This document shows positions 1 through 64,000 of a stretch of 64,000 nt of DNA, piece after piece. The notes under the pieces are model-generated. The model ran no database searches. It worked only from the letters and a program-made list of their open reading frames with translations, and was not told where the DNA came from. Within the stretch, counting starts at the first letter, position 1. Each line of letters opens with the position of its first letter. The translations under genes and the position numbers were made by a program. Source of the DNA: Lactiplantibacillus paraplantarum. GTDB taxonomy: Bacteria > Bacillota > Bacilli > Lactobacillales > Lactobacillaceae. The DNA lies in the NCBI RefSeq assembly GCF_003641145.1, contig NZ_CP032744.1:2170001-2234000 (forward strand), read 5' to 3'.

Positions 1-35
1 TATCGCCTTTCCACGTAATTCACCTATAATTTAAA

Positions 36-341
36 TTAATCGGGATGATCTAATAAGTAATCCATCATCTCAGCTGCTGGAATCTGCCAGCCGTTATGGG
101 TATTCACATAATCAATAAAGCCACCCTGTTCAATATCCAAATCATGGCGATGCTTGGTTAAATATCGTGAGGCTCGTTCGGTTGATTTAGTTCCGTATTT
201 ATACCTGGCCAAATCTTTAAGCTTCCAAGTACAAATACCACGCTGTGCTTGCTGCCATGCTTGGAACCTCTCGTATTCTTCTTCGCTAATGAATTGGAAT
301 CCCTTTGGAGCCTCATGCCGAATCAATATCGTATCTGACAT
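36..341 (-). CDS. Phage early protein, DUF771-like
   Basis: A 101-residue protein that resembles the DUF771 family of small phage early proteins. The visible features are a central W-K-x-K-D-L-A segment, a Y-G-T-K-S motif and a C-terminal G-W-Q-I-P-A-A-E-M block. No catalytic motif is seen. It is the last of four closely packed minus-strand genes that start at 1050. Its AGGAGG ribosome binding site overlaps the stop codon of the upstream 56-residue gene, which suggests translational coupling. The family assignment is from memory of the pattern; the function is unknown, probably early phage gene expression or replication control. Confidence 0.6.
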   Translation of the reverse strand: MSDTILIRHEAPKGFQFISEEEYERFQAWQQAQRGICTWKLKDLARYKYGTKSTERASRYLTKHRHDLDIEQGGFIDYVNTHNGWQIPAAEMMDYLLDHPD

Positions 342-352
342 GTTCGCACCTC

Positions 353-523
353 CTAATATGAAACTGACATAAGTTGGCTAGCTTGCTCGTTATACTCGGC
401 CGTTACTGCTCGAAATTCAGCATCTAGTGCTTTATCGCTTAGTGCCTCAAACATTACTCTTGGTGTTTCTGGTTTAACCTTTGCTAGTGCATTGATTAAT
501 GTAGTTCGTGATAGATGTGTCAT
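353..523 (-). CDS. Small hypothetical phage protein (56 aa)
   Basis: A short ORF that starts with ATG behind GGAGGAAACAAA and encodes a 56-residue, mostly helical, soluble protein beginning MTHLSRTTL and ending QLMSVSY. It fits between its neighbours on both sides with short spacers and its stop overlaps the next ribosome binding site, so it is very likely translated as part of the early phage operon. I do not recognise a family. Confidence 0.6.
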   Translation of the reverse strand: MTHLSRTTLINALAKVKPETPRVMFEALSDKALDAEFRAVTAEYNEQASQLMSVSY

Positions 524-547
524 TTTGTTTCCTCCGTTCTTTGAAAA

Positions 548-844
548 TTAAATATTTGCTTTTAGTAACTCGAATATTCGACGCGCTTCATCAATGTTGC
601 TCTCGTTAATTTGATATACGTTAGACACACCTAAATGGAACCTAATGATCGTTTTAACTGCGTCTGACAATGAATAAGCTTTTGGATTCTTACCGTACTT
701 CTCGTTGACAAATTTCGAAATATCGTTTTTAAGCTCCATCCAAGCAGTGTTTCTTGCTTTGACTGGTGCTAGGCTTTTGGCGGCAATAGCTGCGTTTACC
801 TCTGATTGGACCATTTCGTGCAATTGTTCTTGTGTGACTTCCAT
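548..844 (-). CDS. Phage antirepressor C-terminal (ORF6C-like) protein
   Basis: A 98-residue protein with an N-terminal helix rich in Glu, Gln and Ala, then a pattern (W-x-E-L-K-N-D-I, F-V-N-E-K-Y-G, A-R-R-I-F-E-L-L) that resembles the ORF6C domain found at the C-terminus of phage antirepressors. Here the domain stands alone, without the ORF6N or BRO DNA-binding part. Its start codon overlaps the stop of the upstream HTH gene (TAATG), so the two are coupled. A role in modulating the neighbouring repressor is inferred from position and resemblance only. Confidence 0.55.
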   Translation of the reverse strand: MEVTQEQLHEMVQSEVNAAIAAKSLAPVKARNTAWMELKNDISKFVNEKYGKNPKAYSLSDAVKTIIRFHLGVSNVYQINESNIDEARRIFELLKANI

Positions 845-1050
845 TACTCGATCACCTCCTTAGGTAACAGATCCTTGACATTAATTTCTAAAGCACTTGC
901 CAACTTTATTGCCGTTCTAAGTCCAGGCGTTTTACTGGTATTTTCAATTCCACTAATTGTTGTTTGAGGAACTCCACTTAAATCGGATAATTTAGATTGT
1001 GTTAAACCTCTTTTATTGCGAAATTGGATTAATCGTTCTCTGGATGTCAT
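844..1050 (-). CDS. XRE-family helix-turn-helix regulator, Cro-like
   Basis: A 68-residue single-domain HTH_3 protein. The recognition region reads LTQSKLSDLSGVPQTTISG, followed by the typical L-x-x-A-I-K-L-A-x-A-L helix and a V-K-D-L-L-P tail. It is the first gene of the minus-strand early operon and faces the plus-strand HTH gene at 1185 across a 134-bp spacer that carries three palindromic sites. This is the arrangement of a phage lysis-lysogeny switch, with this gene in the Cro position (inference). Confidence 0.8.
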   Translation of the reverse strand: MTSRERLIQFRNKRGLTQSKLSDLSGVPQTTISGIENTSKTPGLRTAIKLASALEINVKDLLPKEVIE

Positions 1051-1068
1051 TTTTTCACCTCATCTCTG

Positions 1069-1170
1069 TATACTCTTTAGAGTATATGCTCAATTGAATG
1101 TATTGTCTACTCATTTGAGTAACTTTATTTAAAAAAATAATGTTATGTTTGTCATATACTCATTTGGGTT
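1069..1170. promoter_or_regulatory. Operator cluster of the first repressor switch
   Basis: Three related sites lie between the divergent HTH genes. Site 1 (1069-1086) is TATACTCTTTAGAGTATA, with perfect 7-bp arms. Site 2 (1108-1121) is TACTCATTTGAGTA, with perfect 5-bp arms. Site 3 (1157-1170), TACTCATTTGGGTT, keeps one good half. Centre spacings are about 37 and 49 bp. Repeated palindromes between divergent XRE genes are the usual sign of repressor operators. Which protein binds is not shown. Confidence 0.7.
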
Positions 1171-1184
1171 AGGATGTGATATTT

Positions 1185-1421
1185 ATGGATAAAACTCATA
1201 GCACGTTCTTCAAAGAACGTCTTTACTCGTACATGAAAGAACAAAACATAACATTAAATCGTGTAGCAACACTATCAGGAATGGCAGCAACAACCCTCAG
1301 CAATATTGTGAACCGCGGCTCTGCACCCAGAATTGATACTATCTATAAAATTTGTAGTGGCCTTGGTATCAGCGTCCACGACTTCTTCGACTTTCCGCCC
1401 TACAACGAGGTGGAAGAATAA
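1185..1421 (+). CDS. XRE-family HTH regulator (small repressor)
   Basis: A 78-residue HTH_3 protein (MDKTHSTFFKERLYSYMKEQ) with the HTH segment NRVATLSGMAATTLSNIV and a short tail GISVHDFFDFPPYNEVEE. An in-frame GTG lies at 1176, but only the ATG at 1185 has a sensible distance from AGGA (1171-1174). It is divergent from the Cro-like gene across the operator cluster and so occupies the repressor position. The stop codon overlaps the start of the next gene. It is much shorter than a CI repressor with a cleavable C-terminal domain. Confidence 0.75.
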   Translation: MDKTHSTFFKERLYSYMKEQNITLNRVATLSGMAATTLSNIVNRGSAPRIDTIYKICSGLGISVHDFFDFPPYNEVEE

Positions 1422-2299
1422 TGGCAACGCTAAACGATTCAATTTATGGACACAACCAATTTTCGGCACATGCCAACTATAGTGCTACACTAAAGCAAGT
1501 GCAGAGTCTCATTAATAATCAAGAAGTTTTGAATGGGTTACGCACATTAACTTTGCAAAGCAACGCGTTGAGACAACTTTCCAGTATTGCCACGTCCACT
1601 AGGCCGGCAATGCTAGCTTCAAGCAACGCGTTGAAACAGCTTTCCAGTATTGCTGCATCCACTAGGCCGGCAATACTAGCTTCAAGCAACGCGTTGAAAC
1701 AGCTTTCCAGTATTGCCGCATCCACTAGGCCGGCAATGTTAGCTTCAAGCAACACGTTGAAACAGCTTTCCAGTATTGCCATGTCCGCTAATGTAACGGC
1801 AAATACCTTAAACGCACAAATTCAAAATGTTACTGCAATGGATCTAAGAACAGGTGCCAAATTCAACACTATAATTAATCAATTAGGGCTTAAAAACGTT
1901 AAAAAAACGCAGATAGAAATTAAAAACATGGCACAATTATTTGGACCGGAAGTAGTTGAAGGCATCCTTCACTCCATTAATGAATCTACGCCTGAAGTCG
2001 TACCAACCAAGCCGATAAAGAAATTCACGGAGGCCCAAGAACAAAATGCTGAAGTAAGCAAAATAAACGAGACCTCTTATGCCCATGAAGGTAAGAATGG
2101 TGAACCGGCGTATAGTATCATCAATAAAATTTTGCAACAGTATCATTCCCTTTCTAAAATGAAATTAATTATTTTCAATGCCATACTTGGCGAACTATTT
2201 TCTGCAATGTTGAGCTCACTAATTTCAAACGTAGGCCTGGCGAATGCAATCATTATGATGCTTATCTTGACTGCGCCTTACAACGAGGTGGAAAAATAA
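1421..2299 (+). CDS. Repeat-containing membrane-anchored protein of unknown function
   Basis: A 292-residue protein of unknown family. Residues about 45-125 hold nearly four 21-residue repeats of the type SSNALKQLSSIAASTRP. The middle part is charged and hydrophilic. Residues about 245-285 are hydrophobic (ending VGLANAIIMMLILTAPY), so a C-terminal membrane anchor is likely. It is translationally coupled to the small XRE gene. The last seven residues before the stop (PYNEVEK) copy the end of the preceding gene (PYNEVEE), because a 22-bp block is repeated at both ends of this ORF. An exclusion or abortive-infection role is possible but unsupported. Confidence 0.6.
   Translation: MATLNDSIYGHNQFSAHANYSATLKQVQSLINNQEVLNGLRTLTLQSNALRQLSSIATSTRPAMLASSNALKQLSSIAASTRPAILASSNALKQLSSIAASTRPAMLASSNTLKQLSSIAMSANVTANTLNAQIQNVTAMDLRTGAKFNTIINQLGLKNVKKTQIEIKNMAQLFGPEVVEGILHSINESTPEVVPTKPIKKFTEAQEQNAEVSKINETSYAHEGKNGEPAYSIINKILQQYHSLSKMKLIIFNAILGELFSAMLSSLISNVGLANAIIMMLILTAPYNEVEK
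1552..1803 (+). repeat. Tandem 63-bp coding repeats (about four units)
   Basis: Units of 63 bp begin at about 1552, 1615, 1678 and 1741 and share the core AGCAACGCGTTGAAACAGCT. They are in frame and give 21-residue protein repeats. Units 2 and 3 are almost identical at the DNA level. Units 1 and 4 are more diverged, and the second half of unit 4 departs from the pattern. Confidence 0.85.
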
Positions 2300-2336
2300 T
2301 TTCCATAGACTTCTCACTTAAAAAGGTGGTTAAAAA

Positions 2337-2651
2337 ATGTTAACAGCTACGATTCATTTTTTAGATGGTGAAACACTAACGCTAAACGTACATGACTTTG
2401 TTTGGGGTATTCGCACTGCGCCAATTAATGATCGTCCTAAAAAAATTTCTAAAAAGAACTGGGAAAAGATAACGTACGATTTTCCTAACAAAGACGAAAT
2501 TAATGGTCCGTTTGAACTGAACGAACATATTAAGCTAGGATTAGTGCCAAGTATCACCAAACTTCTAAACAACTACACTTTCTTTTTCACTGATGATGAC
2601 CCTGGCACCGTGTTTGCCAGCTCCAAAGTGGTAAAGATTGTCAGTCATTAA
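2337..2651 (+). CDS. Hypothetical phage-region protein (104 aa)
   Basis: A soluble 104-residue protein with a beta-rich N-terminus (LTATIHFLDGETLTLNVHDF) and a charged middle. The start is supported by AAAAAGGTGG ten bases upstream. It follows the second copy of the 22-bp repeat and ends just before a terminator-like hairpin, so it closes the short plus-strand operon begun at 1185. I do not recognise the family. Confidence 0.55.
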   Translation: MLTATIHFLDGETLTLNVHDFVWGIRTAPINDRPKKISKKNWEKITYDFPNKDEINGPFELNEHIKLGLVPSITKLLNNYTFFFTDDDPGTVFASSKVVKIVSH

Positions 2652-2662
2652 CGTTTAATCCG

Positions 2663-2694
2663 AAGAGTTGCTATTTGCGATAGCGGCTCTTTTA
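2663..2694 (+). terminator. Terminator after the 1185-2651 operon
   Basis: A hairpin AAGAGTTGCTAT / ATAGCGGCTCTT with a five-base loop is followed by TTTTACTT. It lies 12 bp after the stop of the 104-residue gene. Confidence 0.6.
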
Positions 2695-2725
2695 CTTGTT
2701 ATTGGCTTCATTTTGGCATCTCCCT

Positions 2726-2956
2726 TTAATTACTCGAATTGTGTACTTCTTCTTCAAAAAAATAAGTCCATTTAACACGTTTTTTTGTCGATATATTGTT
2801 CATTCTTACAGCCATTTTCTTAGCTCTACCAACACTTGGTGTTCTGTGTCCTTGTTCGTAAGACGCTAAAGTTGTCTCTGGCATATTGAGAAATTCAGCA
2901 GCCTTTTTTTGCGTTAGTCCGTTGATGTCTCTCCACTCTTTTAACCAATGACGCAT
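2726..2956 (-). CDS. XRE-family HTH regulator (Cro-like, second switch)
   Basis: A 76-residue HTH_3 protein: MRHWLKEWRDINGLTQKKAA, then a recognition helix in NMPETTLASYEQGHRTPSV. It reads divergently from the HTH gene at 3129 across four 15-bp operators and has a clear promoter at 3008-3036. By position it is the Cro-like partner of a CI-type repressor. It is the second gene in this role within 3 kb, and here it faces a terminator rather than an early operon, so it may be a degenerate or regulatory-only remnant. Confidence 0.75.
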   Translation of the reverse strand: MRHWLKEWRDINGLTQKKAAEFLNMPETTLASYEQGHRTPSVGRAKKMAVRMNNISTKKRVKWTYFFEEEVHNSSN

Positions 2957-2977
2957 GTTAACACCTCCTAACTAAGT

Positions 2978-3096
2978 AATACGTTTCGCGTACCTTTGAT
3001 GCTCACTAATATAATACAATTCGTGTACTTAGTCAACACAAAAATACTCTAAACGAGTATTTTTTATATTTCTGTACAAAATACGCATTATGCGTA
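2978..3096. promoter_or_regulatory. Four 15-bp operators of the second switch
   Basis: Four sites have 5-bp arms and a 5-bp centre: AATACGTTTCGCGTA (2978-2992), AATACAATTCGTGTA (3013-3027), TACTCTAAACGAGTA (3045-3059) and TACGCATTATGCGTA (3082-3096). The last two have perfect arms. Centre spacings are 35, 32 and 37 bp, roughly three helical turns. The second site sits inside the spacer of the minus-strand promoter, which fits repression of the 2726 gene. Confidence 0.8.
3008..3036 (-). promoter_or_regulatory. Promoter for the 2726-2956 regulator
   Basis: Read on the minus strand, TTGACT (3036-3031), a 17-bp spacer and TATATT (3013-3008) form a good sigma-A promoter. Operator 2 covers most of the spacer. 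Confidence 0.7.
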
Positions 3097-3128
3097 GTAA
3101 TCTTATAATTAATGAAGGAGGCCTATCG

Positions 3129-3491
3129 ATGTTTGCTGAACGCCTTAAAGAATTACGAAAAAGAGAAGCTGGTCTAACGCAAGAGAGATTAGCAATGCAA
3201 TTAGGCATGGCCAAAACAACACTGGCTTCCTATGAACAAGGAAAACGACAGCCTGATCTTGAAACACTTTCTAAAATTGCAGATCGTTTTTCCGTGACAA
3301 CTGACTACTTGCTTGGAAAAAATGGCACGCCAAAATGGGCAACCAAGAAAGATACCATTGACCTGAAGGATTTTCTTGAAGCAAATGAGGGTTCGATGAC
3401 CTATGGGGGTGAAGATCTTACTGAAGAAGAAAAACAACAAGTGCGTGTGGCCATGGCAACAATATTCTGGAAACGCCACAAGCATGATTAG
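3129..3491 (+). CDS. Phage CI-like repressor, XRE family
   Basis: A 120-residue protein: N-terminal HTH_3 domain (MFAERLKELRKREAGLTQER, then MAKTTLASYEQGKRQPDLET), the linker VTTDYLLGKNGTP, and a short acidic C-terminal part (GGEDLTEEEKQQVR). The frame is open upstream to 3090, but GGAGG at 3117-3121 points to ATG 3129. It lies directly before an ImmA-type peptidase gene with an 11-bp gap, the classical layout of a repressor inactivated by ImmA/IrrE cleavage. It shares the segment TTLASYEQG with the divergent Cro-like protein, consistent with related operator recognition. Confidence 0.85.
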   Translation: MFAERLKELRKREAGLTQERLAMQLGMAKTTLASYEQGKRQPDLETLSKIADRFSVTTDYLLGKNGTPKWATKKDTIDLKDFLEANEGSMTYGGEDLTEEEKQQVRVAMATIFWKRHKHD

Positions 3492-3502
3492 GAGTTGTAC
3501 TT

Positions 3503-3916
3503 ATGGATAGAGTAAAAGATATCGTTAAAGCTATTGTCAACCGTTATCACACAGCGGACCCGTTTGTAATTGCGGAAAAGCTTAACATACAAGTAGAATG
3601 GTGTGACTTCGGGGCAATGCCCCTGGGTAAAAATGCTTATGACAACCAAGAGCCTATCATACTACTCAATAATTCTATTAAACACACGCCTACACAGTAT
3701 TTCATACTCGGTCATGAGCTGGGACACGTTATATTCCACGAGGGGCTGATTGGGTACTACACTTCCGTTAAACATGGACATTCTAAGTTTGAACGTGAAG
3801 CTGATGAATTTTCAGTTGGATTAATGGGAATGTTTTTTATTGAGGAAAATGGTCATATTCCCTATTCATACAGAGAACTGGCCTATCAATACGGAGTACC
3901 ATTCGACAAAGATTAA
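3503..3916 (+). CDS. ImmA/IrrE-family metallopeptidase
   Basis: A 137-residue zinc peptidase of the ImmA/IrrE (DUF955) family. The metal site is visible as H-E-L-G-H in the segment FILGHELGHVIFHEG, and a downstream acidic F-E-R-E-A-D-E-F supplies the expected third ligand. Family knowledge: these enzymes cleave the cognate phage or ICE repressor upon induction. The gene lies directly after the CI-like repressor, which is the natural substrate candidate (inference). Confidence 0.9.
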   Translation: MDRVKDIVKAIVNRYHTADPFVIAEKLNIQVEWCDFGAMPLGKNAYDNQEPIILLNNSIKHTPTQYFILGHELGHVIFHEGLIGYYTSVKHGHSKFEREADEFSVGLMGMFFIEENGHIPYSYRELAYQYGVPFDKD

Positions 3917-3938
3917 TATCAATTAATTTGGAGGAATT

Positions 3939-4877
3939 ATGGAAACTTTTGCCGAGATAATGTTCTTCATCTCATTGTTAATATTTATATATTTTATATG
4001 TCAGGGAATTTTTAAACTTATTAAAGGTGGCGGCTCAAAACGATCTTTTAAATATGGCTTGATTGCTCTCGCTGCATCTTTTCTATTTGTTATTGTAGGA
4101 CTAATAGCTAATCCAGTTAAGAATACAGTAAGCAGTAAGGACACGATAGCACACCCGAAAAAAATCAGTACGTCAAAGATTGAAAGCGACGATAAACGTT
4201 CTAACAAAAAGCATTCGAACAAATCAAGTAGCAAAAGAAGTGATTCGAAGAAGACTAGCTCAAATAAAACAAGTAACATCAAAAAAAAATCTTCCGAGAA
4301 TAATAGTGACACTAAGAAGACTGTAGCCAAAAAATCTTCAAGCAAAAATAAAGCTAGTGCTAAAAAAGCTACGAAAAAGCAATACAATTTCAATAAAGTT
4401 AAGCTTGGCATGACTAAGTCTAAAATAATTAGTATTCTTGGTAAACCAGATTCCGATACCTCTGGAACTCTATCATATGGCAAGGATTATTTAATGCTAA
4501 ACGAGAAGGGAAAACTATTCAGTGGTTCCCCTAAAGCTATTCAAAAACAAATAGATGCCAATATAAAAAAAGAAAAAGCTTCTTCTAGTAAGAAAGTAGA
4601 AAACGATCGTGAATTACGCTCTTATGCGAAAATCTTCGGTCAAAAGGACGTTGAGACTCTTCAAAAATATGTTGGAACAGTTTACTCTTCAATAGAAACA
4701 TCTAGTGGTATGGCCTATGGTTACAGCACTGAATATGGAATGCTTTACAGATTAGATGATAGTAGCACTGGTATCACTCATGTATATAAAGATGGCCTTG
4801 GAGACTCTGGTACACAACTGTATGTCGGTCAGACCATCAAACAAAAACAACGTAAAAATTATTATTACTATAACTAG
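3939..4877 (+). CDS. Membrane protein with Ser/Lys-rich linker and SmpA/OmlA-like domain
   Basis: A 312-residue protein with two N-terminal membrane segments (about residues 4-26 and 38-60), a long linker of Ser, Lys, Asn and Thr (about 70-145), and a folded part beginning FNKVKLGMTKSKIISILGKP, which resembles the SmpA/OmlA (BamE-like) fold. The extreme C-terminus has a Tyr run. GGAGGAATT precedes the start. The layout matches 5248-5967. Proteins like this are common between the repressor and integrase of Lactobacillus prophages, where superinfection exclusion is often proposed; the role here is unproven. Confidence 0.7.
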   Translation: METFAEIMFFISLLIFIYFICQGIFKLIKGGGSKRSFKYGLIALAASFLFVIVGLIANPVKNTVSSKDTIAHPKKISTSKIESDDKRSNKKHSNKSSSKRSDSKKTSSNKTSNIKKKSSENNSDTKKTVAKKSSSKNKASAKKATKKQYNFNKVKLGMTKSKIISILGKPDSDTSGTLSYGKDYLMLNEKGKLFSGSPKAIQKQIDANIKKEKASSSKKVENDRELRSYAKIFGQKDVETLQKYVGTVYSSIETSSGMAYGYSTEYGMLYRLDDSSTGITHVYKDGLGDSGTQLYVGQTIKQKQRKNYYYYN

Positions 4878-4886
4878 GAGGAAGAC

Positions 4887-5141
4887 ATGTCTATTATTCT
4901 CACATGGTTAATAATTATTATCGCTATTATGTACTGGATTTTAAATAAGTTCGTTAAATTCATGACAGCGGGACATCTCAAACTAAAAGATTTAATTCGT
5001 GCAGGTCTTTGGTCAATGATTGGAATTTTCATCTGGAAAAAGTTACACCCAAATGAAGATATACCGGACCGCTTTAACTCAGAAATTAATAAGTATAAGG
5101 GACTTCTCGCACAGACACAGAAAAATCACGATAAGAATTAA
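4887..5141 (+). CDS. Small membrane protein (84 aa)
   Basis: It begins with a strongly hydrophobic segment (MSIILTWLIIIIAIMYWILN), has a second short hydrophobic stretch around residues 38-50 and ends in a charged tail. AGGAGG lies six bases upstream of ATG, only ten bases after the previous stop, so it belongs to the same operon. No family is recognised. Confidence 0.6.
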   Translation: MSIILTWLIIIIAIMYWILNKFVKFMTAGHLKLKDLIRAGLWSMIGIFIWKKLHPNEDIPDRFNSEINKYKGLLAQTQKNHDKN

Positions 5142-5247
5142 TATTGCTATAGACCAGATAGGAAGTCGATAAAGGCTAGGAGTTGGGACTACTTATAGTT
5201 CGGGGAATTATTGTTATTGGGGAATAACATATTTTGGAGGGATTACT

Positions 5248-5967
5248 TTGGATATATTTTTTACATTTATGTTTCTTGTATCTTTAATTGCGTTAGCTTA
5301 CTTTTCAATTCGTGGGGGAATTCATCATTTCACAAAAACAGGTGTTAATCGTCTATACAAAAAATACACCTTAATCTCAGTAGGACTAACAATCCTATTC
5401 TTAGCATTAACGGTTTGGGCCGCCCCTTCTGGCACAGCAAGATCGAGTGCATCACAGTCAGATACAGCCTCAAGTAGCAAAGCAAAGAAAAGTTCAGCAA
5501 AAGATGCATCGAAAAGAAAGGCTAGTATCAGTAAAGCTAACTCTATTAAAGAGAAGGATTCATCTGAAAGCGCCCTATCAAGCAGCAAAGAAGAATCTGC
5601 AAGTATTGCTGCCTCCAAGTCTGAATCCAAAGAGAATTCAGAGAGTATGGCTAGTTCTGAATCCGAAGCAAGCAAAAAGCAGTCTGAGGCAGAAAGCTCT
5701 TCAATAGCTAAAGCCAGTTCAGAATCATCAGTTGCTAGCTCGTCATCAGCTAAAAAAGCGAGCGAAACAAGTACTACAGACAATGCTTCTTATACACAAA
5801 ACGGTGGTTGGACTACTGCTGCTTCTGGTATGGTTTTTGTATCAGACTCCAATAAGTACTACACCAGCGTTAAAAATCCAGGTAATTACCAATATATGAC
5901 CCAGAGTGCTGCTGATAATTCTGGTGCCAAGCCAGCACCACGGGGCAATCAATACGCAAGACCATAA
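5248..5967 (+). CDS. Membrane-anchored Ser-rich protein (prophage lysogenic module)
   Basis: A 239-residue protein that starts with TTG behind TTGGAGGG. Two N-terminal membrane segments (about 1-20 and 34-54) precede a long low-complexity stretch of Ser, Ala, Lys and Glu (about 60-185) and a small C-terminal domain (NGGWTTAASGMVFVSDSNKY). The first 60 residues look like a divergent copy of those of 3939-4877, with the same order of membrane helices and a short G-rich linker. Probably surface exposed; function unknown. A small hairpin follows it at 5974-5992. Confidence 0.65.
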   Translation: MDIFFTFMFLVSLIALAYFSIRGGIHHFTKTGVNRLYKKYTLISVGLTILFLALTVWAAPSGTARSSASQSDTASSSKAKKSSAKDASKRKASISKANSIKEKDSSESALSSSKEESASIAASKSESKENSESMASSESEASKKQSEAESSSIAKASSESSVASSSSAKKASETSTTDNASYTQNGGWTTAASGMVFVSDSNKYYTSVKNPGNYQYMTQSAADNSGAKPAPRGNQYARP

Positions 5968-5973
5968 CAGGTC

Positions 5974-5993
5974 CAAGCCCTCGTCGGGGCTTT
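5974..5993 (+). terminator. Short terminator-like hairpin
   Basis: AAGCCC and GGGCTT form a 6-bp stem with loop TCGTCG, followed by a short T run. It lies between the membrane protein gene and the first tRNA-like gene. Confidence 0.4.
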
Positions 5994-5996
5994 CAC

Positions 5997-6088
5997 GCGA
6001 GTGTAGTTCAACGGTAGAACAATTATTTGCACACTTCTCATAGGTCTCACATCCTATATTGATGCAGGTTCGACTCCTGCCGCTCGCA
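5997..6088 (+). tRNA. tRNA-Gly-like gene with expanded anticodon arm (1)
   Basis: The acceptor stem (GCGAGTG / CGCTCGC, one wobble), D-arm (GTTC AACGGTA GAAC) and T-arm (GCAGG TTCGACT CCTGC) are all intact, with correct junctions. Between D-arm and T-arm there are 43 nt instead of about 22. A normal 5-bp, 7-nt anticodon arm cannot be drawn; an ATAGG/CCTAT stem and a weak outer AAT/ATT pairing are the only helices. It is therefore tRNA-like but not a recognisable decoder. No CCA is encoded. Confidence 0.6.
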
Positions 6089-6135
6089 TTGTAACAAATA
6101 ACCCATACTACCGCTTACTTTAGCACGTACATCAC

Positions 6136-6222
6136 GTGGGCGTAATTCAATGGTAGAATAACGATTTCAGCCCTTCTCTCTCGTTTGAAATTGTTATGTA
6201 GGTTCAATCCCTGCCACCCACT
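6136..6222 (+). tRNA. tRNA-Gly-like gene with expanded anticodon arm (2)
   Basis: The acceptor stem is GTGGGCG / CACCCAC (one C-A mismatch), the D-arm ATTC AATGGTA GAAT and the T-arm GTAGG TTCAATC CCTGC. In place of the anticodon arm there is a 10-bp stem (6160-6169 with 6186-6195, one G-T pair) closed by a 16-nt pyrimidine-rich loop, GCCCTTCTCTCTCGTT. The variable loop is only two bases. The overall fold is a tRNA with a doubled anticodon arm. It lies 47 bp after the first such gene. Confidence 0.65.
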
Positions 6223-6245
6223 TTTAAAAGAAAGAAGGTAAGATT

Positions 6246-6422
6246 ATGGATAAAGATATGTCGAAATACGAACTCATAGATAACATTACTAATGACTTAA
6301 CCTCTTTTATTAATCTGTATGCTTTCGTTTATCTTACAAAAGATAGCTACTCAAGGAAAGAATATGACCGCATAATCCAAGGAATGGAAAGAGATATGGT
6401 TGATCGTCTTAAGCAAAAATAA
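6246..6422 (+). CDS. Small acidic hypothetical protein (58 aa)
   Basis: An ORF starting MDKDMSKYELIDNITNDLTS and ending RDMVDRLKQK, preceded by AGAAAGAAGGT. It is predicted to be mostly helical and soluble, with Tyr-rich patches. It lies between tRNA-like genes 2 and 3, so the tRNA-like genes and this ORF may share one transcript. No family is recognised. Confidence 0.5.
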   Translation: MDKDMSKYELIDNITNDLTSFINLYAFVYLTKDSYSRKEYDRIIQGMERDMVDRLKQK

Positions 6423-6449
6423 TTGTAGGTACATTCTAATTAACTGTTG

Positions 6450-6477
6450 AGCCGACCAAAACCCATTGTTGGCTCTT
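6450..6477 (+). terminator. Hairpin before tRNA-Gly
   Basis: GAGCCGAC pairs with GTTGGCTC (one G-T pair) across a 12-base loop and is followed by only two T residues. It is either a weak terminator of the 58-residue gene or a processing signal. Confidence 0.35.
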
Positions 6478-6479
6478 AT

Positions 6480-6550
6480 GCGAGTGTAGTTTAGTGGTAA
6501 AACGACAGCCTTCCAAGCTGTAGTCGCGGGTCCGATTCCCGTCACTCGCT
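6480..6550 (+). tRNA. tRNA-Gly (anticodon TCC)
   Basis: A complete cloverleaf: acceptor GCGAGTG / CACTCGC, D-arm GTTT AGTGGTA AAAC, anticodon arm ACAGC CTTCCAA GCTGT with anticodon TCC, T-arm GCGGG TCCGATT CCCGT. No CCA is encoded. Acceptor and D-arm are close to those of the two expanded tRNA-like genes upstream, so all three probably share an ancestor. Its 3' end is repeated at 7922-7936. Confidence 0.9.
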
Positions 6551-7936
6551 TAGTAAAAAATGATTACTTTGGAGGAAATCTGTATGGATGAATCAAATTC
6601 AGTCAGCACGCCAATATTGTCAATTCCAGAATCAACTAACTACTGGTTAGTGAGGGCTGATGGTGGAAAATATTACTCTGATTTTTTAGAGGACGGATTC
6701 ATTGCAATTGCTAATAACAAAATAACCATTGCATCCATTAACAAACGGAAGCAAAGTTCTAATTCAAATAATATTAACTACAGAGAACTATATCTTGATG
6801 CATATCCAAACGAAAGTAACCAGACTGCAGGTCTTCGTGCTAACCAGATTCGTAGATTTGCCAGCACTATGAAAATTAACGATATCGTGCTGGTACCTGC
6901 TAAAAACTCAACAAATTTTCTTATCGGAGTTATTACTAGCAGTGCATATGATGCTAATCAAGCTAATATCACTAAAAAGATCGATCTTCAAACATTAAAT
7001 GCAAATCATTCTACTATTTGCCCGTATACTAAACGTCGAGACGTAACTTGGATTAAAGAAATTTTTAAAAATCAGCTTCCCAAAGGATTGTTGTGGGCAT
7101 TATCAGCCCATGAAGCATTATTTCATATACAATCAATTGACGATATTAATTCAATTGACCGTCTCTTTAGCCCACTTTATATTAAAAACAAAAATGTTCA
7201 CTTTCTTATCAGTGCTGGCACAAACGAAAACTTAACCATGAAACAATGGGATGAATTTATTTCTATTTTGAAGACTGCTGATATTGATCCAAAATTAATA
7301 AAGGTGGATATTCGCCGTAATTCGCCTGTCTCTATGAATTTAATCGCTACTGTAATAAAAATAAATGAGCTCTATAAATTATATAAAGCCATAGAGCCTT
7401 TTTTAGAAGCAGGAGTCTTAACCACTGGCACAGGTGGAACCTTACTTTTCGCATGGCGTGTAATTGGTGGTAAACGTGGTAAGGAACTGGGATTAGTAGA
7501 ATGGTGTCAAGAAATTTATAGACAGCATTTAGAAAATAAAAAGCTTAAATACAAAGTTAATTATAAGATAGCTAAGCAAAAAGATTCAGAGTTAAAACGA
7601 GCAAAATTACATCCTAAAGTTAGTGGAACCTTAATTCTACCTGAAAGTAAATCCATGAATCAGGATCAGGAATCACTTTCGCAATCAACAAAGTTACGGG
7701 AAAAACAATCAAAAAAAGTACTACTAAATCAGCTTGTCGAGTTATTAATATACTTATCACTTTCAGCCAAAAAGTAATTGTTGTTGATAATAACCAGTAA
7801 GCCCAGATCTTTTTTAACATTGCTTTCCCCCCTTTTTTATAATTATACTCCTAATAAAACATCTTAGAGATGGTATTATTTAGCAATGAATTGTCAATTA
7901 AATGTGAAGTTACAAATCATTGTCACTCGCTTAGTA
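6541..7936 (+). repeat. 15-bp direct repeat of the tRNA-Gly 3' end flanking a one-gene insert
   Basis: GTCACTCGCTTAGTA is found at 6541-6555 (the end of tRNA-Gly) and again, identical, at 7922-7936. The coordinates span both copies and the intervening gene. A repeat of a tRNA 3' end on the far side of an inserted segment is how site-specific integration into tRNA genes usually looks, but no second recombinase gene lies within the insert. Confidence 0.65.
6584..7777 (+). CDS. Putative defence or exclusion protein with EVE/PUA-like N-terminus
   Basis: A 397-residue protein starting at ATG 6584 behind GGAGGAAATC (the frame is open from 6560). The N-terminal segment NYWLVRADGGKYYSDFLEDG, followed by FIAIANNK, resembles the opening of restriction-system and Mrr-like proteins that carry a PUA/EVE-type domain, usually a modified-base reader. 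Residues about 270-310 contain a Gly/Thr-rich, partly hydrophobic patch (TTGTGGTLLFAWRVIGG); the C-terminus is basic and then hydrophobic. No nuclease motif is certain. It lies in the repressor-integrase interval, a frequent site of defence cargo, and is flanked by 15-bp direct repeats. Function is inferred. Confidence 0.5.
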   Translation: MDESNSVSTPILSIPESTNYWLVRADGGKYYSDFLEDGFIAIANNKITIASINKRKQSSNSNNINYRELYLDAYPNESNQTAGLRANQIRRFASTMKINDIVLVPAKNSTNFLIGVITSSAYDANQANITKKIDLQTLNANHSTICPYTKRRDVTWIKEIFKNQLPKGLLWALSAHEALFHIQSIDDINSIDRLFSPLYIKNKNVHFLISAGTNENLTMKQWDEFISILKTADIDPKLIKVDIRRNSPVSMNLIATVIKINELYKLYKAIEPFLEAGVLTTGTGGTLLFAWRVIGGKRGKELGLVEWCQEIYRQHLENKKLKYKVNYKIAKQKDSELKRAKLHPKVSGTLILPESKSMNQDQESLSQSTKLREKQSKKVLLNQLVELLIYLSLSAKK

Positions 7937-7955
7937 CCCCTTTATTGGGGTATAT
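7935..7955 (+). terminator. Small terminator-like hairpin upstream of int
   Basis: TACCCC, loop TTTATT, GGGGTA, followed by TATATTTT. It starts at the last bases of the second 15-bp repeat copy and separates the putative defence gene from the integrase. Confidence 0.5.
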
Positions 7956-8026
7956 ATTTTCAGCTCAAAGGAACATACGTTTGGGAATGTCAACCTATTG
8001 TTATTTCCAGTTGGGAGGAATAAAAC

Positions 8027-9148
8027 ATGTCAGTAACCAAACTTAATAATGGTAAATGGCAGGCCCGTGTCTCTTATAAAGATGATGACGGTAACTATAA
8101 GTCGGTTACTCATTTAGAAAAGCGCAAAACTGACGCTGTTGAGTGGGAAACTAAAACTAAAAATGCTCTGCTGGAAGGTGCTGACTTATCACGTAGCACC
8201 GAGAGTCTAAAGCACTACTTTCTTGATTGGATCAGAATTTACAAAACTGACGGCGTATCGCGTCATACCCACGAGCTATATATGGGCAATTGGCGTCACA
8301 TCTCTGCATATTTTAAAGATCGACCTATGAGCGCAATTAAACGGCCGGATTATCAGAAATTTCTGAATGAATTTGGTCGCAGTCATGGAATTGCCACATC
8401 TCACAAACTTCATCAACAAGTACACACCGCAATCAAGGACGCTGTAGCCGATGGTATTCTAAAACGTGACTTTGCTTACAAGGCACACGTCACTGGACGC
8501 CCTCCTAAGCCCGTAGAGGAAAAGTATTTGACGTTGCCCGATTATAAGAAGCTGCGTAAATACCTCATTAAAACGGCTGATTATGACCACATGACTATGC
8601 TGATGATGCTGTTTCAATTAGAAACTGGAACCAGGTTCGAGGAAGCTGCTGGTCTGACGTGGGATAATTTGGATTTGAATAATGGAATAGTTCACATTAA
8701 ACAGCAGTGGGACGCTCGTAGACAGACTTTTCGTCCAACTAAGGGAAATGGACAGGCCGATGGAGATATAACCATAGGACCCGCCTACTGTCGTTTTATG
8801 AGGAGCTATCGTAGCACGCAGAAAGATTATTTAGAATTGCACGAAATGAAGAATCCTAAGAACCTCGTATTTTGGTCTAAACTAGGAAAAATCGTGGGCA
8901 ATGGGAATGCAAACGAAGAGCTAGGACGTATTTGTAACCGTCTAAAGATCAACAAAGTTACAACACACGCCATGAGGCACACACACGCTTCGATTCTTAT
9001 CTTAAATCATGAGTCCCTTCCCTATGTTCAACATCGCCTTCGACATCAAAAACTAGAAACGACCGTTAACACCTACGTCCATCTTATTGAAGAAGAAAAC
9101 GGCGTGTCAGATAAGAAGGCTACCGAGCTAATGGACGAAGGATTTTAA
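8027..9148 (+). CDS. int: Phage-type tyrosine integrase
   Basis: A 373-residue site-specific recombinase. The N-terminal arm-type DNA-binding domain (NGKWQARVSYKDDDGNYKSV) is followed by a SAM-like core-binding domain (about 65-160) and a catalytic domain. Catalytic residues are visible: Arg in LETGTRFEEAAGLTW, H-x-x-R in HAMRHTHASI, then HRLRHQKLETT and the nucleophile in NTYVHL. Length is normal for phage and Tn916-type integrases. GGAGG precedes ATG 8027. Downstream are a strong terminator and, about 230 bp away, the 3' end of tRNA-Glu, the probable attachment site. The other attachment site must lie left of the window. Confidence 0.95.
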   Translation: MSVTKLNNGKWQARVSYKDDDGNYKSVTHLEKRKTDAVEWETKTKNALLEGADLSRSTESLKHYFLDWIRIYKTDGVSRHTHELYMGNWRHISAYFKDRPMSAIKRPDYQKFLNEFGRSHGIATSHKLHQQVHTAIKDAVADGILKRDFAYKAHVTGRPPKPVEEKYLTLPDYKKLRKYLIKTADYDHMTMLMMLFQLETGTRFEEAAGLTWDNLDLNNGIVHIKQQWDARRQTFRPTKGNGQADGDITIGPAYCRFMRSYRSTQKDYLELHEMKNPKNLVFWSKLGKIVGNGNANEELGRICNRLKINKVTTHAMRHTHASILILNHESLPYVQHRLRHQKLETTVNTYVHLIEEENGVSDKKATELMDEGF

Positions 9149-9311
9149 AAAATGATAATTTTGTGATTGCTGTAGTCCTTGTGCCGCAAGGGATTACAAA
9201 ATCATTTGTTAATTTTTCTTCCAAAAAATGCTATATTTTGGCTACTTTTTTCGTTTTTGGAAGAATCGTGGAAGAACATATCGTGTTTGAGTGGTTTTCG
9301 AGTGTAAAACA

Positions 9312-9351
9312 AAAGCACCAAAACGCCTTTATATCAGCGTTTTGGTGCTTT
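9312..9351 (+). terminator. Terminator after the integrase
   Basis: AAAGCACCAAAACGC pairs perfectly with GCGTTTTGGTGCTTT around a ten-base loop. Confidence 0.75.
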
Positions 9352-9377
9352 GTCGTTTCTCTATATTTGTCGACTTA

Positions 9378-9450
9378 TCACCCGCACGGGGATCGAACCC
9401 GTAACTCCGCCTTGAGAGGGCGACGTCTTAACCAATTTGACCAGCGGGCA
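9378..9450 (-). tRNA. tRNA-Glu (anticodon CTC), probable prophage attachment site
   Basis: On the minus strand: acceptor TGCCCGC / GCGGGTG with two G-T pairs, D-arm starting GGTCAAATTGG, anticodon arm TCGCC CTCTCAA GGCGG with anticodon CTC, T-arm ACGGG TTCGATC CCCGT. It resembles Bacillus-type tRNA-Glu. Its 3' end faces the integrase, so the T-arm and acceptor end are the likely attB/attL core (inference from the usual integrase-tRNA layout). No CCA is encoded. Confidence 0.85.
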
Positions 9451-9498
9451 CAAATTCATTTACTATCTTACCGAATGATAAGCGGCTTGTCAAATCAA

Positions 9499-9705
9499 TT
9501 ATGACTTTTGCCATCGAAAAACCGTAACAACAGCTAGCCCAACGAATAAAATCAAACAATAAACAACACTGCCCCAAAAAACGAATGTCAATAATTGCGG
9601 TAACAAAAAATTACGCATAACCGCTAAGCCGATTGACGTGACAGCCCAGACGATCAGCTGTTGACGTAAATGATTAAATAAACGATCTAATTCTGATTTA
9701 GACAC
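9499..9705 (-). CDS. Small two-helix membrane protein
   Basis: A 68-residue protein starting with GTG behind GAAGGTGAGTAC. After a charged N-terminus (MSKSELDRLFNHLRQQ) it has two membrane segments (about 18-37 and 41-62) and a short basic tail. It marks the start of ordinary chromosome on the right side of the integration site. No family is recognised. Confidence 0.6.
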   Translation of the reverse strand: MSKSELDRLFNHLRQQLIVWAVTSIGLAVMRNFLLPQLLTFVFWGSVVYCLILFVGLAVVTVFRWQKS

Positions 9706-9796
9706 GTACTCACCTTCCCATCAATTAGTTTAGTCATCTACCGCTACTAAGTTCAAGCAAAAATACAAAAAACATGCATAAAGTTTCACCAAAGTC

Positions 9797-9825
9797 TTGA
9801 CAGTATTTGATGGAAAAGTTACTAT
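9797..9825 (+). promoter_or_regulatory. Promoter of tRNA-Gln
   Basis: TTGACA (9797-9802), a 17-bp spacer and TACTAT (9820-9825), 15 bp before the tRNA. Confidence 0.75.
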
Positions 9826-9839
9826 TAAATAGTTGTTAT

Positions 9840-9912
9840 TGGGTATTCGCCAAATTGGTAAGGCAGCGGACTCTGAATCCGTAATTTACTGGTTCGAGCC
9901 CAGTATACCCAA
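9840..9912 (+). tRNA. tRNA-Gln (anticodon CTG)
   Basis: Acceptor TGGGTAT / ATACCCA, D-arm with CCAAATTGGTAAGG, anticodon arm GCGGA CTCTGAA TCCGT with anticodon CTG, T-arm ACTGG TTCGAGC CCAGT. The U1-A72 pair is typical of tRNA-Gln. A promoter precedes it and a terminator follows, so it is a single-gene transcript. Confidence 0.9.
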
Positions 9913-9927
9913 TTAGAATTAATGATT

Positions 9928-9965
9928 AAACACTAACGTAGGTTTGACCTACGTTAGTGTTTTTT
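9928..9965 (+). terminator. Terminator of tRNA-Gln
   Basis: AACACTAACGTAGG and CCTACGTTAGTGTT with loop TTTGA, then TTTTG. Confidence 0.85.
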
Positions 9966-10110
9966 GTTAATTATGGCTAAGTAGATGAAATTTTCTTTTT
10001 TCGCCAACAAAATAGTTTACGGACTTGAATCGGGGTTTATAATAGATTATGTAGACTGTCTGTGAAGCCTTTTAAATCGTCACTATTTTGAAATCAATAC
10101 AAAGGAGATA

Positions 10111-10344
10111 ATGTTGTTGGTATACAAAGATGTTTTTGGTATCGATCACGATGATTGTCACATTGTCCAGACGCGGCACGAGTTTAACCGGATCTTCATC
10201 ATTGAGAATGAAGTTGGCTCGCGTTTTACTTGCATCAAGGATGGTGCCCCACTAGAAAAGAAGATGTCCGGACACTGGAAGTATGCAAAAGCTAGCGATG
10301 CCCCGAAAAACTATGCTGTTCCTTACAAGGCTCAGAAAAACTAA
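10111..10344 (+). CDS. Hypothetical protein (77 aa)
   Basis: A small soluble protein (LVYKDVFGIDHDDCHIVQTR) with several aromatic and charged residues and no motif known to me. AAAGGAG lies eight bases before ATG. TATAAT at 10038-10043 is a possible -10 element. It is followed after 20 bp by a small membrane protein gene, and both end at the terminator 10646-10687, so they form one operon. Confidence 0.6.
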   Translation: MLLVYKDVFGIDHDDCHIVQTRHEFNRIFIIENEVGSRFTCIKDGAPLEKKMSGHWKYAKASDAPKNYAVPYKAQKN

Positions 10345-10364
10345 CACCCATTGAAAAGAGGATT

Positions 10365-10640
10365 ATGATGCGGCGTTATCAACCGTCACCCAAATCAAAT
10401 GGTCGGGTCCACCACTCGATCAGTCATAACACCAACCCCTACTATGGTCAACGTGGTGCCGATTGGGTCAAGAACACGAATGCTTCGTTGTTCAACGCCC
10501 AACATGAGCGCTCCCAAGCAAAGAATCACGTTGAGCGCCAAGTTCGTCACAGTATGCGTCAAGTGCTATGGGTGGTCGTGGCAATTATCACGATGTTACT
10601 TGGTGGTTTTATCTTATTCTCGTTTGCAATCAATATTTAA
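10365..10640 (+). CDS. Small single-pass membrane protein
   Basis: A 91-residue protein with a polar N-terminal two thirds rich in His, Asn, Ser and Arg and one C-terminal membrane helix (QVLWVVVAIITMLLGGFILF). The shape suggests a tail-anchored protein with a cytoplasmic basic domain. AAAAGAGG precedes its start. No family is recognised. Confidence 0.6.
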   Translation: MMRRYQPSPKSNGRVHHSISHNTNPYYGQRGADWVKNTNASLFNAQHERSQAKNHVERQVRHSMRQVLWVVVAIITMLLGGFILFSFAINI

Positions 10641-10645
10641 TGACA

Positions 10646-10687
10646 AAAGAGCAATTCAGCTTATTTGACAGCCGAATTGCTCTTTTT
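10646..10687. terminator. Bidirectional terminator between converging genes
   Basis: AAAGAGCAATTC and GAATTGCTCTTT with a 16-base loop, followed by a T run on the plus strand and an A run before it. It serves the 10365 gene and the minus-strand MarR operon. Confidence 0.8.
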
Positions 10688-10688
10688 A

Positions 10689-11174
10689 TTAACCTTTTAT
10701 TTCCTTGGTATCTACTAAAACTTTACTGACCATTCGAAGCTCATCAGTTAATTCAGAAGTTCGAATCCGGCCAAATTCATCTAGGAACTTACCGAGGCGT
10801 TCTTCGTTAACTTTTTCAATGACTCGCGCCAATTTTTCCCCTTTCGCGGTCAACGTTAAGTAACGATACCGGCGATCATAAGGATCAATGTTTAGCACAA
10901 TTAAATCATTGTTGATCAAGTAAGTGAGCTTCCTTGAAATCGCTGAAGAAGAAACGTGGCGGTCAGCGGCTAGCTCTTTCACCGTAATTCGGTGATCAGT
11001 GCTATGGTCAAGATAGTAAAGAATCAAGAACTGTTCAAACGACACATCTGCATCAGTCACCATCGTTTGGATAATCTCACGAAGATGGCTTTCGAGCCAG
11101 GACATGCCCACTAAAACTTTCTCGAACAGTTCCGCATCGTCGTACTTGGCTTTTTTGGTATTAGTCTTCATCAT
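10689..11174 (-). CDS. MarR-family transcriptional regulator
   Basis: A protein of about 161 residues with the MarR winged-helix fold: helical start, HTH in ITVKELAADRHVSSSAISRK, and the wing D-P-Y-D-R-R-Y-R-Y-L-T-L-T-A-K-G, a family hallmark. An in-frame ATG at 11192 lacks a ribosome binding site; the start at 11174 has a weak GGGG six to ten bases upstream, so the start is uncertain. It follows the coiled-coil protein gene by a short gap and is probably the last gene of the adhesin transcript. Its proximity makes it a candidate regulator of that locus (inference). Confidence 0.85.
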   Translation of the reverse strand: MMKTNTKKAKYDDAELFEKVLVGMSWLESHLREIIQTMVTDADVSFEQFLILYYLDHSTDHRITVKELAADRHVSSSAISRKLTYLINNDLIVLNIDPYDRRYRYLTLTAKGEKLARVIEKVNEERLGKFLDEFGRIRTSELTDELRMVSKVLVDTKEIKG

Positions 11175-11227
11175 TATTAAAACCCCATTCATGCGTCACG
11201 TTCAAGGCATCATCAACAACCCCGTGA

Positions 11228-13204
11228 TTAGGCACGGACTTCTGCTGCTGGCATCACCGTAATTTCAAGATCACGCGTCATTTGTTTTTCAATCGCAGTC
11301 TGAACATCATGATCCGTCACAACTAAGCTTGACAACTTACTCTTACCGCTAATGATATCCTGAACATGTTGGTTATCCAAATCATCCGCAGATACAATTG
11401 GTAAAAGATGGAAGCTTTCATTGGTTGCTTGCAAACACTGGTCGAATAATGGTGAATTAATGCCCATCACTAACACACTGTTTTGTTGTTGTAAGACTGA
11501 TGCCAACCACCAGTTCAATAATTGAGTTTCAGAATGGAAGACATTCGTAATGGCCTCTTCCTTATTCACTAATTGAATAGATAGTTCATGATTACTACCG
11601 TATTGCTTGACCATTGCTAAAGAGTGGTCCGGACGATAGAAGTTTTCTAAAGTAACTTGCGAGTTATTTGTCCGGTCAAGGTATTGGGTGACAGATAAGA
11701 ACCCAGCAGCATCGTAGACGTCACGTCGAGTAGCCAGTGAACCATTAAAGTATGTCATGTACCAAATAGCACCATTCTTACGATACTTCAACGTCATGAT
11801 TGGCGTCCCACCATCATCGGCAATTGACACAATCTGCTGGTCAGCATTACGTTTATATTGCCATGCTGGATTATCAGGTAATTCTGGCTTAGTCTTCGCA
11901 ACCGCACCCGGAACCTTCGCTTGAATCGTATAGTACATATTATATAATCCGGTACGCTTATCAACGAGTCCAGCCGCTTGATAATTATTCCAAATATCTG
12001 GCAAACTATCATTATAGTTGACAGTAATCACGTTGGCATTATCCTTAACTTCACTCTTCAATAAGCCCATAATCATTTCCATTGAAGCTTTTTCTTCACT
12101 AGATAATGACTGAATCAGGTCCGTGCTGAATAAGAAGTATTTTGCGGACTGATCGAATTCAACGGGTGATACTAAGTGCGTTGTCCCGTAATCCGATTTT
12201 AACTTTGCATCGATTCCTTCAACCTTTTGTTGCAAACCTTTAACAATCGTTGCGTTTTGATCGTAGTCATGTTGTAGCCGATTAATCTTCTGGTTGATCA
12301 AGTTAAGTGAACGTTCCTGTTCGTCTTGGGCACTCTTCTTTTTACGATCATAGGCCACTAACGCATCTTGAGCGGTATGTAAGTCTTTTTCCGCACTCGT
12401 AATCGCGTGTTCTTTCCGCGAACGTTCACGGGTTTCAGTCTGTTCACGTTTCTGGAGTTTCACGAGTTCACTGTTGATTGCGTCACTCTTTTGATACAGG
12501 TCCTGAGCTTGCTTTTCTTGTTGCTTCATCAAAACGAATAACTTCTTCAAGTCTTGTTCGCCTTGAATTGCTTTACGCATATCAGCTTCATTCTGCTTGA
12601 GATCAGCTAATGATTGTTCTGACTGCGTAATCTTCTTTTCTAACGATTTGATGGTCTGATCGCTCTTAGCAAGAGCTTTCTTAGCATCATCATAACGTTT
12701 TTGAGAAGCATTGATGGTCTTAACCATTCCTTGCCGTTCACCATCATTAGTATTAACAACTTTATCCTGCTTAGATAATGTGATCTTAGCATCTTTTAAC
12801 TGCTGTTCTAAGTTTAACTGTTCGGCGACTAAGGTTTCGTACTGTTGCTTTTCGTGCTTACGGTCTTGAACTAATTGAACCTTAAGCTCCCCGCGTAAAG
12901 TTTGGTATTGTTTGTTTAAATCAGCCATTTCACGTTCAATCGCCGCACTGTTCTTTGCCGCCGTTTGGGTAGCACGCCGTTGATTAACCCGGTTTTGACC
13001 CTTAACTGGGGCACTAGTCGAAGCCGTTACGCCACTGCTAGTTGGCCGGACACCGCTAGCCGACCGCACATTGGGGGTCGTGCTACTTTGGGTTGCCTTT
13101 GGTTTTGGCTTTTGAGCAGCAACGGTTGAAGTCGCCGTTGCACGCTCAGAATGATTACGATAATCCTCATTCTTATCTCTGCGCTTTTTATTGAACATCT
13201 TCAT
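11228..13204 (-). CDS. Coiled-coil protein with glycosyltransferase-accessory (GtfB-like) C-terminus
   Basis: A 658-residue protein; ATG 13204 is chosen because GGAGGAGTTGC lies just upstream. Residues 1-110 are basic then low-complexity Thr/Ser/Ala. About 95-340 form a long coiled coil (Gln/Lys/Glu heptads). From about 355 comes a folded domain containing TRRDVYDAAGFLSVTQYLDR and ENFYRPDHSLAM, the same pattern as RRDYYDTRGFLTVAQYFD and ETFFRPN in the GT4 enzyme at 20687. In GtfA/GtfB and TarM-type enzymes that region is the add-on beta domain (DUF1975). No nucleotide-sugar EX7E motif is seen, so this looks like a non-catalytic partner on a coiled-coil stalk. Function is inferred. Confidence 0.6.
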   Translation of the reverse strand: MKMFNKKRRDKNEDYRNHSERATATSTVAAQKPKPKATQSSTTPNVRSASGVRPTSSGVTASTSAPVKGQNRVNQRRATQTAAKNSAAIEREMADLNKQYQTLRGELKVQLVQDRKHEKQQYETLVAEQLNLEQQLKDAKITLSKQDKVVNTNDGERQGMVKTINASQKRYDDAKKALAKSDQTIKSLEKKITQSEQSLADLKQNEADMRKAIQGEQDLKKLFVLMKQQEKQAQDLYQKSDAINSELVKLQKREQTETRERSRKEHAITSAEKDLHTAQDALVAYDRKKKSAQDEQERSLNLINQKINRLQHDYDQNATIVKGLQQKVEGIDAKLKSDYGTTHLVSPVEFDQSAKYFLFSTDLIQSLSSEEKASMEMIMGLLKSEVKDNANVITVNYNDSLPDIWNNYQAAGLVDKRTGLYNMYYTIQAKVPGAVAKTKPELPDNPAWQYKRNADQQIVSIADDGGTPIMTLKYRKNGAIWYMTYFNGSLATRRDVYDAAGFLSVTQYLDRTNNSQVTLENFYRPDHSLAMVKQYGSNHELSIQLVNKEEAITNVFHSETQLLNWWLASVLQQQNSVLVMGINSPLFDQCLQATNESFHLLPIVSADDLDNQHVQDIISGKSKLSSLVVTDHDVQTAIEKQMTRDLEITVMPAAEVRA

Positions 13205-13246
13205 AATGCAACTCCTCCATAAACTTGATTGTTTGCTCAAAGAGTA

Positions 13247-13268
13247 GAAAGGTCATTGCTGACCTTTC
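13247..13268 (-). terminator. Hairpin between adhesin and coiled-coil genes
   Basis: GAAAGGTCA, loop TTGC, TGACCTTTC. The T run after it on the minus strand is interrupted (CTACTCTTTG), so it may be only a partial terminator or an mRNA-stabilising hairpin. Confidence 0.5.
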
Positions 13269-13303
13269 CATCCGTTCAGCAAATAATCAAGCTATTCTAA
13301 TTA

Positions 13304-16300
13304 TTATGCTTCATGTTTCCGACGAGAAACGCCAAAGTATAGCGCTGAACCCATCAATAAGGTTGAAAGACCCAAGACAGCCAAAGCAGTCCCGTTTTCG
13401 TCTTCATCCGTTTGAGGTAACGTCTTCGCGTCAGAAGTCGTCGTCTTCGTCGTTACAACTGGTTGTAATGATGCGGAAGCAGGAACAACCCCACTCGTAC
13501 CATTGCTAGTTGCAGTCGTGGTTGGCGTTACTTCATCATCAGAAACCGTGGTTGCTGGTGCGGTTGAAGCCGCCGTCGTTGATGAACCAGTGTTGACAGT
13601 GTCATCACTTGGCGTCGTAACAGGGGCAGTAGTCGTGGTACCAGTACCGCCACCATTGACGTTATCACCAGTACCAGGTGCGGTGGTTGGTGCCGTCGTG
13701 ATGGTTCCGCCACCGTTATTACCATTGTCACCAGTACCAGGTGCAGTGGTTGGCGCAGTCGTTGTACCACCATTATCGGTCTTAGAATAAGTTAAAGTAA
13801 TCGTAGCATCATCAGCGACCGTACCAGTCAATGCGCCATCAGCTGACTTGTAAGTGTAGCCATCGATTGTTGGTGTTGCGACCGTGTATGTGTCCCCAAC
13901 TTTGTATGTTGTGGTCGTAGCGGTCTTGATGGTGTTACCATCAGCATCGACATAATTTACCGTAATCGTCTTAGTTTGTTCAGTTGGTGTCGTGCTACCG
14001 TTCTTCGTGTAAACAAGGGTAACTGTGTTACCGTTATATGCAATCGTCCCGGCAATAGCATCACCAGTTGCATGGTCATACGTGTAACCAGCAATTTCTG
14101 GTTGACCGACCGTGTAAGCTTGACCAACGATATATTCAGTTACACTAGACGTCTTGATGGTGTTGCCATCAGCGTCAACGTAATTGATCGTCAAGTTAGC
14201 TTTGTTTTCAACAGGTGTCGTTGAGTCCTTGGTGTAAGTTAAGGTAATGGTCTTATTACCATCAACCGTACCAGTTAAGGCGCCATCAGCTGACTTGTAA
14301 GTGTAACCATCAATGGTTGGCGTCTCAACGGTATAAGTTGAACCGTTGTCCAAGGTTTGGGTCGTCGCCGTCTTAATTGTCTTACCTTCAGCATCAACGT
14401 AGTTTACCGTAATCGTTGATTGTTCGACTGGTGTCGCATCCTTGGTATAAGTTAAGGTAATGGTCTTATTACCATCAACCGTACCAGTTAAGGCACCATC
14501 AGCTGACTTGTAAGTGTAACCATCAATGGTTGGCGTCTCAACGGTATAAGTTGAACCGTTGTCCAAGGTTTGGGTCGTCGCCGTCTTAATTGTCTTACCA
14601 TCAGCATCAACGTAGTTTACCGTAATCGTTGATTGTTCGACTGGTGTCGCATCCTTGGTATAAGTTAAGGTAATCGTCTTATTACCATCAACCGTACCAG
14701 TTAAGGCGCCATCAGCTGACTTGTAAGTGTAACCATCGATGGTTGGCGTCTCAACTTTATAAGTTGAACCGTTGTCCAAGGTTTGGGTCGTCGCCGTCTT
14801 GATCGTCTTACCATCAGCATCAACGTAGTTTACCGTAATCGTTGATTGTTCAACTGGGGCTGCATTCTTAGCGTAAGTTAAGGTAATTGTCTTATTGCCG
14901 TCGTACGTCCCGGTTAAGGAATCACTAGCTGACTTATACGTGTAACCATCAATTGTTGGTTGGTCAATCGTGTAAGTCGTGCCGTTATCACCAGTCGAAG
15001 TAGTTGAATCCTTGATTACATTGCCAGCTTCATCAACGTAATTTACAGTAATGTCAGATTGTTCGACAACTGGAGCATAAACAAAAGTTACTGTATTAGC
15101 GCCAGCAACAAGCGTACCTGCAGCAATGTTTCCTGATTGAACATCACCGTCACCAATCTTGTAACCCGTGTAGGTATAGCCATCAAGACTTGGAGCAGTT
15201 AATTCATACGTACCGCCTGCACGAGTAAAGGTTCCATCAGTACCTTGCGTATACTGGTTGGATGCAGCCACAGTTGATCCATCAGCAGTTTGATAGTTAA
15301 CAACAATACCGGTATTTTCAGCGTATACTAATACAACTTCATTGTTGGTAGCATCCGTATCAACTGTCCCAGTGAGGCCATTTGCATCACCAGTAACATT
15401 ATTGCTTGCACCATAGAGTGCATAGCCATCAATCGTTGCTGGATTAATAGTAAAAGTTGTTCCAACTTTCCCACTCTTAGTTACACCACCGTCAATCTGA
15501 GTATACTTAGGGGTACCATCAGCATTAACACCGGTGATTACAACATACGCCACACTGACATCTGAAGCATCTTCAGCTGGCGTAGTAATCGTCGTGTCTG
15601 TAGTTACATTTGTTGTATAATCCCAACCAATTTGATTTGATCCTGCTGCGGTATCATGAACAGCACGTGGAATATCAGTAAAAGTTAAACCACCATTTGC
15701 AGAACTGCTAGTAGTAGCAGTGTAAACATAATTTAGTTGTAAATAACTGTTGTCCGCAAGTGAGTCAGCGTAAACGACACTTGGCATGCCAGCTGCATCA
15801 TTATCAGTAAGCGTTGTGGTCGTTCCATCAGTAATAACCCCATCAGTTAGTGTATTACCAACTGTATATGATGTTAATTTCCAAGTACCAGTTGCAGAAG
15901 CAACGTTCCCCTTCACTGCAAACGAACCATTAGCGTCTGTCCAATCAACACTAGAATTTTTTGATAGCGTGACTGTGACATCGTAAGTAGTGTCAGCTTC
16001 AGTAGCAAAATTTGTACCATCAACAACGGAATTTACGTTGTCCGCTCCTGCCGCATCTGCATTCTTAACTACTTGACCTTTACCACTAGCTACGGTAGAT
16101 GTAGCTTCTGATGTCGATGCACTAGCCGCTTCAGAAGTAGTTAGTGTTGCTTCACTAGTAACCTTCGGTGTTGCGTCAGATGTAGGTGTAGTGACTGTCG
16201 GAGCTGTTTGTTCAACAGTCGCAGTAGTAGCAACACTAGCAGCTCGTGATTGTACCTTAGCAGAGGTCGCAACAGCAGTTTGCGTAGTGTCATCTTGCTG

Positions 16301-16681
16301 TGCGGCTGAATTTCCGCTCGCTGAAGTAGCACTTTGTGTTGCAACAGTTGCGGTCGAACTGGCAGCACTACTTGAAGATGTTGCTGTTGAACTAGCTGTG
16401 CTTGACGTTGAAGTTGCAGTTGAAGATGCAGAACTGGCATCCGTAGCAGCTGACGAAGTCGTTGCTGAACTAGTTGCAGCTGAACTAGCAGCACTAGAAA
16501 CTTGTTCTGTGTTGGTGTCCGTGTTTGCAGAAGTATCAGCTGAAGCATTAACGTTGGCAAAAACTAAACCAGCAGCTAGAGCTAACGTGGTTGCACCGGC
16601 ATAAACCCAACGTTTACCGTCTTTATACATCTTTACCCGATAAACTGAATCACCGGTCATTTTTTGATTATCTTTTGACAT
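13304..16681 (-). CDS. Serine-rich MucBP adhesin, LPXTG-type anchored
   Basis: A 1125-residue cell-wall protein; ATG 16681 follows GGGGAGGATT. The N-terminus has a KxYKxGKxW signal (VKMYKDGKRWVYAG, then a hydrophobic core ending VFANVNASA). About 45-190 is almost pure Ser/Ala/Thr. A non-repetitive adhesion-like region (about 200-400) follows, then seven MucBP-type repeats of roughly 70 residues (ITVNYVDADGKTIKT...DGYTYKSADG), a Thr/Gly/Pro stalk, and the sorting signal LPQTDE with a membrane helix and RRKHEA tail. LPQTxE is the L. plantarum sortase pattern. Such proteins bind mucin, and serine-rich ones are often O-glycosylated. A GtfB-like gene lies directly downstream; no SecA2/SecY2 genes are seen nearby. 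Confidence 0.9.
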   Translation of the reverse strand: MSKDNQKMTGDSVYRVKMYKDGKRWVYAGATTLALAAGLVFANVNASADTSANTDTNTEQVSSAASSAATSSATTSSAATDASSASSTATSTSSTASSTATSSSSAASSTATVATQSATSASGNSAAQQDDTTQTAVATSAKVQSRAASVATTATVEQTAPTVTTPTSDATPKVTSEATLTTSEAASASTSEATSTVASGKGQVVKNADAAGADNVNSVVDGTNFATEADTTYDVTVTLSKNSSVDWTDANGSFAVKGNVASATGTWKLTSYTVGNTLTDGVITDGTTTTLTDNDAAGMPSVVYADSLADNSYLQLNYVYTATTSSSANGGLTFTDIPRAVHDTAAGSNQIGWDYTTNVTTDTTITTPAEDASDVSVAYVVITGVNADGTPKYTQIDGGVTKSGKVGTTFTINPATIDGYALYGASNNVTGDANGLTGTVDTDATNNEVVLVYAENTGIVVNYQTADGSTVAASNQYTQGTDGTFTRAGGTYELTAPSLDGYTYTGYKIGDGDVQSGNIAAGTLVAGANTVTFVYAPVVEQSDITVNYVDEAGNVIKDSTTSTGDNGTTYTIDQPTIDGYTYKSASDSLTGTYDGNKTITLTYAKNAAPVEQSTITVNYVDADGKTIKTATTQTLDNGSTYKVETPTIDGYTYKSADGALTGTVDGNKTITLTYTKDATPVEQSTITVNYVDADGKTIKTATTQTLDNGSTYTVETPTIDGYTYKSADGALTGTVDGNKTITLTYTKDATPVEQSTITVNYVDAEGKTIKTATTQTLDNGSTYTVETPTIDGYTYKSADGALTGTVDGNKTITLTYTKDSTTPVENKANLTINYVDADGNTIKTSSVTEYIVGQAYTVGQPEIAGYTYDHATGDAIAGTIAYNGNTVTLVYTKNGSTTPTEQTKTITVNYVDADGNTIKTATTTTYKVGDTYTVATPTIDGYTYKSADGALTGTVADDATITLTYSKTDNGGTTTAPTTAPGTGDNGNNGGGTITTAPTTAPGTGDNVNGGGTGTTTTAPVTTPSDDTVNTGSSTTAASTAPATTVSDDEVTPTTTATSNGTSGVVPASASLQPVVTTKTTTSDAKTLPQTDEDENGTALAVLGLSTLLMGSALYFGVSRRKHEA
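14218..14856 (-). repeat. Three tandem 213-bp repeats in the adhesin gene
   Basis: Three near-identical 213-bp units (register marker GTGTCGCATCC at 14431 and 14644) each encode one 71-residue MucBP repeat. They differ from each other at few positions, while the flanking MucBP units are diverged. This points to recent expansion, and the copy number may vary between strains. Confidence 0.85.
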
Positions 16682-16726
16682 ATGGAATCCTCCCCGAGCA
16701 CCCACGATTTTCTGCATTTATGTAAA

Positions 16727-16760
16727 ATGATGGGTGACAAATCGCTTGCCAGCCCATCAT
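16727..16760 (-). terminator. Hairpin between peptide array and adhesin gene
   Basis: ATGATGGG and CCCATCAT enclose an 18-base loop. There is no strong T run after it on the minus strand. It may attenuate read-through from the peptide genes into the adhesin or protect an mRNA end. Confidence 0.4.
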
Positions 16761-16833
16761 CTTAGTCGTGCTTATCGTGTTGTGCTTAATAACACCATTA
16801 CGATTTTGTTGGCATTCAGTTATATTTAACGAA

Positions 16834-16965
16834 TTAGCCCTTAAATGCGGCAATAACGTTTAAGATAAAACTGTGTAATCCACCAAAGATGTCGTTAGAA
16901 ACACTTGATGTATATGATGATGTGTGTGTACCTGGTAAAATATGAAAATCATTGAAAAAGCTCAT
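16834..16965 (-). CDS. Tandem small peptide 1 (43 aa, type A)
   Basis: The last of eight paralogous peptide genes in transcription order. The peptide starts MSFFNDFHILPGTHTSSYTS, continues SVSNDIFGGLHSF and ends ILNVIAAFKG. The N-terminal half is polar and rich in Ser, Thr and His. The C-terminal 18 residues alternate hydrophobic and polar positions like an amphipathic helix. There is no Cys, no double-Gly leader and no Sec signal. Its ribosome binding site (GGGGATTAATCTC) is weaker than in the other copies. It differs from peptide 3 at two positions only. Unknown family. Confidence 0.75.
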   Translation of the reverse strand: MSFFNDFHILPGTHTSSYTSSVSNDIFGGLHSFILNVIAAFKG

Positions 16966-16995
16966 GAGATTAATCCCCTTTAGTTTAGTTAATTA

Positions 16996-17127
16996 TTAGC
17001 CCTTGATGGCTGAGATAACGTTTAATACGAATTGGTAGAAAGTACCAAGTGGTTGGTTGCTGACATAACTAGTATGTGATGACGTATGCGTACCTGGTAA
17101 AAAGTGCAAATCTGAAAAGAAACTCAT
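16996..17127 (-). CDS. Tandem small peptide 2 (43 aa, type B)
   Basis: Shares the start MSFFSDLHFLPGTHTSS with the family, but the middle is HTSYVSNQPLGTFYQF in place of YTSSVSNDIFGGxHSF. It ends VLNVISAIKG. It is nearly identical to peptide 8 (two changes) although five type A genes lie between them. A GGAGGATATACATT leader precedes ATG, and 30 bp separate it from peptide 1. The B form lacks the D-I-F-G-G motif, so the two forms may have different partners or activities. Confidence 0.78.
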   Translation of the reverse strand: MSFFSDLHFLPGTHTSSHTSYVSNQPLGTFYQFVLNVISAIKG

Positions 17128-17205
17128 AATGTATATCCTCCCTCATTATTTAAATAATATCAAGATATTAATTAATAAATTGATTAATTTATTTATCTAA
17201 ATAGA

Positions 17206-17337
17206 TTAACCCTTGATCGCTTTGATAACGTTCAAGATGAAACTATGCAAGCCACCAAAGATATCGTTGGAAACACTTGATGTGTATGATGACGTGTGTG
17301 TACCTGGTAAGATATGGAAATCATTGAAGAAACTCAT
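17206..17337 (-). CDS. Tandem small peptide 3 (43 aa, type A)
   Basis: Type A with the C-terminus ILNVIKAIKG, the most basic tail among the 43-residue members. AGGAGGATTTATATT precedes the start. The spacer to peptide 2 is 78 bp, longer than the usual 30-37 bp and AT-rich, which may hold an RNA processing site. Confidence 0.78.
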   Translation of the reverse strand: MSFFNDFHILPGTHTSSYTSSVSNDIFGGLHSFILNVIKAIKG

Positions 17338-17368
17338 AATATAAATCCTCCTGAAAGATTAGTTAAGA

Positions 17369-17512
17369 TTACTTGCTGAATAAGCCCTTGATTGCTGGAA
17401 TCAAGTTTAAGATGAAGCTGTGGAAACCACCGAAGATGTCGTTGGAAACACTTGATGTGTATGATGATGTATGGGTACCTGGTAAGACGTGGAAATCGTT
17501 AAAGAAACTCAT
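17369..17512 (-). CDS. Tandem small peptide 4 (47 aa, type A, extended)
   Basis: Type A with an extended C-terminus, ILNLIPAIKGLFSK. A proline sits in the putative amphipathic helix and a Leu-Phe-Ser-Lys tail is added. This end resembles short membrane-active peptides. The strong site AGGAGGATTTACATT lies upstream, as in peptides 5 and 6. Confidence 0.78.
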   Translation of the reverse strand: MSFFNDFHVLPGTHTSSYTSSVSNDIFGGFHSFILNLIPAIKGLFSK

Positions 17513-17544
17513 AATGTAAATCCTCCTATAATTGTTTGACTAAA

Positions 17545-17676
17545 TTACTTTTTGAATGCAGCGATCAAGTTCAATACGAAGCTGTGGAAACCACCGAAGA
17601 TATCGTTGGAAACACTTGATGTGTATGATGACGTATGCGTACCTGGTAAGACGTGGAAATCGTTAAAGAAACTCAT
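17545..17676 (-). CDS. Tandem small peptide 5 (43 aa, type A)
   Basis: Type A, N-terminal HVLPGTHTSS and C-terminal GGFHSFVLNLIAAFKK. It differs from peptide 6 by the last residue only (Lys against Asn), so these two are a very recent duplicate pair. The spacer to the next gene is 32 bp. Confidence 0.78.
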   Translation of the reverse strand: MSFFNDFHVLPGTHTSSYTSSVSNDIFGGFHSFVLNLIAAFKK

Positions 17677-17706
17677 AATGTAAATCCTCCTATTTGTTTG
17701 ATTAAA

Positions 17707-17838
17707 TTAGTTTTTGAATGCGGCGATCAAGTTTAATACGAAGCTGTGGAAACCACCGAAGATATCGTTTGATACGCTTGATGTGTATGAAGAAGTATGG
17801 GTACCTGGTAAGACGTGGAAATCGTTAAAGAAACTCAT
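17707..17838 (-). CDS. Tandem small peptide 6 (43 aa, type A)
   Basis: Type A, ending LNLIAAFKN. Compared with peptide 5 the codons differ at several synonymous positions in the S-Y-T-S-S-V-S-N segment while the protein is kept. That argues for selection on the peptide sequence rather than simple recent copying. Confidence 0.78.
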   Translation of the reverse strand: MSFFNDFHVLPGTHTSSYTSSVSNDIFGGFHSFVLNLIAAFKN

Positions 17839-17875
17839 AATGTAGATCCTCCTATAATGTGATTGATTTTTATTA

Positions 17876-18016
17876 TTAGCTAAACAAACTCTTGATTGCA
17901 GGAATCAAGTTTAAGATGAAACTGTGGAAGCCACCAAAAATGTCGTTAGAAACACTTGATGTGTATGATGACGTGTGGGTTCCTGGTAAGAAGTGCAAAT
18001 CAGTAAAGAAACTCAT
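17876..18016 (-). CDS. Tandem small peptide 7 (46 aa, mosaic)
   Basis: The N-terminus TDLHFLPGTHTSS is of the type B kind, while the middle (SYTSSVSNDIFGGFHSF) and the extended tail (LIPAIKSLFS) match type A peptide 4. This looks like a recombinant between family members. AGGAGGAGTTATTC precedes ATG. Confidence 0.78.
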   Translation of the reverse strand: MSFFTDLHFLPGTHTSSYTSSVSNDIFGGFHSFILNLIPAIKSLFS

Positions 18017-18184
18017 GAATAACTCCTCCTTTTTGGTTAATTAATGGTTAGTTCCTCAAGTCTCGATATTGAATCGCGAGACTCGATTAATGGAAAACAA
18101 ATTAAGTTCTGCAAGCTTCGGTTAAGCGGTTAGAAAATTCAACTAATTAATCATCAGCCTCTCTAACACCCGCATCTGGCGATC

Positions 18185-18316
18185 TTAACCCTTAACTGCA
18201 GCAATCACATTCAACACAAACTGATAGAAAGTACCAAGTGGTTGGTTGCTGACATAACTAGTATGTGATGACGTGTGGGTTCCTGGTAAGAAATGTAAAT
18301 CACTGAAGAAACTCAT
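18185..18316 (-). CDS. Tandem small peptide 8 (43 aa, type B, first gene)
   Basis: The first peptide gene after the putative promoter at 18456-18484. Sequence MSFFSDLHFLPGTHTSSHTS, YVSNQPLGTFYQF, VLNVIAAVKG. AAGGAGGATTTGATT precedes ATG. A 168-bp spacer separates it from peptide 7 and holds an inverted repeat (AGTCTCG at 18059-18065, CGAGACT at 18077-18083). The first gene could therefore be made in a different amount from the following seven. Confidence 0.78.
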   Translation of the reverse strand: MSFFSDLHFLPGTHTSSHTSYVSNQPLGTFYQFVLNVIAAVKG

Positions 18317-18455
18317 AATCAAATCCTCCTTAGAAAATTTACAAATCATTCGTTGATTAGTAACACAATTATCAATAATTTAATTTATCCTGTTAAATAA
18401 CTAATATTGATTACTAATGCGAATGTGAAACAAGTAACCTCGTTTACGATTTAAA

Positions 18456-18484
18456 TATTAACTAATTATCCCTACAATCGTCAA
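18456..18484 (-). promoter_or_regulatory. Candidate promoter of the peptide array
   Basis: On the minus strand TTGACG (18484-18479), a 17-bp spacer and TTAATA (18461-18456). It would give a leader of about 130 nt before peptide 8. The surrounding 18320-18600 is very AT-rich and repeats the word TTACTAAT or its complement several times, possibly regulator sites. Confidence 0.5.
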
Positions 18485-18633
18485 TAAAATTACTAATATT
18501 TGAATAAATACAGGGCAGTATCATATTCAATTAGTAAATATACACACTATAGACTACTTACGCGTTTCATTAACGCCCCAAATTTGAGGGCAATATCAAT
18601 ATTATTTATATTTATCACGAGCTAGTCACAGCA

Positions 18634-18689
18634 CCAGAAAGCGTTTAAATCCTTGTTAGTATCGCTATTTAAGCATGGTTGCTTTCTGG
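18634..18689. promoter_or_regulatory. Inverted repeat upstream of the peptide array, with cre-like core
   Basis: CCAGAAAGC (18634-18642) and GCTTTCTGG (18681-18689) are perfect 9-bp arms; inside, TTTAAAT and ATTTAA can also pair. The left arm overlaps AGAAAGCGTTTAAA, which matches a CcpA cre site at most positions. The region 18317-18951 otherwise contains no ORF I can support. Confidence 0.4.
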
Positions 18690-18872
18690 CACGCGCCTAC
18701 TTTTTTTCCCGATTATGTCTCTTATCATTCATAAATTAGTAACCTAAAAAATAATTATAAAATTAGCTTTTTTCAACTTATTATTAAAATTATTAATACT
18801 TTTAGCCGATTTTTTACCGCTTCTATTGTCCGCGTTAACCAACACTTACCATTAAAATACATTATTTTTCAC

Positions 18873-18912
18873 AAAAAAAGTGGTCATTGCCATCGTTCAG
18901 CAATAACCACTT
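18873..18912 (-). terminator. Terminator of the ABC-GT operon
   Basis: On the minus strand AAGTGGTTATTGC pairs with GCAATGACCACTT (one mismatch), followed by seven T residues. It separates the transporter/glycosyltransferase operon from the peptide array, so the two are independent transcripts. Confidence 0.85.
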
Positions 18913-18951
18913 ACTAATCTTAATAATCGAATCGTATCGCTCTAAATGCTT

Positions 18952-20715
18952 CTAACCGTGTTGATATTGCAACCGGTAAAAGTCACGATAACGTTCATGC
19001 GTTGCTAATAAGGATTCATGATCGCCATCTCCAGTAATGCAGCCATCCTCCATAAAGAGAATCCGCGGGTACGCCTCAATTTGATTCAGGCGATGGACAA
19101 TGGTAATGGTCGTCAAGTCAGCTGGTAAGGTCGCCAATAGCTGCGTGACCCGTTCTTGGTTCTGATTATCAAGGCTAGCCGTCGCTTCATCGAGAATCAG
19201 TAACGATGGCTCGCGGACGAGTGCGCGAACAATGGCTAAGCGTTGCCGTTGTCCACCTGAGACATTGAGGCCCCGCTCACCAACATCAGTGTCCAGACCC
19301 GCCGAGAGCTCCGCCAACCAATCGGCCAGACCGACTTGCGTCAATAATGCACTCAACTGTTCATCTGGCACGGCCTGAGTTGACCCTAATAACAGATTGT
19401 CGCGAATTGTTCCTGGCATTAGATCGACTTCCTGACTCACGTAACCAATCTGATTACGAATCGACGGGATTGTATAACTGTCCATTGCCTGACCGTTGAC
19501 GTCCAGATCACCGCGGGTCGGCGTATAATAGGCCTCTAATAACGAGACTAAGGTTGTTTTCCCACTACCGCTCTCACCAATCAAGGCAATTCGTTCACCA
19601 CGGTGGATCGTTAAATCAACGTCCTTGAGTACTGGTTTATCATGTTCATAACCAAAATCAACGTGATCAAAGTCAACCGTATCGATCGTTGTCAATGTTT
19701 CCCCAGATAACCGTTTATCTTCTTCGGGACTATCTAAGATATTATCAATTCGTTCGGTTGCCCCGACCGTTTGTTGGAGTGCCGTTACTAAGCCCGTTAC
19801 GCTACTTAGTGGTGAGATCATTTGGACTGCATACATTAAGAAAGCCACTAAACTTCCAATCGTCAAAGCCTTTGTTTGAACCAAAATACCGCCATAAACA
19901 ATGATAATAAAAATCGCTGCCAACAACATAATGTTAAGGACTGGGTTCAATACAGAAATCAACTTGATTTGGCGAACACTGAAGCCCTTGATCCGATCAA
20001 CTTGATCGCTTCCTTGCTGTTTCAATGCCTTTTCAGCAACCATTGCTTTCACTAACCGGTTTTGTCCAATCATTTGAACCGCAGCACTATTCAAATTGGC
20101 CGTTTCTTTTTGAATCGCTTTGGAAATTCGCGCTAACACTTGCCCCATTGGGACGATAATCACGGCCATTAGTGGGACCACAATCAAAATAATAATCGTT
20201 AAGCGAAAGTTTAATAACAGCATTAACGTTAAGGAACCGATAATCGAAATGATCCCATTGATGGCGTTTGAGAACTGACTGGAAATCAATTCAAAAATCG
20301 TCGACGTATCATTGACCACCCGACTAGACAGTTCCCCCGTCCGATTATGATCAAAATACGGAATTGGTAAATCAACGATATGTTGCCATAGCGCACTACG
20401 TAGCGTTGAGACCGCGTCCACCCCTGTGTAACTGAGCAAGAAGCTCGACGCAACACTTGCAAATAATTGGACGACGATCACGACTGCCAAGCGTCCTAAT
20501 AACTGTCCCGAAGTGCCATGATTAAAAGCATCGATGAATTCTTTCAACATCAACGTAATCCCAAGGCTACAAATCGTGGCGACAAACGACAATAGGATCC
20601 CAACAATGAAGAGCCCCTTCTTTGGGTGGGCATGCGTCATGATCAGTCTTAGCAAATCACGGGTTCCATACTTAGCATGCGGTTGGTTAGCCGATGACGT
20701 GATATGTGTTTCCAT
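18952..20715 (-). CDS. ABC exporter, fused membrane and ATPase domains
   Basis: A 587-residue half-transporter of the MsbA/LmrA type. Six membrane helices lie in about residues 30-320. The ATPase has Walker A GESGSGKTT, signature LNVSGGQRQRLAIVRAL and Walker B LLILDEATASLDN. There is no N-terminal C39 peptidase domain, so it would not cleave double-Gly leaders. Its start lies 29 bp inside the end of the glycosyltransferase gene, so the two are translationally coupled. It is the last gene before a terminator and lies next to the peptide array; export of those leaderless peptides is an attractive but unproven role. A drug exporter is the alternative. Confidence 0.85.
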   Translation of the reverse strand: METHITSSANQPHAKYGTRDLLRLIMTHAHPKKGLFIVGILLSFVATICSLGITLMLKEFIDAFNHGTSGQLLGRLAVVIVVQLFASVASSFLLSYTGVDAVSTLRSALWQHIVDLPIPYFDHNRTGELSSRVVNDTSTIFELISSQFSNAINGIISIIGSLTLMLLLNFRLTIIILIVVPLMAVIIVPMGQVLARISKAIQKETANLNSAAVQMIGQNRLVKAMVAEKALKQQGSDQVDRIKGFSVRQIKLISVLNPVLNIMLLAAIFIIIVYGGILVQTKALTIGSLVAFLMYAVQMISPLSSVTGLVTALQQTVGATERIDNILDSPEEDKRLSGETLTTIDTVDFDHVDFGYEHDKPVLKDVDLTIHRGERIALIGESGSGKTTLVSLLEAYYTPTRGDLDVNGQAMDSYTIPSIRNQIGYVSQEVDLMPGTIRDNLLLGSTQAVPDEQLSALLTQVGLADWLAELSAGLDTDVGERGLNVSGGQRQRLAIVRALVREPSLLILDEATASLDNQNQERVTQLLATLPADLTTITIVHRLNQIEAYPRILFMEDGCITGDGDHESLLATHERYRDFYRLQYQHG

Positions 20716-22264
20716 TGGTTGTAACTCCCCTCATTGCTTGAATATCTGGCTGAACAACTTGATCATTCCAGCGTTGCCAAATCATCGCTTCTGAAAAGCG
20801 ACTGCTATTGCCATACGCACGTTCACTCATTTGTGCCAATTGCTTTGGGTTTTGCAATAACGCCAAAATCACCTTACCAAGTTCGACTAAGTTATTCGGC
20901 GTAATTAGACGCCCATTTTGACCATCATTAATCATCGTCGCTGGTCCATACTTGATGTCGTAAGCGACTACCGGCACGCCATGACTCAGCCCTTCCAAAA
21001 TACCTAAGTTAAACCCCTCATACTGGCTAGTCAAGACCATCAGTTGGGCCTGATTGTAAACAGGCGTTAAATCACGTTCAAAACCTTTAAACGTGATAAA
21101 TGATTGCCAGTGTTGCGAACTAACTAGTGCTCGTAACCGATTTTCTTCTTTAAATCCAGTCCACGAATCACCATAACCATAAATATCTAGCGTCACGTTT
21201 GATTGTTTTTCGTGAACATAAGCGACAGCCTTGATTAATTGCTCTAGATTTTTTTCAGCTGACAACCGCGCAACCGCAATAACCTTACCAGCAGTCCGAT
21301 CACCAAAGTCAACTGGCCGTGTGGCTAATTGCTCATCGCTCACACTGCCAACTGGGATCGCCAAAGTTGGAATCACATTATGAATATGGTTTGTCATGTC
21401 GTCACACTCTTCTTGCGTTGACATAATCAAGCCCGCCATCTGATTCGCATGATCTAAACCAATCTGGGTGTATGGCACAATTGGTGAGTTGACAACGTCA
21501 AGTGGATCCAGCGTGAAATTACTGTGTAAAAATTCATACTTGCGGGCTAATGTCGTCATTTTAACTATTGGATTCATCCCCGCATCACTGCGATCCACGA
21601 TCATCGTCCCATGACCACCATATTCCGTATTCAATGCGTCTAAGAAAAACGCCGTTAACTGATCCCAATCTTCAAATTCATAATTGTGACCATGATAGTT
21701 TAAGAGGCGCTGGTGCGTAGCGACCGGTTGTTGCTTCTCGTTCGGCCGAAAGAATGTCTCTAAAACGGGTTGTTGTTGTAAATTGCAATGTTGCTCTAAC
21801 ACAATATTCTGCTTGTCATCAAAATACTGCGCCACCGTTAAGAACCCCCGCGTGTCATAGTAGTCACGTCGGCTAACTGCGCCTTGAGGATTGAGAATAT
21901 CAACGTAATCAATATTACCTTGCGCATTCAGCATCAAAGCCTTTTGACGTTGTTCCCGTTGGATCACATCAAATTCATTGGCACTGACCCGTTCCAAAGT
22001 TTCACCCGTCACCCGCGGGTAGTTAGCGGCTGTCAATGGTTGACCCTCATAATTCGTAGTCCCTTGAAAATAATCATACATATTGACTTGAAATTCGTCA
22101 TCATAACCGATCTGATGCATATTTTGGTGCAAGTCCCGCACAAAGTTACGGGTCACGATCAACGCGGGTACCCGATGCTTTGTGAATAACTTTTGACGCT
22201 GAATCATGGCTAATTCAATAGCCGATGGCGTCGAATCAATTTTACTTGTAATAAAGAAATACAT
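20687..22264 (-). CDS. GT4 glycosyltransferase, GtfA/TarM/TagE-like
   Basis: A 525-residue retaining glycosyltransferase. The N-terminal part contains the add-on beta domain of the GtfA/TarM group (RRDYYDTRGFLTVAQYFDD, ETFFRPNEK). The C-terminal GT-B half has the donor-site pattern IAVARLSAEKNLEQLIKAV and the E-x7-E motif in YEGFNLGILEGLSHG. Family members glucosylate teichoic acid (TagE), add GlcNAc to wall teichoic acid (TarM), or start O-glycosylation of serine-rich proteins (GtfA). The gene is between two ABC transporter genes in one operon, 17 bp after the first. Given the serine-rich adhesin and the Ser/Thr-rich peptides next door, a protein or peptide substrate is plausible; teichoic acid remains possible. 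Confidence 0.85.
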   Translation of the reverse strand: MYFFITSKIDSTPSAIELAMIQRQKLFTKHRVPALIVTRNFVRDLHQNMHQIGYDDEFQVNMYDYFQGTTNYEGQPLTAANYPRVTGETLERVSANEFDVIQREQRQKALMLNAQGNIDYVDILNPQGAVSRRDYYDTRGFLTVAQYFDDKQNIVLEQHCNLQQQPVLETFFRPNEKQQPVATHQRLLNYHGHNYEFEDWDQLTAFFLDALNTEYGGHGTMIVDRSDAGMNPIVKMTTLARKYEFLHSNFTLDPLDVVNSPIVPYTQIGLDHANQMAGLIMSTQEECDDMTNHIHNVIPTLAIPVGSVSDEQLATRPVDFGDRTAGKVIAVARLSAEKNLEQLIKAVAYVHEKQSNVTLDIYGYGDSWTGFKEENRLRALVSSQHWQSFITFKGFERDLTPVYNQAQLMVLTSQYEGFNLGILEGLSHGVPVVAYDIKYGPATMINDGQNGRLITPNNLVELGKVILALLQNPKQLAQMSERAYGNSSRFSEAMIWQRWNDQVVQPDIQAMRGVTTNGNTYHVIG

Positions 22265-22281
22265 TTGCTCCGCCCCCGCTT

Positions 22282-24276
22282 TTATTCATGTGATAAACTC
22301 TCAACTGGATCTAATCGTGCAGCCATGTGTGCTGGTGCCAAAGCTGCCAACAAACTGATTACAACACTGACCGTGATGCCACCTAGCATTGCTGCCCCTG
22401 AAATTCGAACAATTGGATACTTGATTAAACTATAAATCGCCATATTGCCTAAGAATTGCCACCCTTCACCAAACAGTAATCCCATAATCGCTGCTAATAC
22501 CCCAATAGTTAGAGCCTCAGCAAAGAACAAATGACTAATATCGCGTTTACGGGCGCCAAGCGCTCGCAGTACCCCGATTTCACGAGTCCGTTCAGAAACA
22601 CTAACGTATAAGACAACGATGATCATAATTGCCGAGACCAATAAAGCAATGCCAGCCACGCCAGTCAATACGTTAGTGGCTAAACGAATATAGGTATTCA
22701 ATGAATCAATTAAATCACCGATTCCAGTGTAGTTATACTGTTGTTTCTTATTAGTCCCCTTGATGGCCTTGATGTTGTGTTCAACTTGCTTAACATGCGC
22801 CAGTTTGTCAATCTGGACAATGGCAAAGTTTGGCCGGTAAGCCACGTTCTTAGCCGCCAACATCTTTTTAACCGTTTGGGGCAAAACAACAACACTTGTA
22901 TCATCGCTACCAGTAATCCCACTAACGGTTAATGTCTGCTTGACCGTTACGGATTGATTCTTGCGATTAACCGTTGTCAACTTAACTGTCAATTTTTTAT
23001 GAAGTGCTTTTTGATAATGCTTTTTGCCCATCATCTTCTTGGCTAACTTGCGACCAATTAAGACTTGGTCAGTGCCCGGGCGCGACCCATTCTTAATGGT
23101 TTTACTCAAAATTGTCGGGTTATCCGTCTGGAGACTTGCCGTCACCGTTGTTTTTTGATAATTAGCCTGAGTACTCGTATAATAGCCTAACTTAGCGGAC
23201 TTAACATGCTTGATAGCTGCTAACTGTTTGGCATTAGCAGTTGTCACTTCAGCGTTCTTAGCCGCTGTGACTTGTTCTTGATTAACTGCAGCCTTGTAAG
23301 CTGCCGCACTTGTCGCTTTTTTACGCGCAGACGTGCTGACCTTCCCCGTCTTCTTTGAAACTTGCACAGCGGTTGGATTGACCTGCGACGTAATCTGGTG
23401 ATTCATATAATTTTGGATCCCTGATCCTAAGCCAAGCATCACAACGATACTACTGATTCCAATCGATGATCCAAAAATAATCAGTAAGTAACGGAGCCAC
23501 ATCCGGCGCATATGCTGCATTGACATCCGGAACATCTGTCGAAAACCAAGGGTCCGATAACGAGTTGGCTGTTTATCGACCACATCGAACGGAGCCCCAA
23601 TCACTAATTCATCATGAATTTGGCCATCATCTAAATGAACAATGCGTGTCCCGTAATCAGCAACTTCTTGCGAATGAGTCACCGTAATGACGAGTTTTCC
23701 TTCTGCGGCGATCGAATATAAAATATCCATCACTTCTTGGGTGTTTTCACTATCTAAAGCCCCCGTTGGTTCGTCCGCAATGATAATATCGGGATCACTC
23801 GCCAGTGCTCGGGCAATCGCGACCCGTTGTTTCTGACCACCCGACAGTTCATTTGGATACTGGTGGGTCTGCTGTTCAAGCCCCACCCGTTTGAGCAAGT
23901 CTTGTGCCTGTTGAACCTGCTGCCCACGAGACATCTTGGTCATCTTCAGTGAGAGCATAACGTTATCCAAGACGGTTAGATAACTGACCAAGTTAAAGTT
24001 TTGAAAAATAAAGCCAATGGTTTCACGCCGGTACCGGTCCATTTGCCGCACATTCATTGAGCGCAAGGACTGACCGTCTAATAAGACGTCCCCATCATAA
24101 TGATGGTCCAAACCACCAATAATGTTCATCAGTGTTGACTTACCGCCACCGGACTCCCCAAGAATCGAAATAAACTCTCCCCGTTCAAAGTTTAAGTTAA
24201 TGCCCTTTAAGATGACATTTTCTTGGTGATTTAAGGTATAGGCCTTACGAATATCGTGTAATTCTAAAAAGCTCAT
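22282..24276 (-). CDS. MacB-type ABC transporter (ATPase fused to FtsX-like permease)
   Basis: A 664-residue protein. The N-terminal ATPase (1-230) has Walker A GESGGGKST, signature NELSGGQKQRVAIARAL and Walker B DIIIADEPTGALDSEN. A first membrane helix (about 265-290) is followed by an extracytoplasmic region rich in Lys, Ala and Thr (about 300-510), then three C-terminal helices of the FtsX type (LLVSAIMIIVVLYVSVSERT, TREIGVLRALGA). MacB-like proteins act as mechanotransducers for peptide resistance, lipoproteins or bacteriocin self-protection rather than classical transport. As first gene of the operon with the GT4 enzyme and the ABC exporter, it could provide immunity or export for the peptide array (inference). 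Confidence 0.88.
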   Translation of the reverse strand: MSFLELHDIRKAYTLNHQENVILKGINLNFERGEFISILGESGGGKSTLMNIIGGLDHHYDGDVLLDGQSLRSMNVRQMDRYRRETIGFIFQNFNLVSYLTVLDNVMLSLKMTKMSRGQQVQQAQDLLKRVGLEQQTHQYPNELSGGQKQRVAIARALASDPDIIIADEPTGALDSENTQEVMDILYSIAAEGKLVITVTHSQEVADYGTRIVHLDDGQIHDELVIGAPFDVVDKQPTRYRTLGFRQMFRMSMQHMRRMWLRYLLIIFGSSIGISSIVVMLGLGSGIQNYMNHQITSQVNPTAVQVSKKTGKVSTSARKKATSAAAYKAAVNQEQVTAAKNAEVTTANAKQLAAIKHVKSAKLGYYTSTQANYQKTTVTASLQTDNPTILSKTIKNGSRPGTDQVLIGRKLAKKMMGKKHYQKALHKKLTVKLTTVNRKNQSVTVKQTLTVSGITGSDDTSVVVLPQTVKKMLAAKNVAYRPNFAIVQIDKLAHVKQVEHNIKAIKGTNKKQQYNYTGIGDLIDSLNTYIRLATNVLTGVAGIALLVSAIMIIVVLYVSVSERTREIGVLRALGARKRDISHLFFAEALTIGVLAAIMGLLFGEGWQFLGNMAIYSLIKYPIVRISGAAMLGGITVSVVISLLAALAPAHMAARLDPVESLSHE

Positions 24277-24350
24277 ATATGTACCTCCACTATTTTTTTA
24301 ACTACATTCCCCACGATGTATTTCCTCATTAATAACATTGCGATTTTTGG

Positions 24351-24393
24351 TGAATGATGTAAAGTGTTATTGAATACCTGTGGTCATCATTCA
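24351..24393. promoter_or_regulatory. Inverted repeat in the leader of the MacB operon
   Basis: TGAATGATG (24351-24359) and CATCATTCA (24385-24393) are perfect 9-bp arms around a 25-bp centre. It lies between a possible -10 (TATAAT on the minus strand near 24403) and the MacB start, so it could be an operator or an RNA hairpin. Confidence 0.4.
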
Positions 24394-24585
24394 TTATTAA
24401 AATTATAATCATCTTAAACCCTAATAAGCCGCATACTTGGTAGTTACAATTTGTAAAATATCGCTTATATGATCAATTTTTCGAATAAAAAAATTTCAAA
24501 TTCAGGATAATTTTGTATCGGCAATCAACACTTACTAGCGTGTACGCTTATTATCAGCACCCCACCGTTTCAAGGTATACACTAA

Positions 24586-24631
24586 AAAGTGGTTTTTACT
24601 AGGTTTGTCATTTCCTAGTAAAAACCACTTT
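24586..24631. terminator. Strong palindrome, probable bidirectional terminator
   Basis: An 18-bp perfect stem (AAAGTGGTTTTTACTAGG with its complement) and a ten-base loop. Short T-rich ends lie on both sides. It follows the small membrane protein gene at 24959 on the minus strand and insulates the MacB operon. Confidence 0.7.
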
Positions 24632-24652
24632 AAACTACATTGCGTTCATCAA

Positions 24653-24885
24653 TCTGGCACGAATCATAGCATCACGATTAAAACTATACCATTCCTTAAA
24701 AGCAGCCAGCTTAGACCCCTTGGAAAAGGTTCAATTTAGTGTAGACCTGCTTGGTTAGTGCATCCTAGGCGTTCTGCCAATTGCCGAAACGTGGGCCCTA
24801 CAATTGTCACCCAAGTCGGAATAGGGCGCACACCCGTTGACGAACAGTAAATCTAATTGATGACATATTTTAATCATGATTCAAA
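24653..24885. mobile_element. Internally deleted copy of a MITE-like element (copy C)
   Basis: The left part (AAAGCAGCCAGCTTAG at about 24702, then TTCTGCCAATTGC at 24771) matches the left end of the copy at 47192. The right part (GACGAACAGTAAATCTAA, TTTTAATCATGATTC) matches its right end. Both ends carry the terminal word GATTAAAA in opposite orientation. The middle is missing, leaving 233 bp. There is no ORF. Confidence 0.65.
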
Positions 24886-24958
24886 CTACATAATACATAC
24901 TTTAAACCAGCCACTTATATTCGGTACTCTCAAAACAGCGCTACTTACGAAACAGTTC

Positions 24959-25150
24959 TTACTTAAAAAAAGAGCGTTTTGTTACGACGCGATAAATCGC
25001 ATCAGCTAACCCAGTCACAAATACCACAATTAGCCCAACAAATTGTAGCCATGGTAACTGTTGATTGATCACCGTCACTTCACTGCCTAGCCAAAAGACC
25101 AGTAACCCGACCACAATAATGATACTTTCGATAATGTTTAATTTACGCAT
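24959..25150 (-). CDS. Small two-helix membrane protein (63 aa)
   Basis: The start at 25150 is chosen because AAGGAG lies just upstream (the frame is open to 25174). The sequence MRKLNIIESIIIVVGLLVFW and LQFVGLIVVFVTGLADAIYR gives two membrane helices and a basic tail, RVVTKRSFFK. No family is recognised. It lies alone between two terminator-like palindromes. Confidence 0.6.
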   Translation of the reverse strand: MRKLNIIESIIIVVGLLVFWLGSEVTVINQQLPWLQFVGLIVVFVTGLADAIYRVVTKRSFFK

Positions 25151-25418
25151 ATTAAGCTCCTTAAATTTAGCCATAAATATTAATCATGGCTGAATTTTTT
25201 ACTATTTATATAGTATAACCCGCCTTATCCGTTTCCGCAGTCTAAAGCTCATCTAGCTTGAGCAACTTCAAATCAAGCTTGCTTGATCCAACCTGAAGAT
25301 TATGTTAGGACACGCACGTGCGTATAAACAAGAATCCACCTGATTGAGCTGCCTCCACACTTATTAACTAGCAAATTGGTACCATTGGGATTAGGTGATA
25401 AAGTCTATATAAGACATC

Positions 25419-25473
25419 AAAAAACACCAAAATACAAATCAGCAATCTGCCAATCCGTATTTTGGTGTTTTTT
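25419..25473 (-). terminator. Terminator of pgi
   Basis: AAAACACCAAAATAC and GTATTTTGGTGTTTT with a 22-base loop and T/A runs on both sides. The stretch 25175-25418 upstream of it shows no gene. Confidence 0.8.
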
Positions 25474-25489
25474 AAATGATAACTGTTAA

Positions 25490-26842
25490 CTAGTCACTAA
25501 GACGGGCAGTTAACTTTTTAGTTAATTCTTCGTAACCAGGCTTGCCAAGTAAAGCAAACATGTTGTTCTTGTAAGCTTCAACACCAGGTTGGTTGAATGG
25601 GTTGATCCCGTTCAAGTAACCAGAAATGGCCACGGCAGCTTCAAAGAAGAACATTGTGTAACCTAACGTGTAAGCATCTTGTGAAGGAATGTTAACAACC
25701 ATGTTAGGAACACCGCCATCAACGTGGGCCATAATAACCCCTTCGAAGGCTTTGGTGTTAACTTGAGCCATCGTCTTACCTTCAAGATACTTCAAACCAT
25801 CAAGGTTTTCGGTTTCCTTAGGAATGTCAACGTCGCTAGTAGCATTGTCAACTTTAACGACCGTTTCCATCAAGTTACGACGACCTTCTTGGATATATTG
25901 ACCCAATGAATGTAAGTCAGTCGTAAAGTTAGCTGATGATGGGTAAATACCCTTTTGGTCTTTCCCTTCGGATTCACCCATTAATTGCTTCCACCATTCT
26001 GAGAACATCGCCATGTTTGGTTCGTAGTTTTCCAGAATTTCAGTAGTATAGCCCTTCCGGTACAAGATGTTCCGGTAAGCCGCATATTGATAAGCTTCAT
26101 TCTTAGTTAAATCGGCATCTTTATATTCATTTTGGGCATCGGCAGCACCCTTCATTAATGAGTCGATGTCTCCACCTGATACCGCAATTGGTAATAAACC
26201 AACTGGTGTCAAGACAGTGAAGCGACCACCAACATCATCGGGAATAACAAAGGTTTCGTAGCCTTCAGCGTCAGCTTCTTGCTTCAACGCACCGCGCTTA
26301 CGGTCAGTTGTCGCATAGATCCGGCCCTTAGCAGCTTCTTCACCATACTTCGCAATTAACCGTTCCTTGAAGACCCGGAATGCGATTGAAGGTTCCGTCG
26401 TCGTCCCAGACTTCGAAATAATGTTAACAGAGAAGTCACGGTCGCCGATTAAGTGAATTAAATCGTTGACGTATGAAGATGAGATTGAGTTCCCAGCAAA
26501 GACAACTTGTGGGAATTTACGGTCTTCACGTGAAAGTGATGACCAGAAAGTTTCGTGTAAGAATTCAATGGCTGCCCGTGCACCGAGGTATGAACCACCA
26601 ATCCCGATCACAACGAGGACGTCAGAGTCGCCTTGAATCTTCTTTGCAGCGGTCTTGATCCGTGCAAATTCTTCCTTATCGTAATCTGTTGGTAAATTTA
26701 ACCAGCCGCGGAAATCATTACCGGCGCCGGTTCCTTCACGCAGCTCCTTATCAGCAGCTGTGACCATAGCTTGCATTTCGCCAAGTTCATTATCATGAAC
26801 GAACTTAGTTAAATTAGAGCTGTCAAATGAAATGTGTGCCAT
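25490..26842 (-). CDS. pgi: Glucose-6-phosphate isomerase
   Basis: A 450-residue enzyme that interconverts glucose 6-phosphate and fructose 6-phosphate in glycolysis. Family signatures are clear: [13 protein letters not shown] in the N-terminal SIS domain, [14 protein letters not shown] for phosphate binding, and [12 protein letters not shown]. The length is typical of the Gram-positive form. It is monocistronic with its own terminator. Upstream on the minus strand is TATAAT near 26885, and a partly cre-like GAAAAGCGCTTCCC at 26904-26917, compatible with carbon control but not proven. Confidence 0.97.
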
Positions 26843-26972
26843 TTACTATTACCTCTTTCTATACGTATTTACATGTCATATTATACAATAGCTCGCCTAA
26901 TAATGAAAAGCGCTTCCCCTCTTTTTTCGTAAATTTTCGTAATTTGTGTAAAAAATAAATACAATTATTAAC

Positions 26973-27008
26973 AAAAAAGGTGCTGATAACTTGCCGTTAC
27001 CGCACCTT
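26973..27008 (-). terminator. Terminator of glcU
   Basis: On the minus strand AAGGTGC and GCACCTT with an 18-base loop, followed by TTTTTTG. Confidence 0.75.
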
Positions 27009-27062
27009 CAGCAGATTTTTTTAATCTGTAAATAAAATAATTAATTTTTTAGTAAAGCTTTA

Positions 27063-27920
27063 CTAAGCCTTCATCAAGGATAACGCGATTCCACCAACAA
27101 TGACTAGAATCGAGCCAATCACCACGTAGACCATTTCTCGTTTCGTCTTGTGTTCACCTAATAGGTAGATGCTACCAAATGTTGAGATAACAATTCCCAT
27201 TTGTGAAAGGGAGTAAGCGACGGCTTGCCCAATTTGGGCCATTGCCATAAACATGAAAAGGTTCCCAACACCCCAGACCAGACCAGTGACGATATTACGA
27301 TAAGTGGCTTTAACGACCCACGGCTTATCCTTAAAGGACCAGATCAAAGCACCGAGCAACATCCCCACTGCTTGGGGCATGACAACCGCCTGCGCATTAA
27401 CATTACCATAATGAACAACGATCGTGTACCCGGCATAGCCAATAGTTGATAAGATCAAGGCGCGAATCCCAACACCCCAATTTTCAGAAGCACTACGGTT
27501 CGGATCAGTCTTATCAGTTAAGGAAGTCAACACGGCCCCCGCAATTAGAACAATCACGGAAACAGAACCAATCCAATACATGTTGCCGTGCCATTCATTA
27601 AATAACAGCACACCAGCCAATGCATTAGCAACCAGTTGCATCCCAGTTGAAATTGGCGTCGTCCGTGAAATGCCGACCGCCTTCATTGACGTAAATTGTT
27701 GACCTTGACCAATACTCCAAAACAACCCGGAAACGATCCCAATCAACCAAATTTTGCTTGTTAAGGTTGGTTGTTCGACCGCCCATAATGCTAAGCCAAA
27801 TACTAAGGCCCCCATGGTCATCCCAAGGGTCTGTTGCCGAGCGGTACCGCCCATTCGGCCACTAATTAAGCCGATACTGCCCCACGCAATCGCAGGAATC
27901 AGTGCAATTAGAATTCCCAT
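27063..27920 (-). CDS. glcU: Glucose uptake protein, GlcU/RhaT-type (DMT superfamily)
   Basis: A 285-residue protein with ten membrane helices of the GRP family of the drug/metabolite superfamily. Recognisable segments are IALIPAIAWGSIGLISGRMG at the N-terminus, SIGQGQQFTSMKAVGISRTT, and ISTFGSIYLLGEHKTKREM near the C-terminus. Family members take up glucose by proton symport independently of the PTS. Location directly upstream of pgi fits a role in feeding free glucose into glycolysis, although a terminator lies between the two. Confidence 0.92.
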   Translation of the reverse strand: MGILIALIPAIAWGSIGLISGRMGGTARQQTLGMTMGALVFGLALWAVEQPTLTSKIWLIGIVSGLFWSIGQGQQFTSMKAVGISRTTPISTGMQLVANALAGVLLFNEWHGNMYWIGSVSVIVLIAGAVLTSLTDKTDPNRSASENWGVGIRALILSTIGYAGYTIVVHYGNVNAQAVVMPQAVGMLLGALIWSFKDKPWVVKATYRNIVTGLVWGVGNLFMFMAMAQIGQAVAYSLSQMGIVISTFGSIYLLGEHKTKREMVYVVIGSILVIVGGIALSLMKA

Positions 27921-28071
27921 TACTAATAATCCTCATTTCTATGTTTTCTCTCTTGCCTAACGACAAAGAAACATTTTACCAGTTAAGTAACCGTTTTACC
28001 AGTCACAATCAGGGATTCAAGGCCAAATATAATTATTTTTATATTTTCATGAATTCGTTTTCTTAGTGATA

Positions 28072-28102
28072 GGGACCGTTTTCAATTAATGAAAACGGTC
28101 CC
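28072..28102. terminator. Perfect palindrome after the methyltransferase gene
   Basis: GGGACCGTTTTC and GAAAACGGTCCC with loop AATTAAT. There is no T run on either side, so terminator function is likely but not certain. Confidence 0.55.
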
Positions 28103-28155
28103 CGAAATACCCATTAAAATTTTTTTATTTGCCGCTCAAATTATGACGTTATCGA

Positions 28156-29337
28156 CTATTTGTCGAGCGTTAAAACCAGTACCTTCAAATAATTACTTGC
28201 TAAATATGCCTTGCGTGTAACAAAATCAGCTGGCAACCGGAACGTCTCACTAAGCGTGAAGTGTCGATCACTACCAACAAAGGCCGCCGTCACCGCAGCC
28301 TTAAACTTCTTCATAGAGAAATTATTGGCAGTAGTTGCAATTACTAATTGACCATCTCGCCGAACAACTGGCAAAGTTGCCGTTAATAAGTCCGTCAGAT
28401 CGGTGGCAACTTGGAACTTTTGCTTCTTGACCCGAGCAAAGGTCGGTGCTGTTACAACCACAACGTCATAACTTAACCGGTGCTTTTGCGCATAGTCTAA
28501 GTAACTATTCACTTCGATTGCCCGGATTTCCTGCTTATCAGGATCAATGTTATTGACTGCCAGTTGATCAGCAGTTTCTTTGGCGCCTTTTTTACTCGTT
28601 TCAATGGAAATTGTCTTGGCTGCGCCAGCAACTGCTGCAGCTGCCGTTACCCCATTTTCTTGACTAAACAAGTTCAGAACCGTCTTACCTTGTAATTCAG
28701 CACCTGCCAACCATTCCCGAATGGGCCGCATATCTAATAACAGCCCAGTCGTTAAGTCATCGGCAAGGTGTAATGGGTACGTCACTGCACCTTCTGTCAC
28801 TAACAACGGTTCTGGCGCCGCCGCCCCCGTTACCAATTGACTCTTCAAGTTAGCTTCTTCAACGTTAAAGCGTAACTTAGCGTAGATTCCCTTAAATTGA
28901 TGATCCGTAGCCGCTTCAAAAGCTGCGTAAAGCATTTCGCGTTGTTGATAAACACCTTCTGCATACCAAGTAAACACATAATAATCTTGATAACGATCAA
29001 TGGCTAAACCACCTAAACCGTCGCCATCCGCATTGAAAACCCGTTGTGGCAACTGTGGATCCATGCTTGTTGCCCGCCGCACCAACGCCTGTTTGAATAA
29101 CTTGCGGAAATAGTCGGTCGTCGGCGTCTCACTTTCATCCAAGCTAAGCACCCAACCTAATTGTCGGCGATGCTTAGCAATCAGCGCGTAGCCCATAAAT
29201 TGTGAACTCGCCATTAATGCCACGAAGGAGCCATCGGTTAGTTTCATACTTGGATCTTTTAAATCGTCCTGTACGAGTAAGGGATAGCCATCCTTGACCT
29301 TACGTTGAGAATTACCCGTAATTTGTACTCTTTGCAT
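28156..29337 (-). CDS. Class I SAM-dependent rRNA methyltransferase (RlmI-like)
   Basis: A 393-residue protein with an N-terminal PUA domain (about 1-75), a central RNA-interaction region, and a Rossmann methyltransferase domain: KTVLNLFSQENGVTAAAAVA for SAM binding, ISIETSKKGAKETA, and the catalytic-loop region VVTAPTF. Family members methylate 23S rRNA cytosine (RlmI) or related positions. The typical D-P-P-x-F motif is altered here to T-A-P-T-F and the expected catalytic Cys is not obvious, so the exact reaction is uncertain. Monocistronic. Confidence 0.82.
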   Translation of the reverse strand: MQRVQITGNSQRKVKDGYPLLVQDDLKDPSMKLTDGSFVALMASSQFMGYALIAKHRRQLGWVLSLDESETPTTDYFRKLFKQALVRRATSMDPQLPQRVFNADGDGLGGLAIDRYQDYYVFTWYAEGVYQQREMLYAAFEAATDHQFKGIYAKLRFNVEEANLKSQLVTGAAAPEPLLVTEGAVTYPLHLADDLTTGLLLDMRPIREWLAGAELQGKTVLNLFSQENGVTAAAAVAGAAKTISIETSKKGAKETADQLAVNNIDPDKQEIRAIEVNSYLDYAQKHRLSYDVVVVTAPTFARVKKQKFQVATDLTDLLTATLPVVRRDGQLVIATTANNFSMKKFKAAVTAAFVGSDRHFTLSETFRLPADFVTRKAYLASNYLKVLVLTLDK

Positions 29338-29546
29338 AATTATTGTTTCTCCTATTCATTTTAAATCTTATCTAAACTATTGATAAATCGCTGTTTGCAG
29401 CCTTGTTAAGGGTAACATATTTAGCCCCAGAGTGCGAGGTGGAACGCTAACAAATACGGAAATGCACTGGTCAGAATCAGTTTGCTAAATCATCAGTTAA
29501 GGTCGCACGACTTCCAATTCCACCTTAACGTTACCACTGCATTAAC

Positions 29547-29587
29547 AAAACCGGGCTTTAAGATCAGCACAATCTCAAAACCCGGTC
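29547..29587 (-). terminator. Terminator of the two-component operon
   Basis: On the minus strand ACCGGG with CCCGGT, plus inner TTTTGAGAT / ATCTTAAA pairing, then TTTTG. Confidence 0.7.
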
Positions 29588-29619
29588 ACTTATTTAGTCA
29601 CGCTTTTCAAAACGCCACG

Positions 29620-31143
29620 TTAATCATCAATAATTGGCTTATCAAAACCTTCATCCGGGAAAGTGACGGTAAAACAGGTTCCTTCATTTTCCACACTATC
29701 CACCTTGATCGACCCACCATGTTGTTGGACCAACTGATGTGAGATGGCAAGTCCCAAGCCTGATTCACCATACTTTGTATTTTTTCGTGATGGATCGGCC
29801 TTATAGTACCGCTCCCAAATATTCTTGACCTGATCTGGTGTCATACCAATCCCATGATCTTGAATCGCCACGACTGTTGCGTGATCGGTCCGACTAGCCG
29901 TTACTTCAATCACGTTAGCTTGTGAAAATTGAATTGCATTTTGCATGATGTTGAATAGGACCTGAACAAACCGATCGTAGTCCGCCCACACTGGTAACTT
30001 TTCAGGAACCGTCAGTTTAAATTGATCATCAGCGGCGGCCGCCTTCTTTGTGAGTTGTTCAACTAAGTTATGCAAAACCTCGGCACCATCAAAATTGGTC
30101 TTGTTTAAAGCAATCTGTCCGGTTCGGATTTTTTCATAGTCTAAGTTCTCATTAACTAGTCGAATCAGCCGCTTCGTCTCGTTTTGCATCAACTCGATCG
30201 AATGACCCTTGTCTTCTTCCGGAATCGCATCGTATGCTAATCCTTCCAAAATACCATTAATTGTGGTCAATGGTGTTCGCATCTCATGCGCGGCATCCGC
30301 CATAAACTCTCGGCGCCGCTTTTCCTGCCGCTTAATTTCTTCATTAGAGGCTCTTAACGAGTTGACCATGCCGTTAAAGTCATCCGCTAAATCGTCAATC
30401 TCATCTTTGTGATTACTATCCACCTGAATATCAAAATCACCGTTAGCAACGGAATGAGTTGCATAACGTAGCCGGTTGATCCGGCGAACCGAATAACGCG
30501 CCAAGATATAACTCAATAGTAGCGCCGCAATTCCTGAAACTAGCAGTGCGATGAACAAATTCTTTTCAATCTGTTGTTCGCTCGCCTGTAACGTTTGTTC
30601 AAATGAACCAATTGAAATCGCCCCAACAAATTTCTTAGTCGATCCATTCTTATAGAAAAGCGGGACTAACACGTCAATCGTCCGCAACGATGGCGTATTC
30701 ACTGGTTGATTGTGATTACGCGACCGAAACGTAACATGGGGCGCTTGTGTAATAATCTTATTCTGCTTGAGCTTCTTCCAATCCTTGGCCGAAATCTTAG
30801 GGTCGTAGATTGATCCCCCAGGGGTACTGTCCATCGATGTCCCCACGCCACTAGGATAGACCAACGTCTTATTAGCATCATAGACCGAAAAATGAATGTG
30901 CTGATCGCGTAAAATAACCGTACCATCATTTAGAAATTGTTGGTTAAACCCCACGACTTGATTAGTCTTCGTATTATACCGAATTGCTTCTTTTTCAATA
31001 CTCGCGGCGTATTGCTGTAATTGCTGCCAAGAGTTTTGATAAAGCATCGTCCTAGTCGTCCGGATAAATGAAAACCCGAGAACCACAATCACCGTAATGA
31101 TAACGGCAAAGAACGCCAGCATTTGTTGATAAATCAGCTTCAT
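29620..31143 (-). CDS. Sensor histidine kinase
   Basis: A 507-residue kinase. Membrane helix 1 (about 5-27), an extracytoplasmic sensor region of about 155 residues, helix 2 (about 190-212), HAMP linker, HisKA with the phospho-acceptor His in FMADAAHEMRTPLTTING, N-box QVLFNIMQNAIQFS, and G-boxes IQDHGIGM and YGESGLGLAISHQL. The sensor region contains no known ligand motif. It overlaps the response regulator gene by four bases, so the pair is coupled. The stimulus is unknown; an envelope signal is suggested by the large external domain. Confidence 0.92.
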   Translation of the reverse strand: MKLIYQQMLAFFAVIITVIVVLGFSFIRTTRTMLYQNSWQQLQQYAASIEKEAIRYNTKTNQVVGFNQQFLNDGTVILRDQHIHFSVYDANKTLVYPSGVGTSMDSTPGGSIYDPKISAKDWKKLKQNKIITQAPHVTFRSRNHNQPVNTPSLRTIDVLVPLFYKNGSTKKFVGAISIGSFEQTLQASEQQIEKNLFIALLVSGIAALLLSYILARYSVRRINRLRYATHSVANGDFDIQVDSNHKDEIDDLADDFNGMVNSLRASNEEIKRQEKRRREFMADAAHEMRTPLTTINGILEGLAYDAIPEEDKGHSIELMQNETKRLIRLVNENLDYEKIRTGQIALNKTNFDGAEVLHNLVEQLTKKAAAADDQFKLTVPEKLPVWADYDRFVQVLFNIMQNAIQFSQANVIEVTASRTDHATVVAIQDHGIGMTPDQVKNIWERYYKADPSRKNTKYGESGLGLAISHQLVQQHGGSIKVDSVENEGTCFTVTFPDEGFDKPIIDD

Positions 31144-31868
31144 TGAACATCAACTCCACTATCATCAAACTTGTAGCCGACCCCCCAAACCGTTTGAATA
31201 ATTTGTGGTCCGGCCTTTTCGATCTTTTGCCGTAACTTCTTAATATGGGCATCAACGGTCCGTTCGTCACCATAATATTCGTAGTCCCAAACGAGTTGTA
31301 ATAACTGCTCGCGTGAGAAGACCTGGCGTGGTTTCTGCGCCAAAGTCTTGAGCAGGTCAAACTCCTTAGGCGTCAAATCCTGAATTTGTTTGTCTGCTAA
31401 ATAAGCCTCACGCGTCTTAGTATTGAGTTTAAAATGATCCGTCTGTACATCAAAAGAACTAACCGCATTGGCTGGTTGTTCAGCTGGCGTCGTCTTCGAT
31501 AGATCAGCTCGTCGGTGTAGTGCCTTGATCCGGGCAATCAACGTAATCGGTGAGAACGGCTTAGTCACATAATCATCCGCCCCCATCTCTAACCCGAGGA
31601 CTTGATCACTTTCCGAGTCACGCGCCGTCAACATAATAATTGGTACAGTTGGTGAAGCCTTGCGAATATCCGCACTAACTTGCATGCCATCTTTACCAGG
31701 TAAATTCAAGTCAAGGGTCACCATATCCCAGCCATTGACATCTTCGTTAAACATTTCGACTGCCTCATTGCCATCATAAGCAAAGTGGGCGTCCCACTTT
31801 TCCTTCTTAAAAAACATGGCCATCATTTCAGAGACCGACTTATTATCTTCAATCATTAATAATTTCAT
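31140..31868 (-). CDS. OmpR-family response regulator
   Basis: A 242-residue regulator. The receiver domain (1-115) has the acidic pair near MIEDN, the phospho-acceptor Asp in MVTLDLNLPGKDG, and the switch Lys in DDYVTKPFSP. After an unusually long linker (about 120-150), the winged-helix domain reads LTPKEFDLLKTLAQKPRQVF and DERTVDAHIKKLRQK. It is the first gene of a two-gene operon with the kinase. Targets are unknown. Confidence 0.93.
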   Translation of the reverse strand: MKLLMIEDNKSVSEMMAMFFKKEKWDAHFAYDGNEAVEMFNEDVNGWDMVTLDLNLPGKDGMQVSADIRKASPTVPIIMLTARDSESDQVLGLEMGADDYVTKPFSPITLIARIKALHRRADLSKTTPAEQPANAVSSFDVQTDHFKLNTKTREAYLADKQIQDLTPKEFDLLKTLAQKPRQVFSREQLLQLVWDYEYYGDERTVDAHIKKLRQKIEKAGPQIIQTVWGVGYKFDDSGVDVQ

Positions 31869-32111
31869 AGTGTAACGTCCTCCAAGTTAATTACGATTGC
31901 TAACGTTATTGATTAATCATCATTTATTAACCTACTATTATCATACCCTACTTCGCGCTAGGATTCAGGTTTAGTATAACAACAAATTAATACCAAATCG
32001 TGCACGCTTTGTGAAATAACTGTGTCATCCGGCAATGAAGTGCGTCTTTTTCGCTATTAGTAACTATACCAGCAGGTTCCTCTCACTTAATAACGTTCTA
32101 ACACAAAAACA

Positions 32112-32148
32112 CAAGTTTTCTACCATATCACCATGATTAGAAAACTTG
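32112..32148 (-). terminator. Terminator-like hairpin after DUF711 gene
   Basis: CAAGTTTTCTA and TAGAAAACTTG with a 15-base loop; on the minus strand it is followed by TGTTTTTG. The rest of 31869-32246 shows nothing I can support. Confidence 0.6.
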
Positions 32149-32246
32149 CGTTCCGTTTACTTATTGATGAGCCAATCTGACCAATCATTCTGACCAATCT
32201 GCTAGGTGTGAGGTCCGCTGACGAAAGCCCACTAAAATAATCCTTT

Positions 32247-33590
32247 TTAGTTTTTGAACGAGTGGATGGGGGCTGGAATATGGCCACCACGTTTAATGAA
32301 AGCCGTTGGTTGATTAGTATTGACCGGCATAACTGGTGCCCGGCCAAATAAGCCACCAAATTCAACCGCATCGCCAACACCTTTACCAGTTGCTGGAATG
32401 ACCCGCACCGCCGTTGTTTTATTGTTGATCATCCCAATTGCAGCTTCATCCGCAATCATACCACTGATAGTAGCGGCACTAGTATCACCTGGAACCGCGA
32501 TCATATCCAGACCAACTGAGCAGACCGCCGTCATCGCTTCCAACTTTTCAATATTTAAGCGACCAGCACTAACCGCACGAATCATCTCGGCATCTTCAGA
32601 AACTGGAATAAACGCGCCAGACAGCCCGCCAACATGTTCGCAGGCCATCACACCACCCTTTTTCACAGCATCGTTCAGTAAAGCCAATGCTGCAGTGGTT
32701 CCTGGCGCACCAACACTTTCCAACCCGATTTCTTCCAGAATCTCAGCAACCGAATCACCCTCGTTAGGTGTTGGTGCTAATGACAGGTCCACAATACCAA
32801 ACGGCACGTGCAATCGTTCAGACGCAATCGCACCTACAAACTGGCCCATCCGGGTCACTTTAAACGCTGTCTTCTTGATTTGCTCCGAGACCACGTCGAT
32901 CGACTGCCCCCGAACTTCTTCCAAAGCCCGCTTCACCACACCAGGACCACTAATTCCAACGTTAATGATACGATCTGCCTCACCAACACCATGAAAAGCA
33001 CCGGCCATGAATGGATTATCATCGACCGCATTGGCAAAGACGACTAGGCTCATGCAATTGACTGGATCATCAGCCGCAATCTGCTTAATGATATGGCCCA
33101 TTTCACCGACTGCATCTAAGTTAATGCCGGCCCGCGTTGACCCAACATTGACAGAACTGCAAACTCGGCTCGTTGCAGCTAGCGCAGCGGGAATTGATGC
33201 AATAAGCTTGCGATCCCCGCTTTGATACCCTTTCTGGACCAGCGCTGAGAAGCCACCAATCAAGTCAACACCTAATGCTTGCGCTGCTCGCTCCATAGTT
33301 ACCGCGTATGCAACATAGTCGTGGTCTTGGCTAGCGGCCGCAATCAAGGCAATGGGCGTCACCGCGATTCGCTTATTAATGATTGGGATCCCATACTCCT
33401 CTTGAATTTGAGTGGCCACTTTAACTAAGTCCTTGGCACTACTCGTAATTTTGTCATAAATTTTCTGGCGGGCCCGTTCACCATCACTGTCAATACAATC
33501 GAATAATGAGATCCCCATTGTAATCGTACGAATATCAAGATTTTCTTCGGCCACCATTTGAATAGTTTCTAAAATTGAACGACTTTCCAT
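32247..33590 (-). CDS. UPF0210 / DUF711 family protein (PFL-like)
   Basis: A 447-residue cytoplasmic protein of the UPF0210 family (DUF711), related in fold to the pyruvate formate-lyase group. Typical segments are [40 protein letters not shown], and [20 protein letters not shown] at the C-terminus. The biochemical function is not established. It is almost always paired with a small ACT-domain protein, as here (nine-base gap), suggesting a ligand-controlled complex. Confidence 0.92.
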
Positions 33591-33599
33591 GGCAGCCTC

Positions 33600-33869
33600 C
33601 TATAATTTCTGAATCGCGTCAAAAACTGCTTGCCGCTGAATTCGAATAGTTAACGCGGAGGCCTCACCCAGCGTTTCCAATGCTTTTTTAGCTGCTGCAA
33701 AACTCAGCTGCTGATCATCCCACTCCGCTGACAACATCATGGTAAAATTATGGTCCATCAGTGTCTGCGAAATATCGACAATGTTCATCTTCAGGCGTGC
33801 TAACTCGTTTGCTACTTTGGCGACAATTCCAATTTGATCCTGTCCAACAACAGTAATAATTGCTTTCAT
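33600..33869 (-). CDS. ACT-domain protein, UPF0237 family
   Basis: An 89-residue single ACT domain beginning [20 protein letters not shown] and containing [20 protein letters not shown]. The frame is open to 33917, but GGAGG eight bases before ATG 33869 and the usual family length support this start. ACT domains bind amino acids or similar small ligands. It is operonic with the DUF711 gene and is probably its regulatory partner. Confidence 0.92.
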
Positions 33870-34067
33870 CTTCATACCCTCCGCTAGACGCATAGTTACT
33901 TGCGTGTAATTGTTCATATCATAGCATGAGTTCTCATGAAACGCACTCGTTACCTCATTAATATAGTAACCAATGAGAATAATAAGATATTCCTCATAAA
34001 CGTGGGTTCACAGACTAAGTTTTGCTATAATGAAAAATGCTTATCGTTTTCAGAAAGGAGTCGCAAT

Positions 34068-35003
34068 TTGACACAACAACATCATTTACGGGGTGTCTTG
34101 CTCGCCAGTAGTGCCTGTATTCTGTGGGGTATCTCAGGTGTTGCCGCGAGCACCCTCTTCATTAACAATCCACACTTAACAGCGATGTGGTTGACACAGG
34201 TCCGTATGATCAGTGCCGGTTTGATTTTGATCATCTGGGGAATGCTAGCTGGCAAACACCCCTTTCAGATTTGGCACCATCGCCACGCTGTTTGGACGGC
34301 GGTCAGCTATGGTTTGCTGGGCCTTATTCCGGTGCAACTCTGCTATTTTGAAGCCGTCCGCGTCGGTAACGCACCGATTGCCACGATTATTCAATTTCTT
34401 GGGCCGTTTATTATTAGTATCTATTACTTCCTATTTAAGCACGTGACCCCTAGTCGCATCGAATTGATTGGGATGATCATGGCCTTTATCGGCACATTAC
34501 TGATTGTTACTCACGGTCATTTGAATAGTTTGGCAATTTCCCCCGTTGTCTTATTCTGGGGTGGTTTATCCGCAATCGGGGTGGCTACCAATACTTTGAT
34601 TCCACGGACAATCTTGCCTAAGTATGGCGCTTTGACTGTCACTGGATGGGGACTACTCATAGCAGGGATTTTTCTGACATTGTTACAACCCATGTGGCGC
34701 GTCCATCTGACAATTACTTGGCCTCAATTTGGCTTACTACTCGTCATTATTCTGTTAGGAACAGTGGCTCCCTTCTTAATGTTTGCCCGTAGTTTGAGCG
34801 ACATTTTGCCAACAACAGCCAGTTTAATGGACGCTTTCGAGCCCTTAGCCGCGACGGTCTTCTCAATTACTTTTCTAAACGTTCAGCTCACCAGTTTCGA
34901 TTTTGTAGGCGGATTACTGATTATCTTGGCAGTCATGGCACTTTCAATGAACACACACAAGATGTTACAATTTTTACACCGACGCCGAGCCCACTCGTCT
35001 TAG
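34068..35003 (+). CDS. EamA/DMT-family transporter
   Basis: A 311-residue protein with ten membrane helices in two EamA repeats (VLLASSACILWGISGVAAST; VLFWGGLSAIGVATNTLIPR). The start is a TTG at 34068 behind AGAAAGGAG. The upstream in-frame ATG at 33936 would need a long hydrophilic extension over the promoter, including an extended -10 (TGCTATAAT, 34023-34031). Family members are metabolite or amino-acid exporters; the substrate is unknown. It diverges from the ACT-DUF711 operon. Confidence 0.85.
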   Translation: MTQQHHLRGVLLASSACILWGISGVAASTLFINNPHLTAMWLTQVRMISAGLILIIWGMLAGKHPFQIWHHRHAVWTAVSYGLLGLIPVQLCYFEAVRVGNAPIATIIQFLGPFIISIYYFLFKHVTPSRIELIGMIMAFIGTLLIVTHGHLNSLAISPVVLFWGGLSAIGVATNTLIPRTILPKYGALTVTGWGLLIAGIFLTLLQPMWRVHLTITWPQFGLLLVIILLGTVAPFLMFARSLSDILPTTASLMDAFEPLAATVFSITFLNVQLTSFDFVGGLLIILAVMALSMNTHKMLQFLHRRRAHSS

Positions 35004-35042
35004 AAGTTAGTTGCGCATTGTTAATACCTTTGGACAGATTAG

Positions 35043-35071
35043 TTGGCAGAACTGCTGAGCTATGCTAAACT
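35043..35071 (+). promoter_or_regulatory. Promoter of ssrA
   Basis: TTGGCA (35043-35048), a 17-bp spacer and TAAACT (35066-35071), about 15 bp before the mature tmRNA end. Confidence 0.65.
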
Positions 35072-35086
35072 AGGATTGTTGAATTT

Positions 35087-35454
35087 GGGGATGTTCTGGA
35101 TTCGACAGGTATAGTTTGAGTTCGGATTGCGCTTCGTAGGTTGCGTCTACGTAAAAACGCTCAGTTTAAATTATAACTGCAAAAAATAATAACAATTCTT
35201 ACGCTTTAGCTGCCTAATAAGCGCTTAACGTAGATCCTCCCAGGATCGTCCATGTTCTGGATCTGGGTCCTAATTTAGTGGACTTACGCTCAAAGCTTCC
35301 ACCTGGAGTTGCGAGAAGAGATTAATCAGGTTAGTCATTGCTGGGTGCCCTGACATACGGCGTTTGCAATGATGAAATTTAAATAGTATGAATATGAGCG
35401 TAGATATCCGAGGGGCAATATGCTTGGACGCGAGTTCGACTCTCGCCATCTCCA
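35087..35454 (+). ncRNA. ssrA: tmRNA
   Basis: The 5' end is GGGGATGTTCTGGATTCGAC, the canonical tmRNA start. The 3' end is GAGTTCGACTCTCGC followed by CATCTCCA, pairing with the 5' acceptor strand. The tag reading frame at about 35180 encodes AKNNNNSYALAA and a stop, the lactobacillus-type degradation tag. It rescues stalled ribosomes and tags the incomplete protein. It has its own promoter and terminator. Confidence 0.97.
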
Positions 35455-35482
35455 TTACCAGTATTACCCGATGTTCAACTTG

Positions 35483-35513
35483 ACCCGTTGCCAATTAGGT
35501 AGCGGGTTTTTAT
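35483..35513 (+). terminator. Terminator of ssrA
   Basis: ACCCG-TT-GCC and GGT-AG-CGGGT with a short AATTA loop, then TTTTTATT. Confidence 0.7.
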
Positions 35514-35646
35514 TATATTAAAATAACGCTAGGATACTGATTGATTTTCAGACGTTCCTCATTAATATTAGCTAACTAGCAATTCAGTGTTCAATTGCCA
35601 ATTATTTGATCACACCATGTTGTACTTAAATTTCAAATTACGATAT

Positions 35647-35691
35647 AAAAAAAGGTTACTTGAAACGAATGGATTCGTTTCGAGTAACCTT
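35647..35691 (-). terminator. Terminator of the ECF S-component gene
   Basis: AAGGTTACT-GAAACGAA and TTCGTTTC-AGTAACCTT with a four-base loop; a run of seven A on the plus strand gives the T run on the minus strand. Confidence 0.85.
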
Positions 35692-35711
35692 CTCATATTC
35701 ACCATATTAAG

Positions 35712-36272
35712 CTAGACCGTCCCAACTCGCTGCCGATCAAAACCGATTCGTACTAAAATCCGGTAAAGTAATGGCACAATAATGACACATGCCACCGCGT
35801 TGATGGTCGCAGCCAGTAAACTTGTAAATGACCCAATCATGGCAACTTTTAAGGAAGTCCCCACCATTAAAGCTTCAATCACACCAGTGCACCAAGAAGT
35901 AACGATCTTAGTAAGCCCGGCCACCAAGGATACCCAGTAAAGTCGTACTAAGTGATCTTCACGATAGCCAATCGATTTAAAACTCAGATTAACCATCGCG
36001 GCTAAAACAATGGCTTCTATAATGGTTAACCACGAGGTCGCGGCATAGCCATTCAAAATATCAAACAAACCAAGTCCCACCGCACCAGCCGTAGCTCCGT
36101 ATCCAAATCCAAGTAACATCACCGCCAGGACCGTCAGAATGTTACCAAAATGAATAAACGGCCGACCAACAATTGCGGGTAACGGGATCCGTAATACACT
36201 AATGCCAATAAAAATAATAGCTGCAAACAGCCCTGCAAATACAAGCTTTTTTAATTGTTCAGACCTTCCCAT
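35712..36272 (-). CDS. ECF transporter substrate-binding (S) component
   Basis: A 186-residue membrane protein with about six helices. The N-terminus KKLVFAGLFAAIIFIGISVL carries the small-residue pattern (A-x-x-x-A-like) that S components use to dock on EcfT, and PFIHFGNILTVLAVMLLGF is a typical loop and helix 3 of vitamin S components. The substrate cannot be fixed by eye. It would share the EcfAA'T module encoded elsewhere. A single-gene transcript. Confidence 0.85.
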   Translation of the reverse strand: MGRSEQLKKLVFAGLFAAIIFIGISVLRIPLPAIVGRPFIHFGNILTVLAVMLLGFGYGATAGAVGLGLFDILNGYAATSWLTIIEAIVLAAMVNLSFKSIGYREDHLVRLYWVSLVAGLTKIVTSWCTGVIEALMVGTSLKVAMIGSFTSLLAATINAVACVIIVPLLYRILVRIGFDRQRVGTV

Positions 36273-36347
36273 TCAATTCCCTCCAATTACACACATCTTT
36301 TTATCATTATATTCTAATATATTCCCGAGGCAAATAATAGCCCTAGT

Positions 36348-36665
36348 CTAATTTTTTCGTTGTGGTAACTCAATAATTGTAGCAGTTTCCGGTACTTCAA
36401 CACTTACTTCGTAGGCGATGGCAAGCAAATCGTAAGCCGCCCGGGGCATCTCATATTGATGACAAACTAAATAATAGCCTAAATCAACCGCAATTTGATG
36501 TGCAATAACAACACTATCGCCACTATGGTTAAGCCGCTGACGAGCCCGTGCAACGAGTTTTGCTAACACAACATCGTTCTGAATTTCGGTGGCCCGATTT
36601 GCTAGCGCCAATTGGGTACTTAATCGTTCATTGAGATAAAACACCCGTGTTTTTGTCTTCGCCAT
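36348..36665 (-). CDS. Hypothetical helical protein (105 aa)
   Basis: A start at ATG 36665 (MAKTKTRVFYLNERLSTQLA) is preferred because GAGGAG lies nine bases upstream; the frame is open to 36731. The protein is predicted to be mostly helical and soluble (LVARARQRLNHSGDSVVIAH, YEMPRAAYDLLAIAYEV). Its size and helix content recall small bacteriocin-immunity proteins, but I see no defining motif and do not assign it. Confidence 0.55.
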   Translation of the reverse strand: MAKTKTRVFYLNERLSTQLALANRATEIQNDVVLAKLVARARQRLNHSGDSVVIAHQIAVDLGYYLVCHQYEMPRAAYDLLAIAYEVSVEVPETATIIELPQRKN

Positions 36666-36879
36666 CTTCCTCAACTCCTCGCTGTAATCATAGGAGTTTA
36701 GCATCGACTTCGCAACGAATGACACCCCCAAAACCGCGTCACCATTGAGCTCATTTACATCTCACAAAAATTATTATCAGAACAAGCTAATTCGAATTCA
36801 GCCATAGCAATCACACCATCGTTCCGGATAGTATAAGTAAATTTAACTTACGATTTAATTTATATCGGTAACTGACACT

Positions 36880-38067
36880 TTAATCGGCGTGTTCTTGGTT
36901 AGGCAACCCCAATAACAGCACACCGATACCAAGTAGTAACACCGCTACGAACACCATAAAAATAGCGGTAATGCCAAAACCAAGTGCCATCAATGCCCCA
37001 ACTAAAAATGGACCAATTGTCGCACCAATCCGGCCAATCGACTGTGCAAACCCCATCCCGATTCCCCGAACTGCTGGCGCAAATTGTCCCGGCGTGAACG
37101 CAATCATAATCCCCCACGCACCCAACGTAAAGAATGACAGCCACGCACCACTAATAATAATCATCACTGGATTATTGGCCAGTCCAAATGCCGCAGCACT
37201 GATAACTGTTCCAATCAAATACGTTGTCAAGACGGCTTTACGTTTAACGACGCCAATCAACCAAGATGCCAAATAATAGCCTGGAAGCTGAGCTAAACTC
37301 ATTAAGACGGTGTACCCAAAACCATGAACTAATGAAAATCCTCGTAGAACTAAAACGCTTGGTAACCAAAGAAACATGCCATAGTAAGCAAACATGATCA
37401 CAAACCACAAAATGCTGAGACAAATCGTTGAACGCCGGTATTCAACCGACCACACTCGACGTAAAGCCTGTCCAAAGGCAATTTTCTCCGACTGCTGGCG
37501 TCCCTGTTCCACTGGTAAATGTCGCCGCATTAGTAACGCATACAACCCCATCAAGGCCGTAATCAGGACCGTCAAGCGCCAACCAATGTGCGGCATGATT
37601 AAGAAAGATAGCAGCGCCGCGACAATCCAGCCAAATGCCCAAAAACTATCGACGAGGACTAGCATCCGTGAGCGTTGCGTCCCCGTAAAGTGATCAGCGA
37701 TAATGGTTGCAGCCACCGGTAACTCACCACCTAGACCGATTCCGGTAATTAAGCGAACAACTAGGAACCATTCAACATTAGGTGTTACTGTCAGCAACAA
37801 GTTACCTAGTGAAAATAATAGTAACGTTCCAATTAGGACCGGCTTACGTCCCCACTTGTCCGCTAAGTAACCGCATCCCAGCGCACCAATCATCATGCCC
37901 AGTGAGGTTACCGCACTGACCGCCCCCAACTGTCCAGCCGTCAACTGCCAACTTACTTTGATAACGGGCATCACAAATGATAACAGGGCCACATCGAGTG
38001 CATCAAATAACCAGGCCGTTCCGATTACCCATAATAGCTTGGCCCCAGTTGTCTTATCTTCATCCAT
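36880..38067 (-). CDS. MFS transporter, NiaP-like
   Basis: A 395-residue, 12-helix major facilitator. The N-terminal IGTAWLFDALDVALLSFVMP with Asp pair, the loop motif GYLADKWGRKPVLIG, and GIGLGGELPVAATIIADHF fit the metabolite:H+ symporter group that includes the nicotinate transporter NiaP. The neighbouring upstream gene encodes an NrtR-like Nudix regulator, and NrtR controls NAD precursor uptake in other bacteria, so nicotinate or nicotinamide is a reasonable substrate guess. Other aromatic acids are possible. Confidence 0.75.
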   Translation of the reverse strand: MDEDKTTGAKLLWVIGTAWLFDALDVALLSFVMPVIKVSWQLTAGQLGAVSAVTSLGMMIGALGCGYLADKWGRKPVLIGTLLLFSLGNLLLTVTPNVEWFLVVRLITGIGLGGELPVAATIIADHFTGTQRSRMLVLVDSFWAFGWIVAALLSFLIMPHIGWRLTVLITALMGLYALLMRRHLPVEQGRQQSEKIAFGQALRRVWSVEYRRSTICLSILWFVIMFAYYGMFLWLPSVLVLRGFSLVHGFGYTVLMSLAQLPGYYLASWLIGVVKRKAVLTTYLIGTVISAAAFGLANNPVMIIISGAWLSFFTLGAWGIMIAFTPGQFAPAVRGIGMGFAQSIGRIGATIGPFLVGALMALGFGITAIFMVFVAVLLLGIGVLLLGLPNQEHAD

Positions 38068-38110
38068 TTAAATACTCCCCCAAATTTCCCAAATCGCAAT
38101 ATTGTATTTA

Positions 38111-38151
38111 GGTATTTTTTACCTTTATAGTGCTATAAAAATAGCATACTA
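38111..38151. promoter_or_regulatory. Candidate operators upstream of the MFS gene
   Basis: GGTATTTTTTACC (38111-38123) and the near-palindrome TAGTGCTAT / ATAGCATACTA (38128-38151) lie between the MFS start and the end of the Nudix-type regulator gene. They could be the regulator's binding sites. Confidence 0.4.
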
Positions 38152-38171
38152 GGTATGCCGTGTCAACTGAC

Positions 38172-38915
38172 CTACTTCAGTCGATAAACCTTAGCCGGCC
38201 GTCCAGAAGAACTAGGACGAGCAGTACCGACTTCCGTAAATAAATGAACATGCGTTTTACGAAAGTTAGAATTATCAATAGTTGCAACTGGCTGCCGCCA
38301 TAAAATCGCATACAATTCACGAGCCTGCTTAAGCGTAAACTGGTCGCCCAGCACTAATAAGATCGTTGGTGCATAATCAAGACGATTACGTAAGCGCTGC
38401 AAAGCTGTTTTTAAGATTAGACCATGGTCAGCCGTTAATGGTTGCTTCGCCGAATGTTGGTAGAAATCCCGCTCAGTCTGTGAATCAATAACACCGGCAA
38501 ACTTTAGACCGTCCGCCACGAGATCATCACGATCCACCCGGGGAGTAACCGCAAACCACTTGACGTCCCGGGCACCATACCCAGGCACGAGTTCTGGCTT
38601 GACCGGTAGATAGACCATATACGTCAAAGCTAATGAGCGTTCGCCTGGAACCCGATCAACGGCAGTGAATGTTCCCAATTGTTCCGTATGGAATTGTTCA
38701 AGCTGGACACCTAGTTTTTCACGAACTAGCCGTAACGCCGCTTCATCGGCACTCTCATCCATTCGTAAATACGTGGTCGGTAACCCCCATGTATCCTCAA
38801 ACGGTGCGTGATCACGCTGAACAAGTAAGACTAACAACTGTTTGGTCACAACATCAAAGCTCCAAATAACATTAGTAATACTAATCAGCGGTCGTTGATT
38901 GATTGGTTGTGCCAT
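38172..38915 (-). CDS. Nudix-type transcriptional regulator, NrtR-like
   Basis: A 247-residue protein. The N-terminal Nudix domain (VTKQLLVLLVQRDHAPFEDT, then WGLPTTYLRMDESADEAALR) has a degenerate Nudix box: the expected E-E pair of the catalytic loop reads LVREKLGV. The C-terminal winged helix (about 165-245) ends in FRKTHVHLFTEVGTARPSSS and GRPAKVYRLK. This is the NrtR arrangement, where an inactive Nudix fold senses ADP-ribose or another NAD-related effector. It lies upstream of an NiaP-like transporter and is probably its regulator. Confidence 0.78.
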   Translation of the reverse strand: MAQPINQRPLISITNVIWSFDVVTKQLLVLLVQRDHAPFEDTWGLPTTYLRMDESADEAALRLVREKLGVQLEQFHTEQLGTFTAVDRVPGERSLALTYMVYLPVKPELVPGYGARDVKWFAVTPRVDRDDLVADGLKFAGVIDSQTERDFYQHSAKQPLTADHGLILKTALQRLRNRLDYAPTILLVLGDQFTLKQARELYAILWRQPVATIDNSNFRKTHVHLFTEVGTARPSSSGRPAKVYRLK

Positions 38916-38931
38916 CCAAATCGACCTCCTA

Positions 38932-38968
38932 CAAAAACGGCCACTGGCATCTGCCGTGGCCGTTGATT
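38932..38968 (-). terminator. Terminator between 38974 gene and Nudix regulator
   Basis: AACGGCCAC and GTGGCCGTT with an 11-base loop; T runs occur on both strands. Confidence 0.75.
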
Positions 38969-38973
38969 ATTTT

Positions 38974-39138
38974 TTAATTCATTGCTTGCAACGCTTGAAC
39001 TGTCCAACCGTTAATAGCTGACTTTTCAATAATTGCTTTTTTAATTTCCCAGACATCCGCTTTGATATAGCGATGTCGGGCGGTCATTAATGGAATATCA
39101 GCATAGACCTCTTGACCGCGATTAATGGTAACGCGCAT
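38974..39138 (-). CDS. Small hypothetical protein (54 aa)
   Basis: Starts at ATG 39138 (MRVTINRGQEVYADIPLMTA) behind AGGAAAGGATG; the longer open frame to 39234 has a hydrophobic, unsupported extension. The protein is soluble and charged, with the end INGWTVQALQAMN. It resembles short lactobacillus proteins of unknown function. Monocistronic with its own terminator. Confidence 0.65.
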   Translation of the reverse strand: MRVTINRGQEVYADIPLMTARHRYIKADVWEIKKAIIEKSAINGWTVQALQAMN

Positions 39139-39375
39139 TGAATTACATCCTTTCCTAATGCTCAGGAAATTTGTAAATAATTCTAATACTAAATACTGGG
39201 GCAAGTACGTGATACTAAAAATTAATTTATTCAAAATCCGAAGTTAATTCAGTTCGGTAGCGTGAAATCTTCCGAACCAATATATAACTTTATCATACTT
39301 CACCCATTATCGCTAACAGAACGCCTCTGCTTTTATTGTTTTTAACTTTATTCGGCTTATGAAGGCGTTTGCATT

Positions 39376-39401
39376 GTGTAAATGAGGCGCCGGCTTTACA
39401 C
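39376..39401. promoter_or_regulatory. Inverted repeat upstream of a small membrane peptide gene
   Basis: GTGTAAA and TTTACAC are perfect 7-bp arms with a 12-bp GC-rich centre, about 30 bp before the ribosome binding site of the 39433 ORF. A possible operator. Confidence 0.45.
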
Positions 39402-39432
39402 TTAAGGTAATTTTATAAGGGAGGTTTTTTAC

Positions 39433-39543
39433 ATGCGCAATTATAAATATGCCGTCTACGGCGGTATCTCAATTGTCTATTTAATTACACTATATGCGTT
39501 GTACCACCTTATTCGAACGGCTTATATTCTATTCTTTCTATAG
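39433..39543 (+). CDS. Small membrane peptide (36 aa)
   Basis: ATG behind GGGAGG, encoding MRNYKYAVYGGISIVYLITL then YALYHLIRTAYILFFL. One membrane helix with a basic N-terminus and an aromatic-rich end. It is followed by a strong terminator and preceded by an inverted repeat, so it is a complete small transcription unit. The shape is like type I toxins or small regulatory membrane peptides, but no antisense RNA gene is evident. Confidence 0.55.
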   Translation: MRNYKYAVYGGISIVYLITLYALYHLIRTAYILFFL

Positions 39544-39592
39544 TTCTGTATTCGTCTACCTATTTTGCAAGTCATGACGATTAGCAACGGTT

Positions 39593-39640
39593 AAAGAAGC
39601 GCATCAAGCATGAATAAATACTTGATGCGCTTCTTTAGTT
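39593..39640 (+). terminator. Terminator after the small membrane peptide gene
   Basis: GAAGCGCATCAAG and CTTGATGCGCTTC with a 12-base loop, then TTT. The A/T context allows use on both strands. Confidence 0.8.
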
Positions 39641-39735
39641 GCCACCATCATGATTAGTTATATTTGATCTAAGACTCAGATCAGACCTAATTATCTACCA
39701 TTAGACGGGCTACTATTAGGCAATTGTCTCAAACA

Positions 39736-40605
39736 TTATCGATGCCACAAATACCGATCAACAGCCAGCGCTACCTTAGCATTTTCATGTAACTGACTAT
39801 GCTGGGCATGGGCGCCATAAAAATCCTTTTCTGTATAATCAACACGACGGTCACGTAACAAGTACTTGATGGAACGCGCTGAAACATTGGTGACTAAGCT
39901 ATCCGAATGACTCCCATCATTCAACGTACCCACAATATTCAATAATTGTACGTTCTTTGGAAAGTTGGTTCGCTTGGCTGCCAACAATTCATAAGCCGCG
40001 TGTAAATATTTTGGTTGTCCAGAAGCCAAGAATGAGTTCTGATTGGCAACATCATCCTCACCAACCACCCCATCGAACGGGCCCGCAATCGTAACTAACT
40101 TATTGATTTTTGGAAAACTGGTCGGCTGTTGTGTCATTAACATATTGACACTGGCAACACAACCGGCCGAGTGGGCTACGATATTATATTTTTTAAACGC
40201 ATGCTGTTGTTGAACAGTTGTAATAACCTTCGCTAACCAGGCACTCTGCTGATCGTACTGCGCCAGATTATTCTTAAACACGACTTGAATAATCGGATTA
40301 CGTACCCGACCGTTCCAATGACCAGTTAACGTTACTTGACCGCTCGTGCTGACCGTCGCCACCAATACCTTGTGAGCATGGGCCGTTTGCTCAGCATGTG
40401 CAATCAACGTATTCGTCGACTTCGCACTACCTTGAAAGCCATGAACGTAAAATGTCGGGAGCTGACGATCCACGTATGGTGACGCCTTTTTAGTACTAGT
40501 TGTCTGACGGGCCGTTTGCTGCTTATTGGTCGTACGCTGCGTACCACAGCCGGCCAAACCAACGACTAATAATAGTGCCATCAACCACCATCTGATTTGC
40601 TTCAC
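39736..40605 (-). CDS. DUF915 alpha/beta-hydrolase lipoprotein
   Basis: A 289-residue secreted protein. The N-terminus has a lipoprotein signal (LLLVVGLAGCG lipobox). The mature part starts the DUF915 fold with FYVHGFQGSAKSTNTLI (oxyanion-type H-G-F), then the nucleophile elbow NIVAHSAGCVAS (A-H-S-A-G), and VTIAGPFDG. Catalytic Ser is therefore in AHSAG, with His likely in GAHAQHSQLHEN. Family members are extracellular esterase-like hydrolases of unknown substrate. Confidence 0.9.
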   Translation of the reverse strand: MKQIRWWLMALLLVVGLAGCGTQRTTNKQQTARQTTSTKKASPYVDRQLPTFYVHGFQGSAKSTNTLIAHAEQTAHAHKVLVATVSTSGQVTLTGHWNGRVRNPIIQVVFKNNLAQYDQQSAWLAKVITTVQQQHAFKKYNIVAHSAGCVASVNMLMTQQPTSFPKINKLVTIAGPFDGVVGEDDVANQNSFLASGQPKYLHAAYELLAAKRTNFPKNVQLLNIVGTLNDGSHSDSLVTNVSARSIKYLLRDRRVDYTEKDFYGAHAQHSQLHENAKVALAVDRYLWHR

Positions 40606-40658
40606 TTTATTCGCCCCATTAATTCTAATTTTGTTACCTTCAATTAATTACGCTGCTA

Positions 40659-41552
40659 TTACCAGTTTCGCTTAACCACGACCAACTCATCTCGTAAATA
40701 AGTGCTTGCTAATTGTAGGTAGGTTACATGCTTGCCTGGTGTTGGTGCGTGTAATAACCAACCATCACCCGCATATAAGGCAACGTGGTGAATCGCACCA
40801 TGTCCATGGTCATGGGCAAAAAAACATAAGTCACCAGGCTGCGCATCAGCTAAGTCAATCGCGCCCCCTTGCTCAATCTGATCTTGAGCATCTCGTGGTA
40901 ATCGTATCCCTAAACTCCGATGCAAGCTGTAGACAAAGCCCGAACAATCGAAACCATACGCACTGACACCACCCCACAAGTACCGTAAATCCAAGAATTC
41001 TTCTCCCAAACGTACTAGGATAGCACCACGGGTCAAATTAGCTGTCTTAAACGTAAACTGAGTTGCCCGTTTGGCAATCTTTCCCGTTCCTAACGGTGTC
41101 TGTACCGTATAATAACGATGATCTTTACTACTAATGACAGGTAATTCGGTTCCAAGACTGAGTGTTAACAACGTCCGCCCATCTAATCGAAGCAACGGGG
41201 TAAAGCCCCACCGAATAGTTACAGTGGGACCTGTCAAAACTGGCAATGGGACAGTCGACAGTTGCGCCGCCCATACCCATCCTGGATATCCCTGCGGATG
41301 ACGAGCATCCGTCTGATCAAGAACATAGCCATACGCCCAACCATTAACAAACCGTTCCACTAAAAAGACATCATTGAATAACGCCTGCGTCACGATCCGA
41401 TTGTCCTGTTCCAACGTTACAGTATCCGCATCTGTTAATTGTGCTAGCCACGGTTGTAGGCCAGTATTAGTCAACGCCAGCGTATCAATTGCGATATTTT
41501 CAGGTTGCCGCCACACATTCGCTACCGTAGCAATGATCCGTGTTGTTTGCAT
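40659..41552 (-). CDS. NlpC/P60 peptidoglycan endopeptidase with SH3-like domains
   Basis: A protein of about 297 residues; ATG 41552 with AGGTG six bases upstream is preferred to the GTG nine bases earlier. Two SH3-like domains lie in about 1-160. The NlpC/P60 domain has the catalytic Cys in YGFDCSGFVYSLHRSLGIRL, His in HHVALYAGDGWLLHA, and a polar third residue in HAPTPGKHV. It hydrolyses D-gamma-Glu-diaminopimelate bonds in muropeptides. No signal peptide is visible, so it is probably a cytoplasmic muropeptide-recycling enzyme like YkfC. Confidence 0.88.
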   Translation of the reverse strand: MQTTRIIATVANVWRQPENIAIDTLALTNTGLQPWLAQLTDADTVTLEQDNRIVTQALFNDVFLVERFVNGWAYGYVLDQTDARHPQGYPGWVWAAQLSTVPLPVLTGPTVTIRWGFTPLLRLDGRTLLTLSLGTELPVISSKDHRYYTVQTPLGTGKIAKRATQFTFKTANLTRGAILVRLGEEFLDLRYLWGGVSAYGFDCSGFVYSLHRSLGIRLPRDAQDQIEQGGAIDLADAQPGDLCFFAHDHGHGAIHHVALYAGDGWLLHAPTPGKHVTYLQLASTYLRDELVVVKRNW

Positions 41553-41764
41553 TCTAGTCACCTCATTTTTTTAGTTTACCATATCTCCTTAGTGACGTCT
41601 GTACACCTTACTTAGACTTGCTACAATCTTAATCTTACTAGTCCAGCTCACCATCACCGGCACGTTAAGAAGCTATCCTTTCAGTAGAAACTTTACGTCA
41701 AATATTAAAAAGCACTGTGAAAGTATGCTATGATACTAATAATTACTTAGGAGGCGTTTTGACG

Positions 41765-42232
41765 ATGGATAAGACCGATTTGAAGATTTTGAACGCCTTG
41801 CAGGCCGACGCACGCATCTCACTAAAAGCGCTCGCCGATCAATGCTTCATTTCTTCGCCTGCAATCTCCGCACGAATCACCCGTCTAAAGAAAAGTGGGA
41901 TCATTCGTGACTATCAGGCCAATCTCAACTTTGAAAAACTCAATTACCATATTAAAGCTTACATTCAATTACAACTAGAACCTACTCAAAAGGAACGTTT
42001 TTACCCGTTTGTTGCCGGTATTCCAAACATTCTGGAATGCGATTGCGTGACGGGCGAATACTCGCAAATTTTGAAAGTGGTTTTCGAATCAACCCAAGCC
42101 TTAGATGAGTTCGTCAATCAATTACAAACCTTTGGCAAGACAAGTACTCAGATCGTCTTCTCTACTAGTGTTCCCAATCGTGGGCTGACATTACCAGATG
42201 ATCATGATATGACCAAAACTAGCCACCAATAG
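41765..42232 (+). CDS. Lrp/AsnC-family regulator
   Basis: A 155-residue feast/famine regulator. The N-terminal HTH reads DLKILNALQADARISLKALA then CFISSPAISARITRLKKSGI, and the RAM ligand-binding domain follows (ILECDCVTGEYSQILKVVFE with the usual C-x-x-V-T-G-x-x-D-like pattern). GGAGG lies ten bases before ATG 41765; an in-frame TTG at 41758 is too close to it. The target is unknown; no amino acid gene is adjacent. Confidence 0.9.
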   Translation: MDKTDLKILNALQADARISLKALADQCFISSPAISARITRLKKSGIIRDYQANLNFEKLNYHIKAYIQLQLEPTQKERFYPFVAGIPNILECDCVTGEYSQILKVVFESTQALDEFVNQLQTFGKTSTQIVFSTSVPNRGLTLPDDHDMTKTSHQ

Positions 42233-42245
42233 CCACTCAGCCAAG

Positions 42246-42290
42246 CCTAAATAGGCACCCCGAAAATGATTCTCGGGGTGCCTATTTAGG
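42246..42290. terminator. Terminator of the Lrp-type gene
   Basis: An 18-bp perfect stem (CCTAAATAGGCACCCCGA with its complement) and a nine-base loop. Confidence 0.8.
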
Positions 42291-42341
42291 CTGACAATAT
42301 ATAAAAGGACTAATATCGTTGAACAAAGGCTAGTGTTAAAC

Positions 42342-42563
42342 TTAAGACCAATTTAATAAGCGAAAAATCGCTTGTGGGGTAGTCACTTGATAATGACGTT
42401 TCAAAACCTCTAGACCAATATTACAGCCAACTAACAGGCCACCGCCTAAAATCACGCCGCCCCATAATAGTGAACCAAACCAATGCACTGCCACCAAACT
42501 GAATAAAAATAAAACCGCACCGCTAATCATTCCCAATGTCAGTCTAACAAACCATCGTCTCAT
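42342..42563 (-). CDS. Small membrane protein (73 aa)
   Basis: ATG 42563 follows GGAGGGTGATCC; a longer open frame to 42671 overlaps the upstream gene and is rejected. Two membrane helices (LGMISGAVLFLFSLVAVHWF; LLWGGVILGGGLLVGCNIGL) and a basic tail. It is paired with the next small membrane protein gene 15 bp upstream. No family is recognised. Confidence 0.65.
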   Translation of the reverse strand: MRRWFVRLTLGMISGAVLFLFSLVAVHWFGSLLWGGVILGGGLLVGCNIGLEVLKRHYQVTTPQAIFRLLNWS

Positions 42564-42577
42564 TGGATCACCCTCCA

Positions 42578-42808
42578 TTAAGCGAATCGATTCATTACAT
42601 AAATTGCACCAAGTCCAATTCCCCACAAAACTAATAATGGCACTAAAACTAACATACCGAACTGGTACCAACCCAGTACCACCATGAACAAAACTTCGAT
42701 ACTATGACCTAAAACCAATAACTGTAAGTATTCACGAAAATACCATTGCACACCGATGCCGATTAAAAAGCTAATTAGTATCACACCATAGAACGTCCCG
42801 TGAATCAT
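42578..42808 (-). CDS. Small membrane protein (76 aa)
   Basis: Three hydrophobic segments: GVILISFLIGIGVQWYF, ...SIEVLFMVVLGWYQF, GMLVLVPLLVLWGIGLGAIY. TTTGGAGGATG precedes ATG. First gene of a two-gene unit with the following small membrane protein; the pair may form a heteromeric membrane complex. Unknown function. Confidence 0.65.
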   Translation of the reverse strand: MIHGTFYGVILISFLIGIGVQWYFREYLQLLVLGHSIEVLFMVVLGWYQFGMLVLVPLLVLWGIGLGAIYVMNRFA

Positions 42809-43031
42809 CCTCCAAACTCCTTTTGATTGTGTTTGTCATTCATTCTTACTTAATAAGTATGCCGCATCTAATCGCTAGCCATTATCATATTTATGTAAAG
42901 ACTAAGTTATTTTTCAGTAAAGATAACAAAATAACTTCAGAATTCTCATAAACTGTTGTTAACAGTTACTGGTGTAACGTGTTATGATTAAAGGACAAAC
43001 CAATTAAACGCAATAATTATGGGGGCGCACT

Positions 43032-44222
43032 GTGTTACAACTACTCACGCTATCAAGTTTAGGCAAAGACCTTTTTAATATTAAGATGTTAATTGTCATT
43101 CTTATCACGATTGGCCTGATCACCCTAATGACAATTCTCACTTACCTTCTGGAGCAACAAGTTCATCGTCGTAAAAGCCGATACTGGACAATCTTAGCTC
43201 ATGGTTCTGAGGCCTTAAGTGTTCTCATTAGTATGATCTTATTACGACAAATATTTATCACGCTAAATTCAGGTAGTATCATCAGCTGGACTTACGCCAC
43301 AGTCCAGTTAACTATCTTGCTCTTTAGCCTTAACACCATGCGTAACCTGGCTGTTGAAATTATTAATCTTTTAATGCCACTATTTATTTATGGTCAAGCA
43401 ATCTGGATGGGCCATACAACGCAATACTTACCCATCTTTGTGGTAATGACGATCATCTTAATTGGGACGGTCATCTATATTACCCATAACTATCAAGAAT
43501 TACACACGACGCAATGGAAATACCTTCTATTCCAAATTTTATACGGTGGCACGTGGTGGGGCGTCATTTGGTCAGTCCATCCTTTCGAGCTGACTCATAC
43601 CTTAGTCATCATTATGGCCTTCATTCTTTACATGTGGCTGATTCGCTTAGCGGTCAATCGAGTGCAGAAGTTTTTTTACGAAGTCCTAACTTTTGATCGA
43701 CAAGTCAATTACGATGAATTAACTGGTATTCGTAATCGTGCCAGCTTTGATACTAGCGCCAACGAAGTATTTAATGCCTTCCAACAACGACATATGGGAC
43801 CCATCACCATGGCCATGTTTGACATTGATCACTTTAAACACTTCAACGATCAATACGGTCACTTGGCAGGTGACGCTGTATTACGCCATGTGGCTCATTT
43901 TTTTGAATTAGAACTCAGTCAACGCAGCACTCACGGCCAAATCTTCCGTTATGGTGGTGAAGAGTTTGTCATAATCTTTCGAGGTTCCCCAGCCTTAGAA
44001 GTTGGTCAAACCATGCGTACTTTGCAACGCGAACTAAAAACCAACCCCATTAAATTTAATAGTGAGACGTTGGCTGTCACAGTTTCAATCGGTATATCTG
44101 AATTACAACCCACTGACCATCGCTTCACTGATTGGTTCGTGCGGGTCGACGACTACCTTTACCAGTCCAAACAAGCCGGCCGTGACCAGACGACCGTTGA
44201 AAGTCAGTTATTAATAGATTAA
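43032..44222 (+). CDS. Membrane GGDEF-domain protein (diguanylate cyclase-like)
   Basis: A 396-residue protein starting with GTG. About seven hydrophobic segments fill residues 10-215. The GGDEF domain follows: NYDELTGIRNRASFD, metal-binding FDIDHFKHFNDQYGHLAGD, and the active-site loop FRYGGEEFVIIF, ending in SIGISEL. The signature is intact (GGEEF), so cyclase activity is possible. No EAL or PilZ gene is in the window, and c-di-GMP signalling is sparse in this genus. Monocistronic. Confidence 0.88.
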   Translation: MLQLLTLSSLGKDLFNIKMLIVILITIGLITLMTILTYLLEQQVHRRKSRYWTILAHGSEALSVLISMILLRQIFITLNSGSIISWTYATVQLTILLFSLNTMRNLAVEIINLLMPLFIYGQAIWMGHTTQYLPIFVVMTIILIGTVIYITHNYQELHTTQWKYLLFQILYGGTWWGVIWSVHPFELTHTLVIIMAFILYMWLIRLAVNRVQKFFYEVLTFDRQVNYDELTGIRNRASFDTSANEVFNAFQQRHMGPITMAMFDIDHFKHFNDQYGHLAGDAVLRHVAHFFELELSQRSTHGQIFRYGGEEFVIIFRGSPALEVGQTMRTLQRELKTNPIKFNSETLAVTVSIGISELQPTDHRFTDWFVRVDDYLYQSKQAGRDQTTVESQLLID

Positions 44223-44281
44223 TATTTTACGTCTTAAAATAGGCTCATTACATTGTACTAGTTATCAGTTAGTAGAGGACA

Positions 44282-44378
44282 AAAGGTGGTCTGCTTGCGA
44301 GCATTAATGTAAATTCGGCGATTATTGCTGGGCTTGGAATCATCACCGAATTTGGGTTAAGCGGAACAAGCCACCTTT
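44282..44378. repeat. Nested inverted-repeat element in intergenic region
   Basis: Three pairs of arms are nested in the right order: AAAGGTG/CACCTTT (44282, 44372), GCTTG/CAAGC (44293, 44367) and AAATTCGG/CCGAATTT (44311, 44346), leaving a 27-base apical loop. It may be a structured RNA or a MITE remnant. The rest of 44223-44729 holds the next hairpin and otherwise no gene. Confidence 0.45.
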
Positions 44379-44412
44379 GGGCGCTCCTTTCGACAATATT
44401 GATAGAAAAATT

Positions 44413-44466
44413 GTGTTCAGTTTCTTGAGAAGAAGTCTTTTCTTAAGCGACTGAACACTTTTAGGT
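44413..44466 (+). terminator. Long hairpin with T run
   Basis: GTGTTCAG and CTGAACAC plus inner CTTGAGAA/TTCTTAAG pairing, followed by TTTTAGG. It could end a transcript coming from the GGDEF gene or from the nested repeat element. Confidence 0.6.
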
Positions 44467-44729
44467 TTGTCTAATCTCTTCGCCAGCATGTACGCATCCT
44501 ACCATGACTTTTGGAAATCAGGAGAATGGCTGAAACGTTGCCAAAGTACGCTCCAAGTAACAATCACGCATATCTTTTTAGTACAAATTCCTCTCAACTT
44601 CAACTATTGATGTAAACATTACTCAGCAAGGTACCCTGGCGTTTAATTTTATGGATTGCAAGGTCATTCACTTCGCCTGGCATTAACCACTGATTAAATA
44701 CTTCAACCCACCAATGTCTAAACCTAAAT

Positions 44730-44774
44730 AGCCCGTGTCTAGGCCGCCAATTAACGGCGACCTAGACACGGGCT
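44730..44774 (-). terminator. Terminator of the ABC-F gene
   Basis: AGCCCGTGTCTAGG and CCTAGACACGGGCT with an inner CGCC/GGCG extension. Confidence 0.75.
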
Positions 44775-44787
44775 ATAACTAATAACG

Positions 44788-46341
44788 CTATTCTTGACGT
44801 TCCTTCAAACTGAGCTTTTCGACGTTCAATTCTTTATCGACCCAACCATTCACAAAACTGCTTTCATGGCTAACTAGGATCAAATTCCCTTGAAAAGCCT
44901 GTAAAGCTCGTTTAAGTCCCTCTTTGGTCTCATCATCCAAATGATTCGTTGGTTCGTCCATAATTAAGAAATTACTTGGCACTAGTTCTAATAAGGCCAG
45001 TTTAACCTTAGTCTGCTCGCCCCCACTAAGTAAGTGCATCGGCTTCATCGCATTGGCCGCATTGATACCACACTTCGCTAGCTTAGTCCGAATTGTCTTC
45101 GGTAACATCGTTGGATATTCATTTTGAATCGTTTGTAACGGTGTTAACTGTGGATTATCCCATTCCAAATCTTGATTGAAGTAATTAATTTTAGCAGATG
45201 GTGAGAAATTCGATTTTCCACTTAGCGCCGGAATCACACCTAGAATCGACTTAATTAGCGTCGACTTACCGACCCCATTAAAGCCCTTAAACGCTAGCTT
45301 TTCACCATTAGTCATCGTAAAGGTCACTGGTTCCAATAATGGCTTACCGTAGCCCACAGATAACTTAGTCACACTCAACGCATTTTGTGACCCCGTATCC
45401 AAGTACGGAAAAGCAAACTTGGCATGTTCATTCTCACTCGGCGGATCAACCCGGTCCAAATGCGACAGCATCTTTTCTCGTGACTTGGCCATCGTTGACT
45501 TCGAGCCCGCCTTATTTTTACGAATAAACTTTTCGGCTTTTTCAATCACAACTTGTTGCTTTTCAAAGGCCTTTAGTTGGGCTTCCTTACGAGCTTCTTT
45601 TTGGCGCATGGCCGACTTAAAATCGCCCCGATACTTAATAATTTTTCCAAAGGCCACGTCACAAATACAGTTTGTCACCTGCTGCAAGAAATCGTAATCA
45701 TGGGAAATCACCATGACGGCACCTTCAAAACCATTCAAATAATCTTCAAGCCAACTAATATGCGCCGTGTCCAAGTAGTTGGTCGGTTCATCGAGGATAA
45801 TCACATCTGGATTTTCCAGCAATAACTTAGCCAAAATAATCTTAGAACGCTGTCCACCAGACATCTCACTAATGACGTGATCCCGACCGATTTCATCTAA
45901 TCCCAGTCCAGTAATCACCCGTTCCATTTCAGTTTCAATATCATAAAAATTATTGGCTTCCAAGGTTTCTTGAATCCGACCCGCGCGTTCCAATAACTGG
46001 TCATCCATCTTTTCAGCATAATCCGCATAAAGTTGTTGCATCTGAGCATCCAAATCATAAAGTCGCTGAAAAGCCGTCTTCAAAAAGGCGTATAGCGTCA
46101 TGCCGGCTGGAATATCAGCATATTGGTCCAAATATCCCGTCCGGACGTTGCGTTGCCACTTGATCTGACCAGATAATGGTAAAATCTGTCCCGTTAAGAT
46201 TTTGATTAGGGTACTCTTACCAGCACCATTTTGACCGACAATGCCCATATGATCCGCACGTTCCAGCGTAAAATTAGCATCATCATATAATTTACGGTCC
46301 GCAAAGCTTTGCGATAAATCCGTTACTTCTAGTAAAGCCAT
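44788..46341 (-). CDS. ABC-F family ATPase (ribosome-associated)
   Basis: A 517-residue protein with two ABC ATPase domains and no membrane helices. First domain: Walker A GQNGAGKST, signature MSGGQRSK, Walker B VIILDEPTNYLD. Linker rich in Lys/Glu helices (about 240-300, the P-site tRNA interaction motif). Second domain: GFNGVGKST, LSGGEQTKVKLALL, FLIMDEPTNHLD. ABC-F proteins act on the ribosome as translation factors or antibiotic-protection proteins. The length and linker fit the housekeeping YbiT-like group. Confidence 0.92.
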   Translation of the reverse strand: MALLEVTDLSQSFADRKLYDDANFTLERADHMGIVGQNGAGKSTLIKILTGQILPLSGQIKWQRNVRTGYLDQYADIPAGMTLYAFLKTAFQRLYDLDAQMQQLYADYAEKMDDQLLERAGRIQETLEANNFYDIETEMERVITGLGLDEIGRDHVISEMSGGQRSKIILAKLLLENPDVIILDEPTNYLDTAHISWLEDYLNGFEGAVMVISHDYDFLQQVTNCICDVAFGKIIKYRGDFKSAMRQKEARKEAQLKAFEKQQVVIEKAEKFIRKNKAGSKSTMAKSREKMLSHLDRVDPPSENEHAKFAFPYLDTGSQNALSVTKLSVGYGKPLLEPVTFTMTNGEKLAFKGFNGVGKSTLIKSILGVIPALSGKSNFSPSAKINYFNQDLEWDNPQLTPLQTIQNEYPTMLPKTIRTKLAKCGINAANAMKPMHLLSGGEQTKVKLALLELVPSNFLIMDEPTNHLDDETKEGLKRALQAFQGNLILVSHESSFVNGWVDKELNVEKLSLKERQE

Positions 46342-46379
46342 GTTGTTTTCAACCTACACTTTCATTTTGACCCGTATTA

Positions 46380-46410
46380 AAACGGGCCCCGTGCGTCACG
46401 AGGCCCGTTG
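46380..46410 (-). terminator. Terminator between GNAT and ABC-F genes
   Basis: AACGGGCC and GGCCCGTT with a 15-base loop. The GNAT gene lies upstream on the same strand. Confidence 0.65.
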
Positions 46411-46424
46411 CGATGAACCTGTTG

Positions 46425-47012
46425 CTAAGCTAGCACCAAGTCCTTATCTAGTTCGTATTGCATATGGAAGTACATCCGATCACCGATAGGCTTGATGCCT
46501 ACCGATTCGTAGTGGTAACGGTCATAGAGCTTTTTTGCTCCTAAATTAGCCATATCAACGTTCAAACCGATCCGCTTCTGACCAGCTTGACGTGCGTATC
46601 GTGGCAGAGCGGCAAGTAACTTGCCACCAATCCCATGACCCTGATAATTGGGGTCGACCGCAATCGAATCCAGGTACCATTCGTGCTCATAACTTTCAGC
46701 TTCAGCTTCAAATGCTGAACCAAACGCATCATTATTCGCAGTAACTCGTGCTAACACGTCGTCCACCGCGTCCTCATTTTTGTCAGGATAACCAAACGCT
46801 ACCCCGACCACTTGACCATCGGCCTCGGCCACTACCGTCGTTGCCTTGCCGGATAAATAATCAGGTGTCCGGTAAGCGGCAGTAATGGCCTGCTCTAAGT
46901 CAGGTTCAGGAATGTCGTCTAGTTCCTCAAGTTGCATTTCATCAAAAATCATATTAATTAGCGGTGCTATCTGGCCCGCGTCGTCTTGATCGGCTGGTCG
47001 AATTGTTATCAC
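46425..47012 (-). CDS. GNAT-family N-acetyltransferase
   Basis: A 195-residue protein starting with GTG behind GGAGGG. It begins ITIRPADQDDAGQIAPLINM and contains the GNAT motif A (LDSIAVDPNYQGHGIGGKLL, with Q-x-x-G-x-G/A for acetyl-CoA) and motif B (GLNVDMANLGAKKLYDRYHY). The substrate is unknown. It is followed by a terminator and then the ABC-F gene. Confidence 0.9.
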   Translation of the reverse strand: MITIRPADQDDAGQIAPLINMIFDEMQLEELDDIPEPDLEQAITAAYRTPDYLSGKATTVVAEADGQVVGVAFGYPDKNEDAVDDVLARVTANNDAFGSAFEAEAESYEHEWYLDSIAVDPNYQGHGIGGKLLAALPRYARQAGQKRIGLNVDMANLGAKKLYDRYHYESVGIKPIGDRMYFHMQYELDKDLVLA

Positions 47013-47191
47013 GAATAGCCCTCCTTCTTATAGTAACACCTACATTACTATGAAAAGCAGGCATTGTCAAAAGTCGCGTCTGGTGTGAACGGTTACAGTT
47101 GTTATTTTTTGAGTTGGTTACCGACTGCTGTCACGTCCGTCGCATTATCAATCGTGGTATACTGAATAACACCGTCTTATACTCATTATTA

Positions 47192-48194
47192 TTGGCATGA
47201 ATCATGATTAAAACGTACCAGTTGTGTAAGTTCAAAAGCAGCCAGCTTAGGCCCGCTGGAAAAAGATCTATTTAGCGTAAACTTGCTTAGTTAATGACGT
47301 CCTATGCCGACTTCCAGGCATTTCTGCCAATTGCTGGAACGCGGTGGACACAGATTTAAGCCGAAGACCACGTCTTAAATACTGGTCTTCCACGCCTTAA
47401 TCCATATTGGTGAAACGTGTTCAGGTCAGACTGAGACTTCCGGTTAGGGACGCTATGACGCCAAGCGGAAATTCACCGCTTAACGCCCTAGCTAGGCTAA
47501 TCCTCAGTCTCAACCCGTCTGAACCTCACACTCTTGCACCGCTGAGCATTGGCCGAAACGCCTTCCAGTCGGGACAGTATTCGAATGGCTGACGGTGATG
47601 TACCCAACCTTTGATGGACTTATCATTGTTCCTCATAAACGGTAATGTTGTTAATTAACTGTCAGTCTGAAAGTGATATTGTGGGAGCTCACTATTCCTC
47701 AAGCGGCATAGTAATAATCGAACTTCTCGACAAAGTGGTTAATGGAACCCTGACGTTTCGTTTAAGGTTCCGGTGTCAAAATAGTCAGCGACAAATTTTA
47801 CCAAGTTAAGTGGCCGTTAATCTGCCATTCGAGGGGGGTTCCAAAACGTGTTCGGTGCCACTGAAGCCTGTGCTTGCTACGCCAACGGACTAATGCAAAA
47901 ACCGCATTAGTCCGTTGGCTAGGCAATGCTCGGCTTAAACCCGTGGCCCCTCACACTCTGAGACTGGAGGGGCTGGGTGACAATGCTCAGTAGCCAGATT
48001 ATTCTTAGTCGGAAGTGTCTTTCTTCCGGCTTAGAATAAGACTCGTATTTGAGATGACGCGGGTTATGCGTTAGCTCAAATCGACGTCGGCTGCGTTCCA
48101 GCAATTGGCACCCAGCCCCGGAGGTCGGCATAGGACGCGCAACGGCTGACGAACAGCAATCTAACTGGTACGTTTTAATCATGGTTCATGCCAA
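47192..48194. mobile_element. MITE-like non-coding element with 32-bp terminal inverted repeats (copy A)
   Basis: The ends 47192-47223 and 48163-48194 are inverted repeats of 32 bp with one mismatch (core GATTAAAACGTACCAGTT). The 1003-bp interior contains no credible ORF but several palindromes. Both ends reappear at 63092-63864 (copy B, opposite orientation) and in shortened form at 24653-24885 (copy C). No transposase is present, so it would be mobilised in trans. The right end abuts the VOC gene leader. Confidence 0.7.
47881..47919. repeat. Perfect 16-bp palindrome inside copy A
   Basis: GCCAACGGACTAATGC, loop AAAAACC, GCATTAGTCCGTTGGC. It has no T run. It belongs to the internal structure of the 47192-48194 element. 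Confidence 0.7.
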
Positions 48195-48249
48195 ACCTGA
48201 TGAGTACGACACATTTAATAATGAATTATTTTTGAAGGGATTTGAGCTT

Positions 48250-48630
48250 GTGAATATTCGCGATATCGATCATTTGACCTTAACCGTTACTGACATTGCA
48301 CGATCATTACGGTTTTACCATGAAGTATTTGACCTTCCCATTGTGACCTTCGATGGTGACCGCCAAGCTGTCTTAGTGGGCAAACAAAAAATTAACTTTC
48401 AGACCACTGACCAGCCACACCAACCAATTGCAGCTAAGCCAACGCCTGGTAGTGCGGACCTTTGCCTGATTGCAAAGGATAATATTGATGACATTCAGCA
48501 TCACTTAAAGAGTTATTTCGTGGATGTGATTGCCGGACCGGTTGAAAGAACTGGTGCTCACGGAAAGTTGACGTCATTGTATGTTCGCGATCCTGATAAC
48601 AACTTGATTGAAATTAGTAACTATCATTAA
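48250..48630 (+). CDS. VOC-family protein (glyoxalase/bleomycin-resistance fold)
   Basis: A 126-residue protein starting at GTG 48250 behind GAAGGGA. The frame is open from 48181, but that part lies in the terminal repeat of the inserted element. Segments: IRDIDHLTLTVTDIARSLRF with metal ligand His, VTFDGDRQAVLVGKQKINFQ, and the C-terminal DPDNNLIEISNY with metal ligand Glu. A metal-dependent dioxygenase, glyoxalase or binding protein. Its native promoter may have been displaced by the repeat element. Confidence 0.85.
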   Translation: MNIRDIDHLTLTVTDIARSLRFYHEVFDLPIVTFDGDRQAVLVGKQKINFQTTDQPHQPIAAKPTPGSADLCLIAKDNIDDIQHHLKSYFVDVIAGPVERTGAHGKLTSLYVRDPDNNLIEISNYH

Positions 48631-48657
48631 AAAAAGCCACAAAAACTAATCATCGAA

Positions 48658-48712
48658 GACGCCCAGAGCAACTGTTCAGTAACTTGCGAACAACTGCCCT
48701 GGGCGTCTTTTG
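48658..48712. terminator. Bidirectional terminator
   Basis: AAGACGCCCAG and CTGGGCGTCTT with a 32-base loop between converging genes 48250 and 48717. Confidence 0.65.
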
Positions 48713-48716
48713 GTCG

Positions 48717-49058
48717 TTATCTTGATATTTTGGTCAGTCGTTGATCAATCTGCGCTGCTAGCTGCGTAATTCCAGCGGCTGTCAGTCCCGTTGCTTCTGG
48801 ATAAATCAAGACTCGCGCACTAGCTTGTAAGTCCAACACGGCTGCCACTGGTCGACTGACAACCAGCAATTGGTGGGCGGTCACCGGTAAGTCGTCCGCG
48901 GTTGCGGCCCTAATCTTAAGTGTTGACTGGGCTAGCGCCTGCATTAGCCGCTTGACTAGTCGTGCATCAAGTGCCGCGTCAATCACCATGCTGCCCGAAA
49001 TCGAATTCTGTAAAATCCCCGTCGGTGTTGAGTTCAACACTAATACTTCGTCAATCAT
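48717..49058 (-). CDS. Hypothetical protein (113 aa)
   Basis: Begins MIDEVLVLNSTPTGILQNSI and is rich in Ala, Leu and Val with alternating beta and alpha pattern (ALDARLVKRLMQALAQSTLK; QLLVVSRPVAAVLDLQASAR). No membrane helix. I do not recognise a family. A run of C residues (GGGG on the minus strand) lies upstream as a possible ribosome binding site. It lies downstream of the PTS gene but is separated by a terminator. Confidence 0.55.
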   Translation of the reverse strand: MIDEVLVLNSTPTGILQNSISGSMVIDAALDARLVKRLMQALAQSTLKIRAATADDLPVTAHQLLVVSRPVAAVLDLQASARVLIYPEATGLTAAGITQLAAQIDQRLTKISR

Positions 49059-49187
49059 GTTACCGCCCCCCCTATAATGCCAATAGTATATCGTGGGAGT
49101 CAGTGGGAAGCAATCAAACGCACTGCCCCCGCATCAAGTTGTTCATTTGCTGTCACCGGTTGACACGATACCCGATGCAACACCAAA

Positions 49188-49230
49188 AAAGTTCCGCCTA
49201 AATCGAAATGATTTAGACGAAACTTTTTCA
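49188..49230 (-). terminator. Terminator of the PTS gene
   Basis: On the minus strand AAGTTTCGTCTAAATC pairs with GATTTAGGCGGAACTT, followed by TTTTGG. Confidence 0.8.
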
Positions 49231-49257
49231 ACAAACCCAACGTTGGCAGCACAGGTC

Positions 49258-51246
49258 TTATTCAGCTGCACCAATCAAATCACCGCTAATCACATGACCA
49301 GTTGGATTAAGGATTAGTTTATTAACGTGGTCCATATTGGTAATAACGACCATCATCGTTGTCGCTTTACCTGCCGACTTAATAGCGGCCAGGTCAACCG
49401 TTGCGACTGCGCTACCAGCCGCAATTTCATCACCAGTTGCGACGTGTAATGTAAACGGCGTGCCATTCATTTCCACAGTATTAATCCCCATGTGTAGTAA
49501 GACTTCTAGGCCGCTCGTCGTCTTCAAACCGATGGCATGCTTAGTTGGAAAGACACTTGTCACCGTCCCACTAACTGGGGCAACGATTTCGCCATCTTGC
49601 GGTTCAACCGCGTAGCCATCACCTAAGAGTTTACCAGCAAACGTCTCATCCGCAACCGCACTAATCGGCATTAATTGTCCCGTTGCCGGTGCATGCAAGA
49701 CCGTTGTCACCGGTTTCTCCGTTATAGTAGTAGTTTGCGGTTCAACGGGTATCTGTGGTTCAGCATCAGGCGCTGAGGTTGTTGCTACCTGACCGGAAAA
49801 TAATTTTTGTAAAGCCTCCGCCACAAACTGGACTTCCGTGCCAATCACAATGTGAATGTTATGAACATCCAATACGTTCAGGCCGGGCACGCCAGCAGCC
49901 ATTACGGCCGGCTGATCGACTTTTTCCGTATCCTTAAGTTGTAACCGCAGCCGTGTCGTGCAGTTATTAATTACACTAATATTATCATGACCGCCAATGG
50001 CCGCATAAATCTGCTTGGCTTGGCGCATATACTTATCATCCGTTGCTGCAACAGCCACCGCTGGACTAGCAGGTGTATTCACCCCATCAACATCGGCCGT
50101 CACAACTTCACGACCAGGCGTCTTCAAATTAAACCGTTTGATTGCAAAGTCAAAACCAAAGTAATAAATGACGGCCATCACCAGTCCTTGAACCAGTAAC
50201 ATATAGGGTTGGTTGGCTAACGGCATCCGAAAACTCAATAAATAATCGACTAACCCGCCACTAAACGAAAAACTTGCGGTCCAATGCATTAGCGCGGCAA
50301 ATCCCAACGATAATCCCATAAAAACGGCATGTAATAAGTAAAGTGGCCAAGCCACGAACATGAATGAAAACTCAAGTGGTTCAGTAACACCAGTAAAGAA
50401 CGACGCAAACGCACCCGCTAACATCAACGAACCGACTTCTTTTTTCCGTTCTGGTCGCGCATTACGATAAATGGCATACGCACCCGCGGGTAATCCAAAC
50501 ATCATAATTGGGAAAAAGCCAGCTTCATACATTCCAGTAATCCCTTTAACGCCATGACTAGCCCAAAAATTGCCAATATCATTGATACCTGCAACGTTAT
50601 ACCAGAATACTGAATTTAAGGCGTGGTGTAACCCGGTCGGAATCAATAAACGATTGAAGAAACCATATAAACCGGCCCCCACGAAACCTAATTTAGAAAT
50701 CCCCGTGGCAAAGAGCACGATGGCATCATATACAAACGGCCAGACAAAGTATAATACTGCCGTCACGATTAACATCACGAAGGCAGCCATGATTGGAACC
50801 AACCGTTTGCCACTAAAGAATGAGAGCGCCATTGGCAACTTAACTTCGTGGAACCGATTATAGAGGGCAGCCGCAATCAATCCCGCACTAATCCCAATCA
50901 AGACGTTGTTATCTAACGCACTAAACGCCGGGTTGATCTGACTCACCTTAACGTTCAGCATGGTTGCTAACGTTGTCGGTTTCAAAACAGTTACTGGGAC
51001 TTCAAATGCGATTAAACCGGCAATAGCCGCCGCACCGTCCTTATTGACCGACATTCCAATGGCTAAACCGACTGCAAACAGTAAGGCTAAGTTATTCAGG
51101 ACAACGTCGCCACCCTGAATTAAGTAATTTGCAAACAGCCACTGTTTTGGTAAGTAATTCCCAATCCCAACCAAAATTGCTGCTGCGGGCAGCGTTGCAA
51201 TCGGTAGCATCAAGGACTGACCGATTTTCTGAAAATATGTCTTCAT
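49258..51246 (-). CDS. PTS sugar transporter IICBA, GlcNAc/glucose type
   Basis: A 662-residue three-domain permease; ATG 51246 follows GAGGAGAAATT. IIC (about 1-380) has SLMLPIATLPAAAILVGIGN, GLHHALNSVFWYN and VTEPLEFSFMF. IIB has the phospho-Cys in VINNCTTRLRLQL. IIA has the phospho-His in EVLLHMGINTVEMNG. The IIC start and the ITGMYEAGFFPIMMFGLPAG region are like N-acetylglucosamine permeases (NagE), so GlcNAc is the best guess with glucose as alternative. Monocistronic. Confidence 0.9.
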   Translation of the reverse strand: MKTYFQKIGQSLMLPIATLPAAAILVGIGNYLPKQWLFANYLIQGGDVVLNNLALLFAVGLAIGMSVNKDGAAAIAGLIAFEVPVTVLKPTTLATMLNVKVSQINPAFSALDNNVLIGISAGLIAAALYNRFHEVKLPMALSFFSGKRLVPIMAAFVMLIVTAVLYFVWPFVYDAIVLFATGISKLGFVGAGLYGFFNRLLIPTGLHHALNSVFWYNVAGINDIGNFWASHGVKGITGMYEAGFFPIMMFGLPAGAYAIYRNARPERKKEVGSLMLAGAFASFFTGVTEPLEFSFMFVAWPLYLLHAVFMGLSLGFAALMHWTASFSFSGGLVDYLLSFRMPLANQPYMLLVQGLVMAVIYYFGFDFAIKRFNLKTPGREVVTADVDGVNTPASPAVAVAATDDKYMRQAKQIYAAIGGHDNISVINNCTTRLRLQLKDTEKVDQPAVMAAGVPGLNVLDVHNIHIVIGTEVQFVAEALQKLFSGQVATTSAPDAEPQIPVEPQTTTITEKPVTTVLHAPATGQLMPISAVADETFAGKLLGDGYAVEPQDGEIVAPVSGTVTSVFPTKHAIGLKTTSGLEVLLHMGINTVEMNGTPFTLHVATGDEIAAGSAVATVDLAAIKSAGKATTMMVVITNMDHVNKLILNPTGHVISGDLIGAAE

Positions 51247-51394
51247 ACCAATTTCTCCTCGTTCTCTTTTTAAGCACGTTATAAATCCTATCACAACATG
51301 TTTTCATTGCAAGTTTACAAGGTCACTTCATTGTATAGACCAATACGAAAGAAATCGATTTCAACCTTACTAAGTTAAGTTTTTCTGCCCACAA

Positions 51395-51425
51395 AAAAAG
51401 TTCTGAAAATTTTCAGAACTTTTTC
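51395..51425 (-). terminator. Terminator of the PanE-like gene
   Basis: AAGTTCTGAAAA and TTTTCAGAACTT form a 12-bp palindrome flanked by A and T runs. Confidence 0.85.
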
Positions 51426-51435
51426 ATTAATATTC

Positions 51436-52410
51436 TTATTTTTCAGTAACTGGGATCTCCGGGTGCCGATACTGCCGCATCATTTCTGCTAAGTGGACTT
51501 CATGGGTCACAAATTCATGGACCCGACAAACATAGTCGTGTTCCCGCCCAATCTTGGCAATGTAACCATTAATATAATCAACTTCGGTTGGCCGCCCCTT
51601 CGAGAAATCTTGATACATTGATGGGTAATGGTATTTGTACGCCCGACTGACCGTTTCAACCGAATCAATCTCTTCTTGCCGCGTCTCAATGAGTTTGATA
51701 CCTGCTCGTTCACAAGCATCGTACGCTTCGTTGAACATCTGGGTGGCCATCTCCTTAACCCCCGGATATTCAATGAATTGGCCCATCTGAATTTCAAACA
51801 TCGTACACAAACTATTAGTGACCGCGTTGAATACAACTTTGGACATGCACATCCCCATAAAGTTATCCGACCAGATTGGATTTAAATCTGCGGCCTTGAA
51901 GTCAGCCATCACTTGCTTAGTAGTCGCATCAATCACACCCGCATACTTACTCATGTGCATCGCCTCACTGCCCTTAGGTCCCATAAAGTCAACGGCGCCC
52001 GGACCATTTAAGACCGTTGCAATCATTGCAGTACCGCCAATAATGTGGTCTTCAGGAAAGTATTGCGCAATCTTTTCAAAGTGCCCCATGCCGTTCATTG
52101 CGGCAAAAACGTACTGGTCCTCATGAAATAACGACGCGTCGCGCTTGAGTTCATCGGCTAACTGCATTTGCTTTTTAAAAACAATCCAGACATCTGGATG
52201 GCCTTGATATTCTTCAGGATAATAAATGTTGATGGGAACAACGTGATGGTTCTGATGATCCCGCGCTACATCAACGCCGCCTTGCTCGCGGACCTTCGCT
52301 ACGTTTGGTTCCCACGTATCGATAAAATCAACGTCTACACCAGCGTTTTCTTGTAACATCACGCCGTACCGATATCCCATTGCGCCTGCGCCAATAATGC
52401 CATATTTCAT
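51436..52410 (-). CDS. Ketopantoate reductase-family protein (PanE/ApbA-like)
   Basis: A 324-residue NADPH-dependent oxidoreductase; ATG 52410 is chosen for the start of the Rossmann motif (MKYGIIGAGAMGYRYGVML) and GAAAGGATGG upstream. The C-terminal helical domain contains the catalytic Lys region (GMCMSKVVFNAVTNSLCTMF) and the substrate loop YPSMYQDFSKGRPTEVDYIN. Family enzymes make pantoate, but lactococcal PanE reduces branched-chain 2-oxo acids to D-hydroxy acids. A T-box leader lies upstream, so amino-acid control is likely, which fits the second activity better (inference). Confidence 0.88.
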   Translation of the reverse strand: MKYGIIGAGAMGYRYGVMLQENAGVDVDFIDTWEPNVAKVREQGGVDVARDHQNHHVVPINIYYPEEYQGHPDVWIVFKKQMQLADELKRDASLFHEDQYVFAAMNGMGHFEKIAQYFPEDHIIGGTAMIATVLNGPGAVDFMGPKGSEAMHMSKYAGVIDATTKQVMADFKAADLNPIWSDNFMGMCMSKVVFNAVTNSLCTMFEIQMGQFIEYPGVKEMATQMFNEAYDACERAGIKLIETRQEEIDSVETVSRAYKYHYPSMYQDFSKGRPTEVDYINGYIAKIGREHDYVCRVHEFVTHEVHLAEMMRQYRHPEIPVTEK

Positions 52411-52438
52411 AAGTAAAACCATCCTTTCATCTTGCCAA

Positions 52439-52587
52439 CTATGTGTGTACCCGTCAAACATCAATTCACGACGTCTCTAATCTTAGTCCACTGGACCGAT
52501 CTCTATGTGTTGCCACGCTATACCTACTACTATGTGTCTAAGCTACTTAACGACTATGTGTTTTTTAAATAAATTAGTGCTATGTGT
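52439..52587 (-). repeat. Five ACACATAG repeats in the leader of the PanE-like gene
   Basis: The octamer ACACATAG (minus strand) occurs at 52580-52587, 52554-52561, 52530-52537, 52503-52510 and 52439-52446, always in the same orientation, with start-to-start distances of 26, 24, 27 and 64 bp. The array lies between the T-box terminator and the gene start, thus within the read-through mRNA. Confidence 0.8.
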
Positions 52588-52596
52588 CACTTGATG

Positions 52597-52870
52597 AAAA
52601 AAACGCCCTTTGAATAATCAATCAGATTATCCAAAGGGCGTTTACACGCGATACCACCTTAGTGCTAACCGAACTCACATCCGGTTACTCATCACGTTCA
52701 CAACAACTAAACGTGTGCACAATAATGGGTGCGACCAGTGAATCTCGTAAAATCCACGCCAATCCTTTAACTTTCCACAACCTGTCATCACACCTTCACA
52801 GCAACGGCGCTTTCTGAGCATCACAAGTCGGTTACTCCTTAAAGCATTATAGCTTTTCATCAAGTTTTAA
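52597..52870 (-). promoter_or_regulatory. T-box riboswitch upstream of the PanE-like gene
   Basis: On the minus strand the T-box sequence TAAGGTGGTATCGCG (52661-52647) is followed by a terminator: AACGCCCTTTG and CAAAGGGCGTT with a run of T. Upstream is a stem I-like region with AAGGAGTAACCGAC and GAAAGCGCC. Uncharged tRNA would favour antitermination. The specifier codon cannot be fixed by eye; by alignment with the Met leader at 57555, GTG (Val) is one possibility. Confidence 0.85.
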
Positions 52871-52981
52871 TGTTATAACCATAATATCATTTTAAAGAAA
52901 AGTCAACCTTAAAAGCAAAACTTTTTTCAAAAACAGGCCATATTTATCCGACACAGGTCACGAATACTAACCTGGTCCCAC

Positions 52982-53878
52982 CTATTGTCGTCGTTCACTA
53001 TCGAGCGTCGTTAGTAACGGCTTCCAATCAAGCGACCAAATCATACCGAGTGCGTGATCCCCCGTCAAGACGCCTAAGACAGGACCGATGACACCCGTTT
53101 TGACTCGAACAGCTGGAAATTGATAGCGTAACTCACTTGCCCAGTCTTCCGCAATCTGCGCATCATTAGCACTAATAACATCAAGTCGAACCGGTAATTG
53201 ACTGGTCATCACAAATTGACTAAATTCATCTTGAACAGCCTGTTGCGCATTTTTTAACGTTCGCTCCTTGCCCAAGAGTTGAATCTTACCGTGCTCGTTA
53301 AACGTAATAATCGGTTTATTCCGTAATACCATCGTTCCGGCCAAACTACTATTGTTATATATCCGGCCATTCTTAACTAAATGTCGCATCGAATTAACGA
53401 TTAAGACGGTTGTCGTTGCTGCCCGCAAGTGCTTTAGCTGTGCCAAGATGTCATCCAACGCGTAGCCCGCTAATGCCATGGCCGCCGCTAACTTCACCAT
53501 ATTGGCCGTACCAGCACAAGCCGTCCGTGAATCAAACACCCGCACGTCAATCCCATCGACTGACGGCGCATAAGTCTTCAAATTATTGATCCAACCACTA
53601 ATACCACTACTCAAGCCAATGACCAAGATTTGATCATACCCAGCCGCTTGCAATTGGTCAAAAACCACTTGCATTTCTGGCATTGAAATTTGAGAAATTG
53701 TCGGAATATCTTTCTCAACCTTCAATAACCGATAAAACTGATCAGTCGTAATATCAACGTTTTCATGATAAACGTGATTACCGAACATAATTGGATCATT
53801 CACCACCGTAATTTGGTAATCTTTTATAGCTTGCGCACTCAAATTGGCAGAGCTTTCGGTCACCACCGCAATTTTCAT
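52982..53878 (-). CDS. DegV-family fatty-acid-binding protein
   Basis: A 298-residue protein; ATG 53878 follows GAGGAGTGAAATT. The N-terminus MKIAVVTESSANLSAQAIKD and the motif LVIGLSSGISGWINNLKTYA (Ser/Thr fatty-acid head-group site) are typical, as is VFDSRTACAGTANMVKLAAA. DegV/FakB proteins bind fatty acids and present them to the FakA kinase. No fakA gene is adjacent. Confidence 0.92.
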   Translation of the reverse strand: MKIAVVTESSANLSAQAIKDYQITVVNDPIMFGNHVYHENVDITTDQFYRLLKVEKDIPTISQISMPEMQVVFDQLQAAGYDQILVIGLSSGISGWINNLKTYAPSVDGIDVRVFDSRTACAGTANMVKLAAAMALAGYALDDILAQLKHLRAATTTVLIVNSMRHLVKNGRIYNNSSLAGTMVLRNKPIITFNEHGKIQLLGKERTLKNAQQAVQDEFSQFVMTSQLPVRLDVISANDAQIAEDWASELRYQFPAVRVKTGVIGPVLGVLTGDHALGMIWSLDWKPLLTTLDSERRQ

Positions 53879-53980
53879 AATTTCACTCCTCATCGTGTCA
53901 GTCAAATAACTGCCACGTCCCGCTAATTAACTTCGATTAGCGCGTCCATCAGCCATGATAATTCCATGGAAAATCAGCGC

Positions 53981-54018
53981 CAAAAAAAGACGCTCAGATA
54001 CAGTATACTGTACCTGAG
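53981..54018 (-). terminator. Terminator of hom
   Basis: GCTCAG/CTGAGC around a near-palindromic TACAGTATACTGTA core; seven T follow on the minus strand. Confidence 0.85.
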
Positions 54019-54027
54019 CATTCTTTT

Positions 54028-55308
54028 TCAAATCGCGACATTTACAGGGGTTGTAATCGTATTCTCGGACGTTTGCGGCCAGACCGTGGTATTTGCAATC
54101 GGAATGAGATTAATCGGTAATTCAGCTCGTAGTTTGTCACGCTGGACAGCAGACAACGCGGCAATCCGATAACAATTGGCCGTAACGAATTCAACTGAGA
54201 AATCGGCCTCATTAGCGCGGCGCTTCAATTCTTCTTGACTAACGGTACTAAAACCGAGATACGTTTGTGTTAACTGGTCCAACCGAGCCACTGTTAACGG
54301 TGCAGCTGGTTCGGGATTGCGAACAGCTTGATGGTCACTAATCAGATGCTTAGCCGCCACTAAAACATCGTTAAGCACACTATTGGCAGTTGCCGTACTC
54401 CCAGCCCCTGGACCAGTGTACAAACCAGTTCCAATAGCCTCACTCTGGATCACGATTGCATTTTGAACACCATTGATTTGACTTAAAGACTGATTAGTAG
54501 GAATGGCTACCGGTGCCACACGACAATATAATCCGGTAACATGCTGCTGGATTTGGGCCAGTAATTTAACGCCCCAACCATTTTCAGCTGCTAACTGACA
54601 ATCCACGGCTGTCAGCGCCGTAATGCCAACGGGACGAATTTGTGACAAAGTCAGCTCCTGACCAAACGCAAAGCGACTGAGGATCATTAATTTATAGGCC
54701 GCATCAACTCCCGCAACGTCATTAGTCGGATCAGCTTCCGCATAACCGGCCGTCTGGGCGGCAGCTAACGCTTGTTCATAAGATTGACCAGCTGTCATGG
54801 CACTTAAAATATAATTAGCAGTCCCATTAATAATGCCACTAACAGACTGAACATTATCCGTAGCATAGCTATCCGTCAAGGTTCGCAAGATGGGAATTCC
54901 GCCCGCAACACTAGCTTCATAAAACAAATCACACCCCCGCTTCTTAGCTAGTGCGGCCAATTCAGGCCCGGCCGTGGCAATTAAGTCTTTATTAGCCGTC
55001 ACAACGGCCTTACCTTGATTAAGCGCCGCTACGATCGCCGCCTTGGCTGTCGCAACTGTTCCCATGACCTCAATGATCAATTGAATCTGTTGATCACAAA
55101 CAACGTTCGTCAATGAATCAGTCAGCCGCGTGCCAATCGGTAACTGAACTGAACGATGGGCATTCAAATGATTAACGACAACTGCTGCTAGGTGCAACCG
55201 AATACCTTGCGTTTGTTCAATTTTAGTTGCTGAGCGGGTCAACCGTTCAACCACCCCGCTACCCACGGTCCCTAACCCTAACATGCCCACTTCAATTGTC
55301 GTTGTCAT
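54028..55308 (-). CDS. hom: Homoserine dehydrogenase
   Basis: A 426-residue enzyme reducing aspartate semialdehyde to homoserine; ATG 55308 follows GGAGGGTG. NAD(P)-binding motif VGMLGLGTVGSGVVERL, catalytic domain with ANKDLIATAGPELAALAKKR, YEASVAGGIPILRTL, and GTANYILSAM. The C-terminal part has an ACT-like region (about 340-426). The third gene of the metA-metY-hom run, it supplies the homoserine that MetA acylates. Spacing of 51 bp after metY suggests one transcript under the Met T-box. Confidence 0.95.
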   Translation of the reverse strand: MTTTIEVGMLGLGTVGSGVVERLTRSATKIEQTQGIRLHLAAVVVNHLNAHRSVQLPIGTRLTDSLTNVVCDQQIQLIIEVMGTVATAKAAIVAALNQGKAVVTANKDLIATAGPELAALAKKRGCDLFYEASVAGGIPILRTLTDSYATDNVQSVSGIINGTANYILSAMTAGQSYEQALAAAQTAGYAEADPTNDVAGVDAAYKLMILSRFAFGQELTLSQIRPVGITALTAVDCQLAAENGWGVKLLAQIQQHVTGLYCRVAPVAIPTNQSLSQINGVQNAIVIQSEAIGTGLYTGPGAGSTATANSVLNDVLVAAKHLISDHQAVRNPEPAAPLTVARLDQLTQTYLGFSTVSQEELKRRANEADFSVEFVTANCYRIAALSAVQRDKLRAELPINLIPIANTTVWPQTSENTITTPVNVAI

Positions 55309-55359
55309 TACAACACCCTCCGTTTCGTTCACTTTCAATCAGCACAAATTCATCATCAG

Positions 55360-57524
<2,165 letters not shown>

Positions 57525-57554
57525 CTAACCGCTTCCTCTCTCGTGTTCTTAAAC

Positions 57555-57845
57555 AAAAAAAGCTTTCGTCCATTAGTCTCTATACATAGAAACTAACGGA
57601 CGAAAGCTTTCGCGTTACCACCGTTATTCGTTGTCATCTCACGATCACAACCTCGACGAGTACCCTAACATCTAGGAAACCCCGCAATATATCGGTTGCC
57701 ACCGCATGCGTAGCCGCTACGACCCGCATCATGACTCCAAGCTCATCTTCACCGCACTTCTGATTACTTCTCTCACCATCACGAAGCTCTCTGCAAATCA
57801 GTTATGTGATTACTCTTCTCTTCAACGTCTTAATCTGTTTTTAAT
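57555..57845 (-). promoter_or_regulatory. T-box riboswitch (Met) upstream of metA-metY-hom
   Basis: On the minus strand the T-box is AACGGTGGTAACGCG (57625-57611), then a terminator hairpin AAAGCTTTCGTCC with its complement and seven T. Stem I carries AGAGAAGAGTAATC and the specifier loop GTGAAG-ATG-AGCTTGG, so the specifier is ATG (57746-57744), Met. Uncharged tRNA-Met would allow read-through. The region 57846-58300 contains no gene. Confidence 0.92.
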
Positions 57846-58164
57846 TTAAAACTAATTTAACACCAGATTTATTCATTGTCAACTCATTTTATTGTTTTAT
57901 TTTTGTTATGCTTTAACTTGAACCCGTGCTTTGAACACCCACAATCATATACCTGTTCGGCAGCAATTACGCATCCTGGGCCGATCTCCAGGGCCGGTGA
58001 TAATTGTAGGACACTTCAACCTAATACGCTAATTTAAAAATAAGTACATTATCTTGTTAAATCGACTACTGAATAACAAATTGACCGTTTATAAAGAATA
58101 GCGCCCAATCCATCAGGGGTTGAGGGACATCTTTACCAGACACTCGAATACCATCCCGACTAGA

Positions 58165-58215
58165 AATCGGCGTCGGACGAACCAACTAAGCACGTTTACA
58201 CTCAGCTGGCTGTTT
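58165..58215. repeat. Degenerate fragment of the MITE-like element
   Basis: CGGACGAACCA, AGCACGTTTACACT and CTGGCTGTTTTGGACTTA resemble, in the same order, the right end of copy B (63745-63835). Mismatches are frequent, so it is a decayed remnant at best. Confidence 0.35.
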
Positions 58216-58300
58216 TGGACTTAAGCTATCCAATAACTTATAAGCATCCGCATATCACAAGGCTTTCACCACAAATTTTAATATTTGTTGAAATTTATCC

Positions 58301-58329
58301 TTGACACTTTTTTCGTCTTTGCCTATACT
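58301..58329 (+). promoter_or_regulatory. Promoter of the leader peptide and ABC importer operon
   Basis: TTGACA (58301-58306), a 17-bp spacer, TATACT (58324-58329). A near-consensus sigma-A promoter, about 30 bp before the leader peptide start. Confidence 0.85.
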
Positions 58330-58362
58330 GAACACATTCAATAACGAAAGCGAGGAACCAAG

Positions 58363-58422
58363 ATGTCAAAGTCAATTACTAACTTGAACAGTTCATGGCA
58401 AAGCCGGCCGTTCAGATTGTAA
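58363..58422 (+). CDS. Trp-containing leader peptide
   Basis: A 19-residue ORF, MSKSITNLNSSWQSRPFRL, with GCGAGGAACC upstream. It contains one Trp codon (TGG at 58396) and sits between a strong promoter and a terminator upstream of a tryptophan-type ABC importer. The transcript can form an intermediate hairpin (GGATACAA / TTGTATCT). This is the layout of ribosome-mediated attenuation or of tryptophan sensing by peptide stalling (inference). Confidence 0.6.
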   Translation: MSKSITNLNSSWQSRPFRL

Positions 58423-58533
58423 TACCGTCCACACGGATACAATCTGGCAAACAGTTTGTATCTGTGCTGGCTAACTTTGATATTCAAAGAAGTCTGCATG
58501 GGTTTTAAACACAGCAGGCTTCGGTTCCGTAAA

Positions 58534-58567
58534 GGGCAAACCAGAGCTTACTGGTTTGCCCTTTTTT
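58534..58567 (+). terminator. Attenuator terminator upstream of the ABC importer
   Basis: GGGCAAACCAG, loop AGCTTA, CTGGTTTGCCC, then TTTTTT. It lies about 110 bp after the leader peptide and about 50 bp before the first structural gene. Confidence 0.85.
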
Positions 58568-58616
58568 ATTGGCTTTGAACTTGCCCGAACTTAAGAAATC
58601 TTTTGAGGTGATTAGA

Positions 58617-59624
58617 TTGAAACGTATGATTGCATTTATTAGTGCCTTAATCGTCTTTCTAGGGGTAGCCTTTGTTATGACTGGCAAAACTACCGCTACG
58701 AAAACGACCAGTACAAAGAAAGTGCCAACAGTTGGCATTCTTCAACTTCAGACCCACCCCGCTCTCGACGCCATTCATCGCGGCGTGGTCGCTGGTTTAA
58801 AGGAATATGGTTATATTGACGGCAAAACCGTTAAGATTGATTATCAAAACGCGCAAGGTGATCAGAGTAACCTGAAAACGATGAGCCAGAAATTCATGAA
58901 TGAAAACGCGGCATTAACAGTTGGGATTGCCACCCCCGCGGCACAAGCACTTGCCTCGGCGGCGAACAAACAAACCCCCGTCATGTTAGCAGGGATCACT
59001 GATCCATCTGGTAGTGGCCTCATCAAAAGTGATCAGCATCCAGGTGCTAACATTACCGGGACTTCAGGCGAATCACCTCTGAAATCACACTTAGATTTAT
59101 TGCGCAAGTTAGTGCCAAGCGCTAAAACTATCGGCATTATCTATACCACGTCAGATCATGGTGGTGAATATAATGCCAAAAAATTCGCGCGGATTTGCAA
59201 GCAAGAAGGCGTGAAGTACAAGTTATACACGATTGCGAACACGAACGACATGCAACAAGTTGCTGAAACGATGGCCGCTAATGTCGATGCCGTTTACGCG
59301 CCCCAAGATAACGGTGTTGCTAGCGCCATGAAAACCCTTGTCTCCGTAACAAACAAGGCTAAAATTCCAGTTATTCCGGCCGTTGATACGATGGTTAAAG
59401 CGGGCGGTCTCGCAACCTTATCCGTTGATCAATATCAACTTGGTAAGCTAACCGGAGAAATGGCTGCTAAAGTTTTGAAAGGTAAAGCAACGAGCGATTA
59501 CCCAATCAAAGTGATTACTAAGGGTAAGATGACCATCAATTTGAGTGAAGCTAAAAAACTCGGCATCAAGTTCCCTGCTAGTGTTATTAAAGAAGCCAAG
59601 ACGAAAGGGGTTATTTACAAATGA
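58617..59624 (+). CDS. trpX: ABC importer substrate-binding protein, tryptophan (TrpX) type
   Basis: A 335-residue secreted protein starting with TTG behind GAGGTG. A hydrophobic signal anchor (MIAFISALIVFLGVAFVMTG, no lipobox Cys) precedes the ABC_sub_bind domain: VPTVGILQLQTHPALDAIHR, LTVGIATPAAQALASAANKQ, IGIIYTTSDHGGEYNAK. The family includes TrpX of streptococci. The leader peptide with a Trp codon supports tryptophan as ligand. It overlaps the permease gene by four bases. Confidence 0.85.
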   Translation: MKRMIAFISALIVFLGVAFVMTGKTTATKTTSTKKVPTVGILQLQTHPALDAIHRGVVAGLKEYGYIDGKTVKIDYQNAQGDQSNLKTMSQKFMNENAALTVGIATPAAQALASAANKQTPVMLAGITDPSGSGLIKSDQHPGANITGTSGESPLKSHLDLLRKLVPSAKTIGIIYTTSDHGGEYNAKKFARICKQEGVKYKLYTIANTNDMQQVAETMAANVDAVYAPQDNGVASAMKTLVSVTNKAKIPVIPAVDTMVKAGGLATLSVDQYQLGKLTGEMAAKVLKGKATSDYPIKVITKGKMTINLSEAKKLGIKFPASVIKEAKTKGVIYK

Positions 59625-60529
59625 GTATGATCGTATCAAGCATTGGCCAAGGTCTCTTATGGGCTACCCTTGGCGTCGCATTATTTTTGACATTCCGAAT
59701 CCTTGATTTTCCTGACATGACCGTTGAAGGTACTTTCCCGCTCGGTGCAGCAACTGCCGTCATGGCAATCAGCCATGGAATGGGGCCCATCACCGCTTCC
59801 CTACTAGCCTTCGTTGCGGGCGCGATTACGGGACTAGTAACCGGCCTACTTTATACCAAGGGTAAAGTGCCAATTCTCTTAGCTGGTATTCTGGTGATGA
59901 CCGCGTGCTTATCAATCAATTTACGCATTATGGGTGGCAGCTCCAACGTCTCACTACTTGGCAAACAAACCATTTTTTCTAATCACTTTTTAGAATCATT
60001 ACCTAAGTATTTTGACAGCGTCTTTGTTGGCCTCGTTGTGATCAGTATTATTACCGTGCTTCTGATCGTCTTTTTACAGACTAACCTCGGTCAAGCCTTC
60101 ATTGTCACCGGTGACAATCGTGAGATGGCACGCTCGATCGGCATCAATACCGATAACATGACTATCATGGGTTTAATGGTTTCCAACGGCATCATTGGTC
60201 TGGGCGGCGCACTAATTGCGCAAAATAACGGTTACGCTGATGTCAGCATGGGGATTGGGATTATTGTAATCGCACTAGCTTCGATCATAATCGGTGAAGT
60301 CGTCTTTGGCGAATTGACATTGAACCAACGACTCGTTGCGGTCACACTTGGTAGTATCTTGTACCAGTTCGTGCGCTTATTAGTCCTCCAATTGGGATTC
60401 AACACCAACGATATGAATTTATTATCCGCATTGATTTTGGCTATCTGCCTGATGCTGCCTCAATTCAATAAAGTCTTACACCTTAGCCATGTTTTGAAGA
60501 AGGGAGTGGCCCGTTATGACGAACAATAA
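59621..60529 (+). CDS. trpY: ABC importer permease (TrpY type)
   Basis: A 302-residue membrane protein with about nine helices of the branched-chain/nucleoside-type permease family. Segments: LFLTFRILDFPDMTVEGTFP, LVTGLLYTKGKVPILLAGIL, FIVTGDNREMARSIGINTDN (coupling loop), and IIGEVVFGELTLNQRL. It overlaps both neighbours (4 and 14 bp), a tightly coupled operon. Confidence 0.88.
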   Translation: MSMIVSSIGQGLLWATLGVALFLTFRILDFPDMTVEGTFPLGAATAVMAISHGMGPITASLLAFVAGAITGLVTGLLYTKGKVPILLAGILVMTACLSINLRIMGGSSNVSLLGKQTIFSNHFLESLPKYFDSVFVGLVVISIITVLLIVFLQTNLGQAFIVTGDNREMARSIGINTDNMTIMGLMVSNGIIGLGGALIAQNNGYADVSMGIGIIVIALASIIIGEVVFGELTLNQRLVAVTLGSILYQFVRLLVLQLGFNTNDMNLLSALILAICLMLPQFNKVLHLSHVLKKGVARYDEQ

Positions 60530-61298
60530 CGCTCCATTATTATCATTAAAAAACATCGTCACTAAAGTTAATCCCGGAACCCCGAATGAGGTTAAAATCT
60601 TGCGGGGACTCAACCTAGACGTCTATGACGGGGATTTTATTACCGTCCTCGGTTCCAACGGTGCTGGTAAATCGACCCTCTTTAATACGATCAGTGGTGA
60701 ATTACCCGTTGATAGCGGCACCATCCAATTACGAGATCACGATATTACCCGACTTTCCGTTGAAAAACGGACGGCCTTCCTGGCGCGGGTCTTCCAAGAT
60801 CCTAAAATGGGGACCGCACCACGAATGACCGTTGCCGAAAATTTGCTGCTCGCTAGTCAACGTGGCAAACGGCGTACATTGAAATTACGGCAATTAAAAA
60901 AGCATCTGCCACACTTCCAGGCCCTGACAGAAACCATGGACGGCAACGGTCTTTCTGAGCGGCTCAATACCGCGACTGAAAATCTATCTGGTGGTCAACG
61001 ACAAGCGCTGAGCTTTTTAATGGCAACTGAACAGCGTCCCGACCTCTTGTTATTAGATGAACACACGGCCGCCCTTGATCCCAAAACTAGCGCCCAGCTC
61101 ATGACGCAAACTAATCAGCGCGTTACAGAAGAAAAGCTAACTTGTTTGATGATTACACATCACTTAGATGACGCACTTAAGTACGGTAACCGCCTGATTG
61201 TCCTTGATCAGGGTCAAATCAAGTACGATGTTCGTGATGCGGAAAAAGCACAACTGACAAAGGAAAAACTGTTAAGTTTCTTCGATATTATTGAATAA
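60516..61298 (+). CDS. trpZ: ABC importer ATPase (TrpZ type)
   Basis: A 260-residue ATPase: Walker A GSNGAGKST, signature LSGGQRQALSFLMA, Walker B LLLLDEHTAALD (His in place of the usual Pro after Glu), switch ITHHLDDA. Last gene of the operon before a strong terminator. The E-H-T-A-A-L-D form is typical of this importer family. Confidence 0.9.
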   Translation: MTNNNAPLLSLKNIVTKVNPGTPNEVKILRGLNLDVYDGDFITVLGSNGAGKSTLFNTISGELPVDSGTIQLRDHDITRLSVEKRTAFLARVFQDPKMGTAPRMTVAENLLLASQRGKRRTLKLRQLKKHLPHFQALTETMDGNGLSERLNTATENLSGGQRQALSFLMATEQRPDLLLLDEHTAALDPKTSAQLMTQTNQRVTEEKLTCLMITHHLDDALKYGNRLIVLDQGQIKYDVRDAEKAQLTKEKLLSFFDIIE

Positions 61299-61322
61299 AT
61301 TAAGTCTAGCCTGTTAATACTG

Positions 61323-61361
61323 ACACCCAGTCATCAATTTTTTGATGACTGGGTGTTTTTT
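61323..61361 (+). terminator. Terminator of the ABC importer operon
   Basis: ACACCCAGTCATCAA and TTGATGACTGGGTGT with a short T-rich loop, then TTTTTT. Confidence 0.88.
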
Positions 61362-61384
61362 ACAGCTAATTGTAACCGTTTTAG

Positions 61385-61413
61385 TTGTGAACAATTTATT
61401 TTAGTGCTATATT
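61385..61413 (+). promoter_or_regulatory. Upstream promoter copy of npr
   Basis: TTGTGA (61385-61390), a 17-bp spacer, TATATT (61408-61413), followed by CTAACTAGAATATTTCTAAA. The region around the -10 is a near copy of that of the downstream promoter at 61497-61525. Confidence 0.6.
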
Positions 61414-61474
61414 CTAACTAGAATATTTCTAAACTGAGTGGTGTCGACATGCACAATCATTTCTAGTTAATAAT

Positions 61475-61489
61475 TTAGAATAATTACAA
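61475..61489. promoter_or_regulatory. PerR-box-like operator
   Basis: TTAGAATAATTACAA matches the PerR consensus TTATAATNATTATAA at 12 of the 14 defined positions. It lies just upstream of the -35 of the proximal npr promoter, where peroxide-responsive derepression would be expected. Confidence 0.55.
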
Positions 61490-61496
61490 ACTGCCC

Positions 61497-61525
61497 TTGT
61501 CGACAAACTTAGTTCGTGTTATATT
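61497..61525 (+). promoter_or_regulatory. Proximal promoter of npr
   Basis: TTGTCG (61497-61502), a 17-bp spacer, TATATT (61520-61525), then the palindromic TTCTATTTAGAA and TTTAGAACAGTTCTAAA. Confidence 0.7.
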
Positions 61526-61569
61526 CTATTTAGAACAGTTCTAAACTAAAATTTGGAGGCTTTACAATT

Positions 61570-62925
61570 ATGAAAGTTATTGTCGTTGGTTCTTCTCATG
61601 GTGGTTATGAAACGGTTCGCGGTATTTTAGCCGCTCAACCAGATACGGAAATTCAATGGTACGAAAAAGGCGATTTTCTGTCATTCCTCTCATGCGGGAT
61701 GCAGTTATACCTCGAAGGTACCGTTAAAGATGTTAACGCCGTCAGCTATGCCACGCCTGCTGGAATGCAAGCGCAAGGCGTTCACGTCTTTGTAAATAGT
61801 GAAATTAGTAAGGTCGACCCTGCTAGTCACAGTGTTCACGTTATTGATCACGCCACTGGTGACGAACGTGATGAAGCTTATGACAAGCTAGTCCTAAGTG
61901 TCGGCGCAGTACCATTTGACCTACCAGTACCCGGCCATGACTTAGCCAACATCTACGCGATGCGTGGTCGCGACTGGGCCATCAAATTAAAGGCCAAGAC
62001 CGTTGACCCCAGCGTTAAAAATGTGGTTGTCATTGGCTCCGGTTATATCGGTATCGAAGCGGCTGAAGTCTTTGCTAAGGCCGGCATGCACGTCACGGTT
62101 ATCGACTTATTACCACGTTTACTCAGCCTTTATCTTGATCAAGAATTCACGGATATCTTAACTAAGACGATGGCCGATCACGGCATCTATGCCGCCGTTG
62201 GCCAAGGTATTAAAGCGTATGAAGGCGTTGATGACCACGTCACCAAAGTGGTGACCGACCAAGGCGAATATCCAGCTGATCTAGTCGTAACCGCCGCCGG
62301 AATTCGGCCAGCAACTGGCTTCTTGAAGGACGTTGTCGACTTGGATGATCACGGTTTGATCAAGATCAACGACCACCTCCAAACGAGTGACACTGACATT
62401 TACGCCGTCGGGGACGCGACCTTAGTCCCATTTGCCCCTACTGGCAAGGATAACCGCATTGCGTTAGCCACTAACGCTCGTCGGCAAGGTCGGATTGCCG
62501 CTAAGAACTTACTTGGCGAAAACGTCCCAATGCCCGCCGTTTCTGGTTCATCCGCACTTTCCGTCTTTGACTATCACTTTGCTTCCACTGGTGTTAAAGA
62601 AGGTACCGCTGATAAACTGGGCGTCAAGACAGCATCCGTGTTAGTCACCGATACCATTCGGCCTAAATTTGTCTCTGAAGACGCTGGCAACACCAAAGTT
62701 TGGTTCAAACTAACCTTTGACCCAACTGACGGTCACGTGCTTGGTGCGCAAATCATGTCGAAGTACGATGTCACAGCTAACATCAACGCCATCTCAGTGG
62801 CTATTCAAGCTAAACTGACTGTTGCTGACTTAGCTTACACGGACTTCTTCTTCCAACCAGGCTTCGATCGTCCTTGGAACATTATCAACGTCGCCGCCCA
62901 AAAAGCAGCCGCAACCTTAAACTGA
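61570..62925 (+). CDS. npr: NADH peroxidase / FAD-dependent disulfide reductase family
   Basis: A 451-residue flavoprotein. FAD motif [18 protein letters not shown]; the single redox-active Cys in [15 protein letters not shown] (Cys-sulfenic acid in peroxidases and NADH oxidases); NADH motif [20 protein letters not shown]; second FAD motif [14 protein letters not shown]; dimer domain [12 protein letters not shown]. It reduces hydrogen peroxide to water with NADH; NADH oxidase (water-forming) is the alternative. GGAGG precedes ATG. The PerR-like box fits a peroxide role. Confidence 0.9.
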
Positions 62926-62960
62926 ATCAATTAGACCTTAATTAAGCCATGAAACATCAA

Positions 62961-63001
62961 ACGGATTCCTCAGCCACACATTGCTGAAGAATCCGTTTTT
63001 T
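62961..63001 (+). terminator. Terminator of npr
   Basis: ACGGATTC-CTCAGC and GCTGA-GAATCCGT with loop CACACATT, then six T. Confidence 0.85.
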
Positions 63002-63091
63002 AATGCCAGTCATCAGAATTGACAGTGTAACAAGTTTATTTTCAGATATCATTTCATAAAACACCATGCTAGACGTTGTACTAGTTATTAC

Positions 63092-63864
63092 TGAGCATCA
63101 ATCGTGATTAAAATGTGCCAGTTAGATTACTGTTCGTCAGCCGGTGTGCGTCCTATTCCGACCTCCGGAGCTGGGTGCCAATTGCTGGAACGCAGCCGAC
63201 GTCGATTTGAGCTAACGCCCAACCCGCGTCATCTCAAATACGAGTCTTATTCTAAGCCGGAAGCAACCCACTTCCGACTAAGAATAATTGGGCTACTGAG
63301 CATTGTCACCCAGCCCCTCCAGTCGGTAAGCCGCTCGAATGGCTGATAAAACAGCCACTTAACTCGGTATAATAGGTCGTTGAATATTTTGATACTGACA
63401 CTTCAGTTAGACGTTGCGTTATCATCGTTCATTTTAACTATTCCAATACTACGCATGACGATTTAGACATAGTTCTACTGTCACAATAGTACTATCAGTC
63501 TGAAAGTTTGATGACAAGATTATCGTTTGAGAAGAATAACGATCAGTCCTTCAAAAACTGGGTACGCCTATGTCTGCCTTTAGAACACTGTCCCGGCTGG
63601 AAGGCGTTTCTGACAATGCTCAGCGGTGAAATTCCACTTGGCAAGCGTTCTTTGCTTGGTTAGTGGAAGATCAGTATTTAAGACGTGGGTTGCGGCTTAA
63701 ATCTGTGTCCACCGCGTTCCAGCAATTGGCAGAAATGCCTGGAGGTCGGTTTAGGACGAACCATCAAAGCATGTTTACGCTAACTCGCACTTTTTCCAGC
63801 GGGCCTAAGCTGGCTGCTTTTGAACTTACACAACTGGCACATTTTAATCACAATTCATGACAAA
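63092..63864. mobile_element. MITE-like non-coding element (copy B)
   Basis: The left 250 bp (GTTCGTCAGCCGG, CCAATTGCTGGAACGCAGCC, TCTTATTCTAAGCCGGAAG) is the reverse complement of the right end of copy A; the right 300 bp (GTCCACCGCGTTCCAGCAAT, TTTTTCCAGCGGGCCTAAGC) is the reverse complement of its left end. Ends have inverted GATTAAAATGTGCCAGTT. About 770 bp, no credible ORF. Two short frames inside are not conserved as proteins between copies. Confidence 0.7.
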
Positions 63865-63895
63865 TTAACTCGCACCATGTGTATCATGTTAATAA

Positions 63896-63939
63896 AAGAC
63901 GGGGATTCAGAAAGGTTTAACTCGCTGAATCCCCGCCTT
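63896..63939 (-). terminator. Terminator for a minus-strand gene at the window edge
   Basis: AAGACGGGGATTCAG and CTGAATCCCCGCCTT, with TTTT following on the minus strand. Confidence 0.8.
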
Positions 63940-63952
63940 GATAACTATTATC

Positions 63953-64000
63953 TCAAGAAACATATGCTGTTTGAGCGACTTTCATCAAGTCGGCCACGTG
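63953..64000 (-). CDS. C-terminal end of a gene cut by the window edge
   Basis: The minus strand ends a possible frame HVADLMKVAQTAYVS before a TGA, just upstream of a strong minus-strand terminator. A gene is expected here because of that terminator. The frame is too short to be certain; another frame with TAA at 63949-63951 is also open. Confidence 0.35.
   Translation of the reverse strand, partial: HVADLMKVAQTAYVS

Follow-up and report, generated by a model that had tools for sequence, protein, structure and literature searches.

A conserved tandem array of small, surface-active-looking peptides in Lactiplantibacillus, probably made in bulk for the cell exterior

The window analysed here, a stretch of 64,000 nucleotides of the Lactiplantibacillus paraplantarum genome, carries eight tandem genes for peptides of 43–47 residues, members of a family that is encoded in 12 of the 21 Lactiplantibacillus genomes compared, the window's own included. 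The family is uncharacterised, and its small, surface-active-looking peptides are probably bulk products destined for the cell exterior. New elements of this description are the distant 40-residue relatives in Convivina and (probably) Eupransor, located next to an exporter of the same subfamily as that of the window, as well as the existence of two peptide classes, a conserved and genome-unique block in the promoter region, and codon usage of the highly expressed type. Lactiplantibacillus serves as a model in the study of food fermentation and probiotics, and within the searches made this conserved multi-copy family is without a described function.

The eight small minus-strand ORFs annotated earlier at 16834..18316 are all intact. 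Along the direction of transcription they are S1 (18185..18316, 43 aa), S2 (17876..18016, 46 aa), S3 (17707..17838, 43 aa), S4 (17545..17676, 43 aa), S5 (17369..17512, 47 aa), S6 (17206..17337, 43 aa), S7 (16996..17127, 43 aa), and S8 (16834..16965, 43 aa), where S1 and S7 belong to class B and the other six to class A of the division described below. An in-frame ATG further upstream of S1 would give 54 residues; the ribosome-binding site favours the start at 18316. The first-pass annotation counted seven strong AGGAGGA-type ribosome-binding sites, which is slightly generous, since the full AGGAGG is present in six of the eight genes, while S7 has GGGAGGA and S8 has AAAGGGGA. It also treated the MSFF-x-D start and the LPGTHTSS block as invariant, which is correct for the window's eight peptides with their 26 invariant columns (including MSFF, D6, LPGTHTSS, VSN, F33, L35, and K42) but not for the genus, where the starts MGFF, MGIF, and MSWF occur, D6 is replaced by N or S, and LPGTHTSS becomes LPGTHTAS in some peptides. 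The claim of a protein conserved despite varied synonymous codons withstood the dN/dS comparison: dN was below dS in all 24 computable pairs out of 28, with ratios of about 0.02–0.52 that are noisy because the NG86 method was applied to some 43 codons per pair, and dS was saturated in the other four. Judged by these substitutions, the window array is under purifying selection. The 3.37-Mb genome itself contains exactly these eight copies and none other at E up to 1. Chance is excluded as the origin of the ORFs by their recurrence in 12 of the 21 genomes, in tandem wherever the contig allows. Between positions 16600 and 19000 no Rfam model matched at E up to 1, and a hairpin between S1 and S2 was dropped as a conserved element, its conservation not being clear.

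The absence of Cys, of a double-Gly leader, and of a Sec-type N-terminus, noticed on first reading, was borne out in the peptides. Lys and Arg are missing from the first 15 residues, and Ser, Thr, and Asn make up 50–56% of residues 11–26 in the window's eight, whose net charge (K+R minus D+E) is −1 to 0 in every case; the Convivina peptide computed has a net charge of +1. No segment of transmembrane grade was found, the best 19-residue hydropathy being 0.67–1.34 in the window's eight and 0.53–1.34 in the 10 peptides computed. The C-terminus, formerly described as amphipathic, is hydrophobic and weakly amphipathic, but its helical moment is only modest, and amphipathicity counts as weak evidence because 3–21% of shuffles reach the C-terminal moment of the window's eight peptides.

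Two classes, distinguished after the sequences had been seen, differ at residue 31, two positions before the conserved F33, which is His in class A and Tyr in class B. At residue 18, Tyr is present in 39 of 44 class-A peptides and His in 15 of 17 class-B peptides, these class counts covering 62 of the 63 distinct sequences with one of these peptides unclassified. Exactly two class-B copies stand beside six to eight class-A copies in each of the seven gap-free arrays, which share species ancestry and thus are not seven independent events. The order of the copies is BAAAAABA (three arrays), BAAAAAABA, ABBAAAAAA, BBAAAAAAAA, and ABAAAAABAA, so that the B positions differ among arrays. Readable class-B copies in incomplete arrays numbered two in xiangfangensis, two in pingfangensis, two in herbarum, one in an uncultured MAG, and none in garii. 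In all seven gap-free arrays, similarity over the 20 bases preceding class-A genes is higher within an array (0.53–0.77) than between arrays (0.47–0.53), the script for spacers and codons having recovered nine of 10 fabifermentans and seven of 10 plajomi units; this similarity fits repeated local duplication or conversion. Selection for "dosage or diversity", as proposed initially, may be narrowed to dosage with two conserved classes, given the purifying selection, the highly-expressed-type codons, and the within-array spacer similarity.

The profile search of Lactobacillaceae suggested in the first-pass annotation detected the family in Lactiplantibacillus and beyond. Eleven loci came from named records (L. 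herbarum, EGD-AQ4, daoliensis, fabifermentans, pingfangensis, plajomi, xiangfangensis, garii, and the uncultured MAG), which largely share assemblies with the count of 12 in 21 genomes, making the two counts not independent. The gap-free arrays hold eight copies in the window's own genome, EGD-AQ4, and G012, nine in G015 and daoliensis, and 10 in fabifermentans and plajomi; of the remaining five, that of xiangfangensis is interrupted by a stretch of N and the others stop at contig ends. L. herbarum additionally has one divergent orphan peptide gene away from its array (L081:7921-8055, MGIYIFWKAGLPTTSS...), and comparison with the module genes recognised no ABC transporter in the 12 kb around it. 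Outside the genus, convincing matches were obtained in two genera, g7 and g39, with two genomes each, in overlapping family-wide samples of 301 and 397 genomes; g7 is Convivina and g39 is probably Eupransor. Other family-wide matches outside these three genera (E about 0.001–0.1) are likely due to chance, the one read being G023 with E 0.036. Relatives of the peptides from metagenomes are P0051–P0053.

The array is embedded in a module, all on the minus strand, with the order MacB664, GT525, ABC587, peptides, adhesin, CC670, and MarR. MacB664 (22282..24276) is a MacB/FtsX-type ABC protein, the ATPase part of which resembles the putative bacteriocin-export ABC family TIGR03608 below its cut-off. 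GT525 (20687..22264) is an SdgA/SdgB/GtfA-like glycosyltransferase, resembling the SdgA/SdgB/GtfA models below NCBIfam cut-offs and the solved Gtf1 and TarM. ABC587 (18952..20715), the proposed peptide exporter, is BmrA/MsbA-like with fused Pfam ABC_membrane and ABC_tran domains; no peptidase domain was found in it, and its best PDB match is BmrA. On the other side of the peptides lie the adhesin (13304..16717), with a KxYKxGKxW signal, a Ser/Thr-rich region, MucBP repeats, and an LPXTG anchor, the GtfB-like coiled-coil protein CC670 (11228..13240), and a MarR-family regulator (10689..11192), which ends the module in named loci. The C-terminal part of CC670 resembles the N-terminal half of GT525 over a shared stretch of 60 columns (40% identity, E 4e-7), and to judge by such similarities the pair probably serves the adhesin. 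This adhesin may correspond to the WCFS1 adhesin lp_2486, a guess from gene order. The name lp_2486 occurs for a WCFS1 adhesin in passages of PMC4572922, PMC7677277, and PMC9159523.

The module is complete in four of the 11 named loci, represented by its upstream half in three and by its downstream half in four, always in the same order. ABC587 or an orthologue is present in all 12 genomes with peptides (80–96% identity in the 11 beyond the window's own) and in none of the other nine, whereas paralogues reach 35–37% and matches at the same threshold span 20 of the 21 genomes overall. CC670 is limited to the same 12 genomes (43–96% identity, in G014 covered over residues 301–666 only), which also have the GT525 orthologue (61–96%, paralogues 37% or less). 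MacB664, the adhesin, and MarR were compared in the fetched loci, where MacB664 stands first in the module in all seven named loci reaching that side, with 78–92% identity. Relatives of CC670 in genus g34 gave no peptide match in the three loci read (best E 0.13, in L078). An integrase-like gene, recognised by eye, adjoins the module at 8027–9148 of the window near tRNA-Glu (9378–9450) and tRNA-Gln (9839–9913); a counterpart with 99% identity is located past the module in L. herbarum L019 (7552–8673, same place) and in L172, and was not seen in the other viral loci.

Upstream of S1 a conserved promoter-region block extends over 18412..18575 (minus strand), with a candidate −35 TTGACG (18484–18479) and −10 TAATAT (18460–18455). 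Its 30-nt windows are 0.73–0.92 conserved in the 11 of 11 leaders aligned, against a leader mean of 0.46, and even with three mismatches allowed, each of its two core patterns has a single occurrence in the genome. The imperfect palindrome AAACRAG-GTTA-CTTGTTT (18428..18445, minus strand) is conserved in the leaders as well and is a candidate operator, at which MarR may be guessed to act. Promoter-like hexamers were not enriched over shuffles (eight found, 11 expected), nor was the bare palindrome with up to three mismatches commoner in the window than by chance (seven found, 6.3 expected), so that the weight of these candidates comes from conservation among leaders and not from enrichment. 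A terminator-like stem-loop after ABC587 (18878..18912, minus strand; one found, 1.2 expected in shuffles) separates this gene from the array, and other leaders show by eye a differently written stem at the matching site. Another stem-loop, between array and adhesin (16723..16764, minus strand), possibly ends the array transcript; the array–adhesin interval folded in eight loci had a strong stem near its end each time. The peptide genes carry codon usage of the highly expressed type. For F, N, I, H, and Y, the share of codons ending in C is 71% in the pooled peptide genes; five neighbours reach 30–42% (Fisher p at most 1e-5) and pgi 59% (p 0.09). The eight copies tested lack independence from one another, and the choice of these five amino acids was made with the counts already seen.

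The relatives in Convivina (two tandem copies) and probable Eupransor (three) are 40 residues long, have their own ribosome sites, and immediately precede the gene of an ABC exporter from the ABC587 subfamily; each Eupransor gene ends by eye in a terminator-like stem. No other module gene was found by blastp beside these units in the 17–18 kb read. In a first tree of 30 exporters, for which two of 29 loci gave no usable ORF and four more matches had no locus, the peptide-adjacent ABC proteins and ABC587 grouped at 100/99, apart from other exporters of the same genomes, with a program warning of long branches. The wider clade kept its 100/99 support in a second, 18-row tree that included five exporters of other genera. 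As far as these phylogenies go, there is good support for a common exporter subfamily of the peptide-adjacent ABCs, whereas strict co-descent of the peptides with their pump lacks such support: in the second tree the strict six-row clade of peptide ABCs was rejected (p-AU 0.03) and the Convivina and Eupransor pumps grouped with two from genus g13 (98/95). In Convivina, the peptide-adjacent ABC protein is not the best match to ABC587, scoring 266 bits where another one scores 353. Nine further high-scoring ABCs (g4, g11, g13, and g14) had no neighbouring peptide match better than E 0.62. Small ORFs were viewed by eye beside four of these nine, and the single lead is in G032 of genus g13, where a 31-aa ORF with a good ribosome site (L167:6116-6211, plus strand), starting MSFSNVLHFILNILG, lies beside the ABC gene (profile of alignment A4, E 0.62); as a relative of the peptides it is a lead only. 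A second small ORF of 26 aa, also with a good ribosome site (L167:8209-8289, minus strand), lies on the other side of this same-subfamily exporter; the other two g13 loci have no such small ORF.

The first reading passed over the exporter, the promoter block, and the existence of a wider family. The family was not recognised on first reading, and it is indeed without a Pfam or NCBIfam model, but PHROG_32203, a family of unknown function, does match. None of 24 peptides (alignment A3) matched any Pfam model at E up to 10, a search in which HMMER filters drop most weak matches and very remote kinship could escape, and none of 10 (alignment A4) matched NCBIfam, whereas all 10 peptides tested matched PHROG_32203 (best E 1.8e-33). 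The single match among solved structures, a viral capsid peptide at E 0.066, was taken as chance. The identity of a phage protein was rejected, since the peptides are absent from 50,697 phage and 72,556 plasmid records, and the viral-contig loci appear as prophage edges running into the chromosomal module. In all 10 of these loci, on nine contigs (L171–L180), no more than 1.3 kb lies between the array and a contig end, and nine of the 10 also include the adhesin, CC670, and MarR genes; apparently, over-extended prophage calls explain the PHROG_32203 label best. In the nine module-bearing records the adhesin ORF is split in four and CC670 in three, with peptide ORF lengths kept (over all 10 loci, 30 of 31 have a length of 43 or 47 aa, and the remaining one is truncated at a contig end), which suggests that the peptides are independent of an intact adhesin system. 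The split genes, present as two or more ORFs in records L172, L173, L174, L177, L179, and L180, are possibly due to strain-level decay or phase variation. Source names, where shown, are "hypothetical protein" or "uncharacterized protein". In the main texts searched, LPGTHTSS was not found, and none of the papers found on tandem or leaderless peptides, PSM-like peptides, ribosome profiling, and Convivina or Eupransor describes the family.

Taken jointly, these data are read tentatively, with confidence a little short of even, as leaderless amphipathic peptides that are made in bulk, exported by ABC587, and act outside the cell like beta-PSMs. The array would be transcribed from its own promoter in the conserved upstream block, giving large amounts of peptide, which the dedicated BmrA/MsbA-type pump ABC587 would carry out without a leader and without processing; at the cell surface or matrix, beside the adhesin of the locus, they would then act as surface-active or self-assembling amphipathic peptides. 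Co-assembly of classes A and B, which might follow, is the least supported step. Leaderless export with an outside, surface-active role is the simplest reading of the peptide features and the co-occurring exporter. The reading is favoured by ABC587 orthologues in exactly the peptide genomes, by the peptide–exporter adjacency in Convivina and Eupransor without adhesin or glycosyltransferase, by the C-ending codons and the conserved upstream block, and by purifying selection. The modest C-terminal moment, the rejected strict clade, the higher-scoring Convivina ABC, and the L. herbarum orphan without an ABC in the 12 kb read count against it. A bolder version, in which Lactiplantibacillus and the two smaller genera form an extracellular film, fibre, or coat from leaderless bulk peptides, and in which that of Lactiplantibacillus mixes the two classes at two B to six to eight A by gene number, is exported by the dedicated ABC protein, and lies with a glycosylated adhesin, is unlikely; if true, it would mean that bacteria of foods and probiotics possess a surface system resembling that of PSMs.

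Among the alternatives, a multi-peptide leaderless bacteriocin, in which A and B act on competitors, ABC587 exports them, and the MacB-type ABC confers self-protection, is somewhat unlikely. The two conserved classes in each gap-free array, the adjoining exporter, and the TIGR03608-like ATPase part of MacB664, although below the cut-off, are in line with it, but the near-zero or negative charge, the lack of matches in the phage and plasmid collections, and the strict conservation among species speak against a cationic leaderless bacteriocin as first choice, leaving it as a rival; moreover, no small immunity-like gene was recognised in the window module, and no MacB gene adjoins the Convivina and Eupransor units. 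An extracellular signal, with whole or cut peptides sensed by the cells to report density, would make use of the module's dedicated exporter and regulator; it is improbable, as no receptor kinase or peptide-binding regulator was recognised in the conserved module, and eight to 10 near-identical copies of 43–47 aa are generally unusual for a pheromone.

Peptides that have no relation to the exporter and stay in the cell or its membrane, for instance as small hydrophobic proteins resembling type I toxins, also have little probability: tandem small hydrophobic ORFs and an orphan copy with no ABC nearby would suit them, but strong ribosome sites, highly-expressed-type codons, the missing transmembrane-grade segment, and an exporter nearby in three genera would not. 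It is hardly more credible that the peptides are substrates or helpers of the glycosylation and adhesin genes next to them, their Ser/Thr-rich middle being glycosylated by GT525/CC670 and the peptide coating or folding the adhesin. The Ser/Thr/Asn content of residues 11–26 and the company of GT525 and CC670 in 12 of 12 genomes would suit this, but no glycosyltransferase gene was recognised beside the Convivina and Eupransor peptides, and in the viral-contig records peptide ORF lengths are unchanged where the adhesin (four of nine) or CC670 (three of nine) is split. Returning to the reading of exported surface-active peptides, their secretion could explain surface, biofilm, adhesion, or immune effects that are now credited to the adhesin alone, and the question of exporter cargo is readily testable with the compact unit of peptide genes and exporter found in Convivina and Eupransor.

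Both analogies drawn initially, to phenol-soluble modulins (PSMs) and to leaderless bacteriocins, can be weighed against known systems. Leaderless multi-peptide bacteriocins of the aureocin A70 and garvicin KS types are typically cationic. They are alike in being leaderless and in having several related small peptides with ABC genes nearby, and unlike in charge, that of the window peptides being −1 to 0; this analogy fits less well, as the peptides are not cationic and none occurs in the phage and plasmid collections. The adhesin glycosylation systems GtfA/GtfB, SdgA/SdgB, and Gtf1 resemble GT525, to which CC670 is related over one stretch, and explain the neighbours, not the peptides. PHROG_32203 is the same sequence family, filed as phage, and here it lies in a chromosomal module. 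TMcins, as the relevant passages of PMC12328743 present them, are membrane-active small peptides of Gram-positive bacteria with ABC genes, which is the likeness; they differ in having a leader and a protease for their maturation, and in carrying a disulfide and an N-terminal transmembrane helix. Their identity with the peptides was rejected, since these have no Cys or transmembrane-grade segment; among the module genes, moreover, none was recognised as a protease. In shape, the analogy to PSMs holds, with no leader, near-neutral charge, a hydrophobic C-terminus, and a co-inherited ABC exporter. The beta-PSMs of staphylococci are leaderless, near-neutral peptides of about 44 aa encoded by tandem gene copies, and Pmt is a multi-gene ABC system. 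The exporter here is, in contrast, a single BmrA/MsbA-type protein, with eight to 10 peptide copies in two classes and an adhesin module alongside; the residues differ, and none of the 24 peptides matches the PSM-type Pfam families. PSMs have their own transport system (PMC5080381). Kinship with beta-PSMs is not supported, and the likeness, which lies in size, tandem copies, lack of a leader, near-neutral charge, and a candidate exporter of their own, would be one in manner of working.
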